Positions 1-39,438 of a DNA stretch of 39,438 nucleotides are shown here, piece after piece (the first letter of the stretch is position 1; each line of letters starts with the position of its first letter). Position numbers and translations under genes: made by a program. Under the pieces are notes generated by a model. The model was not told the DNA's origin. It made no database searches and worked only from the letters and a program-made list of their open reading frames with translations. The DNA is from Alphaproteobacteria bacterium (GTDB lineage: Bacteria > Pseudomonadota > Alphaproteobacteria > Caulobacterales > Hyphomonadaceae), in NCBI GenBank assembly GCA_016125405.1, contig WGLW01000027.1, positions 1-39,438 on the forward strand, read 5' to 3'.

Positions 1-86
1 GGATCTTTGGCCGGGTCGACAAGGCCCAGTCGGCCAGCTTGATCGCCGCCTTCCACCAGGCCTGGACGGAAACGCCTTCAGGCTGA
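1..86 (+). CDS. C-terminal end of an unrecognised protein (partial)
   Basis: An open frame enters from the left edge (codons from base 3) and ends at a TGA at 84-86, giving about 27 residues with a plausible composition (ends TETPSG). It is followed 80 bases later by an AbiEii-like start, so it could be the AbiEi-type antitoxin partner, but those genes usually touch or overlap and the fragment has no diagnostic motif. Function is not assigned. Confidence 0.35.
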   Translation, partial: IFGRVDKAQSASLIAAFHQAWTETPSG

Positions 87-166
87 GAGACGACCCGGCT
101 CCGCCCTCCCCGCGTGCGAAGGCTCCTTTCGCCAGTGCTAGGGCGTAGCGAGACGCACGCCGCCGC

Positions 167-274
167 ATGAGCCTTCTCCACGAGCAAAAGGATTTTGCTG
201 ACCTGCTCCTAGCAACGGGCAGAAAACTCGGAATCGATCCAGCGCTTGTGGAAAAGGACTACTGGATTATCCAT
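167..274 (+). pseudogene. Broken AbiEii/AbiGii-type nucleotidyltransferase toxin (N-terminal fragment)
   Basis: The first 36 residues read like the start of AbiEii-type toxins: a helical FADLLLATGRKLGI segment followed by the family hallmark PALVEKDYWI at about residues 25-34. AbiEii proteins are type IV toxin-antitoxin nucleotidyltransferases of roughly 250-300 residues. Here the family-like sequence stops at His36 (bases 272-274), exactly where a 20-base inverted repeat begins. The frame then runs on through unrelated sequence to 556, and the nucleotidyltransferase catalytic region is absent. The remnant should be inactive. The identification rests on the short but characteristic VEKDYW segment; the disruption is seen directly, while the cause (insertion or deletion) is inferred. 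Confidence 0.6.
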
Positions 275-441
275 CAAGGCCATGGCCCGCGTGTCGATCA
301 ACAGGCCAGATACAAATGCGCGACGTTCACGTTCATTCTCTTGCGAACGGCAGCCGAACCATACAAACGGGCCACCGGTCCGCGTACCGCCCAGTTAGCG
401 CCGGGACAGTCGGGCCAGCGGACGCGGGTCATGGCCTTGAT
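273..441. repeat. Small inverted-repeat-bounded segment inside the toxin remnant
   Basis: Bases 273-292 read ATCAAGGCCATGGCCCGCGT. The reverse complement of 422-441 matches at 19 of 20 positions. The 169-base segment has no convincing gene. Its left edge coincides with the point where AbiEii similarity ends, as expected for a decayed insertion-sequence end pair or a MITE-like element. No clear target-site duplication is seen on the flanks. Chance similarity or old coding sequence remains possible. Confidence 0.4.
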
Positions 442-582
442 TACAAAGTGTCACGAAGACCGACTATTCTGGCGTGATCAAATTCCCGCACGAAAGCGGG
501 CTTCAACCTTGTCTGGTGGCGGCCGGGGGCGTTCTCTCTTCCGGACCCGCCGTTGATGCGCCTGAACGATTGGAGGTCGCCC

Positions 583-3525
583 ATGATCGGTGAACACATC
601 GTGTCCCGGACCGAACACGTCGCTCCGGCAAACGGCCATTCGACACATCGCCCGCCCTTCCTGAGACAGGCGGCCAGCCAATATCTGGCGGCGCTGGCGC
701 TTCTTGGCCTGATTGGTCTGGGGGCCTGCAGCACCCCGGCGCAGGCGCAAACGACCGCCGGCCAACTGCTCCCGACCGGCCAGTCGATCACGCCAACGGC
801 GGTTCCTGGCGCGACTTTCCAGCCGCTTGCGACCAACATGGCTGGCCGGCGCGACTACATCGCCGATGGTGCGGCGGCCGCCGCCATAAGCCCCGATGGG
901 AAGTCCATGCTGGTGCTGACCAGCGGCTACAACGTCGTCAATGGCGCCGACAGCAAGCGCCGTGCGGACCTCTCCAAACAGTACATTCTCGTCTATGACA
1001 TCACCGGCAACGCGCCCCGCAGGCGCCAGACGCTCACCATCGCCAACGCCTTTGGCGGGATCGCCTGGTCGCCGGACGGGTCGTCCTTCTACGTCGGCGG
1101 CGGCGTTGATGACGCCGTTCAGGCCTACAGCAAATCGAAAGGGCGATACGCCCCGGATGGCGCGCCAATTCCCCTCGGCCACAAGGCGGGTCTGGGCGCT
1201 GACGTCAAGCCACAGGCGGGCGGGCTTGCGGTCAGCCCGTCGGGCAAGCGCCTGCTTGTCGCAAACTACTATAACGACTCTGTAAGTCTGATCGATACAG
1301 CAACCCGGAAGGTCGTCGCCGAACGCGACTTGCGGCCGGGCAAGAATGATGCGGCCAAGCGCGGCGTTCCTGGCGGGGAGTTTCCGGTCGCGGTTGCCTG
1401 GCGCGACGACAGCCATGCCTTCGTTTCGGCCGCGCGGGACCGCGAGATCATAGCGCTTGATGTGCATCCAACGGACGTCACGATCGCCACGCGAACGGCG
1501 ACGGTGGGCGAGCCAACGTCACTCCTTATCAACCGTGCAGGCGATCGGCTTTATGCCGTCGAGGACAATGACGACCGCCTGGCCATCCTCAACGCCGCCA
1601 CCGGAGCGCTTGCCGCCGAGCCGCATCTCGGCCTGCCGGAAGGACTTGCTGGCGCCAACGGGCCCGCTTTCACTGGCAAGGGCGTAAATCCCGACAGCCT
1701 CGCCTTCGGTCCCGATGACTCAACCCTCCTGGTGACATATGGCGGGATCAACGCGCTGGCCATCGTCTCGCTCAAGCATGACGAGGCCGACGTCGTTGGC
1801 CTGATCCCGACCGGCTGGTATCCGAGCGCCGTTGCCGTGCGTGGCGACGGACGGCGCATCTTTGTCGCCAACCGCAAGAGCCCGCCAGGACCGAACCCGA
1901 ACGGGTGCGGCCCGAGACAGGCGATGGTCCAGGCGCAGTCCGCCGCATGCGGATCGGCGAACCAGTACATCTACCAGCTGGAAAAGGCGGGACTGCTGAG
2001 CTTTCCCCCGCCGGACCAGAAAACGCTCGCACGCCTGACCCTTCAGGTTGCGGACAATATCGGCGCGACCGACGGGCCGGTCCGCGCCGCAGCCTCGGCG
2101 GTAATGGCGCGCGTGGCTGAAAAGATCAAACATGTCGTCTTCATCGTGAAGGAAAACCGCACCTATGATCAGGTGCTTGGCGACCTGGAGGTCGGCAATG
2201 GCGATCCGCGGCTGGCGATCCTGGGCGGGGCCATGACGCCGAACCACCATCAGCTGGCCCGCCAGTTCGTGACGTTCGACAATTTCTACGACAGCGGCGA
2301 ACAATCCAGCACGGGCTGGAACTGGTCCACCGCCGCGCGCGCCACCGACCTCATGGAGCGCACGGCTTCGGTCAACTACGCCGGCCGCGGGCTCTCCTAC
2401 GAGGCGGAAGGCACAGACCGGAATGTCAACGTCGCGCTGGCGATGAAGGATCGGGACACGGTGAACTCAGCCCTGCCCGACGATCCCGATCTCCTTCCCG
2501 GCAAGGCTCACCTTACCTCTCCTGACGGCGATGATGATGACGAACAGGGGGAAGGGTTTCTCTGGGACGGGGCTTTGAGAGCCGGTCTTACGGTTCGCAA
2601 CTACGGGTTCATGAGCGAGGGCGCCTATGATCCCAAGGATCCAAAATCGATCCCGCCCATTCGCGATCCGTTCAGGGAAAAGCGCACGGCCTATGTCAGC
2701 GCCAACCAGTCGCTGGCGCCGGTCAGCGATCCCTATTTCCGCGGTTTCGACCAGGCGTTTCCGGACTACTGGCGGTACAAGGAGTGGGAGCGCGAATTCG
2801 ACCTTCAGGTCTCCTCCCGGTCGATGCCCGCCCTGACCCTGTTGCGCATTTCGCACGATCATTTCGGCGACTTCGGAACGGCGATCGACGGCGTCGACAC
2901 CGTGCAGAAACAGATGGCGGACAATGACTATGCGCTGGGCCTCATCGTCCAGAAGATCGCAGCCAGCCCGTTTGCCGGTTCGACCCTTGTGTTCGTGATC
3001 GAGGACGACGCCCAGAACGGGGCGGATCATGTCGACGCACGGCGAAGCCTCGCCTTCATCGTCGGGCCCTATGTCAAACAAAAGGCCCTGGTCACGACGC
3101 GCTACACGACCGTAAGCCTGCTACGCACCATCGAGGAGATCTTGAGGATTCCTCCCCTCGGTCTCAACGATGCGCTGGCGGCGCCCATGTCCGATGCGTT
3201 TGATCTCGGCCAGAGCGAGTGGTCCTATCAGGCGAGCGTTCCGGACGTTCTTCGCACCACGCAATTGCCGCTCCCGCCCCGGCAGCATGCGGACACCAGG
3301 GGTCGCGCGCTCTGCCCGATGCATGACGCCGCCTGGTGGGGCCGCGCCATGGCGGGTCAGAACTTCGCTGAAGAGGACCGGCTCGACACCGACGCGTTCA
3401 ACCACGCTCTCTGGGCCGGTCTGGCTGGCGAAGGGGCGCCGCCGCCCGAGCGAACGGGATTGGATCTCAGGGCCGGGCGCGCAGCATTGCTTGCATCCGT
3501 CCACCAGGACTGCCCGGACCTTTAG
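583..3525 (+). CDS. Lipoprotein with YncE-like beta-propeller and C-terminal phosphoesterase domain
   Basis: About 980 residues. The start at 583 has a GGAGG six bases upstream; an in-frame ATG at 553 lacks this. A hydrophobic stretch ends in a lipobox (GLGAC), so the protein is probably a lipoprotein. Residues ~60-460 contain repeated propeller blades (ISPDGKSMLVLTSG, SPDGSSFYVGG, SPSGKRLLVANY, RGDGRRIFVANRKS). Residues ~510-850 carry the phosphoesterase (PF04185-like) signatures KHVVFIVKENRTYD and IEDDAQNGADHVD, which supply metal and phosphate-binding residues in acid phosphatase/phospholipase C relatives. This matches proteins described as bifunctional YncE/alkaline phosphatase family. 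The substrate is unknown; a periplasmic phosphomono- or diester is inferred. An acidic run (DGDDDDEQGEG) near residue 650 is an insertion in the phosphoesterase part. It appears to be a single-gene unit. Confidence 0.88.
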   Translation: MIGEHIVSRTEHVAPANGHSTHRPPFLRQAASQYLAALALLGLIGLGACSTPAQAQTTAGQLLPTGQSITPTAVPGATFQPLATNMAGRRDYIADGAAAAAISPDGKSMLVLTSGYNVVNGADSKRRADLSKQYILVYDITGNAPRRRQTLTIANAFGGIAWSPDGSSFYVGGGVDDAVQAYSKSKGRYAPDGAPIPLGHKAGLGADVKPQAGGLAVSPSGKRLLVANYYNDSVSLIDTATRKVVAERDLRPGKNDAAKRGVPGGEFPVAVAWRDDSHAFVSAARDREIIALDVHPTDVTIATRTATVGEPTSLLINRAGDRLYAVEDNDDRLAILNAATGALAAEPHLGLPEGLAGANGPAFTGKGVNPDSLAFGPDDSTLLVTYGGINALAIVSLKHDEADVVGLIPTGWYPSAVAVRGDGRRIFVANRKSPPGPNPNGCGPRQAMVQAQSAACGSANQYIYQLEKAGLLSFPPPDQKTLARLTLQVADNIGATDGPVRAAASAVMARVAEKIKHVVFIVKENRTYDQVLGDLEVGNGDPRLAILGGAMTPNHHQLARQFVTFDNFYDSGEQSSTGWNWSTAARATDLMERTASVNYAGRGLSYEAEGTDRNVNVALAMKDRDTVNSALPDDPDLLPGKAHLTSPDGDDDDEQGEGFLWDGALRAGLTVRNYGFMSEGAYDPKDPKSIPPIRDPFREKRTAYVSANQSLAPVSDPYFRGFDQAFPDYWRYKEWEREFDLQVSSRSMPALTLLRISHDHFGDFGTAIDGVDTVQKQMADNDYALGLIVQKIAASPFAGSTLVFVIEDDAQNGADHVDARRSLAFIVGPYVKQKALVTTRYTTVSLLRTIEEILRIPPLGLNDALAAPMSDAFDLGQSEWSYQASVPDVLRTTQLPLPPRQHADTRGRALCPMHDAAWWGRAMAGQNFAEEDRLDTDAFNHALWAGLAGEGAPPPERTGLDLRAGRAALLASVHQDCPDL

Positions 3526-3721
3526 GCCACGAGGCGGTCAAGGCTTGATCGAGGCGACCTTCCGGATCGTCATCGTTTCCTGTCAATGGCCGTTTCCGTT
3601 CGTATTTTTCGCTAAAAGCGCGGACAGGCTGGCGTCTGGCTGACGGCGCCACCACGCGAGCCGGCCTCATCGGGCCAACATCCTTAACAGATTCGAAATT
3701 GGCCTCAGTTAACCTTCCACG

Positions 3722-4351
3722 ATGATCCGGAGGAGATTCATCCCGCTGTTTGCGGCCCTGGCGATGCATGCATCGGCCTGGGCGGCCGACGTGCGTGTCG
3801 AGGTTCGCTCCCCTGGCGGCGCGCCGATCGCCAATGCCGTCGTGACGATTTCAGGACCGGCGACGACTACCGCCCTTCCCGCGGATGGATGGGTGATGGA
3901 GCAGAAGGGTCTGGCTTTTCATCCCTTCGTCCTGGTGGTTCCGCCAGGCGCCACAGTATCCTTCCCAAATCATGACCAGACGCGGCACCACGTCTATTCC
4001 TTCTCGCCAGCAGGACCATTCGAGCTGAAACTGTACGGTTCGGGCGAAACGCGCACCGTTCGATTTCCAAAAGCCGGCACGATTGCGATCGGCTGCAATA
4101 TTCACGATCAGATGACAGCCTTCATCCGCGTCACCGATGCGCCATGGGCGGCGGTGACGGATGCCTCCGGGGTTGCGACCTTTCACGATGTCGAGGCGGG
4201 CGATCGCTCCATCAATGTCTGGCACCCCTACCAGAAGGGTGCGCCCGATGCGACGCTGGGGCGCGAGAGCATGATACCCGCCGCGGGATCAGTGACACAA
4301 ACCTTCCTCCTGAGCATCCGCAAGCCGCTTGACCTCCACTCGGCGTACTGA
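3722..4351 (+). CDS. Periplasmic cupredoxin-like protein (methylamine utilization protein family)
   Basis: 209 residues. A signal peptide ends near AWA|AD (residue ~21), so the protein is exported. A short Ig/carboxypeptidase-regulatory-like stretch (VEVRSPGGAPIANAVVTI) precedes a blue-copper fold. The copper ligands are visible: a His in the FPNHDQTRHHVYSF region and the Cys-x2-His-x2-Met set in GCNIHDQM (residues ~124-130). Such proteins are often labelled methylamine utilization protein, but no methylamine genes are nearby, so that name should not be read as function. Likely role: small periplasmic copper redox protein or copper carrier. It is the first gene of a tight unit: the next start lies 7 bases after its stop, with the stop forming part of that gene's ribosome site. 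Confidence 0.85.
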   Translation: MIRRRFIPLFAALAMHASAWAADVRVEVRSPGGAPIANAVVTISGPATTTALPADGWVMEQKGLAFHPFVLVVPPGATVSFPNHDQTRHHVYSFSPAGPFELKLYGSGETRTVRFPKAGTIAIGCNIHDQMTAFIRVTDAPWAAVTDASGVATFHDVEAGDRSINVWHPYQKGAPDATLGRESMIPAAGSVTQTFLLSIRKPLDLHSAY

Positions 4352-4358
4352 GGGCGCC

Positions 4359-6632
4359 ATGATTGTCCGGCTCCGCACCAAGCTCGCTCTTCTCTACGGC
4401 GGCCTCTTTGGCCTTGTGATGATCGCCATTGCGTTTGGCGTCTATCCCATCGTTTCGACGAGCGCCTTCAATGCGGCGCGAGGACAGCTGGAAGCGACCT
4501 CGAATGCGTTCCAGCGGCTCGAAGCCCTGCAAATGAGCCAGCTGAGGGACAACACCCGCATTTCTGCGACGGATTTCGGATTCCGGTCGGCTGTCGCGCT
4601 TGCAAAGGCCGACCCCGCCACGGTGCGCACTGCGCTTGCCAATCTGAGACGGAGGATCGGCGGCGACATCGCGTATCTTGTCCTGCCCGACGGCGAAGTG
4701 GTGGCCGAGACCAACGCCCCCTCCCTTCCGCCCGGTCTACCCGACAGTCTGACAGACGGGGATGTGACCCAGGGCGGTCTCGTTCTTGGGCAAATTGCCT
4801 ACCGCGCTGTGGCGGCGCCGGTCATGGCGCCCAATCTCATCGGCTGGCTTCTGGTCGGTACGCGCTTCGATGACGCCCAGATGAAGTCGCTTGTTTCCCT
4901 GTCTTCGATACCGATCCATGCGCAACTTCTGGAGCGTCGCGACAACGAACTCATCCATCTCTCGCATTCATCCGAAGCAGGATCGGATCCTCAGCAGGCA
5001 AGACCGGCAATTGTCGAGACGCGCGCCATCGCCGGCATTAACGGCGCGGACCTGCAACTCCGGCTCAGCTATCCGCTTGAGACAGCGCTGGCGCCGATGC
5101 GCTCGCTGCTCGGCCTCCTCTTGGGAATGGGACTTCTGGGTCTCGCCGTCCTTGGTCTTGCCGCGTGGCTGCTCGCGCGCTCGATCACGCGCCCCATCGC
5201 CGCTCTCGAAAGCGCCACGCGCTCGATTGAGGACGGCAAGTATGATCGCGTGCAGGTGGCTTCGCGCGACGAGATCGGCCGGCTTGCGAACAGCTTCAAT
5301 CTCATGGCCGGCGCCATCGAGGAGCGCACCCGGACCATCACATATCAGGCCATGCACGACCGCGAGACCGGATTGCCGAACCGTGAATGCTTTGAGGAGG
5401 CGCTTCAGCGCGCCGTGACGGCGACCGGACATATCTATGTCGGCGTCATTGGCATGGACCGGTTCACGCACATTCGCGACGCCATCGGATACGAGCGGAC
5501 CGGACGTCTTCTTGCCGCCCTCGGCGAGCGCCTCGCGGCGCCGGACGCGGTCGCCCCGCCCGCCCGTCTCTCCGGCGAATTGCTGGTCGTGGCCTTTGCC
5601 GCCCGGTCCGGCGCTGAAGCCGAGTTGCGGCTCGCGGAAATGCTCGATGCGACCGAACAACCGATCAAGATCGGCGGCCAGCGGATCGACGTCGCAGCCA
5701 AGGCAGGCTTCGCCAGGCTCTCCGAGCCGGGCGCCAACGGCCAGAGCGCCGTTGAACGAGCGAGTATCGCGCTTGACCAGGCAAGGCGCGCCCATACGCG
5801 AGTGTCCGCCTTCAACGCAGAAGCCTACGGCGATCCGGCGGGCAATCTGTCACTGATGGGCGACATGCTGAACGCCCTCGCCAGCGGCGACATGTTTCTC
5901 GCTCACCAGCCGAAGCTGAACCTGCGCACCGGAAAATTCGATGGAACCGAGGCTCTCATCCGCTGGCGCCACCCTCAGCGCGGCATGATCCGTCCGGATC
6001 TCTTCGTCACCATGGCTGAGGAAACCGGTCATATCCGCCCGCTCACGGAATGGGTGCTGGCGCAGGCCATCAAGGACCAGGAGACGTTGGCTGCGGCGGG
6101 ACTGGCCTTGCGTGTTTCGGTCAATATCTCTGGTCGCCTTCTGGGAGATCCGTCATTCGAACAGGTGATCGACCGCCTCGCCGAGGGCCGGACCGAGGCG
6201 CTGTGTTTCGAGATTACGGAAACGGCCGTGATGAACGATCCCCAAAGGGCGATGAAGCAGCTCGGCAAACTCGCCGAACGGGGCTTTCCGTTGTCGATCG
6301 ACGATTACGGTTCGGGACTCTCCTCGCTCAGCTACCTGAAGATGATACCCGCCAGGGAACTCAAGATCGATCGCAGTCTCGTCGCGGGACTGGAGGCGGA
6401 TACGCGAGACGCCTTCCTCCTGCGCTCGACGATCGACCTTGGTCATGGGCTAGGCATGAAGGTCGTCGCCGAAGGGATCGAGGACGAACGTACGCTGGCG
6501 GTCCTGCAGGGCCTTGGCTGCGATCTTGCCCAGGGCTACCTGATCTCGCGACCCGTCCCCCTGCCCGACCTGATCCGCTTTCTCAAGGCAGACGCCGACA
6601 TCGTTTCCCGGCGCGTGAGGGCTTCGGCGTGA
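4359..6632 (+). CDS. Membrane HAMP-GGDEF(degenerate)-EAL c-di-GMP phosphodiesterase
   Basis: 757 residues from the ATG at 4359, chosen for GAGGG four bases upstream over an upstream TTG. One membrane helix near residues 5-25, a periplasmic sensor region to about 240, a second helix (LLGLLLGMGLLGLAVLGLAAW), then HAMP (RSITRPIAALESATRSI). The GGDEF domain begins at AMHDRETGLPNRE, but its signature is replaced by SGELL, so cyclase activity is very unlikely. The EAL domain is intact: EAL at ~531, ETGHIRPLTEWVL, CFEITETA, LSIDDYGSGLSSLSYLK and VVAEGIED, the residues needed for metal and c-di-GMP hydrolysis. It probably acts as a membrane phosphodiesterase controlled by a periplasmic signal. Its position between a cupredoxin and a barrel protein suggests a redox or copper-linked input (inference). 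It overlaps the next gene by 4 bases (GTGA). Confidence 0.92.
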   Translation: MIVRLRTKLALLYGGLFGLVMIAIAFGVYPIVSTSAFNAARGQLEATSNAFQRLEALQMSQLRDNTRISATDFGFRSAVALAKADPATVRTALANLRRRIGGDIAYLVLPDGEVVAETNAPSLPPGLPDSLTDGDVTQGGLVLGQIAYRAVAAPVMAPNLIGWLLVGTRFDDAQMKSLVSLSSIPIHAQLLERRDNELIHLSHSSEAGSDPQQARPAIVETRAIAGINGADLQLRLSYPLETALAPMRSLLGLLLGMGLLGLAVLGLAAWLLARSITRPIAALESATRSIEDGKYDRVQVASRDEIGRLANSFNLMAGAIEERTRTITYQAMHDRETGLPNRECFEEALQRAVTATGHIYVGVIGMDRFTHIRDAIGYERTGRLLAALGERLAAPDAVAPPARLSGELLVVAFAARSGAEAELRLAEMLDATEQPIKIGGQRIDVAAKAGFARLSEPGANGQSAVERASIALDQARRAHTRVSAFNAEAYGDPAGNLSLMGDMLNALASGDMFLAHQPKLNLRTGKFDGTEALIRWRHPQRGMIRPDLFVTMAEETGHIRPLTEWVLAQAIKDQETLAAAGLALRVSVNISGRLLGDPSFEQVIDRLAEGRTEALCFEITETAVMNDPQRAMKQLGKLAERGFPLSIDDYGSGLSSLSYLKMIPARELKIDRSLVAGLEADTRDAFLLRSTIDLGHGLGMKVVAEGIEDERTLAVLQGLGCDLAQGYLISRPVPLPDLIRFLKADADIVSRRVRASA

Positions 6633-7864
6633 GATCTCTTGTCCTTTGCCTGATCGCCGGGATCGCACCGCAGGCCATGAGCCAGACGCCGCATGGCGAT
6701 CTTTCCGGCCTTCTCGACCTGCGTGTTGGCGCCGGCGGCGGCGAGACGAGCTGGCTGGATGGCGGGTTCGGCAAGCTGGGCCTTGGCGGTGAGGATGATC
6801 TGGACGCACGCATTGCGCGTGGCGCGCTGGTCTGGCGGCCCCATCTTACCTGGTCAACCGACCTCTATCTGCAACTCGAATTCGATCCGGAACAGGATAA
6901 TCCCGTCGGCGTCGGCGAGGCGTATCTGCGCTTCAAACCGATGCCCGCAGGTTCGTTGCGCTATAGCTTGAAGGTCGGCGCATTCTATCCGCCCGTATCG
7001 CTTGAGAACGATGGCGTCGCCTGGTCGACCAGCCGCACACTCACCCCTTCCGCCATCAACACATGGATTGGCGAAGAGGTGAAAGTCGGCGGTCTTGAAA
7101 CGAGTGTCACCATGCCCGCCGGCGCAGGTCACCTGACGGCTACCGGCGCGGCGTTTGGCTACAATGACACGGCAGGAACGCTTCTGACATTTCGCGGCTG
7201 GGCGATGCACGACCACCAGATAAACCTGGGTGGGGAGTTCCCGCTGCCGGAACGCACGCCGGCCTGGTGGGCGCTCCGCCCGCGGCAGGCGCATGTAGCC
7301 GAACCCTTCCGCGAGATCGATGGCCGCGTTGGCTACTACGCGCAGCTCGAATGGCGACCAGCCGCGCCCTTCGCCGCCAGTGTGCTGCACTATGACAATA
7401 ACGGCGATGGCCATTCCCGGGACGACTTCCAGACGTCATGGGATACCGCCTTCACCAATGTCAGCGTCATCGCCCAATTGGGAGAAAACACACAACTTCT
7501 GGCGCAGGCCATGCTCGGCGAAACGGCATGGATTCCTCTTGCCAACGGGCCGGTCGCAAAGGTTGATGATGTCGGCTTCCGCTCGGCCTACATTCTCCTC
7601 GACCACGCCTTTGGCGGCCAGGGCCTCGCCGCCCGCCTCGAAGCCTTCGAGACCACCGATGAAAACCAGCCCTACTCGCTCAACTCGACACCCGAAAATG
7701 GTTGGGCCGTCACGGCGTCGTGGCGCAACCATCTTACGACAAACCTGATCTGGATGGTCGAGGGCGTCTATGTCGAAAGCAACCGCGATGCACGCAGCCA
7801 GGTCGGCGTCGACCCCGACCAGAACCAGCTTCAGCTACAAACGGCCTTGCGCGTGAATTTCTAG
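6629..7864 (+). CDS. Outer-membrane beta-barrel (porin-like) protein
   Basis: 411 residues from a GTG at 6629 that overlaps the upstream TGA, implying translational coupling. A signal peptide (MRSLVLCLIAGIAPQAMSQ) is followed by a sequence rich in alternating hydrophobic and polar residues, Gly and aromatic residues, and it ends in an aromatic (LRVNF), typical of an outer-membrane barrel. No motif fixes a substrate. Similar barrels occur as the third member next to cupredoxin and GGDEF/EAL genes in other proteobacteria, as far as I recall. A porin or an adhesin-export barrel are both possible. A long open frame extends upstream to 6050, but that part overlaps the phosphodiesterase gene and is not real. 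Confidence 0.75.
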   Translation: MRSLVLCLIAGIAPQAMSQTPHGDLSGLLDLRVGAGGGETSWLDGGFGKLGLGGEDDLDARIARGALVWRPHLTWSTDLYLQLEFDPEQDNPVGVGEAYLRFKPMPAGSLRYSLKVGAFYPPVSLENDGVAWSTSRTLTPSAINTWIGEEVKVGGLETSVTMPAGAGHLTATGAAFGYNDTAGTLLTFRGWAMHDHQINLGGEFPLPERTPAWWALRPRQAHVAEPFREIDGRVGYYAQLEWRPAAPFAASVLHYDNNGDGHSRDDFQTSWDTAFTNVSVIAQLGENTQLLAQAMLGETAWIPLANGPVAKVDDVGFRSAYILLDHAFGGQGLAARLEAFETTDENQPYSLNSTPENGWAVTASWRNHLTTNLIWMVEGVYVESNRDARSQVGVDPDQNQLQLQTALRVNF

Positions 7865-7974
7865 GCTCGACAGCACCGTGCGCCCATAGATCGCTTTGGC
7901 CCAGATTGCGCCCCTGCCGAAACGTGAAACGCACGACCGTATCTCGCCGAATTCGGACATCCTTCGCACCCAAT

Positions 7975-9459
7975 TCACCGCCTCTGGACATAATCAAAGA
8001 GACACATGAAGCCGAAATCCATGTGCAGTTGCTGGTGGCAGTGGAACAGCGTGCGGCCAGGATTGTCTGCTATGAAGTCGATCTCGGCGCGCTGATAGCC
8101 GCCGAGCATCACGACATCCTTCAAAAGTCCAGCGGTCGGTTGCCCGGCGATGCGGGTCAGCTCGAAGCTGTGCCGGTGCAGATGGATCGGGTGGATGTCA
8201 TCGCTTGAATTGGCCATGCGCAGCCGATAGCGCCGTCCCTCCTGCAACTTGAACATTGGCGCCATGTGTTGGTCATCAAAAGCGACGCCGTTGATGGTCC
8301 AGCGGTTGAAGCCGCTTTGCGCCGCGTTGTCCTTGGCGAAGGTCATGTCGAAGACTTCATCAGGCTCCGGCGCTAGAACGCCGGTTCTGGCGAACCGGCG
8401 ATAATCCCATTTTGCCGGTGACGGCTTCTCCCACTGCGGCTCGCCGGTTGAGCCTGCGTATTCGACCACAACGCCCATCCCGTTGTTCCGGTCATCATCG
8501 AACGTGTCGCCAAGTATCCAGACGCCCGGATGCGTCATCTCAACAATGGCCGAGACCCTCTCTGCCGTCCCAAGCCATAGTGTCGGGACTATCGCTGGTT
8601 TCGGGACGGGATTGCCGTCCATCGCCACAACCTGAAATGCATGTCCGGGCAGAGCGAGACTTCGGATTTCGCCAGCGCTGCCATTCAGGACATGAAAGAG
8701 CACGCGCTCGCCTGCCTTGACCCGAATGGGCTCCCCGGCCCCAAGTTTGCGGCCGTTGATTGTGAAATGCTCATAGCCGACTTCGTAGCCCTTCGGCATG
8801 CCCCGCTTCAGCGAAGCATCCATTGCGCTTTCCCCCGCCGCCTTCAGCGCGGGATCCTCAATTCCCGCCAGAAAATCCATGGCCATGTCACCGCCCTGAT
8901 TAAGGCTCGGTCCAAACTCCTTGAGGACAAGGAAGACTTCGCGGTCATAGGCGCCAGGCTCCCGCGCCGGCTCGATATAAACCCCGCCAACCTGGCCGCC
9001 GTACTGACCCGCTGACACATCAGGTCCGGCCGTGACGTGGGTGTGGTAGAAGCGGAAACCGGACGGCCCTGGAGTAAATGCGACCCGTCGTGATCCGCGA
9101 GCGGCAATAAAGGGCGTTCCTTCCTCCTTCGAACCATCCACATCCACCGGCACCTTTTGACCATGCCAGTGAAGCTGTTCAGGGCGATCCGTATCGTTGT
9201 GGATATCGATGACGGCTTTGTGCCCTTCTTGCAGACGTAGAAGCGGGCCGGGAAACTGGCCGTTGTAAGTCGTGGTCGCAATTTCAACGCCCGGCGCGAT
9301 CTCGATTTTTGTGTCGGCAATCTTGATCGCATAGTCCGCGGGCTCGGTTGGCGCTGCCGCTGGCTCAGTCGAGCGTCGCGCACAAGCGCTCAGGGGCGTC
9401 ACGCCCCCGAGCATCGCTGCGCCCCCGGTCTGGATAAGACGTCTGCGATTAACGGCCAT
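7975..9459 (-). CDS. Tat-exported multicopper oxidase
   Basis: 494 residues, preceded by a GAGGT ribosome site. The N-terminus NRRRLIQTGGAAMLGG is a twin-arginine signal, and LSAC soon after looks like a lipobox, so it may be a Tat-dependent lipoprotein. All four copper motifs are present: HWHG (~98), FYHTH (~140), HPIHLHRHSF and HCHQQLHMDFGFM near the end, giving the type 1, 2 and 3 sites with a Met axial-ligand candidate. Three-domain laccase-type enzymes like this oxidise phenols, bilirubin, manganese or cuprous ions; the substrate cannot be told. There is no obvious Met-rich CueO-like insert. It lies tail-to-tail with the barrel gene, 110 bases apart, and is transcribed alone. Confidence 0.9.
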   Translation of the reverse strand: MAVNRRRLIQTGGAAMLGGVTPLSACARRSTEPAAAPTEPADYAIKIADTKIEIAPGVEIATTTYNGQFPGPLLRLQEGHKAVIDIHNDTDRPEQLHWHGQKVPVDVDGSKEEGTPFIAARGSRRVAFTPGPSGFRFYHTHVTAGPDVSAGQYGGQVGGVYIEPAREPGAYDREVFLVLKEFGPSLNQGGDMAMDFLAGIEDPALKAAGESAMDASLKRGMPKGYEVGYEHFTINGRKLGAGEPIRVKAGERVLFHVLNGSAGEIRSLALPGHAFQVVAMDGNPVPKPAIVPTLWLGTAERVSAIVEMTHPGVWILGDTFDDDRNNGMGVVVEYAGSTGEPQWEKPSPAKWDYRRFARTGVLAPEPDEVFDMTFAKDNAAQSGFNRWTINGVAFDDQHMAPMFKLQEGRRYRLRMANSSDDIHPIHLHRHSFELTRIAGQPTAGLLKDVVMLGGYQRAEIDFIADNPGRTLFHCHQQLHMDFGFMCLFDYVQRR

Positions 9460-9773
9460 GGCTTACCTCGCTAGGCCTGAATGGGAGGGCGGATCCGCCA
9501 GGACCGATATCTTCGCCCCATGGGCTCAATATCACGATCGACCACGATATCGGGTTTCGACATAGATGTTCGACACCAATGACGCGAGCAAGATTGAAGG
9601 AATTGTTCCGGGAGACGGCGAAAGAAACCTGGCTTGGCTGTGCACCTTGAAGGCCTTGAGGACTCGATGACCGGGTGGGGCCGGCTTCTGCGGGCCTACG
9701 TCTGGCTGGCCGCCAGGGCGCTCTGGATTAGGCGTTCGAGACCATCGTGCGGCGCCGCGTTGACCTTCGGTTT

Positions 9774-9791
9774 CCCGGGCGCATGCCCGGG
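9774..9791. other. Strong hairpin in the 376-base gap 9460-9835
   Basis: CCCGGGC, loop GCAT, GCCCGGG: a perfect 7-base-pair stem 45 bases beyond the porin stop. Neither strand has a T-run after it, so it is not a textbook intrinsic terminator, though it could stabilise the porin mRNA 3' end. The rest of 9460-9835 shows no gene that I can support; it holds the promoter side of the oxidase gene and the 3' side of the porin gene. Confidence 0.5.
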
Positions 9792-9835
9792 GCGTCATGG
9801 CCAGGGCGACTTCAACGCAACATTCAGCGACGAAA

Positions 9836-11107
9836 TTATAGTTTCCATTCAAACTGCAGCCACAACTTGGTCCGGTCGGCCGGCGCATTCGCAACATCGG
9901 GCCCATTATAGTCGGCGTACTTGACCAGCCATGTCAGCCTTGGTGTGAGGCGCGCGCCAACTGACGCATCCCACTCCGCGCCGAGATCGGCGCCGGTGCG
10001 GTCCGCTTCGAATTCGTGACGCCTCACCAGTATATTGAAACCTGATAGATACTGAGCCTTCCAGACCGGGGACCAGGAAATCGAGAGGTTGAAATCCCGC
10101 AAGCCATCAACCGTTGTTTTGACGCCATTAGCGAGGAAGGCGTCGGACCAGCCGTTGAAACTATGCAGTGTCGCCAGCGGCGTCGAAAAGCCGCGCGCTC
10201 CGTCGCCTTCCATTTTCTCGTAGTTGATCTTTGCAGACAATCGCCCACGCGTGATTGCCGCTTCATAGTTCTGCTCGCCAAGCGCGTAGTTGAGTCGGCT
10301 CGAACCATAGTCGGACTGTCGGGCAAACCGGATGGCGTAATCAAACGTGTAGCGCCCAACCGCCAAATTTCCGGACGCCTTGGCGCCCCAGGTAAGGTTT
10401 GACTGGTTGCCGACGGCAATCGTCTGCGGCCGGTTGAAATCAAGCGCGTAGACGAAGCCTGAAACGCGTAGCGGTGCGCCGAATGCGTAGCTCGCGTTCA
10501 AGATGTGGCTATCGGAACGCCAGTCCTGCGCCTCGCCGAAGATGCGGTTGACGTGTGCGATGTAGATGTAGGTCGTCTCGAGGTCGCCGACATGGCTGTT
10601 AAGCCGCACCGCATCGAAAGTCTGCTCGTCCTGCCGCCAGGCCACGCCGCCGATGAAGCGCTGGTCGTCCAAATTGATGCGCTGGCGGCCGATAACGGCC
10701 GTGAAGGCCGTCGATGGCGTCCAGGTCAGCTGCAGTCGGTTGAGTTCCGTGACCTCCGGGTCGGATATTGGCGCATAGGCCGCCTTGCCGTTCAGGCCGC
10801 TGTCATAGCGTTCGGCGGCTAGGCTGCGAACATCTTCAAACTCGATCAGTCCTTGAAGGTTGGCCCATCTCCCCGTCTGCCAGCCAAGGCGCGTTCGCAG
10901 CGTGACCGCCTCGCCATCGTTGGGTCGGCCAGTCTGACTTACCCCCTCATAGCGGGGGCGAAGTTCAAGGATCGGCGCTCCCTGCCCGATCACCTTAGCC
11001 AGGTCGGTTGTCCCGGTCTGGGCGTCGGCTGCAGATACGGCTTCCGCCGAGACCAATGCAAGCATCACGATTGCTCCTGCCGTCGCGTGTGCGCTTGTCC
11101 TGCTCAT
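9836..11107 (-). CDS. Outer-membrane porin, alginate-export-like family
   Basis: 423 residues from the ATG at 11107, which has GGAGA about 8 bases upstream; longer upstream frames lack a signal peptide at the N-terminus. The signal peptide (…MLALVSAEAVSAAD) is followed by a barrel sequence with ELRPRYEGVSQ, RTRLGWQTGRWANLQGLIEFEDVR, VIGRQRINLDDQRFIGGVAWRQDEQTFDAVR, and a C-terminal aromatic-rich strand (LWLQFEWKL). These features match the alginate-export/porin family often found beside nitrate assimilation genes. Probable role: outer-membrane entry of nitrate or nitrite. This is supported by its leader, which shares an ANTAR-type hairpin with the nitrate transporter leader on the opposite strand. 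Confidence 0.82.
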   Translation of the reverse strand: MSRTSAHATAGAIVMLALVSAEAVSAADAQTGTTDLAKVIGQGAPILELRPRYEGVSQTGRPNDGEAVTLRTRLGWQTGRWANLQGLIEFEDVRSLAAERYDSGLNGKAAYAPISDPEVTELNRLQLTWTPSTAFTAVIGRQRINLDDQRFIGGVAWRQDEQTFDAVRLNSHVGDLETTYIYIAHVNRIFGEAQDWRSDSHILNASYAFGAPLRVSGFVYALDFNRPQTIAVGNQSNLTWGAKASGNLAVGRYTFDYAIRFARQSDYGSSRLNYALGEQNYEAAITRGRLSAKINYEKMEGDGARGFSTPLATLHSFNGWSDAFLANGVKTTVDGLRDFNLSISWSPVWKAQYLSGFNILVRRHEFEADRTGADLGAEWDASVGARLTPRLTWLVKYADYNGPDVANAPADRTKLWLQFEWKL

Positions 11108-11130
11108 TATCTTTCTCCCGAAAGCGGAAA

Positions 11131-11164
11131 TGAAAATTCGCCCGCGAGCCTCGTCGGAGGCCGC
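11131..11164 (-). terminator. Leader terminator in front of the porin gene
   Basis: On the minus strand GCGGCCTC, loop CGAC, GAGGC-T-CGC forms an 8-pair stem with one bulge, followed within a few bases by AATTTTCATTT. It lies 24 bases before the porin start, in its untranslated leader, not after a gene. That placement fits an attenuator read through only when an antiterminator acts. It starts three bases after the ANTAR-type hairpin. Confidence 0.6.
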
Positions 11165-11166
11165 AC

Positions 11167-11182
11167 GGACGCCGTTGTCCTT
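11167..11182 (-). promoter_or_regulatory. ANTAR-type RNA hairpin in porin leader
   Basis: Minus-strand sequence AAGGACAACGGCGTCC folds as GGAC, hexaloop AACGGC, GTCC. The loop has A at position 1 and G at position 4, the reported requirement for ANTAR protein targets. The same 16-mer, with one C/T change in the loop, occurs in the transporter leader at 13402-13417. Directly followed by an attenuator-like terminator. The partner hairpin usual in ANTAR targets is not evident here. Confidence 0.65.
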
Positions 11183-11509
11183 AATCTGGCTGGATGGGCG
11201 CTCGCCGCCCCGGGCGCGGAACGTCGTTGTTCCGCCAAGGGACCACCATGCCCGGAGCGGCGCCTTGCGCGAGACGGTAAGACAAAATGGATGGTTACCG
11301 CCAAAAAGGCGCCGAACATCCGGGCGCAAAACGCCTGAGCCCGCTCAACCCTTTGGCGGAAAAGCGTCGAAAGGCCGCGCCAGGCAACCCGCCAGCTCGA
11401 CGGACGCCGCCTTTGCCGCGATGCGAATTTGGGCGCCGCTGCATCGAACTGGGCGCTTTTCCGCATTTTTCATTCGCCAGGCGCCCAGCGCACGCCATGG
11501 TCGAGACTG

Positions 11510-12088
11510 ATGAAGCTGTTGATCGTCGATCCGGACCCCGCTCGCGCCACCCTTGTTGCAGAGGGCCTGGCCGACGTGCGCCCGCTCGAAATCCGCCAGA
11601 CAGCCAGATTGGAAGAGGAAGAGCTGGCGAGCTTCCAGCCATCGATCATCGTGATTGCGTGCGACAGCCCCGACCGCGACACGTTGGAGAGCCTTCGCGA
11701 CGCCACCAGCGCCAACCCGCGCCCCGTCGTCATGTTTGTCGACCGATCAGCGCCCGGTCTCGGTGAAGCCGCCACCCGCGCCGGCGTCGCAGCCTATATC
11801 GTCGATGGCCTTCAGCCCGCTCGGGTCCGCTCAATCCTCGAAGTGGCGATGACGCGCTTCCAGCTGATGCAGCAGCTACGCACCGACCTCGCCAAGGCCC
11901 AGTCGGACCTCGCTGGCCGCAAGACAGTCGAACGGGCCAAGGGTTTGTTGATGAAGGAACGTCAGCTGACAGAGGAAGAAGCCTATTCCCAGCTTCGACG
12001 ACTGGCGATGAATTCCGGCCGTTCGATCGCAGCCGTGGCTGCAGACCTGTTGATATTCTCGGGCGTGCTGAAGGGAGACAAGTCATGA
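11510..12088 (+). CDS. nasT: NasT-type ANTAR response regulator/antiterminator
   Basis: 192 residues from the ATG at 11510 (MKLLIVDPDPARA). Residues 1-120 form a CheY-like receiver (LLIVDPD, IIVIACDSPDRDTLE). Residues ~130-190 form the ANTAR RNA-binding domain (RKTVERAKGLLMKERQLTEEEAYSQLRR and AVAADLL). Known NasT proteins bind hairpins in nitrate-gene leaders and prevent termination; the sensor NasS holds NasT inactive without nitrate. Here nasS overlaps it by ATGA, giving the same order as in Paracoccus. Two candidate RNA targets are visible in this window, upstream of the porin and of the transporter. Start choice is moderate: only a weak ribosome site is present. Confidence 0.93.
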   Translation: MKLLIVDPDPARATLVAEGLADVRPLEIRQTARLEEEELASFQPSIIVIACDSPDRDTLESLRDATSANPRPVVMFVDRSAPGLGEAATRAGVAAYIVDGLQPARVRSILEVAMTRFQLMQQLRTDLAKAQSDLAGRKTVERAKGLLMKERQLTEEEAYSQLRRLAMNSGRSIAAVAADLLIFSGVLKGDKS

Positions 12089-13269
12089 CCCTGGCGCTCG
12101 AACTCGGCTTCATCGCCCTTGCTGATGCGGCGCCGCTGATCGTCGCGAAGGCGCGAGGGTATTTTGGCGAAGAGGGGCTCGATGTCGCCCTGCATCGCGA
12201 GGTCTCATGGGCCACGATACGCGACAAGGTCGCAGCCGGCGTGTTCCAGGGCGCTCACATGCTGGCGCCCATGGCGCTGGCGGCGAACATGGGCGTGGGT
12301 TCGGAACCGACGCCCTTGATTGTCCCGATGGCGCTCAACGCCCATGGGGCCTCGCTGGGAATTTCCCGCGCACTGGCGGCAGAGATGGAGAGGTTCCTTC
12401 CAGAAGCGCCTCTGGATGTGGCTGCACTGGCGGCGGTAGTCGCCGCCCGAGCCGCCAGCGGACGACCGGCTGTGAGTTTTGCGACCGTCTTCCCTTATTC
12501 GATGCACGCCTACATGCTTCGGTACTGGGCCGCCTCCGGAGGCGTCGATCCGGATCGCGACATCCGTATCGTCGTAGCGGCGCCGACAGCGATCGCCGCG
12601 AGGCTGAAGTCGGGCGAAATCGACGGATTTTGCGTTGGCGCGCCATGGGGCGCAATGTGTGAAGCCGATAGCGCCGCCCGAATTGCACTGAGGGCTGCAA
12701 CCTTCTGGCCTGGCGGACCTGACAAAGTGCTCGGTCTGTCGCAGTCATGGGCCGACGCCGATCCTGCCGCGACCATGGCTTTGGTCCGGGCGTTGATCCG
12801 TGCGGCCGTCTGGGCCGATGCGCCGGAGAACGCGGCGGAGCTCGCGAAGCTGCTGTCGCGGCGCGAATGGCTGGATGCACCGGCGACGTTGATCGGTCGC
12901 GCGCTCGCTTCAGGTCCAGATCAGATCCGGTTCGCCCGTCACGCTGCACTCTATCCCTGGCGCAGTCACGCCGCCTGGATTCTGAGTCAACAAATGCGCT
13001 GGGGCCAGATAGGAGCAGGCATTGACGCCTCTACCGCGCTGGCCTGCTATCGGCCAGATGTCTTCCGCGCGGCCTGCCTTGACGCCGGGATCAACGCCCC
13101 CAGCACCGACAGCAAGATCGAAGGCGCGCATGACCGGCCATGGAATCAGCCCGGCCTTCGTGGATCGATTCCAATGACCGCAGACTTGATCCTTGGCGGC
13201 GGAGCGTTCGACCCCGAAAGACTTCACGAATACGCCGCCGGCTTTGCCATTAGCCGTCTCGGTTCATGA
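12085..13269 (+). CDS. nasS: NasS-type cytoplasmic nitrate sensor (NrtA-like binding protein)
   Basis: 394 residues. Resembles periplasmic nitrate-binding proteins of the NrtA/CmpA family (LELGFIALADAAPLIVAKARGYFGEEGLDVALHRE-type start, FATVFPYSMHAYMLRYW, GEIDGFCVGAPWGAMC, DADPAATMALVRAL, but no transmembrane partner genes). It has no signal peptide, and starts within the nasT stop (ATGA). A cytoplasmic binding protein coupled to an ANTAR regulator is the hallmark of NasS: it binds nitrate or nitrite and releases NasT. It is followed by a 222-base structured leader before the transporter. Confidence 0.9.
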   Translation: MTLALELGFIALADAAPLIVAKARGYFGEEGLDVALHREVSWATIRDKVAAGVFQGAHMLAPMALAANMGVGSEPTPLIVPMALNAHGASLGISRALAAEMERFLPEAPLDVAALAAVVAARAASGRPAVSFATVFPYSMHAYMLRYWAASGGVDPDRDIRIVVAAPTAIAARLKSGEIDGFCVGAPWGAMCEADSAARIALRAATFWPGGPDKVLGLSQSWADADPAATMALVRALIRAAVWADAPENAAELAKLLSRREWLDAPATLIGRALASGPDQIRFARHAALYPWRSHAAWILSQQMRWGQIGAGIDASTALACYRPDVFRAACLDAGINAPSTDSKIEGAHDRPWNQPGLRGSIPMTADLILGGGAFDPERLHEYAAGFAISRLGS

Positions 13270-13333
13270 TCGGCGCCCATAACCCGGACAGACGCGTGCA
13301 TCAGGCGCCCTAAAGGAAGGCATTTCACCAGGA

Positions 13334-13363
13334 TCACGTGCAAGCGCGGTCGTCGGCGCGTGA
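13334..13363 (+). promoter_or_regulatory. First stem-loop of the narK leader (13270-13491)
   Basis: TCACGTGC (13334-13341) pairs with GCGCGTGA (13356-13363), 8 pairs with one G-T wobble and a 14-base loop. It is the first clear structure in the 222-base gap between nasS and the transporter, which contains no gene. Its role is unknown; it may define the 5' part of the leader RNA. Confidence 0.45.
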
Positions 13364-13401
13364 CTTGAAAGCAATTCTGCATCGGACTGAACCCAAGGCC
13401 C

Positions 13402-13417
13402 AAGGACAATGGCGTCC
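13402..13417 (+). promoter_or_regulatory. ANTAR-type RNA hairpin in nitrate transporter leader
   Basis: AAGGACAATGGCGTCC: stem GGAC/GTCC with hexaloop AATGGC (A1, G4). It is the same element as in the porin leader. A possible partner hexaloop, ACTGAA (13386-13391, also A1/G4), lies 10 bases upstream on a weak GG/CC stem. The expected ligand is NasT, encoded just upstream; released by nitrate-bound NasS, it would switch on the whole transporter-reductase operon. Confidence 0.68.
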
Positions 13418-13430
13418 CGAGCCCCTGGTC

Positions 13431-13481
13431 GACCGCCCGGATGCGGTCCCTAACCGGCGACGCCGCCGTCCATCCAGGGAC
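13431..13481 (+). promoter_or_regulatory. Mutually exclusive hairpins overlapping the narK ribosome site
   Basis: Hairpin A: GACCGC (13431-13436) with GCGGTC (13443-13448), loop CCGGAT. Hairpin B: GTCCCT (13446-13451) with AGGGAC (13476-13481). They share bases 13446-13448, so both cannot form. Hairpin B covers the only ribosome-site-like sequence (AGGGA, 13476-13480) before the ATG at 13492. This arrangement can switch translation, termination, or both. Confidence 0.5.
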
Positions 13482-13491
13482 TTACTTCGCC

Positions 13492-14700
13492 ATGACAATC
13501 CGCGGCTTCACGAAGGCTGGCCACGCGCCAACGCTCTTCGCTTCATTCTTCTATTTTGACCTCAGTTTCATGGTCTGGGTGATCCTGGGCCCACTCGGCG
13601 TCGCCATATCGAAGGACTTTGGACTCGATCCCGCGCAAAAGGGACTGATGGTCGCGATCCCAACGCTTTCGGGCGCTGTTCTCCGTGTTGTTGCAGGACT
13701 GCTGGTGGACCGCTTCGGACCAAAGCTGACCGGCCTCATCTTCCAGACCATCGTGCTCGCCGGTCTTGCGATCGCCTGGTTGCTTGGGTTGCACTCCTAC
13801 AACAGCATTCTGGCGTTTGGCGTCCTGCTGGGTGTTGCAGGCGCCTCTTTCGCCATCGCCCTGCCCCTCGCCTCGCGCTGGTACCCGCCGGAACATCAGG
13901 GACTGGCGCTCGGCATCGCCGGCGCAGGAAATTCCGGCACCGCCCTCGCCGCATTGTTCGCGCCGGGCCTCGCACAGACACTGGGTTGGAACAACGTGAT
14001 CGGCCTTGCCGCCGCGCCTCTCGCCGTCGCTTTCCTCGTTTTCCTCCTTTTCGCCAAGGACGCGCCAAACCGTCCCGCGCCTAAGCCGCTCAGCGCCTAT
14101 TTCGATGTCCTGAAGACGGGCGACGCCTGGATGTTGATGCTGCTCTATAGCGTCACCTTTGGCGGTTTCGTCGGGCTGGCCTCGTCACTGACGATCTACT
14201 TCAACGCCGAGTATCACGTCTCGCCAGTGATTGCCGGCTATTTCACCGCGGCCTGCGTCTTTGCCGGATCCTTCATCCGCCCGGTGGGCGGCTGGATTGC
14301 GGACCGGTTTGGCGGCGTCAATGCGCTTTCGATTCTGTTCGTTCTGGCAATCGCGGGATTGATGCTCGCCAGCCAGACATGGCCGTCCGCCTACGTGGGG
14401 CTCGCCATAATTCTTCTTTCCATGTGTGCGCTCGGCGCAGGCAACGGCGCCGTGTTCCAGCTCGCGCCGCAACGCTTTCCAAAAGAGATCGGCGTCGTCA
14501 CAGGGATTGTCGGCATGACAGGCGGCATAGGAGGGTTCTACCTCGCCTCGACCATGGGACTGGCGAAACAGGCAACGGGCTCCTACCAGATCGGCTTCAT
14601 TGGCTTTGCTGCGCTGGCGCTCTTCGCCCTCATCTGTCTTACCGCCGTGCGAGCGAGGTGGCGCGCGATCGTCGCCCGCTCCGGTCTGGCCGGCGTGTGA
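13492..14700 (+). CDS. narK: NarK/NasA-type MFS nitrate/nitrite transporter
   Basis: 402 residues from ATG 13492 (MTIRGFTKAGHAPTLFASFFYFD); an in-frame ATG at 13441 lies inside the leader hairpins. About twelve membrane helices. Nitrate-porter features: FFYFDLSFMVWVILGP in helix 1, DRFGPK loop between helices 2 and 3, GNSGTALAALFAP in helix 5 (nitrate signature region), and GAGNGAVFQLAPQRFP plus GIVGMTGGIGGFYL (second nitrate signature region). Role: inner-membrane nitrate uptake (and possibly nitrite export). It is first in an operon with nirB eight bases downstream, and controlled by the leader described above. Confidence 0.93.
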   Translation: MTIRGFTKAGHAPTLFASFFYFDLSFMVWVILGPLGVAISKDFGLDPAQKGLMVAIPTLSGAVLRVVAGLLVDRFGPKLTGLIFQTIVLAGLAIAWLLGLHSYNSILAFGVLLGVAGASFAIALPLASRWYPPEHQGLALGIAGAGNSGTALAALFAPGLAQTLGWNNVIGLAAAPLAVAFLVFLLFAKDAPNRPAPKPLSAYFDVLKTGDAWMLMLLYSVTFGGFVGLASSLTIYFNAEYHVSPVIAGYFTAACVFAGSFIRPVGGWIADRFGGVNALSILFVLAIAGLMLASQTWPSAYVGLAIILLSMCALGAGNGAVFQLAPQRFPKEIGVVTGIVGMTGGIGGFYLASTMGLAKQATGSYQIGFIGFAALALFALICLTAVRARWRAIVARSGLAGV

Positions 14701-14707
14701 GGCTTCC

Positions 14708-17164
14708 ATGAGCCGGGAAAAACTGGTCGTCATCGGCAACGGCATGGCCGGCTGTCGCGTTGTCGAGGAAATCCTCAAGCGAGACCCTGATCGCTACGAG
14801 ATCGCGATGTTCGGCGCCGAGCCGCGCCTCAATTACAACCGCATCATGCTCTCGCCTGTCCTCGCTGGAGAGAAGCAGTTCGAAGACATCATCATCAACG
14901 GCGAGGACTGGTATCGCGATAACCGCATCACGCTTCATACGGGCCAACAGGTCGTCTCGATCGACAGCGACGCAAAGACGCTCAAGACCGCTGCTGGACT
15001 TGCGCAGGCCTATGACCGACTGGTGCTGGCGACGGGATCGGACCCGGTGGTCCTGCCTCTCCCCGGCGCAACACTCCAGGGCGTCGTCGCCTTTCGCGAT
15101 ATTGATGACGTGGACCGCATGGTCGCGATTTCCGGCCGAGGCGGCAATGCCGTGGTGATTGGCGGCGGCCTGCTCGGGCTGGAGGCCGCCTACGGTCTCT
15201 CCCGGCGCGGCATGGACGCTACGGTCGTCCATCTGATGGACGTGCTGATGGAGCGCCAGCTCGACCATTCCGCTGGCCATCTTCTGGCCGAAGCGCTCAA
15301 GGCCAGGGGAATTGCGACCATCCTCGGCGCCCAGTCGGAAGAGATTCTTGGTCAGAACGGCAAGGTCGCCGGATTGAAGCTGAAGGACGGGCGGGTGCTG
15401 CCTTGCGATCTGTTGGTCATGGCCGTCGGCATCCGGCCCAATGCGAAGTTGGCGCAGACGGCCGGTCTGCAGATCAACCGTGGCGTCATGGTCGACGACG
15501 CCATGCGCACGTCCGATCCATCCATCTTTGCGGTGGGCGAGTGCGCCGAACACCGGGGCCAGTGCTATGGGCTTGTGGCGCCGATCTGGGAGATGTGCCG
15601 ATCGCTGGCCGAAACCCTGACCGGCGTCGATGGCGCTTATGTCGGTTCAACGCTATCAACCCGCCTCAAGGTCTCTGGCGTCGATGTCTTCTCGGCTGGC
15701 AAGTTTGCTGGCGGAGAGGGATGCGAGGACATCGTGTTCCGGGACGCCGGTCGCGGCGTCTACAAGCGGATCGTGCTGGAAAATGGTCGCCTCGCCGGCG
15801 CCGTGCTCTTTGGCGACGCCGTCGACGGCGCCTGGTACTTCGACCTCATGCGCTCGCAGGCGGACGTCTCCGAGATGCGAGAGACCCTGGTTTTCGGTCA
15901 GGCCGCGACGGAGGGCCTTCGAGGACTGGACCCTAGCAGCGCCGTTGCAGCCATGGCGGACACCGCCGAAGTGTGCGGCTGCAACGGCGTTTGCAAGGGC
16001 GTAATCGTTGCGGAAATCGTCTCCAAGAAACTTACCAGCCTCGATAGCGTACGCGCCGTCACAAAAGCGTCCGCATCCTGTGGATCTTGCACGCCGCTTG
16101 TCGAAAGGCTGTTGAAGCTGACAGCCGGCGATGCGGTGATCGAACACAGGGGATCGCAGCCGGTATGTTCGTGCACAGACTACGGCCATGGCATCGTGCG
16201 CAAGCGCATCATCGAGGAAGGCTTGCAATCCATCCCTGCCGTCATGCAGGCGTTGGAATGGAAAACCCCGGACGGCTGTGCGCACTGCCGTCCGGCGTTG
16301 AACTACTATCTTCTCTGCGCATGGCCCGGCGCCTATCGCGACGACCAGCAATCGCGCTTCGTCAACGAGCGGGTGCACGCCAACATCCAGAAGGACGGCA
16401 CCTATTCGGTCATCCCGCGCATGTGGGGCGGCATGACGTCAGCCAGAGAATTGCGCGCCATTGCCGATGTCGTCGATCGCTTTGACATTCCCGCAGTAAA
16501 GGTGACCGGAGGCCAGCGCATCGACCTGCTTGGCGTTCAGAAATCGCAACTTCCGGCAGTATGGGCCGAACTCAATGCGGCAGGCATGGTTTCTGGCCAT
16601 GCCTACGGCAAGGCGCTGAGAACGGTGAAGACCTGTGTCGGATCGGAATGGTGTCGTTTCGGCACGCAGGACTCGACCGGTCTCGGCGTCAGGCTTGAAC
16701 GCTTTCTCTGGGGTTCGTGGACCCCAGCGAAGGTGAAGCTCGCGGTCTCAGGCTGTCCGCGGAATTGTGCTGAGGCAACCTGCAAGGACTTAGGCGTCAT
16801 CTGTGTCGACAGTGGTTATGAAATCCACGTCGGCGGCGCTGCTGGCCTGCACATCAAAGGAACGGAAATTCTCGCACGCGTTTCAACCGAAACGGCCGCC
16901 ATCGAGATGATTGCCGCAGTCCTGCAGCTCTATCGCGAGGAGGGACACTATCTGGAGCGCATCTACAAGTGGATGGCGCGCGTCGGGCTGGATAGCGTCG
17001 TGACCCGGGTGGTTGCGGACGACGGCCAACGCCGCGAGTTGTTTGATCGCTTTGTTGAAGCGCAGAGCACGTCTCAGGAGGATCCCTGGGCGGATCGAGC
17101 GGGCGGCCTGGACGCATCGGAATTCCACGGCCTCCCCGTCACATTGCAGGTGGCGGCCGAATGA
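14708..17164 (+). CDS. nirB: Nitrite reductase [NAD(P)H] large subunit
   Basis: 818 residues from ATG 14708. Residues 1-~400: FAD/NAD(P)H reductase (VVIGNGMAGCRVVEE, LATGSDPVVLPLPG, VVIGGGLLGLEAAYGL, VGECAEHRG). At ~423-480: BFD-like [2Fe-2S] domain (CGCNGVCKG, CGSCTPLV), then a second cysteine segment (CSCTDYGHG, CAHCRPALNYYL). Residues ~545-780: ferredoxin-like and siroheme/[4Fe-4S] domains with CVGSEWC (~642) and SGCPRNC (~681). It reduces nitrite to ammonium in the cytoplasm. It overlaps nirD by ATGA. Siroheme demand is met by the methyltransferase gene in the same operon. Confidence 0.97.
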   Translation: MSREKLVVIGNGMAGCRVVEEILKRDPDRYEIAMFGAEPRLNYNRIMLSPVLAGEKQFEDIIINGEDWYRDNRITLHTGQQVVSIDSDAKTLKTAAGLAQAYDRLVLATGSDPVVLPLPGATLQGVVAFRDIDDVDRMVAISGRGGNAVVIGGGLLGLEAAYGLSRRGMDATVVHLMDVLMERQLDHSAGHLLAEALKARGIATILGAQSEEILGQNGKVAGLKLKDGRVLPCDLLVMAVGIRPNAKLAQTAGLQINRGVMVDDAMRTSDPSIFAVGECAEHRGQCYGLVAPIWEMCRSLAETLTGVDGAYVGSTLSTRLKVSGVDVFSAGKFAGGEGCEDIVFRDAGRGVYKRIVLENGRLAGAVLFGDAVDGAWYFDLMRSQADVSEMRETLVFGQAATEGLRGLDPSSAVAAMADTAEVCGCNGVCKGVIVAEIVSKKLTSLDSVRAVTKASASCGSCTPLVERLLKLTAGDAVIEHRGSQPVCSCTDYGHGIVRKRIIEEGLQSIPAVMQALEWKTPDGCAHCRPALNYYLLCAWPGAYRDDQQSRFVNERVHANIQKDGTYSVIPRMWGGMTSARELRAIADVVDRFDIPAVKVTGGQRIDLLGVQKSQLPAVWAELNAAGMVSGHAYGKALRTVKTCVGSEWCRFGTQDSTGLGVRLERFLWGSWTPAKVKLAVSGCPRNCAEATCKDLGVICVDSGYEIHVGGAAGLHIKGTEILARVSTETAAIEMIAAVLQLYREEGHYLERIYKWMARVGLDSVVTRVVADDGQRRELFDRFVEAQSTSQEDPWADRAGGLDASEFHGLPVTLQVAAE

Positions 17165-17508
17165 CCATCGAGACAATCAACCGGCTCTGGATCGAGGTGT
17201 GCGCCGTCACGGACATCCCGACACGCGGAGCACGTCGCATCAGCGGCACGAAACGCCCCATCGCCATTTTCAGAAATGGCGCCGATGAAGTTTTCGCGCT
17301 GGTCGATCTTTGCCCGCACAAGCGCGGCCCGCTCAGCATGGGTATCGTGCACGACCGTAGCGTCACGTGCCCGCTTCACGGCCAGCGCATCGACCTTGTC
17401 ACAGGCGAGTTGATGGGCGCCGACGCCGGCAAGGGGTGCGCGCCAAGCGTGGAGACGCACATCGAGAATGGCCGAGTGTTCATTCCGGCGGATGCGTTTT
17501 GCGCTTGA
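17161..17508 (+). CDS. nirD: Nitrite reductase [NAD(P)H] small subunit with intact Rieske ligands
   Basis: 115 residues starting within the nirB stop (ATGA). A Rieske fold with CPHKRGPLS and CPLHGQRIDLVTGE: both C-x-H and C-x2-H are retained, so a [2Fe-2S] cluster should be bound. Enterobacterial NirD proteins have lost these ligands; this copy belongs to the cluster-bearing subtype. It partners NirB in nitrite reduction to ammonium and may relay electrons. Its stop and the nasA start overlap (TGATG). Confidence 0.95.
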   Translation: MTIETINRLWIEVCAVTDIPTRGARRISGTKRPIAIFRNGADEVFALVDLCPHKRGPLSMGIVHDRSVTCPLHGQRIDLVTGELMGADAGKGCAPSVETHIENGRVFIPADAFCA

Positions 17509-20159
17509 TGACCGAGACACGCACAACATGCCCATACTGCGGCGTCGGTTGCGGATTGCTTGGTTCGACGAACGGGGCGCGCGAGATAGCCGTTAGGTCC
17601 GATGCAAACCATCCTGCAAATCAGGGACGCGTCTGCTCAAAGGGCGCTGCGCTGGGCCAAACGGTGGGTCTCGATGGGCGCTTGTTGAGGCCGACAGTGC
17701 ATGGCCGGATGGTCAGTTGGGACCGCGCACTCGACACCGTCGCACGCGGCTTTAAGCGCACCATCGATCGCCACGGACCGGATTCGGTTGCCTTCTACGT
17801 CTCGGGCCAGTTGCTCACAGAGGACTACTACGCGGCCAACAAGCTGATGAAAGGCTTCATTGGCTCGGGCAATATCGACACAAATTCGCGGCTGTGCATG
17901 GCTGCGGCAGTGGTTGCACACACGCAGGCGTTTGGCGGCGATTATGTGCCCGGCTGCTACGAAGACCTCGATATTGCCGACCTCGTCGTCATGTCCGGCC
18001 ACAACGCAGCATGGACGCACCCGGTCCTTTATCGGCGCATGGAGTCCGCCCGCGCTCGCGGCCAGCGTCATGTTGTCATCGACCCCCGACGCACCGACAC
18101 AGCTGACGCCGCCGACCTGCACCTCCCCATTTCACCGCAAAGCGATGTGCGTCTCTGGAACGGTTTGCTGGCCGACCTCATTCGTACCGGCGCCATTGAT
18201 CACGGCTATGTCGCGGCGCATGTCTCCGGCTTCGAGAAAACAGTCGCCGCCCTTGGCGATGCGGACCAGTCACCCGCCGCAATCGCGGCCGATTGCGGCA
18301 TCGAAGAGGCCCTCCTTCAGCGATTTTACGCAATGTTCGCCGCCACTGCGCGAACGGTGTCGCTTTTCTCGATGGGCGCCAACCAGTCCGCCCAGGGCGT
18401 GGCCAAGGGCCTCGCCATTCTCAATGCCCATCTTGCGACCGGCCGCATTGGCAAACCAGGCGCCTGCCCGTTCTCGATTACCGGCCAGCCCAACGCCATG
18501 GGCGGACGCGAAGCCGGCGGGATGGCCAACACGCTGGCGGCGCACATGGGGTTTGATCCGGATTCGATTGATCGCGTTGGCCGCTTCTGGTCGACGCCGA
18601 ATGTCGCGCGCAAGCCCGGCCTCAAAGCCATCGACATGTTCGAGGCGATACACGACGGCCGCATCAAGGCCGTCTGGATCATGGCGACGAACCCCGCCGT
18701 CAGCCTCCCCAATTCGACACGGGTGCGCGAGGCCCTGGCCAGATGCCCGCTGGTGGTCGTCTCCGACTGCATGGCCGGGACCGACACCATGGCCTTCGCG
18801 CACGTGAAGTTGCCGGCGCTGGCCTGGGGCGAGAAGGACGGTACGGTCACGAATTCCGAGCGCTGTATCTCGCGCCAGCGCTCCTTCATGCCGGCTCCAG
18901 GCCGCGCGCGCGCAGACTGGCGCATCATCGCAGACATCGCTCGACGCATGGGTCATGGCGACGCTTTCAATTGGCGCGGACCGGCCGATATCTTCCGCGA
19001 GTACGCACGTCTTACGGCCTACGAAAACAGCGACCGCTTGCTCGATCTGTCTTCTCTCATCGCCCTGTCAGATGAAGAGTACGATGAACTGGAGCCGGTG
19101 CAGTGGCCGCTCAGGCGGCGTGAGGGGCAGAAGCGCCTGTTCGTTGACGGTTGTTTCCCCACGGCAGACGGCCGTGCGCGTATGATCGCTGTTCACCCGC
19201 GCGGCCCCGCCGAGCCGTTGACGCCACGCTACCCTTTCGCTCTCAACACCGGCCGCATTCGCGACCAATGGCATACCATGACCCGAACGGCTCTGGCCCC
19301 TGCACTCTGCCGCCATGCGCCTGAACCCTATGTCGAGATACACCCGCAGGACGCCGCCAGCGTCGGCGTCGTCGATGGTCGTCTTGCCTGCATCGAGACG
19401 GCGCGCGGACAGGCCATCGTCGTCGCGCAACTCAGCGATCGCCAGCAGCGCGGCGCACTCTTCATGCCGATGCACTGGTCGGACGCGCTCGCTCCTTCCG
19501 GCCGCGCCAACGCCGCGACCAGCGGATCTATTGACCCAGCTTCCGGCCAGCCGGAATTCAAGCATACGCCGGCGCGCATCTATGGCTATCGCGAAACATG
19601 GACCGGCTTCTGCATTTCCCGAGATGCGCTGACGCCGCCAAAGAACGCCGCCATCGTCTGGCGACGCATTCCACAACCTCACGCCCACCTCCACGAATTC
19701 GCCGGTCGGGGCGATGATGCTGAGCGCGACCTCGTGCACCGGGTCGTCTCCCGCGGCGCAATCGGCGAGTGTCTTCGTTACGAGGATCCGGGAACGTCCA
19801 GCCTGCGCGAGGCCTATATTGATGGCGGACGGCTGCAACGCGTGATTTTCCGAGGCCCTCGCCTGCCGCCCCGCGAATGGCTCGTTGCTGCGTTCGCCGA
19901 GGAAGCAATTTCAGACACGGTACGCCGCTGGGTTCTCCACGGCCGCGCGCCGGACGTCGTGCAGGATACGAGTCACCTGGTCTGCGCGTGCGCCGCCGTC
20001 ACAGCGCGCGCAATTGGCGCCGCCATTAGCGATGGCGCTTGCGACATTGAATCCATCGGACGGACCACAAGCGCCGGCATGACATGCGGGTCCTGCCGTC
20101 CCCAGATCCACCGCCTCCTCGCCGAGGCGCTTGCAGAGGACAAGCGAAATGCTGCGTGA
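17508..20159 (+). CDS. nasA: Assimilatory nitrate reductase catalytic subunit (Mo-bis-MGD)
   Basis: 883 residues from ATG 17508, chosen because the N-terminal cluster motif follows at once (TCPYCGVGC, then RVCSKG), ligating a [4Fe-4S]. A longer frame from 17367 runs inside nirD and is not used. Molybdopterin-oxidoreductase motifs: NTNSRLCMAAA-like region (Cys at the Mo site), SMGANQSAQGVAKGLAILNAHLATG, FSITGQPNAMGGREAGGMAN, NTGRIRDQWHTMTRT. The C-terminus (~825-875) has a BFD-like [2Fe-2S] domain (CACAAVTARAIG, CGSCRPQIHRL), the form that receives electrons without a dedicated diaphorase. Reduces nitrate to nitrite in the cytoplasm. No Tat signal, so not the periplasmic NapA type. Confidence 0.96.
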   Translation: MTETRTTCPYCGVGCGLLGSTNGAREIAVRSDANHPANQGRVCSKGAALGQTVGLDGRLLRPTVHGRMVSWDRALDTVARGFKRTIDRHGPDSVAFYVSGQLLTEDYYAANKLMKGFIGSGNIDTNSRLCMAAAVVAHTQAFGGDYVPGCYEDLDIADLVVMSGHNAAWTHPVLYRRMESARARGQRHVVIDPRRTDTADAADLHLPISPQSDVRLWNGLLADLIRTGAIDHGYVAAHVSGFEKTVAALGDADQSPAAIAADCGIEEALLQRFYAMFAATARTVSLFSMGANQSAQGVAKGLAILNAHLATGRIGKPGACPFSITGQPNAMGGREAGGMANTLAAHMGFDPDSIDRVGRFWSTPNVARKPGLKAIDMFEAIHDGRIKAVWIMATNPAVSLPNSTRVREALARCPLVVVSDCMAGTDTMAFAHVKLPALAWGEKDGTVTNSERCISRQRSFMPAPGRARADWRIIADIARRMGHGDAFNWRGPADIFREYARLTAYENSDRLLDLSSLIALSDEEYDELEPVQWPLRRREGQKRLFVDGCFPTADGRARMIAVHPRGPAEPLTPRYPFALNTGRIRDQWHTMTRTALAPALCRHAPEPYVEIHPQDAASVGVVDGRLACIETARGQAIVVAQLSDRQQRGALFMPMHWSDALAPSGRANAATSGSIDPASGQPEFKHTPARIYGYRETWTGFCISRDALTPPKNAAIVWRRIPQPHAHLHEFAGRGDDAERDLVHRVVSRGAIGECLRYEDPGTSSLREAYIDGGRLQRVIFRGPRLPPREWLVAAFAEEAISDTVRRWVLHGRAPDVVQDTSHLVCACAAVTARAIGAAISDGACDIESIGRTTSAGMTCGSCRPQIHRLLAEALAEDKRNAA

Positions 20160-20925
20160 GAAGCAGGGGCGCGTCCTGCTGGTCGGCGCAGGGCCCGGCG
20201 CTGCTGACCTGCTGACCCTTCGCGCCGTCCGCGCCATCAAGAGAGCCGATGTCGTATTGGCCGATGCCCTGGTAGGAAAGGATGTGCGCGCACTCATTCC
20301 CCGGCGGACACGAATAATCGAGGTGGGCAAGCGCGGCCACCTGCCCTCGACATCTCAGGATTTCATCAATCAGCTGATGGTCCGCCTGGCCCGGACCGGA
20401 TCAACTGTCGTCCGGCTAAAAGGCGGCGATCCCTGCATCTTCGGGCGTGTTGCAGAGGAGCAGCGCTTTATCGAAGACGCGGGCGTTCCTGTCGAGGTCA
20501 TTCCGGGCGTCACCAGCGCATCGGCGGCGGCGGCGGAGTTCGGATTTTCTCTTACGACGCGGGCCGGAGCCCGTCGCGTTCTCTTCGCCACCGGCCGCAC
20601 CCTGACGGGCGCCGCTGTAGACTGGTCGGCCGCTTCCGACTCCCAGACGACGCTTTGCCTCTATATGGGCTGTGCGGACATCGCTGAAATTGCGAGCGGG
20701 CTGATCGCTGCCGGACGCGAGCCCACCACGCCGGCCATTGCCGCAATCTCAATCTCGCGCCCCGACTCGCGCCTCGTCAGCTCGACGCTCTCGGCGATCG
20801 CCGCCGACATCGCGGGTGAGCCTGCCGGCGATCCCGTGCTGATCGCAATTGGCGAGGCTTGCACCGACGCCATCACACGCGCTGCAGTCCTGGCGCCGCG
20901 CCTGCAAGATCAGAAGGCGTGTTGA
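20149..20925 (+). CDS. cobA: Uroporphyrinogen-III C-methyltransferase
   Basis: 258 residues from ATG 20149, overlapping the nasA end by 11 bases; AGAGGA precedes it. SUMT motifs: VGAGPGAADLLTLRA, VRLKGGDPCIFGR, VIPGVTSASAAAAEFGF, LYMGC. SAM-dependent methylation of uroporphyrinogen III at C2 and C7 gives precorrin-2, precursor of siroheme. Its place directly after nirBD-nasA shows that it serves the NirB siroheme. It lacks the CysG dehydrogenase/chelatase part, which must come from elsewhere. Confidence 0.95.
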   Translation: MLREKQGRVLLVGAGPGAADLLTLRAVRAIKRADVVLADALVGKDVRALIPRRTRIIEVGKRGHLPSTSQDFINQLMVRLARTGSTVVRLKGGDPCIFGRVAEEQRFIEDAGVPVEVIPGVTSASAAAAEFGFSLTTRAGARRVLFATGRTLTGAAVDWSAASDSQTTLCLYMGCADIAEIASGLIAAGREPTTPAIAAISISRPDSRLVSSTLSAIAADIAGEPAGDPVLIAIGEACTDAITRAAVLAPRLQDQKAC

Positions 20926-20978
20926 AGTTCACTGATGCGCGAACCGATCCGATCAATCCATATCAGGAGACCCCATTC

Positions 20979-21491
20979 ATGGCCCTTGATTTGGCGGCTC
21001 AGGCACACTGTGTCAGCTGCTTCGTTGGCGAGGCGTATCAAATCTTCGAATTCGAGGCCGATTTCGCCGCCGACCTGCGTTGCATTCCGATGATTGTTCG
21101 TCTGAAGCTTGATCGATGCGGGATCAAGCTTTCATTGCGACAGTGGAGCCGGTTCACATCTGCCGATCGGGCCGGCTTGATGACGATGCGCTGCGACACA
21201 GATCCGGAGACTGCGAGGTTTCGCAACGCCGTCGTGCGCCTCATCAATGAACGCAGCGGCGATTCTGTGAAATGCCTGCCGGTCGAGGCTAATCCGCCCT
21301 GGACGCGCATTGACTTTGTGCCTTGCCGGATCGTCCAGCATGCTGCCAACATCGGCATAGAGCCGCCATCTCTGGCGGCCTGGTCGTCCCTCTCCCCGCT
21401 GCAACGCTTCGCACTTCTGAAGCTGACGCGAGACAATCATGACAACGAGAATTTTCTTCCGGCTATGTCTGAATTCGGTTTGGCGACCTGA
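20979..21491 (+). CDS. Nitrate reductase associated protein
   Basis: 170 residues from ATG 20979, with AGGAGA eight bases upstream. The segment FEFEADFAADLRCIPMIVR followed by KLDRCGIKLSLRQW matches the conserved nitrate reductase associated family (PF09655/TIGR02664), found beside assimilatory nitrate reductases in cyanobacteria and proteobacteria. Function unproven; a role in assembly or regulation of the reductase is usually assumed. Last gene of the nitrate operon, 53 bases after cobA. Confidence 0.88.
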   Translation: MALDLAAQAHCVSCFVGEAYQIFEFEADFAADLRCIPMIVRLKLDRCGIKLSLRQWSRFTSADRAGLMTMRCDTDPETARFRNAVVRLINERSGDSVKCLPVEANPPWTRIDFVPCRIVQHAANIGIEPPSLAAWSSLSPLQRFALLKLTRDNHDNENFLPAMSEFGLAT

Positions 21492-21648
21492 CTGGTCGAA
21501 TCCATCTCGTGAATGTCCCCCTGCGCCACGCGAACGCGCAAGAAACGGAGGCTGCTTGGCGACTGACAGCACCGGATTGGGTCTTGCTGGTGTCGACTCG
21601 GACATATAGGGCATCATCTGTCTCCCCTGCCAGCTCCGGGAACGCCTG

Positions 21649-22080
21649 TCAGTCGGTCCTGAAGAAGCGAAAACCCGCGATTCCAGCCGCCAGGATCGCC
21701 ATGAGCTTCACGAGCTCAAGAACGACATAGGCTACATGCAGGGAACTTGGGGCGACCTGCTGTCCCGCAATGATGTGCGACGTACGGGCATCAAGCGCGG
21801 GCATGAGGACAAGGCGCTGGACGACGAGGAGCAGAGGCGCCGGCGTCGCAATCCGCCAGTCGAACCGTCCCAGCAGACATGTGCACAGCAAGAAGGCGAC
21901 ACAGAGAACTATCTCGGCGACCCCAATCCAGAGAAACTGTGCGCGACCGACTTCAAGGGCGACCGGGAGGGAGAGTGACGGCGCCTGAAACTTTGCCGGT
22001 GTTGCGATAAGGGATCCGCCCAGAACGACACCCGCCCAGACGAACGCAATGGCGGACGAAACGAAACCTGTACTGCTCAT
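21649..22080 (-). CDS. Four-helix membrane protein of unknown function in the nsrR operon
   Basis: 143 residues with about four hydrophobic segments (AIAFVWAGVVLGGSLIATP; FLWIGVAEIVLCVAFLLC; PLLLVVQRLVLMP; VAYVVLELVKLMAILAAG). Start overlaps the haemoglobin stop (ATGA), so it is translationally coupled to it. I do not recognise the family. The conserved-looking polar residues (PAKFQAP near helix 1, Q-R-x3-MP before helix 4) could be tested for haem or quinone contact. Context points to nitric oxide stress or respiratory protection (inference). Confidence 0.75.
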   Translation of the reverse strand: MSSTGFVSSAIAFVWAGVVLGGSLIATPAKFQAPSLSLPVALEVGRAQFLWIGVAEIVLCVAFLLCTCLLGRFDWRIATPAPLLLVVQRLVLMPALDARTSHIIAGQQVAPSSLHVAYVVLELVKLMAILAAGIAGFRFFRTD

Positions 22081-22523
22081 GGCCGATTCACCGGCAAGCC
22101 GGGAAGGCCAAACATGGCGAGCTGCAGGCTCTCCGCGATCCGGTTGGCCCGCTCCATGAAGTAGTCAACCGCCTCGCCCGTTGGCGCCGTGTCCTCCAGC
22201 GTTTGCCGGAACAGGGCCAGCCAGATGCCGAAATGTCCGGGCTGCACCCGAACCAGCTTCTGATGCGCCGGCACGGGCTTTCCCCTATACGCGCCGGCAT
22301 TCAGAGCGACTGAAGCCCAGAACGATTTCATGCGCGCGAGGTGCGCCCCCCAGTCGCCGCCGATGACTTCTTCAAAAATAGGGCCCAGCGCAGGATGCAC
22401 CCGGATACGGTCGTAGAACGCGTCAACCAACCGAGAAATATATGCGTCATCAATGCCGATCGACGCTGCCCTGGCGCGTATCTGTTCGCGCCTTTCATGT
22501 GCGGTTGCCGTGAGGTCTGCCAT
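22077..22523 (-). CDS. Group III truncated haemoglobin
   Basis: 148 residues from ATG 22523, preceded by GGGGAGG; a longer frame reaches 22694 but runs inside nsrR. Globin features: RLVDAFYDRIRVHPALGPIF (helix B-E region), WGAHLARMKSFWASVALN, and the haem-ligating His in VQPGHFGIWLALFRQTLED. Group III truncated globins in proteobacteria are typically NsrR-controlled and handle NO, nitrite or peroxynitrite. Start codon overlaps the nsrR stop (TGATG). Confidence 0.92.
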   Translation of the reverse strand: MADLTATAHERREQIRARAASIGIDDAYISRLVDAFYDRIRVHPALGPIFEEVIGGDWGAHLARMKSFWASVALNAGAYRGKPVPAHQKLVRVQPGHFGIWLALFRQTLEDTAPTGEAVDYFMERANRIAESLQLAMFGLPGLPVNRP

Positions 22524-22972
22524 CAATCGGCCTCCCCGCTCAACAAGTTCGTCAATCGGGGATTTCGGGTCGTCAGGTCCGCAATCGTGAAGCCGTCGAG
22601 AACAGACAAGAAGGCGTCCAGCGCCTGATGCAGTACGCCTCTCAGCCGGCAAACATCCGTGATGACGCAACCGCCCGCCCCGCCCTGAAAACATTCAACG
22701 AGCGCCAGATCCCCTTCCATGCGCCGGACGACGTCTCCAACGATGATCGTTTCGGGAAGCCGGGCCAGGCGAAGGCCGCCGGAACGACCACGCACGGTTT
22801 CTATGAACCCGTATCGACCCAGGAGGTAGGCAACCTTCATCAGATGGTTTTGCGAAATGGCAAAACGTTCGGCGATCTGGCCGATCGTGACCAGATCACC
22901 GTCGTGCGTAGCAAGGAGCATCAGCGTACGAAGGGCGTAGTCAGACTGCAGGTTCAGGCGCATCGACATCAT
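22523..22972 (-). CDS. nsrR: Rrf2-family NO-sensing repressor NsrR
   Basis: 149 residues from 22972; in-frame ATGs at 22969 and 22963 (MRLNLQSDYALR) are also plausible. N-terminal winged helix: LNLQSDYALRTLMLLA, TIGQIAERFAISQNHLMKVAYLL, VRGRSGGLRLAR. The cluster-ligating cysteines are in CFQGGAGGCVITDVC, the NsrR spacing (not the IscR one). Holds a NO-sensitive Fe-S cluster and represses NO detoxification genes. An 11-1-11 palindrome five bases upstream of the start is a likely autoregulatory operator. First gene of the operon with the haemoglobin and membrane protein. Confidence 0.93.
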   Translation of the reverse strand: MMSMRLNLQSDYALRTLMLLATHDGDLVTIGQIAERFAISQNHLMKVAYLLGRYGFIETVRGRSGGLRLARLPETIIVGDVVRRMEGDLALVECFQGGAGGCVITDVCRLRGVLHQALDAFLSVLDGFTIADLTTRNPRLTNLLSGEAD

Positions 22973-22977
22973 CCAAT

Positions 22978-23000
22978 AAGCAGTATTTCATATATTGCTT
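22978..23000. promoter_or_regulatory. NsrR-like operator between nsrR and the 53-residue membrane gene
   Basis: AAGCAGTATTT, centre C, ATATATTGCTT: inverted 11-1-11 repeat matching at 9 of 11 positions in the arms. It has the spacing and A/T-rich core of the known NsrR site (AAGATGYATTT and its complement). It sits 5 bases from the nsrR start and 73 from the divergent gene start, so one site could control both directions. Confidence 0.7.
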
Positions 23001-23073
23001 TTTTGGCGGAAAGACAATATAGCGGTTAGGCGCCCAAATGGATCAACGGAATGGGCCGCGAAGGGAGGCCTCC

Positions 23074-23235
23074 ATGCTTCGACTTCTGATGCGCCCCGCC
23101 AACGCCGTTTGCGACGCCATGGGCATGACGGACGAGAATGAGCGCGGCGTCGTACGCATGCTGGTGAACATGTTGCTGCTGATTGTCATTGGTGTAGCGC
23201 TTTCCACGCTGACGATCGGAAGTTTGGTGCGCTGA
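23074..23235 (+). CDS. 53-residue single-helix membrane protein
   Basis: Starts at ATG 23074 with GGGAGG (23063-23068) five bases ahead; the in-frame ATG at 23038 has no ribosome site. Residues 1-28 are polar with a MLRLLMRPANAVCDAMG start; residues ~30-50 form one hydrophobic helix (MLVNMLLLIVIGVALSTLTIG). Not recognised. Its divergent arrangement across the NsrR-like operator suggests NO-responsive expression. Too short for enzyme function; may be a membrane adaptor or small respiratory subunit. Confidence 0.6.
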   Translation: MLRLLMRPANAVCDAMGMTDENERGVVRMLVNMLLLIVIGVALSTLTIGSLVR

Positions 23236-23685
23236 GGGTCGGTAGCTGCCAGCAGATTGGCGGACCGATCCGGACTGAACCCGGTGGTTCCGCAGGTGGA
23301 TCGTTTCGAAGGAGACGTCTATTCCGCGTGGGCCAGCATTTCCTCCGCGTTGCGCATGCTCGGCGTGAACCGGAATAGAGACAGGCTGCGTGCTGGATGA
23401 CCGCGGATGGCGACCTGCGTCTCCTATAGGAAATCCCGGCCCTCAACGCCCCCTGCACCACGCCAAACGCTCGAGAAACGAAGACTGGTCAGCGTTGGAC
23501 TCCCAGCACCGCCCGCTTGAGCCGCGGCCAGGATGCGTAACATATGAATGCGATAGGACAGCGGCGCCCCGGCCCGACACGTTGTTACTGCCGCCCGGAC
23601 ACCCTCAAAACTTCCGTTCCCCGCTCAGCTGACACTGCAGCTCGAATTCGCAGCCGATAACCGTCATTGGGTAAAGCATTTCCCC
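23236..23685. other. 450-base intergenic stretch without a supported gene
   Basis: Lies between the small membrane gene and the 3' end of the nitric oxide reductase. Open frames here have arginine/proline-rich shadow-like translations and no ribosome sites. I see no RNA gene, clear terminator or repeat. Confidence 0.6.
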
Positions 23686-25986
23686 TCAGGCGGCCTGATC
23701 TGTTGCACGAGGCGATTTCCAACGCATCAGGAAAGCTTGTGCGACGAACCATGCGAAAGCGAAAACGCCCACTGCGAACACCAGGTCGCCGGGCACGCGG
23801 GCCCATACGAGCGCCTGCATCACCGGACCATGGATGACCTCGGCGCTGCGGGCGTACGCATAATCGTGCGTGAAGCTGGCGTAGGTCTGCCAGAGGCCTT
23901 GGGGAAGCAGCGACAGGAATACCATCATCGCCAGTCCGATATTCAGGCACCAGAAGCTGACCGCCAGGAGGCGATTGTTCCATTTCGCAGGATCGGTGAG
24001 GCCTCGCATGCAGAACAACGTCAAGCCCAGGCCAAGCATTCCATAGACGCCAAAGAGGGCGGCGTGGCCATGCGTGGGGGTCGTGTTCAGACCCTGCATG
24101 TAATAGAGCGCCAGCGGCGGGTTGATGAGAAAACCGAACATGCCCGCGCCAATCAGGTTCCAGACCAGCACTGAACCGAAGAACATGAAGGGCCAGCGGT
24201 AGGCTTTCTGCCAGTCGAACAGACCTTCGTGCCTGGCGCGGCTGTAGGCCTCAAAACCAACGACAACGAGCGGCACGACCTCCAGCGCCGAGAACACGCT
24301 GCCAAGCGCGATGACGGCGATCGGAGTCCCGCTGAAGTAGAGGTGGTGGAAAGTGCCCAGAACGCCGCCGCCGAGGAAGATGATCGTTGCAACCAGGACG
24401 GACGTTGTCGCCACCGAAACCCGCACCAATCCCATTCGCACGAACAAGGCTGAGACGATCGCGGTGGCGAACACCTCGAACACCCCCTCGACCCACAAGT
24501 GGACGACCCACCAGCGCCAGTATTCCATGATCGAGATATTGGTGTGCTGACCGTAGAGCAGGCCCGCCCCGAACAGGAGGCCGATCGAAACCGTAGCGAA
24601 GATCACCAGGTAAACGAGCGACTTGCTCTGCACCTGTTTCAGGCTCGGCCACAGGCCGCGCAGCACCAGCACGACCCAAAGCAGCAGGCCGACGAAAAGG
24701 TAGATCTGCCAGAACCGGCCAAGATCGACGTACTCATAGCCTTGATGGCCGAACCAGAAGTTGGTGGTGAGATTGGCGAACAGACGGTTGATCGCTGACC
24801 ACTCGCCCACGAATGAACCGACGACAATCACGACCAGGCTCACCAGAAGAAACCAGACGCCTGCGGACTGAAACCTCGGCTCCCTGCCGCCAAGCAACGG
24901 CGCGACGTAAAGGCCGGTGGCGAGCCACGCGGTGGCGATCCAGAAGACAGCAAGCTGCGTGTGCCAGGTTCGCGTGACCGAGTACGGGAACAGGTTGGAC
25001 AGCGGCAGGCCGTAAATGCCTTGCCCCTCGACCGCATAGTGCGCTGTGACAATTCCGAGCAGAACCTGCACAACGAACAGGGCGGCGACCACAATGAAGA
25101 ACCAGCCGGTCGCCCTCATCGAGGGCGTGATGGTCGCCTGATCCATGAAGTCGGCGGTCGCGAAGCCCTTTTCGGGTTCTGCGTCCTTACGCCAGACATC
25201 AAATTCCTTCGCATAGTACCAGACGAGACCACCGATGGCGCCGAGAAGGACGAAGATCGAAATGAACGTCCACATGAAGATTGCGCCGGTCGGGGAATTG
25301 CCGACCAGCGGCTCGTAAGGCCAGTTGCTTGTGTAGGTGAACGTCTTGCCCGGCCGGTTGGTCGTGGCCGCCCACGCGGTCCAGAAGTAGAATGCATCGA
25401 CCGCGCTGGCCTCATCCGGCGAAAGCTTTGCCTCGACCGGGAAAGCATACTGGACACGCAGAGCCTGCGCTTGCGGCGAACCGTCCGCCAGCAGGTCAGA
25501 ATAATGCGCGCCGACTTCCCTGATCGCGCGCCCTCGTTCCGCGCTTACGGTAATGACGCCAGTCCGCGGATCGTAGGTGTTGGTGCGCATTTCCTCACGC
25601 AACACCGCCTGCAATCGGGCCTGATCCGGCGCGGACAGCTGCGCATAGGCCCCGCCGGCGGTTTCGGAAGCCAGAATGTTCAGCAACGACAGGGCTTCCC
25701 GGTGCAACCAGTCGGCGCTCCAGTCCGGGGCGACATAGCTGCCGTGACCCCAGATCGAGCCTTGCTCCATTCCGCCCATTGATTGCCAGACGTTCTGCCC
25801 GCGCTCGATCTGCTCGCGCGTAAAGATGACCTCGCCGGAAGCTGTCTGCACCGACGTCGGAATGGGTGGGGCGGTCTGATAAATCTGTCGGCCGTAAAAC
25901 AGAAGCGCGCCAAACATGACGAGCATGCCGACACCGAAGATGATCCAAAGCCGGCGAACCGAGAAATGCGAGCTGTAGTGAGCCAT
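23686..25986 (-). CDS. norB: Quinol-dependent nitric oxide reductase (single-subunit qNor)
   Basis: 766 residues from ATG 25986. N-terminal helix and a periplasmic cytochrome-c-like region lacking a CXXCH haem site, as in qNor, then about twelve helices of the haem-copper oxidase superfamily. Ligand histidines seen: WHTQLAVFW, WWVVHLWVEGVFEVFATA, GTFHHLYFSG (FeB pair), TPTHGHAALFGVYG. The Glu in VEGVFE is the catalytic-site type found in NO reductases. Reduces 2 NO to N2O with quinol as donor. With no separate norC nearby and with nsrR adjacent, the likely task is detoxification and not full denitrification. Orientation is opposite to the GntR unit. Confidence 0.95.
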   Translation of the reverse strand: MAHYSSHFSVRRLWIIFGVGMLVMFGALLFYGRQIYQTAPPIPTSVQTASGEVIFTREQIERGQNVWQSMGGMEQGSIWGHGSYVAPDWSADWLHREALSLLNILASETAGGAYAQLSAPDQARLQAVLREEMRTNTYDPRTGVITVSAERGRAIREVGAHYSDLLADGSPQAQALRVQYAFPVEAKLSPDEASAVDAFYFWTAWAATTNRPGKTFTYTSNWPYEPLVGNSPTGAIFMWTFISIFVLLGAIGGLVWYYAKEFDVWRKDAEPEKGFATADFMDQATITPSMRATGWFFIVVAALFVVQVLLGIVTAHYAVEGQGIYGLPLSNLFPYSVTRTWHTQLAVFWIATAWLATGLYVAPLLGGREPRFQSAGVWFLLVSLVVIVVGSFVGEWSAINRLFANLTTNFWFGHQGYEYVDLGRFWQIYLFVGLLLWVVLVLRGLWPSLKQVQSKSLVYLVIFATVSIGLLFGAGLLYGQHTNISIMEYWRWWVVHLWVEGVFEVFATAIVSALFVRMGLVRVSVATTSVLVATIIFLGGGVLGTFHHLYFSGTPIAVIALGSVFSALEVVPLVVVGFEAYSRARHEGLFDWQKAYRWPFMFFGSVLVWNLIGAGMFGFLINPPLALYYMQGLNTTPTHGHAALFGVYGMLGLGLTLFCMRGLTDPAKWNNRLLAVSFWCLNIGLAMMVFLSLLPQGLWQTYASFTHDYAYARSAEVIHGPVMQALVWARVPGDLVFAVGVFAFAWFVAQAFLMRWKSPRATDQAA

Positions 25987-26332
25987 GTGCACGGCCCCCC
26001 GTATCGTGTCGGATCGCGCCGATCTTGCAGCCCGAACAGACGGCTGCATTCTTCCCGTTGGCGCGGGCTAGATCACGAATTGGCGCGGCGTCCGTATCTC
26101 AATCAACGCGACTCATGGAGAAAAGAGTGAACCCTTATCAATGGGTAAGCAAGCATCGCCATTGGGCCATATCGAGCCGCCTTCGTCCGCCGACCGAACC
26201 GGCAGACACTCGCCCAAGCCTGGCGCTCCACCCCGCAGGCGCGCCTCCCATTTTTTTGGTCACTGTAAGCACCCGGGCGACTATTCCGTTCGAACAATCG
26301 CATCTCGCTTGACTCCGGCCAGTCAGAGTGTC
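25987..26332. other. Divergent promoter region between norB and the GntR operon
   Basis: About 346 bases without a gene. No full FNR/Nnr box was found; the minus strand has TTGAT at 26105-26101 with a poor second half. No convincing NsrR palindrome is visible, so norB control by NsrR is not supported by this stretch alone. A -35-like TTGACT lies at 26309-26314. Confidence 0.5.
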
Positions 26333-26356
26333 ACTGTGCTATTACTATAGCACAGT
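26333..26356. promoter_or_regulatory. Perfect palindromic operator of the GntR/YtrA-type repressor
   Basis: ACTGTGCTAT (26333-26342), spacer TACT, ATAGCACAGT (26347-26356): perfect 10-4-10 repeat ending 7 bases before the GntR start. A -10-like TACTAT lies within it. YtrA-subfamily repressors bind such long dyads at their own promoters, so this is very likely the autoregulatory operator of the downstream operon. Confidence 0.8.
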
Positions 26357-26363
26357 CAGGGTC

Positions 26364-26765
26364 ATGCTGTTTCGCCCTAACCCGTCCTCAGGCATGCCGA
26401 TCTACCTCCAGCTCATGGAGCAGGTGAAGCACTCCATAGAAACGGGGGCCTTGCGCCCCGGCGAGCAGCTGCCCGGCATCAGGCCGTTGGCGGAGGAGCT
26501 CGTGATCAACCCTAACACAGTGGCGAAGGCATACCGGGAACTCCAGCACGCCGGGATTATCGAGCTTCGCCAGGGGGCCGGGGCGTTTGTCTCGGGCAAC
26601 GCCAGGGTCGATCAGCTCGCCGACAAGCTGAAGGCCGCGCAAGCGCTCGTGTCGGCGGCAGTCACAAAGCTGCGGGGCCAGGGCGTCACCGACGAGGAAA
26701 TCCGCCGTCTGGTTGAAGCCGAGCTTGCGGGTGTGGCGCGCCGCAAGGGAGGCGCCCGTGGCTGA
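26364..26765 (+). CDS. GntR-family repressor, YtrA subfamily
   Basis: 133 residues from ATG 26364. The winged-helix domain fills most of it (MPIYLQLMEQVKHSIETG, LPGIRPLAEELVINPNTVAKAY, GIIELRQGAGAFVSG), with only a short helical tail and no ligand domain, typical of YtrA. These repressors usually control an adjacent ABC transporter operon, as here: the ATPase gene overlaps its end by 8 bases. The spacing from the perfect palindrome suggests autorepression. The ribosome site is poor, so a very short or leaderless transcript is possible. Confidence 0.9.
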   Translation: MLFRPNPSSGMPIYLQLMEQVKHSIETGALRPGEQLPGIRPLAEELVINPNTVAKAYRELQHAGIIELRQGAGAFVSGNARVDQLADKLKAAQALVSAAVTKLRGQGVTDEEIRRLVEAELAGVARRKGGARG

Positions 26766-27657
26766 TCCGGCGATCATCGAGACCATCGGCCTCAAGAAAG
26801 GCTATGGCGGCTTCGAAGCGCTCTGTGGGCTCGACCTTTCCGTCCCCGCCGGATCGATCTGCGGCTTCCTCGGCCGCAACGGCGCCGGAAAGACCACAAC
26901 CATCAAAATCCTCCTTGGCATGACCCATGCCACCGCGGGCAGCGCCCGGGTGTTTGGCCTCGATGCCGACAATCGCGAATCCGGCGTCGCCATCCGCCAA
27001 CGCCTCTCCTTCGTCAGTGACGAAAAGGATCTCTACGACTTCATGACGGTCGAAGAGATGATCCGCTTCACCGCGGGCTTCTATTCCGGCTGGCGAACCG
27101 ATCTCGAACAGAAATACCTTCGCGCCTTCGACCTCCCCCCGAACCGGCGCGTCAAGGCCCTCTCGCGCGGCATGCGCACCAAGCTGGCCCTGCTTCTCGC
27201 CCTCAGCCACGGAGCTGAACTCGTCATTCTTGATGAAGCGACCTCCGGGCTCGACCCGGCGGCGGCGGAAGAGGTGTTGCAAGCCCTGGTCGCCCATGTC
27301 GCGCGAGAGGGGATGACGGTGTTTTTCTCCTCCCACCAGCTTGCAGAGGTGGACCAGATCGCCGACCGCGTCGCCGTTATCAACCACGGCCGCCTCGTCG
27401 TAAGCGGAGCGCTCGACGACTTGCGCGAAACCTGGCGACGCATCCGCCTCGTGTTTTCCGACGAAGCGCCGGCTGCCGACTTCCATTCTCCGGGTATCGA
27501 GCGCGTCAGCCGCGATGGGCGGACACTCGACATCCTCTGCAGCGCAGGCCTCGACCGCATCGTCAACGAAGCCGGGGCGCTCGCCCCAGCGTCGATCGAT
27601 GTTCAGCCGGTCACCCTGAAGGAGATCTTCCTCGAAACAGTCGCGCGGGGAGAGTGA
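26758..27657 (+). CDS. ABC transporter ATP-binding protein
   Basis: 299 residues from GTG 26758, with GGGAGG ahead of it. Walker A GRNGAGKTTT, Q-loop region SFVSDEKDLYDFMTVEE, signature LSRGMRTKLALLLAL (divergent from LSGGQ), Walker B LVILDEATSGLD, and FSSHQLAEVDQIADR. The C-terminal ~70 residues are an accessory domain as in YtrB/CcmA-like exporters. It pairs with the permease that follows with a 2-base gap. Substrate unknown; YtrA-linked systems are often tied to cell-envelope stress or antimicrobial export (inference). Confidence 0.93.
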   Translation: MADPAIIETIGLKKGYGGFEALCGLDLSVPAGSICGFLGRNGAGKTTTIKILLGMTHATAGSARVFGLDADNRESGVAIRQRLSFVSDEKDLYDFMTVEEMIRFTAGFYSGWRTDLEQKYLRAFDLPPNRRVKALSRGMRTKLALLLALSHGAELVILDEATSGLDPAAAEEVLQALVAHVAREGMTVFFSSHQLAEVDQIADRVAVINHGRLVVSGALDDLRETWRRIRLVFSDEAPAADFHSPGIERVSRDGRTLDILCSAGLDRIVNEAGALAPASIDVQPVTLKEIFLETVARGE

Positions 27658-27659
27658 AC

Positions 27660-28442
27660 GTGAGCGCAAGCAACAAGATCACCTACAAATCCTGGCTCGA
27701 CACCCGGTGGCGCTTTATCGCTGGCCTCGCTGTGCTGGTCTGCTCTTCCAGCGCCATCGTCCTGGTTTACCCGCAGGTCGTTCAGCTTCTTCCGGTAGCG
27801 GCGAAAGTTCAGGCGACAGGTACGGTAGGAGATGAAATCCGTCGCCATGTCGAACTCTCCAGCACATTCCGCGGCTATGAGTGGTCGCAGTGGAACCAGC
27901 AGAACCTGATCCAGCTCGGCACGCTGTTCGCCGTGTTGCTCGGCGCAGGCGGCGTGCTGTCACATGGCGCCGGCGGGGGAGCGTTCTACACGCTGGCTCT
28001 CCCCGTCTCGCGCCGCCGCCTTATTGTTACGCGTGCAGCCACCGGCCTCCTCGAGCTTCTCGCCCTGATGCTGCTGTCCTCACTTGTTGGCCCGGCCATG
28101 GCGCCCGCGATCGGCGAGAGCGCCAGCCTGCCCGATGCTCTTGCATACGCCCTTTGTGGCTTCATCGGCGGATCGGTGTTCTTCAGCCTTACGCTTTTCC
28201 TGGCGACCGTTTTCTCGGATGTCTGGCGACCCTTACTGATCGCAGTCGCCAGCGCCAGCCTCATCGGCTTCGGCGAATTGCTCCTTCGCAATCAGCTATC
28301 CTTTGGCTTCTTCCGAACCATGAGCGCGGAGACTTACTTCCGAACCGGCGGGTTGCCCTGGCCTGGGCTCCTCGTCTGTGCGGCGAGCTCAGCAGCGATG
28401 ATCTATGCCGCTGTGCTCAACCTCGAGCGCCGCGACTTCTGA
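27660..28442 (+). CDS. ABC-2-like transporter permease
   Basis: 260 residues. The GTG at 27660 is preferred because GGGGAG (27647-27652) is 7 bases ahead; a GTG at 27654 overlaps the ATPase stop but leaves no room for a ribosome site. About six hydrophobic segments: FIAGLAVLVCSSSAIVLVYP, LIQLGTLFAVLLGAGGVLSH, LLELLALMLLSSLVGPAMAP, ALCGFIGGSVFFSLTLFLATVF, PLLIAVASASLIGFGELLL, LLVCAASSAAMIYAAVL. The cytosolic SRRRLIVTRA loop is like the coupling region of ABC-2 permeases. It forms the exporter with the ATPase. Confidence 0.88.
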   Translation: MSASNKITYKSWLDTRWRFIAGLAVLVCSSSAIVLVYPQVVQLLPVAAKVQATGTVGDEIRRHVELSSTFRGYEWSQWNQQNLIQLGTLFAVLLGAGGVLSHGAGGGAFYTLALPVSRRRLIVTRAATGLLELLALMLLSSLVGPAMAPAIGESASLPDALAYALCGFIGGSVFFSLTLFLATVFSDVWRPLLIAVASASLIGFGELLLRNQLSFGFFRTMSAETYFRTGGLPWPGLLVCAASSAAMIYAAVLNLERRDF

Positions 28443-28494
28443 CGCCCGACTGACTCAACCGGCTTCCACACCTAAAGCCCCACAGGAGGCAATG

Positions 28495-29196
28495 ATGACT
28501 CACACGCTGAAGACAAGCTTGCTCCTCGCGACCGTCCTCGCAGCGACCACGCCTGCGTTTGCCCAGGCGCCTCGTGCATACGGCCATTGGGAAGGCGTTC
28601 TCAACTCGCCGTTTGGATCGGCGTCCCTGCTGGTCGACATCGGCGCGGACGCCGTCGGCAGGCCCATCGCCGCGATCAGCCTGCCCGATGAAAACGTGAA
28701 CGGACTGCCGCTGGGCAATGTGAAATTCGACGGCGACACCGTAGCCTTCGAACTTCCCACCTCGGGCGAGGGAACTTTTGTCGGAACGTTGTCCTCAGAC
28801 GGCAAGTCCATCGCGGGAACCTTCGACAAGGGCGTCGCCTCGGCCGACTTCTCCATGACACGCACTGGCGATGCGCGCTTTCCTGTAGAGCCGAAGAACA
28901 AGCCTGTCGACGCCAGGTTCGTTGGCGAATGGACCGGAACACTCGCTTCGAGCGGCCACGATGTGCGCGTTTCCCTTTCCAACCAGTCCGGCGGCGCGAT
29001 CGGCCGGATCAGTGTGGAGAATGGCGTAGGCGTCCCGCTGGGCATCGAGCAGTCTGGCGACATGTTGAAACTCAACATTCTGTCCGCCAACGAATCTTTC
29101 TCAGGCAGGCTAGCTCCCAGCGGTAAACTCGTCGGTGATTATTTCAGCGGCGACGGCGCAGTCCAACCGCTGTCCCTCGCGCGGTCAGAACAGTAA
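28495..29196 (+). CDS. Secreted two-repeat protein in the ABC operon
   Basis: 233 residues; AGGAGG is 5 bases before ATG 28495 (another ATG at 28492 is too close). A signal peptide ends near AFAQ|AP. The mature part has two related ~95-residue units: GHWEGVLNSPFGSASLLVDI … LPLGNVKFDGDTVAFELPT … GTLSSDGKSIAGTF, and GEWTGTLASSGHDVRVSLSN … VPLGIEQSGDMLKLNILS … GRLAPSGKLVGDYF. Similar units occur as N-terminal domains of secreted serine or alpha/beta hydrolases, but here no catalytic domain follows. Probably a periplasmic binding or accessory protein for the ABC exporter. Confidence 0.82.
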   Translation: MTHTLKTSLLLATVLAATTPAFAQAPRAYGHWEGVLNSPFGSASLLVDIGADAVGRPIAAISLPDENVNGLPLGNVKFDGDTVAFELPTSGEGTFVGTLSSDGKSIAGTFDKGVASADFSMTRTGDARFPVEPKNKPVDARFVGEWTGTLASSGHDVRVSLSNQSGGAIGRISVENGVGVPLGIEQSGDMLKLNILSANESFSGRLAPSGKLVGDYFSGDGAVQPLSLARSEQ

Positions 29197-29302
29197 CGTC
29201 TTATGAGCGGCCGTCTTGAGCCAAACTCGATCGCCCGCGCCAAGCCTGCCAGAGGCGAGTTTCAAACCTGATCCGGTCAATCCGGCGAGGCTGGTCACAC
29301 GC

Positions 29303-30127
29303 CTAATCCATCTTCGGAAGCGTTTCCGGCAGGCGGCCGCCGACGCGGATGGGCTCGATCGAGCGGGCGAGGCCCGTCCTGTCGTCCGACCCGATGAGGA
29401 CGCCGCAGACCGTGGCGGGGCCTTCGGCGGGGGATTTGCGTTCAGTGGGCAGTCGCGTGGCGGCGCGGCGGACGATCGGGTCCTTTTTCATGCCGATGAC
29501 GCTGTCATAATCCCCGCACATGCCGGCGTCCGACTGGAAGGCGGTGCCGCCCACGAGGATATGGCCGTCCGCCGTCGGCACGTGCGTGTGCGCGCCGATC
29601 ACTGCGGTGACCCGCCCGTCGCAGAAATGGCCCATGACATATTTTTCGGCTGTCGCCTCGGCGTGCATCTCGACGATGATGGCGTCGGCCACCTGCCCCA
29701 GCGGGGCTTCCTCCAGCGCGCGGGCGACGCCCTGCAGCGGGTCGTCCAGCGGCTCCATGAAGGCCGAGCCGTGAATCTGGATGACGAAGACGCGCTGGTC
29801 CGAGGCCGTGGTGAAGAGCTGTGAGCCGCGCCCCGGAATGGAAAGCGATTGGGGATAATTGTAGGGCCGCAAAAGACGCGGCTCCCGGTCGATATAGGTC
29901 AGCGCCTCGCTCTGGTCCCAGGAGTGGTTGCCCAAAGTGATGCAGTCCGCCCCGGCATCGAAGATGTCCTGCGCGGTCGAGGGGGTGATGCCGAACCCGC
30001 CCGCCGCGTTCTCGCCGTTGACGATGACGAAATCGAGCTGAAGCTGGCTTTTCAGGCGGGGAAGATGCTCGGAGATGGCGGCGCGGCCCGCGCGCCCCAC
30101 AACATCGCCGAAAAATGCCAGTCGCAT
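29303..30127 (-). CDS. ymdB: YmdB-type metallophosphoesterase
   Basis: 274 residues, AGGGA six bases ahead of the start. Metal and phosphate motifs: FFGDVVGRAGR, NGENAAGGFGI, TLGNHSWD, VEMHAEATAEK and GAHTHVPTADG, matching the TIGR00282/YmdB family of cytoplasmic dimetal phosphodiesterases (2',3'-cAMP phosphodiesterase in Bacillus). Last gene of a minus-strand group with the lipoprotein and the folate cyclo-ligase. Confidence 0.92.
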   Translation of the reverse strand: MRLAFFGDVVGRAGRAAISEHLPRLKSQLQLDFVIVNGENAAGGFGITPSTAQDIFDAGADCITLGNHSWDQSEALTYIDREPRLLRPYNYPQSLSIPGRGSQLFTTASDQRVFVIQIHGSAFMEPLDDPLQGVARALEEAPLGQVADAIIVEMHAEATAEKYVMGHFCDGRVTAVIGAHTHVPTADGHILVGGTAFQSDAGMCGDYDSVIGMKKDPIVRRAATRLPTERKSPAEGPATVCGVLIGSDDRTGLARSIEPIRVGGRLPETLPKMD

Positions 30128-30142
30128 GCGTGTCCCTGTTCA

Positions 30143-30216
30143 GACCGGTGTCCAGGCCGGTCGGATGGCGGCCGGCAGGTGCTGTAACAGCCGGGCGGCC
30201 CGGTGTCCAAGCCGGG
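30143..30216. repeat. Two similar palindromic units in the ymdB upstream gap
   Basis: Unit 1 (30143-30162): GACCGG, TGTCCAGG, CCGGTC. Unit 2 (30199-30216): CCCGG, TGTCCAAG, CCGGG. Both share CCGGTGTCCA followed by G/A and GCCGG. Looks like a pair of REP-type palindromes, or RNA hairpins in the transcript between two genes. Confidence 0.5.
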
Positions 30217-30219
30217 GGC

Positions 30220-30636
30220 TCAGCGGGCGCGCCGGATTTCCGGAATGACGAGAATATCCCCGCCGCGGCAGCGGAAAACGACGCGTTTGTAGGCGGTCGT
30301 CGCCGGCTCGGCATAGGTAACGCCGCCGGGCGTCGAGGAGGTCTCGCTGATGCGCAGGTCCAGGACCAGCGTGTCGGAGGTCGTTGCATCCGACCGGAAG
30401 ACCATCGCCGTTGCATCGTTGGTCGAAAACCGCGCCTCGACGTGAAGCTGGTTGGCGGTGCGCGCGGGCCCCGGAAGGAAGTCCACCCACGCGCGCGATT
30501 TGATGATGCGCAACGGGCATTGCGACTGGGCGAGAAGTTGTCCCGTCGAGACCCGTTGCTCGGTCCTGGACGCCGTTGACGTGCACCCGAACAGCATCAT
30601 CGCCACAATGACGTAGAGAAGCGCGTTGCACCGCAA
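30220..30636 (-). CDS. Small lipoprotein of unknown function
   Basis: 138 residues. Signal peptide with lipobox LFGC (MLFGCTSTAS), then a 115-residue mature part with two further cysteines (QSQCPLRI and VVFRCRGG) that may form a disulfide. No recognised domain. It lies between the cyclo-ligase gene (44-base gap) and ymdB (92-base gap holding two palindromes), so probably in one transcript. Confidence 0.78.
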   Translation of the reverse strand: MRCNALLYVIVAMMLFGCTSTASRTEQRVSTGQLLAQSQCPLRIIKSRAWVDFLPGPARTANQLHVEARFSTNDATAMVFRSDATTSDTLVLDLRISETSSTPGGVTYAEPATTAYKRVVFRCRGGDILVIPEIRRAR

Positions 30637-30680
30637 GTGTCGCTCCGAATCACCGAACGGACGATCAGCCTAGCACGCCG

Positions 30681-31298
30681 TCAGCGCGCCATCGCACGCC
30701 CGAGGAACAGCGGCACCGAATTGAGCGGCGTTTCGACCCAGTCGAGCGGAATGTCGTGGCGTTCTGCCGGCACCACGTCGGCCTGTTGTGCGGCGTACGC
30801 CAGTCCGAGGTAGAAGACGCGCCCGCCGGCGCGAAGCGTTGCAATGGCGCGGTCGTAGTGGCCCCGTCCATAGCCGAGGCGTTGTCCGCGTGCGTCGAAC
30901 GCCAGCAACGGCGTCAGCACCAGGCTGGGGCGGTGTTGCGGCGCATCGGACGAGGGTTGCGTCAGCCGCAATGGACCCGGTTCGTGCCATTTGGGATCGG
31001 CGTCGCGAAACGTCATCGTTCCGTCCGCCTCGACGCGCGGAAGCACGATCGTGGCGCCCATCGATTTGAGCCTGGCGAGCAGCGGCGCCGGATCGAGTTC
31101 CGATCCGATCGCGATGTAGCCCGAAACCACCGGTCCGTAGCGCTCGAACAGCTTCGCAGGAAACCTGGCGGCCAGACGCATCGCCGCGTCGGGATCGCGC
31201 GCCGCCGCCTCTTCGCGAATTTCGCGCATGTGGCCCCGAAGTATGGCCTTCTGTTCGGCAAGGTCGTTCAGTTCGGACGCCCGTTTTTCTGGTTTCAT
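30681..31298 (-). CDS. 5-formyltetrahydrofolate cyclo-ligase
   Basis: 205 residues from ATG 31298; the frame upstream to 31550 runs through the RNA gene region and is not coding. Motifs: RGHMREIREEAA near the start (nucleotide-binding lysine/arginine region), YIAIGSELDPAPLL, VLPRVEADGTMTF, and the hallmark LGYGRGHYDRAI with its phosphate-binding loop. Converts 5-formyl-THF to 5,10-methenyl-THF with ATP. Its position directly after a 6S RNA is a common arrangement in proteobacteria. Confidence 0.93.
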   Translation of the reverse strand: MKPEKRASELNDLAEQKAILRGHMREIREEAAARDPDAAMRLAARFPAKLFERYGPVVSGYIAIGSELDPAPLLARLKSMGATIVLPRVEADGTMTFRDADPKWHEPGPLRLTQPSSDAPQHRPSLVLTPLLAFDARGQRLGYGRGHYDRAIATLRAGGRVFYLGLAYAAQQADVVPAERHDIPLDWVETPLNSVPLFLGRAMAR

Positions 31299-31299
31299 A

Positions 31300-31440
31300 A
31301 GCCGTTGGGAAAGGGTGGCGGCACCGCTTGCGCCGTGTTGGGCATGTTCATTCCCATCGACCCAGCAAGCTAGGTGGGCGCCAGGTGATCGGGACCACGG
31401 TCCCGGCCAGAGCCAGCTCCCTGACAGAAATGTAAGGTCG
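31300..31440 (-). ncRNA. ssrS: Probable 6S RNA
   Basis: The 328 bases before msrP on one side and the cyclo-ligase on the other contain no gene. On the minus strand GGGAGC-TGGC (31421-31412) can pair with GCCACCC-TTTCCC (31319-31307), closing a rod-like RNA. Inside lie the hairpins GGGACC/GGTCCC and CCC-ACCTAG-CTTG-CTGGGT-CGAT-GGG, the latter like the apical arm of alphaproteobacterial 6S RNAs. A -10-like TTTTAT is just upstream. 6S RNA commonly precedes this folate gene. Ends are approximate. Confidence 0.6.
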
Positions 31441-31625
31441 CTGGAATAAAACTCCCGCTCGGTCGCAGCAGACATCCGCCTGAGCCAAGGTAGGGGCGCT
31501 ACTGGTTGCGAACAAGTGAATTCGGCGGCTCGGAAGCCCTGGTTTCTCAAATGCGTGAGGACAGTCGATCCGGCAGGCCGGGCGCCCTATGATACCGCCA
31601 ACCCGCACCGATGAGGGAGACCATC

Positions 31626-32609
31626 ATGAAGTTCTGGCGCAATCCGCAGTATCAGAGCCTGCGCCACGAATTGACGCCCGAGCACCTGTTTTTCGACCGC
31701 CGGAAGCTGATGGCGACAATGGGAATGGGCGCCGCCGCAGCAGCTGTGGCGGGCGGGTCCGCTTTCGCGGCGCCGGCCGGCGCGCTGCCTGCGCCGGGAG
31801 CCAGGGTCAACTTCAGGCCCACATCGTGGAAAGTGGATGATGCAACCACGCCGGAAGAGGCGGTGACGGGCTACAACAATTTCTACGAATTCGGCACCAA
31901 CAAGGACGACCCGGCCCGCTATTCCGGCGGCATGACCGTCTCGCCCTGGGCGATCAACGTCGAGGGCGAATGCGAGAAGCCCGGCCATTATGACCTTGCC
32001 AGCGTGGTCGATTATTCGAAACTTGAAGAGCGCATCTATCGCCACCGTTGCGTTGAGGCGTGGTCGATGGTGATCCCCTGGGTCGGCGTGCCGCTGGCGG
32101 GCGTGCTGGCGCAGTTCAAGCCGACGTCCAGGGCCAAGTTCGTCCAGTTCGAAACCTACCTCAATCGCAAGGAAATGCCGGGAACGAACTTCCCGGTCCT
32201 GCGCTGGCCCTATGTCGAGGGCCTCAGGATGGACGAGGCGATGAACGAGCTGGCCTTCCTCGCCGTTGGCGTCTTCGGCAAGGCCCTGCCCCGCCAGAAC
32301 GGCGCTCCGGTTCGCACCGTGCTGCCGTGGAAATACGGCTTCAAGTCGACCAAGTCGCTGGTTGCGATCCGCTTCCTCGAAAGCCAGCCGCGAACATCCT
32401 GGAACCAGGCCAACCCGGACGAGTACGGCTTCTATTCCAACGTCAACCCGCACGTGGACCATCCGCGCTGGAGCCAGGCAAGCGAGCGGGTGATCGGCGG
32501 CAAGGGGTTCTCCGCGCTGACCGGCAGGCGCAAGACCGACATGTTCAACGGGTATGAACAGCAGGTCTCGAACCTCTACGCCGGCATGGACCTCAGGAAG
32601 TACTATTAA
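31626..32609 (+). CDS. msrP: Protein-methionine-sulfoxide reductase, catalytic molybdoprotein
   Basis: 327 residues from ATG 31626 (GGGAG six bases ahead). Tat-type signal (FFDRRKLMATMGMGAAAA) directs export of the folded protein. The Mo-MPT ligand Cys is in HRCVEAWSMVIPWVG; other family blocks are NNFYEFGTNKDDP, GVFGKALPRQNGAPVR and PWKYGFKS. Reduces oxidised methionine in periplasmic proteins, with electrons from the membrane partner MsrQ encoded next (4-base gap). Confidence 0.96.
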   Translation: MKFWRNPQYQSLRHELTPEHLFFDRRKLMATMGMGAAAAAVAGGSAFAAPAGALPAPGARVNFRPTSWKVDDATTPEEAVTGYNNFYEFGTNKDDPARYSGGMTVSPWAINVEGECEKPGHYDLASVVDYSKLEERIYRHRCVEAWSMVIPWVGVPLAGVLAQFKPTSRAKFVQFETYLNRKEMPGTNFPVLRWPYVEGLRMDEAMNELAFLAVGVFGKALPRQNGAPVRTVLPWKYGFKSTKSLVAIRFLESQPRTSWNQANPDEYGFYSNVNPHVDHPRWSQASERVIGGKGFSALTGRRKTDMFNGYEQQVSNLYAGMDLRKYY

Positions 32610-32613
32610 CCGC

Positions 32614-33270
32614 GTGGCCCAGCACAGCGCCGCCCTCCGTACGTTCGGCAAGGTCTGGATGAAGCCGCTGACGCTCGCCGCGCTGGTTGCGCCGTTCGTC
32701 TATATCGTCGTCGACACCACGCTGGTCATCCTCGGCCAGCCCAACAACATGGGCGCCAACCCGGCCGAATATATCCACCATTTCCTTGGCGTGACGGCGT
32801 TGCGCATCTTGCTGATCACGCTGGCCATAACGCCGCTCCGCGATCTGACCGGCTGGGCGCCGCTGGCGCTGATCCGGCGACGCATCGGGCTGGCGGCTTT
32901 CTTCTACGCGGGCCTGCACATCATCGCCTATCTCTGGCTCGACCTGCTCTGGTCCTTCGCCGCCCTTTGGAAGGACGTGCTGAAGCGGACCTATATTACG
33001 CTGGGCATGGCGGCGTTCGTGTTGATGCTGCCGCTTGCGGTCACCTCGACCAACGGCATGATCCGCCGGCTGGGCCGCAAGGTCTGGGAGCGCATCCACT
33101 GGTTGATCTATCCGCTGGCGATCCTGGCGGTGCTGCATCACTTCTACATGGTGAAGGGAATCCAGCCGGCGCCGCTGGTGCACGGCGCGATCCTCGCTGT
33201 CCTGCTCGCCTATCGGGTATGGAAATGGGCGGCGGACAAGCTTGCGCGGTCGCCGCAAACGGCAAGCTAG
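32614..33270 (+). CDS. msrQ: Haem-binding membrane subunit of MsrPQ
   Basis: 218 residues from GTG 32614, four bases after the msrP stop. Six helices with the haem histidines in AGLHIIAYLWLDL, RIHWLIYPLAILAVLHHFYM, and IHHFLGVTALRI. It passes quinol electrons through haem b to MsrP in the periplasm. Its stop overlaps the stop of the convergent HNH gene by four bases (CTAG). Confidence 0.94.
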   Translation: MAQHSAALRTFGKVWMKPLTLAALVAPFVYIVVDTTLVILGQPNNMGANPAEYIHHFLGVTALRILLITLAITPLRDLTGWAPLALIRRRIGLAAFFYAGLHIIAYLWLDLLWSFAALWKDVLKRTYITLGMAAFVLMLPLAVTSTNGMIRRLGRKVWERIHWLIYPLAILAVLHHFYMVKGIQPAPLVHGAILAVLLAYRVWKWAADKLARSPQTAS

Positions 33271-33506
33271 CGGGCGGAAGGTTTCCACGCCGCGCCCTTG
33301 CGCCGGTTGCAGTCGGCATGGGCGAGCTGGAGGTTTTCGGCCGCATCGGTCCCGCCTTTGGCGCGCGGGCGGATATGATCGAAGGTCGGACGACGTTTCT
33401 TCCAGACGGCGGCGTGCGGCGTCCGCCAGCGGTTTTCCGGCATCGCCTCGCCGCAGATGGCGCAAAGCCCCGACTGCCGCGCCCAGAGATCGTCAAAGAG
33501 GCTCAT
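33267..33506 (-). CDS. Small HNH endonuclease
   Basis: 79 residues from ATG 33506 (AGGG ahead); a start at 33548 would add 14 residues and overlap folD. The zinc-bound HNH fold is visible: LCAICGEAM, PTFDHIRPRAKGGTDAAENLQLAHADCNRRKG, where C-x2-C and later C hold zinc and the DH/N/H residues form the active site. Nuclease specificity unknown; many such proteins stand alone beside housekeeping genes. Last in the yggT-DUF167-folD transcript. Confidence 0.88.
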   Translation of the reverse strand: MSLFDDLWARQSGLCAICGEAMPENRWRTPHAAVWKKRRPTFDHIRPRAKGGTDAAENLQLAHADCNRRKGAAWKPSAR

Positions 33507-33537
33507 GGCGAACCCTGAGGCTGGATCAGGCGCCGGA

Positions 33538-34431
33538 TCAGGCGTCAAGTTCCTTCGGCACGGCCCAGCCGCGGCGCGCGCAGGCGGCGAGCACGGTGTT
33601 GCGCAGGAGGCAGGCGACGGTCATGAGCCCGACGCCGCCGGGGACGGGCGTGATATGGCCGGCGACTTCGCGGCATGCCTCGAAATCAGCGTCGCCCACG
33701 ATGCGCGTCTTGCCCTCGCCTTTTTCGGGGGCGGGGATGCGGTTGATGCCGACATCAATGATCGTTGCGCCAGGTTTCACCCACTCGCCGCGAACCATTT
33801 TCGGCCGGCCGACCGCAGGAACAAGGATGTCCGCGGTGCGGCAGAGAGCGGGCAGATCAGCGGTCTTCGAATGGGCGATCGTGACCGTGCAATTTTCAGC
33901 GAGGAACAGCATCGCCGCGGGCTTGCCGACCAGGATCGAGCGACCGATCACCACAACATGCTTGCCGGAAAGATCATCGCCCAGCGCATGCTTCGCCATG
34001 ACGACGCAGCCATAGGGCGTGCACGGGCGGAGGCCCGGCTTGCCCAGCAGCAGCCGGCCGGCGGAAAGCTCGGTGAGGCCGTCGACATCCTTTAAAGGGT
34101 CGATCAGCGCCAGGGCCCGCGCTTCGTTAAGCCCCTTCGGCAAGGGCAGCTGCAACAGCACGCCGTCCACCTCGGGGTCGGCGACGAGGTCCTTGAGGAC
34201 GGCCTCGACATCGTCCTGCGTCGATGACGCCGGAAGCCGTTTCGTGATCGAGCGCATGCCGGCGGCTTCGGTCTTTTCGCTCTTGGATTTGACGTAGACC
34301 GCGCTGGCCGGATCATCGCCCACCAGCACGACGGCGAGACAGGGCTGGCCGGGGAGCTTTGGCACCGCCGCAGCAACGCCGGCGCGGACCTTTTCGGAGA
34401 CGATCTTTCCATCGATCAGTTCAGCCGTCAT
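33538..34431 (-). CDS. folD: Bifunctional methylenetetrahydrofolate dehydrogenase/cyclohydrolase
   Basis: 297 residues. Signature regions: VGDDPASAVYVKSKSEKTEAAG (with the catalytic Tyr and Lys), DVDGLTELSAGRL, VVIGRSILVGKPAAMLF, and the C-terminal PVPGGVGLMTVACLLRNT. Interconverts 5,10-methylene-, methenyl- and 10-formyl-THF using NADP. The start overlaps the DUF167 gene end by 11 bases. Confidence 0.97.
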   Translation of the reverse strand: MTAELIDGKIVSEKVRAGVAAAVPKLPGQPCLAVVLVGDDPASAVYVKSKSEKTEAAGMRSITKRLPASSTQDDVEAVLKDLVADPEVDGVLLQLPLPKGLNEARALALIDPLKDVDGLTELSAGRLLLGKPGLRPCTPYGCVVMAKHALGDDLSGKHVVVIGRSILVGKPAAMLFLAENCTVTIAHSKTADLPALCRTADILVPAVGRPKMVRGEWVKPGATIIDVGINRIPAPEKGEGKTRIVGDADFEACREVAGHITPVPGGVGLMTVACLLRNTVLAACARRGWAVPKELDA

Positions 34432-34747
34432 GCAGCTCTCCTGTCAGCGCCTCGAGTCTCGCGGCTATAGACCCATCGGCTTCGATTCGCACGGTCTTGA
34501 TGCGCTGGGCTTGACCCTTCTCCACTGAAACGGCGGACTTTGGCAGCGCCAGAAGCGTGGCCAGCAGAGCCTCGACCGCTGCATTGGCGCGGCCGTTTTC
34601 CGGAACCGCCCGCACACGGACATTCAAATACCGGCGGCCTTCTGCGTCCGCCCCGATGGCGCCTGCCGCTTCGCGCGTGGCGCCGGGGCGGACCCTGACC
34701 CGCAGCTCGGCCCCGCCGGCGACAAGGCGCCAGGAGCCCAGCGCCAT
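34421..34747 (-). CDS. DUF167 (YggU) family protein
   Basis: 108 residues. Family pattern: LRVRVRPGATREAAGAI, RYLNVRVRAVPENGRANAAVEALLATLL and GQAQRIKTVRI. YggU-like proteins commonly follow YggT in bacterial genomes; biochemical role unknown. One-base gap after the YggT stop, and its end overlaps folD. Confidence 0.93.
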   Translation of the reverse strand: MALGSWRLVAGGAELRVRVRPGATREAAGAIGADAEGRRYLNVRVRAVPENGRANAAVEALLATLLALPKSAVSVEKGQAQRIKTVRIEADGSIAARLEALTGELHDG

Positions 34748-34748
34748 G

Positions 34749-35072
34749 TCAGCGATAGGCCACCGGGCCGGCGATCATGCCGATCAGCGTCGGCAGCAGC
34801 CAGTCCCGGACAAAGACGATGATCAGCACGACGATCAGCGGTGAAAGGTCGAGCACGCCGTTGATTGGAGGAATGATCTTGCGGATCGGACGGCACAACG
34901 GTTCGCAGACCGCCGCCAGGAAACCGAGAATCGCCCGCACGTTGGAATTGCGCGTGTTGATGACGTTGAACGCCGCCAGCCAGCCTGCGATCACCCAGAC
35001 GAAGAAAACAATGAACAGGGCGGTGAGCAGCGGCGACAGGAAATATACGTAGATCGCCCAGATCAGACCCAT
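34749..35072 (-). CDS. YggT family membrane protein
   Basis: 107 residues with two long hydrophobic segments (LLTALFIVFFVWVIAGWLAAF; LSPLIVVLIIVFVRDWLL) flanking the family core EPLCRPIRKIIPPINGVLDLSP. YggT proteins have been linked to osmotic tolerance and cell-envelope assembly; the mechanism is unclear. First gene of the minus-strand operon through folD to the HNH gene. Confidence 0.94.
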   Translation of the reverse strand: MGLIWAIYVYFLSPLLTALFIVFFVWVIAGWLAAFNVINTRNSNVRAILGFLAAVCEPLCRPIRKIIPPINGVLDLSPLIVVLIIVFVRDWLLPTLIGMIAGPVAYR

Positions 35073-35340
35073 GAATCACCTAGTCCCTTAAAAAACAGTC
35101 GGCTTTTGGGCATGTAGCGGTCTTGTCCCAATGGGGCAAGGCGCACCCGCTCCACAACGGGGCGACGGAAGGCCCGCCTTTTCCGTCTTGCTGCGCAGAA
35201 GTGTACGCGCTCGGCCTTGACCGCCAGACCATTAAGGGCAGCCGGCCCCCAACAAGGCCGACTGTCATCGGGAGGGAACTCGCCAGGGGCCTCGGCCATT
35301 GCCAAGGTAGAGACAACACACGGACACATGAGGACACTCA
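35073..35340. other. Intergenic region before the small acidic ORF
   Basis: No gene, repeat or RNA signature that I can support. It holds the yggT promoter side and ends with AGGA (35331-35334), a possible ribosome site for the next small frame. Confidence 0.5.
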
Positions 35341-35523
35341 TTGAAAAACCCGAGCCAGACAGAAACCGAACCGGACAAGGGCAGCGGCCGCGACCAGCAA
35401 CAGCACATCCCGCCTGAAGACGTCCCCGAAGGGGGTGCGCGCCTCGACGATTTTGATCCGGAAGCGCCAACGCCGCCCACAGCGAACGGAGGCGCTCGAG
35501 CCAGACGCGTCTATAATCATTGA
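35341..35523 (+). CDS. Possible 60-residue acidic, disordered protein
   Basis: Starts at a TTG with AGGA six bases ahead. The product is polar and Pro/Glu/Asp-rich (PPEDVPEGGARLDDFDPEAP) and ends in ARRVYNH, with no domain. Codon use looks less coding-like than that of neighbours, and a competing ATG frame (35328-35417) overlaps it. Listed because size, ribosome site and low-complexity content resemble small conserved alphaproteobacterial proteins. Low certainty. Confidence 0.35.
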   Translation: MKNPSQTETEPDKGSGRDQQQHIPPEDVPEGGARLDDFDPEAPTPPTANGGARARRVYNH

Positions 35524-35627
35524 CCCCATGAGGTGCGCCGCGCGGAGCACTTTTCCCGTCAGGTGAGGCAGGGTATCGGAAGCCTTGAGCGACAGTGTAG
35601 CGCGAGGCGAAGAAGGACGGACCCGAT

Positions 35628-36764
35628 ATGGTTCGAAGCGACGCGGTCCCTGCCGGACCCGCTGACCGTTCCTGGCATCTGCGTGCGATCGGCGAGATCG
35701 ACGCGGACTTTCACCGCTCGTCGGACACCCATCTCCTGCGCCTTCCCCTCCCGGAATTCGATGGCGTCGACATCTACCTCAAGGATGAATCGACCCATCC
35801 CTCGGGTAGCCTCAAGCATCGCCTCGCGCGCTCGCTCTTTCTTTATGGCCTTTGCAACGGGCGGATTTGTGAAGACGCCCCCGTCATCGAAGCGTCCTCC
35901 GGGTCAACGGCGGTCTCGGAAGCCTACTTTGCCCGGCTGATCGGCTCGCCCTTCATTGCAGTCGTCCCGGAGGGCACTGCCTGCGCCAAGATCGACCAGA
36001 TCCGCTTTTATGGCGGCGAGGTGCGCATGACGAAGGATGCATCCACCGCTCATGAGGATTGCCTCGCGCTTGCAAGGGAAACCGGCGGCGTCTTTCTCGA
36101 TCAGTTCGTCAATGCAGAGCGTGCGACCGACTGGCGTGGCAACAACAACATTGCCGAGAGCCTGTTCGGCCAGCTCGCGCATGAGCGCTTTCCGGCGCCC
36201 GAATGGGTCGTCGTCGGCGCGGGCACGGGCGGCACGTCAGCCACGATCGGTCGTTATATCCGCTATCAGCCCCATCTGGCCGCAAGGACCCGGCTGTGCG
36301 TGGTTGATCCGGAAGGATCGGCGCTATTTGACTTCTATCGCACTGGCGAAGTCCCTTCGGGGCGTTCGGCAAGCCGCGTCGCCGAAGGCATCGGCCGCCC
36401 CGTCCCGCCCGCCTCCTTCATCCCTTCGGTCATTGATCTCATGATCGAGGCGCCGAACGCCGCAGCGCTTGCAGCAATGTTGTGGCTTGAACAGCGCCTG
36501 GGTCGGCGCTGCGGACCTTCCACGGGCGCCAACATGATCGCGGCGTTGCGTCTTGCAGACCATATGCGTCGCGGGAAGCAGACAGGATCCATCGTCACGC
36601 TGATCTGCGATTCAGGCGAACGATATGCCGAAACGGTCTATTCAAGCGCCTGGCGTGAAGCGCGCGGGATTGATCCCGGTCCGGTCCTGGAAGACCTCCA
36701 GACGCTTGATCGCTCCGGGAGGTTCGGGGCCGACCTTCGCATCGCCCGGCGGCAGGCAGTATGA
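35628..36764 (+). CDS. PLP-dependent cysteine synthase/cysteine desulfhydrase-like protein
   Basis: 378 residues from ATG 35628. Fold-type II PLP enzyme: PLP lysine in HPSGSLKHRLARSLF, asparagine-loop region EASSGSTAVSEAYFA, phosphate-binding GAGTGGTSATIGRYI, and GPSTGANMIAALRLA with CDSGERY near the end. The extra length and SGSTA loop resemble the Cds1-type cysteine desulfhydrase group and not CysK/CysM. Likely chemistry: beta-elimination or replacement on cysteine or a related amino acid, releasing sulfide. It stands alone, facing the lasso-B-like gene tail-to-tail with a 46-base gap. Confidence 0.88.
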   Translation: MVRSDAVPAGPADRSWHLRAIGEIDADFHRSSDTHLLRLPLPEFDGVDIYLKDESTHPSGSLKHRLARSLFLYGLCNGRICEDAPVIEASSGSTAVSEAYFARLIGSPFIAVVPEGTACAKIDQIRFYGGEVRMTKDASTAHEDCLALARETGGVFLDQFVNAERATDWRGNNNIAESLFGQLAHERFPAPEWVVVGAGTGGTSATIGRYIRYQPHLAARTRLCVVDPEGSALFDFYRTGEVPSGRSASRVAEGIGRPVPPASFIPSVIDLMIEAPNAAALAAMLWLEQRLGRRCGPSTGANMIAALRLADHMRRGKQTGSIVTLICDSGERYAETVYSSAWREARGIDPGPVLEDLQTLDRSGRFGADLRIARRQAV

Positions 36765-36810
36765 ACAAGACCGGCGTTGCGATCGGTTCCCTTGAAGTGT
36801 TCGCCTGAAC

Positions 36811-37545
36811 CTAGATCGACATGATGGGCGTGAAGCGCCCGGCGTATTCGAGACTCTCGTTTAGCAACGCATCATCCGCCTGAAGCCAACAGTGGGCGCC
36901 GAAAGGGTCGGCCTGAACGGCGAAAATGCAGGCCGGAAAATGGCCGCGAGACGCGAGGTAGTTCAAAAGCGCCACCGCCTCAAAAAGACAGAGGTAGGCT
37001 CGCGGATATAACGGGCGAAGTTTGCGGAATATCGCGGTTTCGCGTTTCAGGCCTTCGCAATTTTGAACTGCGCAGCCAGCCTGCAGCCTCGTCCCAACCC
37101 TTGCGCGTCGTTCCCTCAAATGGTGGACGAGTTCGCACATGGACCAACGCCTTAGCCAGCTTGAGGCCCGGCGACAGGCCAGGAAGAACGCGAACAGCTC
37201 CCGAAAACGGATGCGAACCCCGGTCCCGGCGTCCCTCACCTCCCCGAAAAGTCGACCCGCATTCGGACCAAGAACATGGCTCTCCGGACGCGCGATATCG
37301 CGGAAGGCGTCGAGAGCCCTTCCGCGCTCGCTGAAGACCAGAAGTCCAGCCTCGACCAGTTCGTCGTGATGGTCTGAAAGACGCACCGAGATGCAGCTTG
37401 CCCGGTTGTCGTTGACGGTGAGGTCGCGCCCTTGCCCGCGAAGGCGCACAGCGGAATACGCATCGCTCTTCAGATCCAGAAAAATGCCGTACCCTTCGCT
37501 CACGCAGAAGAAGACATCCTCCGCAAGCCGCGGGGTTGCCCTCAT
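36811..37545 (-). CDS. Orphan lasso-peptide B-type maturation protease
   Basis: 244 residues from ATG 37545 (MRATPRLAEDVFFCV); the open frame reaches 37854 but that part overlaps a plus-strand gene and lacks homology. Residues 1-80 resemble the PqqD/RRE recognition domain (FFCVSEGYGIFLDLKSDAYSAV). Residues ~150-244 are the transglutaminase-like protease: Cys in YLCLFEAVALLNYLASRG and His in DPFGAHCWLQ; the usual third catalytic Asp may be the Asp in ADDALLNE. Fused B proteins cleave the leader of lasso precursors. No lasso cyclase (asparagine-synthetase-like) or convincing precursor is present in this window. Confidence 0.75.
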   Translation of the reverse strand: MRATPRLAEDVFFCVSEGYGIFLDLKSDAYSAVRLRGQGRDLTVNDNRASCISVRLSDHHDELVEAGLLVFSERGRALDAFRDIARPESHVLGPNAGRLFGEVRDAGTGVRIRFRELFAFFLACRRASSWLRRWSMCELVHHLRERRARVGTRLQAGCAVQNCEGLKRETAIFRKLRPLYPRAYLCLFEAVALLNYLASRGHFPACIFAVQADPFGAHCWLQADDALLNESLEYAGRFTPIMSI

Positions 37546-37764
37546 TCTGACGCCCCAAAGCATGCAGACGACAGCGGGCATGATGGATGGGGATGCGGTT
37601 TCAACGACATTGCGCTCGACCCTTTCGGGGATCGAGACATCTAGCAGGTCGCTTCGAACGGCTCGTCCCCGTTTCGAGGAAGAGAGGGAGAGAGCGGACA
37701 TATGTAGCAACTGCACCAAGGTAGCTGGCTGACGGACGGGCAAGCCGGGGCCATCTTCAATTCG

Positions 37765-38097
37765 ATGGGCGACGCCCTTGCAGTTGAGGCTCTGTTGAAG
37801 AGGCGGGCCAAACTGGCGAAGCAGGTCCAAGGCCTGCAGTCCGCCATCTTCCACATAGACGCTTGTCTCGCCCTACTGCGGTACAAGCCCGACGCCCGCG
37901 TGGAGAGACGCTTTGCCAATGGCGAGCTGATCGCGCTGGTGGGAGAGGCTGTGCGGGCCGGCAACCACACGCCCACGGCCATTGTCCGCTACACCACTGC
38001 GGCAAGTGGCTTGGACCCTAACGACCGAAAACTGGCGGCGCGTCTGATGTTCAGCATGAAGGACTGCCTGAAGCGGCGGAACGCCAATGGCGCTTAA
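37765..38097 (+). CDS. Small protein with coiled coil and probable HTH
   Basis: 110 residues from ATG 37765. The first half is a predicted amphipathic helix (LLKRRAKLAKQVQGLQSAIFHIDACLALL). The second half (RRFANGELIALVGEAVRAG, TPTAIVRYTTAASGLDP, DRKLAARLMFSMKDCLKRR) looks like a winged helix. Similar two-part small proteins are common in alphaproteobacterial accessory regions, without known function. Divergent to the lasso-B-like gene, 219 bases apart. Confidence 0.7.
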   Translation: MGDALAVEALLKRRAKLAKQVQGLQSAIFHIDACLALLRYKPDARVERRFANGELIALVGEAVRAGNHTPTAIVRYTTAASGLDPNDRKLAARLMFSMKDCLKRRNANGA

Positions 38098-38151
38098 GTC
38101 ACAGCCTTTTCGATGCAGAATTCTGTAGCGAAACGATCATAAATGTCGTAA

Positions 38152-38166
38152 GAACAAAAAAAGAAC
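38152..38166. promoter_or_regulatory. LexA (SOS) box and -10 ahead of the DprA-like gene
   Basis: GAAC, seven A, GAAC: the complement of GTTC-N7-GTTC, the alphaproteobacterial LexA operator. A -10-like TATATT (38169-38174) follows 2 bases later, so LexA bound here would block the promoter. The surrounding region is A/T-richer than neighbours. One such match is expected by chance in about 39 kb, but its placement against a -10 favours a real site. Confidence 0.6.
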
Positions 38167-38297
38167 CCTATATTATGGACCTGATTCGAGGAACATTTTG
38201 AAGCATCGGTTGATGCGTTGCGACCAATCACGCCCTGTTCGCGTTAACGACTATGGGCGATGGTCTCACACGACGAGTCGGGCTGGGGACAGATCGG

Positions 38298-39206
38298 ATG
38301 GCATTAGCGCTGATGCATGACGGCTTGGCAGTAGAGGCCATCTCGCCATTGCGAGAATTGGGGGCTTATGAAGCCCTTTGGCTGGACCCGAAAAGCTCTT
38401 TCAAAACGATCGCAGAAAGGTTTGCTAGGAACGTCTCGGCGCTTCCGTCGGACTTCGTCTCGCGGTCGGAAGCGGACTCGTGCGCACATCAGGTGCTGGC
38501 CAAATTGAAAGCTGCCGGCGTGCATCGCTTCGGCGTTCGCATCAATCACGCTGGCGATTATCCGATGAAACTGCGCGACGCTGAACACCCCATCGAGCTT
38601 TTGTATTTCCAAGGCGAATGGGAGCTAACCGAGTCTCGATGCGTCGCGGTCGTTGGAAGCCGCAAGGCGTCAGATGATGGAAAAAGGCGTGCTCGCCGGA
38701 TTGCGCGTGCGCTTGTCGGGGAAACGGCGAAAACTGGCAGCCTTGGCTTTACGGTCGTCAGTGGGTTGGCCGAGGGTATCGACCGTGCGGCACACGAAGC
38801 TGCACTTGAAGCTGGCGGCCGAACCATAGCCGTAATCGGCACGCCGCTCGGTTCTTACTACCCCAAGGAAAACCGGGAACTTCAAGACCGCATTGCCAAC
38901 GACTTCCTACTAATTTCGCAAGTGCCCGTTCTGCGATATGAAACGCAGGATTGGCGGATCAATCGTGGATTCTTTCCCGAACGCAATCGCACAATGAGCG
39001 CGCTGACCGAGGCGACAATCATCGTCGAAGCGGAAGCGACTTCTGGAACGCTGACGCAGGCCCGGGCAGCAGTCCATCAAAAGCGCAAACTGTTCATTCT
39101 GGACTCGTGCTTTGCGCGTAAAGATATTGACTGGTCAGCGAAGTATGAAGCGCAGGGAGCCATTCGCGTTCGTTCGATGAACGATGTTTGGGACAATCTT
39201 GATTGA
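38298..39206 (+). CDS. DprA/SMF-like Rossmann protein of a probable defence pair
   Basis: 302 residues from ATG 38298 (GGGGA eight bases ahead); an in-frame ATG at 38253 has no ribosome site. N-terminal ~100 residues are a helical domain (SPLRELGAYEALW, FKTIAERFARN). The rest is the SMF fold: VAVVGSRKASDDGKRRAR, GFTVVSGLAEGIDRAAHEAAL, GRTIAVIGTPLGSYYPKEN, RNRTMSALTEATIIVEA. DprA proper loads RecA on single-stranded DNA in transformation and carries a C-terminal winged helix; this protein ends right after the Rossmann part. It overlaps the next gene by 23 bases and lies behind a LexA-like box, pointing to a nucleic-acid or nucleotide-sensing defence role (inference). Confidence 0.85.
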   Translation: MALALMHDGLAVEAISPLRELGAYEALWLDPKSSFKTIAERFARNVSALPSDFVSRSEADSCAHQVLAKLKAAGVHRFGVRINHAGDYPMKLRDAEHPIELLYFQGEWELTESRCVAVVGSRKASDDGKRRARRIARALVGETAKTGSLGFTVVSGLAEGIDRAAHEAALEAGGRTIAVIGTPLGSYYPKENRELQDRIANDFLLISQVPVLRYETQDWRINRGFFPERNRTMSALTEATIIVEAEATSGTLTQARAAVHQKRKLFILDSCFARKDIDWSAKYEAQGAIRVRSMNDVWDNLD

Positions 39207-39438
39207 AGACATCAAGCGCCAACTGACTCAGCTCGACCACCCGTTGATGGGGGAGGATCATCCCAAAATTCTGGCGACTGACGAGATATATTTCTGGCGA
39301 GAATATACGAGCGGCAAAGATTACACGTTCAGCTCGACTAACAATCTCATCTCAAATTTGAAAAAGCCGCCGACGCGACCGCCGGCGCAATTGCGGCATA
39401 AGCGGCGAGTGATAGCCGAGTGCGCCGACCTTCTTTCA
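39184..39438 (+). CDS. Partner of the DprA-like protein (N-terminal part, cut by window)
   Basis: 85 codons open to the window edge, from ATG 39184, which overlaps the DprA-like gene end. Sequence features: LIEDIKRQLTQLDHPLM, TDEIYFWREYTSG, SSTNNLISNLKKPP, RHKRRVIAECADLL. From memory, proteins starting like this follow stand-alone DprA-like genes and carry a phosphoribosyltransferase (ComF-like) domain further on; the decisive region lies beyond the edge. Probable second component of a two-gene system. Identity of the domain is not proven here. Confidence 0.6.
   Translation, partial: MFGTILIEDIKRQLTQLDHPLMGEDHPKILATDEIYFWREYTSGKDYTFSSTNNLISNLKKPPTRPPAQLRHKRRVIAECADLLS

Follow-up and report, generated by a model that had tools for sequence, protein, structure and literature searches.

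A candidate LexA operator precedes a ShosTA toxin-antitoxin pair in an alphaproteobacterial genome and recurs before its relatives

Introduction

The ShosTA system joins a DprA-like antitoxin, ShosA, to a toxin, ShosT, and published work on it is summarized in a review (PMC12593503). There, ShosT is described as a phosphoribosyltransferase (PRTase) and pyrophosphatase that disturbs purine metabolism, leading to DNA duplications, filamentation and death; ShosA is said to bind DNA and, probably, to promote homologous recombination, and T7 Gp0.7 is given as a trigger. Protection against T7 and lambda by a DprA-PRTase pair has also been reported (PMC9122126). A study of AbpAB also deals with ShosTA, and LexA, where it appears in the sections available, concerns AbpAB (PMC10732053). 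The literature searched, outside which subscription papers largely fell, including the primary study of Pu et al. 2025, held no report of LexA or SOS control of ShosTA.

Toxin modules that are LexA-controlled and tied to the SOS response are described for TisB/IstR of E. coli and higBA of Caulobacter (PMC9040746, PMC13384398), but their proteins are unrelated to those considered here and they are not DprA/PRTase pairs. For Caulobacter, the LexA motif has been published as GTTC-N7-GTTC (PMC12700426). PsyrTA and the long-type ShosTA (PDLC03012/PDLC02997) are likewise DprA-like/PRTase pairs, but with a longer toxin and with weaker profile matches to the locus described here.

This locus lies at the end of the window, by which we mean the whole stretch of 39,438 nucleotides that was analysed. 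Judged by its sequence matches, the pair is ShosTA, a known phage-defence toxin-antitoxin system and not a new one. The two window proteins match both ShosTA profiles, and the gene order, DprA-like and then PRTase, overlapping or adjacent, is that of E. coli. It differs in its LexA-type operator upstream, which the two E. coli copies read do not have, and in its toxin gene, of which only a part is on the contig.

Results

The window is the entire contig C44 of a draft genome of 3.86 Mb in 56 contigs, and position 39438 is a real contig end. A DNA search of the whole genome found no second copy of 38152-39438, which gives no support to a repeat at this end. An earlier note on this DNA had proposed a two-gene defence candidate here, in which a DprA-like ORF overlaps a downstream gene; the overlap is present, and the defence assignment was borne out at the level of the family, since the profiles name the pair ShosA and ShosT. 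On the forward strand, the 317-residue shosA ORF (38253-39206) is followed by shosT, which opens at 39184 inside the 3' end of shosA and of which an 85-codon 5' part (39184-39438, forward strand) precedes the cut made by the contig end.

The best defence model for the first ORF was PADLOC ShosA (PDLC03961, E 1.3e-94), which aligned residues 35-316 to profile positions 17-293 of 303; PsyrA and the other PADLOC ShosA model gave far weaker matches. An alternative start at 38298 is a better fit to the homologs in an alignment with three of the loci surveyed (L010-L012). The ORF also matched Pfam DNA_processg_A (E 6.5e-55), and its seven PDB sequence matches include 9vzo, a solved structure named ShosA. 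Like DprA/Smf of natural transformation, it has a Rossmann-fold DprA domain with the DprA motifs GSR and SGLAxGIDxxAH. Unlike DprA/Smf, it is paired with a PRTase and falls below the equivalog cut-off of NCBIfam dprA (TIGR00732; 155.5 vs 191.15 bits), and the same genome encodes a separate housekeeping-type DprA (C23:118394-119062).

The 85-codon ORF matched PADLOC ShosT (PDLC03962) over residues 31-81 (E 1.6e-7) and is 50% identical to the intact Asticcacaulis ShosT over residues 5-71 of the latter. The second half of shosT was not found in the assembly with either the ShosT profile or the intact protein as query. With the profile, six matches other than the window piece were obtained in the assembly, two of which were read and are presumably ComF-like and APRT-like proteins; the intact protein gave one (E 0.52). 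The PRTase catalytic motif falls outside the part of shosT on the contig and was not found elsewhere in the assembly; with this core off the contig, a PRTase domain in the window partner would follow from its family. The full-length partners aligned from other loci have about 200-225 residues and carry the PRPP motif DD(V/M)xTxG together with a conserved FVP(I/V)P segment. PADLOC called ShosT in all six short partners tested (L011, L045, L054, L060, L063, L064), a Pfam PRTase domain was detected in one of five partners tested and there below the Pfam cut-off (E 0.0012), and comparison of the ShosT profile with solved structures gave weak matches (best E 0.052), 16 of 18 rows being PRTases or a PyrR. 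The motif, the ComF-like and APRT-like profile matches and these weak structure matches suggest a kinship of ShosT with PRTases. The resemblance to PRTase-carrying partners that the earlier note had seen in the start of the downstream gene is thus upheld by the ShosT match of the window piece and by the PRPP motif of its intact relatives. A predicted fold of the Asticcacaulis ShosT alone was discarded (mean pLDDT 32.3).

In 21 of the 28 ShosA loci examined, the window excluded, an uninterrupted ShosT match lies downstream. The shosT of L010 and L012 contains in-frame stops, L061 has only the first part and L055 a remnant; no ShosT match was found downstream in L067 and L068, and in L018 the partner is another, PRTase-like protein. 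The loci L010, L012, L055 and L061, in which ShosA is open beside a broken or missing shosT, have the appearance of toxin decay with the antitoxin kept. One of them, in Mesorhizobium atlanticum (L010:7207-8124), is followed about 1.3 kb downstream by an ORF that we take, by reading, to be nifH, which would place this ShosA in or near nitrogen-fixation genes.

Upstream of shosA, the LexA-type site that had been noticed at the -10 is indeed present as GAAC-N7-GAAC at 38152-38166 (GAACAAAAAAAGAAC; GTTC-N7-GTTC on the other strand), two bases before the candidate -10 TATATT (38169-38174, forward strand) given by simple consensus scoring. The paired -35, TCGTAA at 38146-38151, is poor, and the promoter hexamers found in the window are at best moderately good. 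The bare pattern occurs at 101 places in the genome, against 67 for a reversed-pattern control, and is on its own weak evidence. A matrix was made from the seven core bases of five SOS-gene sites, with the shosA site excluded from training; surroundings were examined for 20 of the 101 places, picked for T-rich cores or at will. The five training sites are tied to genes whose products were named by profile as ImuA, RmuC, YifB (ComM), RecN and RuvA. The yifB/comM site stands 76 bases 5' of the ORF and the recN site 19 bases. The imuA and rmuC sites fall inside the longest possible ORF, in its first 25 codons, but upstream of the profile-matched part, so that the real starts are presumably later. 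The ruvA site precedes an open frame that we take, by reading alone, to be ruvC.

By this matrix, the shosA operator ranks first among 100 listed places (101 in the genome), ahead of the five training sites and two further places (L071, L072), after which the score drops from 5.55 to 1.74. The genome has one lexA match (C7:196472, E 3.4e-51), and just upstream of it stands GAACGCATGTAGAAC, again GAAC-N7-GAAC. This site scores low, outside the 14 best, which indicates that a matrix with only five training sites misses some real ones. The two further places, L071:1500 (G000:C4:59549) and L072:1501 (C47:50170), are T-rich GTTC-N7-GTTC sites with scores like those of the SOS-gene sites. The adjoining ORFs tested had no named product at L071, and at L072 comprise a radical-SAM ORF and one unnamed; the ORFs beside both sites are possible new SOS genes.

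The site was found at most 260 bases upstream of the start of the ShosA match in 17 of the 24 alphaproteobacterial ShosA loci whose upstream DNA could be read, namely in the window, L010, L011, L012, L018, L045, L046, L047, L049, L050, L051, L054, L063, L066, L069, L096 and L097. It was absent in the other seven (L048, L052, L053, L055, L056, L058, L061). L019 and L057 were omitted as they lie at contig edges, and L065 and L098 are duplicates of L064 and L066, respectively. Several of the loci are close relatives (L045/L046 and L063/L069/L096/L097), so the counts are not of independent loci. A shuffle test was run on 21 alphaproteobacterial loci, to which the count of 24 adds L058 (without the site), L096 and L097. 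In 300 shuffles of the upstream DNA, the site appeared before a mean of 0.23 loci and a maximum of 2, against 15 observed, and in the same 21 loci it occurred 15 times in 5,460 promoter bases vs 5 times in 103,907 others. Within 700 bases upstream of housekeeping-type dprA, it was present in none of 24 cases. Across all 29 loci of the survey, the site was found in 17, two of which are from Enterobacter (L062, L067) and are not counted as having LexA sites, and the reversed-pattern control was found in two (L063, L069). The conservation of the pair, on which the earlier note had staked its proposal at the level of sequence, was thus found in the survey together with a recurrent operator before the class relatives judged.

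In several loci the site falls within the spacer between -35 and -10, as in TTGATG-17-TATAAG (L063) and TTGACG-17-TATGCT (L066), and the best promoter hexamers of other site-bearing loci are poor. In a tree built from the ShosA parts, seven loci of the window's group (support 0.97) carry GAAC..GAAC and five carry no site; other groups have the GTTC..GTTC orientation, and the deeper nodes are weakly supported.

Outside the class, the ShosA of Burkholderia phage Mana is preceded by a different LexA motif, CTGT-N8-ACAG (CTGTATGCATAAACAG), 54 bases before the match. A search for strict LexA motifs found none before ShosA of the E. coli loci L064 and L099, of Pseudomonas phage Riah, of Leptolyngbya and of L070. 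On two Enterobacter plasmids (L062:2432, L067:2365), GTTC-N7-GTTC stands before ShosA and differs from the LexA motif of Enterobacter. Site-bearing copies are plasmid-borne in Rhizobium, Sinorhizobium, Sphingobium and NT-25. A long-type DprA-PRTase pair lies convergent to the short ShosTA in Rhizobium leguminosarum p3 (L063/L094), NT-25 (L069/L095) and Sinorhizobium alkalisoli (L096), with an annotated serine protease 5' of the long-type pair in p3 and S. alkalisoli and a patatin in NT-25. No T-rich LexA-type site was seen before these three long-type pairs in the stretches read.

ShosA of the window's kind is rare: with the window's own genome counted each time, it was present in 8 of the 398 genomes searched in the order and in 8 of the 385 in the class. 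At the level of the phylum it was found in 2 of 349 genomes, with one new locus (L070). Searches in the orders of two other genomes were positive in 1 of 10 and 1 of 82 genomes and gave no new locus, and no relative came up when viral contigs were scanned by pattern. In a collection of E. coli genomes, 687 of 5426 match the E. coli shosTA DNA, and no more than 41 contain 80% or more of it; many of the matches listed cover the shosT end only, beside an IS30 transposase.

Discussion

We find the operator convincing, as it ranks first by the matrix, as lexA has a site of its own, and as the site recurs before 17 of the 24 class relatives. The alphaproteobacterial ShosTA operon, with shosA first, is therefore in our assessment quite probably repressed by LexA and derepressed in the SOS response. 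From the pattern of these upstream sequences, SOS control is likely for many alphaproteobacterial ShosTA. From the review of published ShosTA work (PMC12593503) and from the operator, we infer an SOS-derepressed, nucleotide-disturbing abortive mechanism. Phage replication or DNA damage would produce single-stranded DNA, RecA would be activated and LexA cleaved, and with LexA lost, shosA and then shosT would be made, probably coupled through their overlap. ShosT, a putative PRTase of ComF-like look, would unbalance the purine and nucleotide pool and cause damage to cellular DNA, and the DNA-binding, DprA-like ShosA would restrain it until infection shifts the balance, giving abortive defence. 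An operon with the antitoxin first and under SOS control may leave the pair armed in damaged or infected cells, with ShosA resupplied when ShosT itself causes damage.

It could be argued that GAAC-N7-GAAC is a chance match and that the operon is constitutive or under another regulator, as the bare pattern is common in the genome (101 vs 67 for the control) and the site is absent from seven of the 24 class relatives and from the two E. coli copies read. We regard this as improbable, given a site that heads the matrix ranking of the 100 listed places, stands before 17 of 24 loci where shuffling gives 0.23 in 21 and housekeeping-type dprA none in 24, and in several loci sits in or beside the -35/-10 region. 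A second alternative accepts the site but has the pair serve mobile elements, as a module for addiction or exclusion that SOS control would link to the entry of DNA or to prophage induction and not to host defence. The site-bearing plasmid copies of Rhizobium, Sinorhizobium, Sphingobium and NT-25 and the phage copy of Mana are consistent with such a role, which nevertheless appears rather unlikely: the window copy has chromosomal-type genes as neighbours, among them an ORF that we take by reading to be folD-like, and no tRNA genes were found within the window. Phage defence has moreover been reported for such a pair (PMC9122126).

ShosA might also act mainly as an SOS-induced DNA-repair or recombination factor, with a toxin that is decayed or dispensable. 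Its DprA fold and motifs, the promotion of homologous recombination ascribed to it in the review (PMC12593503), the broken or missing shosT of four loci and the cut-off shosT of the window would fit such a factor. Its best match, however, is ShosA and not dprA, whose cut-off it fails; a separate housekeeping-type DprA is encoded at C23; and shosT is matched without interruption in 21 of 28 ShosA loci, so that we give this reading little credence.

A broader form of the LexA-controlled ShosTA reading, to which we hold only tentatively, would place ShosTA permanently in the SOS regulon of Alphaproteobacteria, with LexA keeping it silent and the DNA-damage alarm arming it. The opposite site orientations across ShosA tree groups, together with the other LexA motif in the Burkholderia phage, would point to repeated selection of this control. 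If true, the system would call for two signals: SOS derepression, by which the proteins are produced, and a phage signal that frees ShosT. With a LexA operator in front of many copies, the DNA damage and repair chemistry reported for ShosTA (PMC12593503) would also be tied to the host's alarm, which raises the question of whether SOS arms an anti-phage toxin or resupplies its antitoxin. Work on E. coli ShosTA may miss this layer of control, the two E. coli copies read being without a LexA motif.

On its promoter side, ShosTA in the window is adjoined by an ORF with a Transglut_core3 / lasso-peptide-biosynthesis B2 domain (36811-37854, reverse strand). Further away, the window encodes a multicopper oxidase (7975-9459, reverse strand), an NMT1-like binding protein (12085-13269, forward strand), a molybdopterin oxidoreductase (17367-20159, forward strand) and a NorB-type nitric oxide reductase (23686-26049, reverse strand), and these four ORFs suggest nitrate or nitric oxide metabolism.
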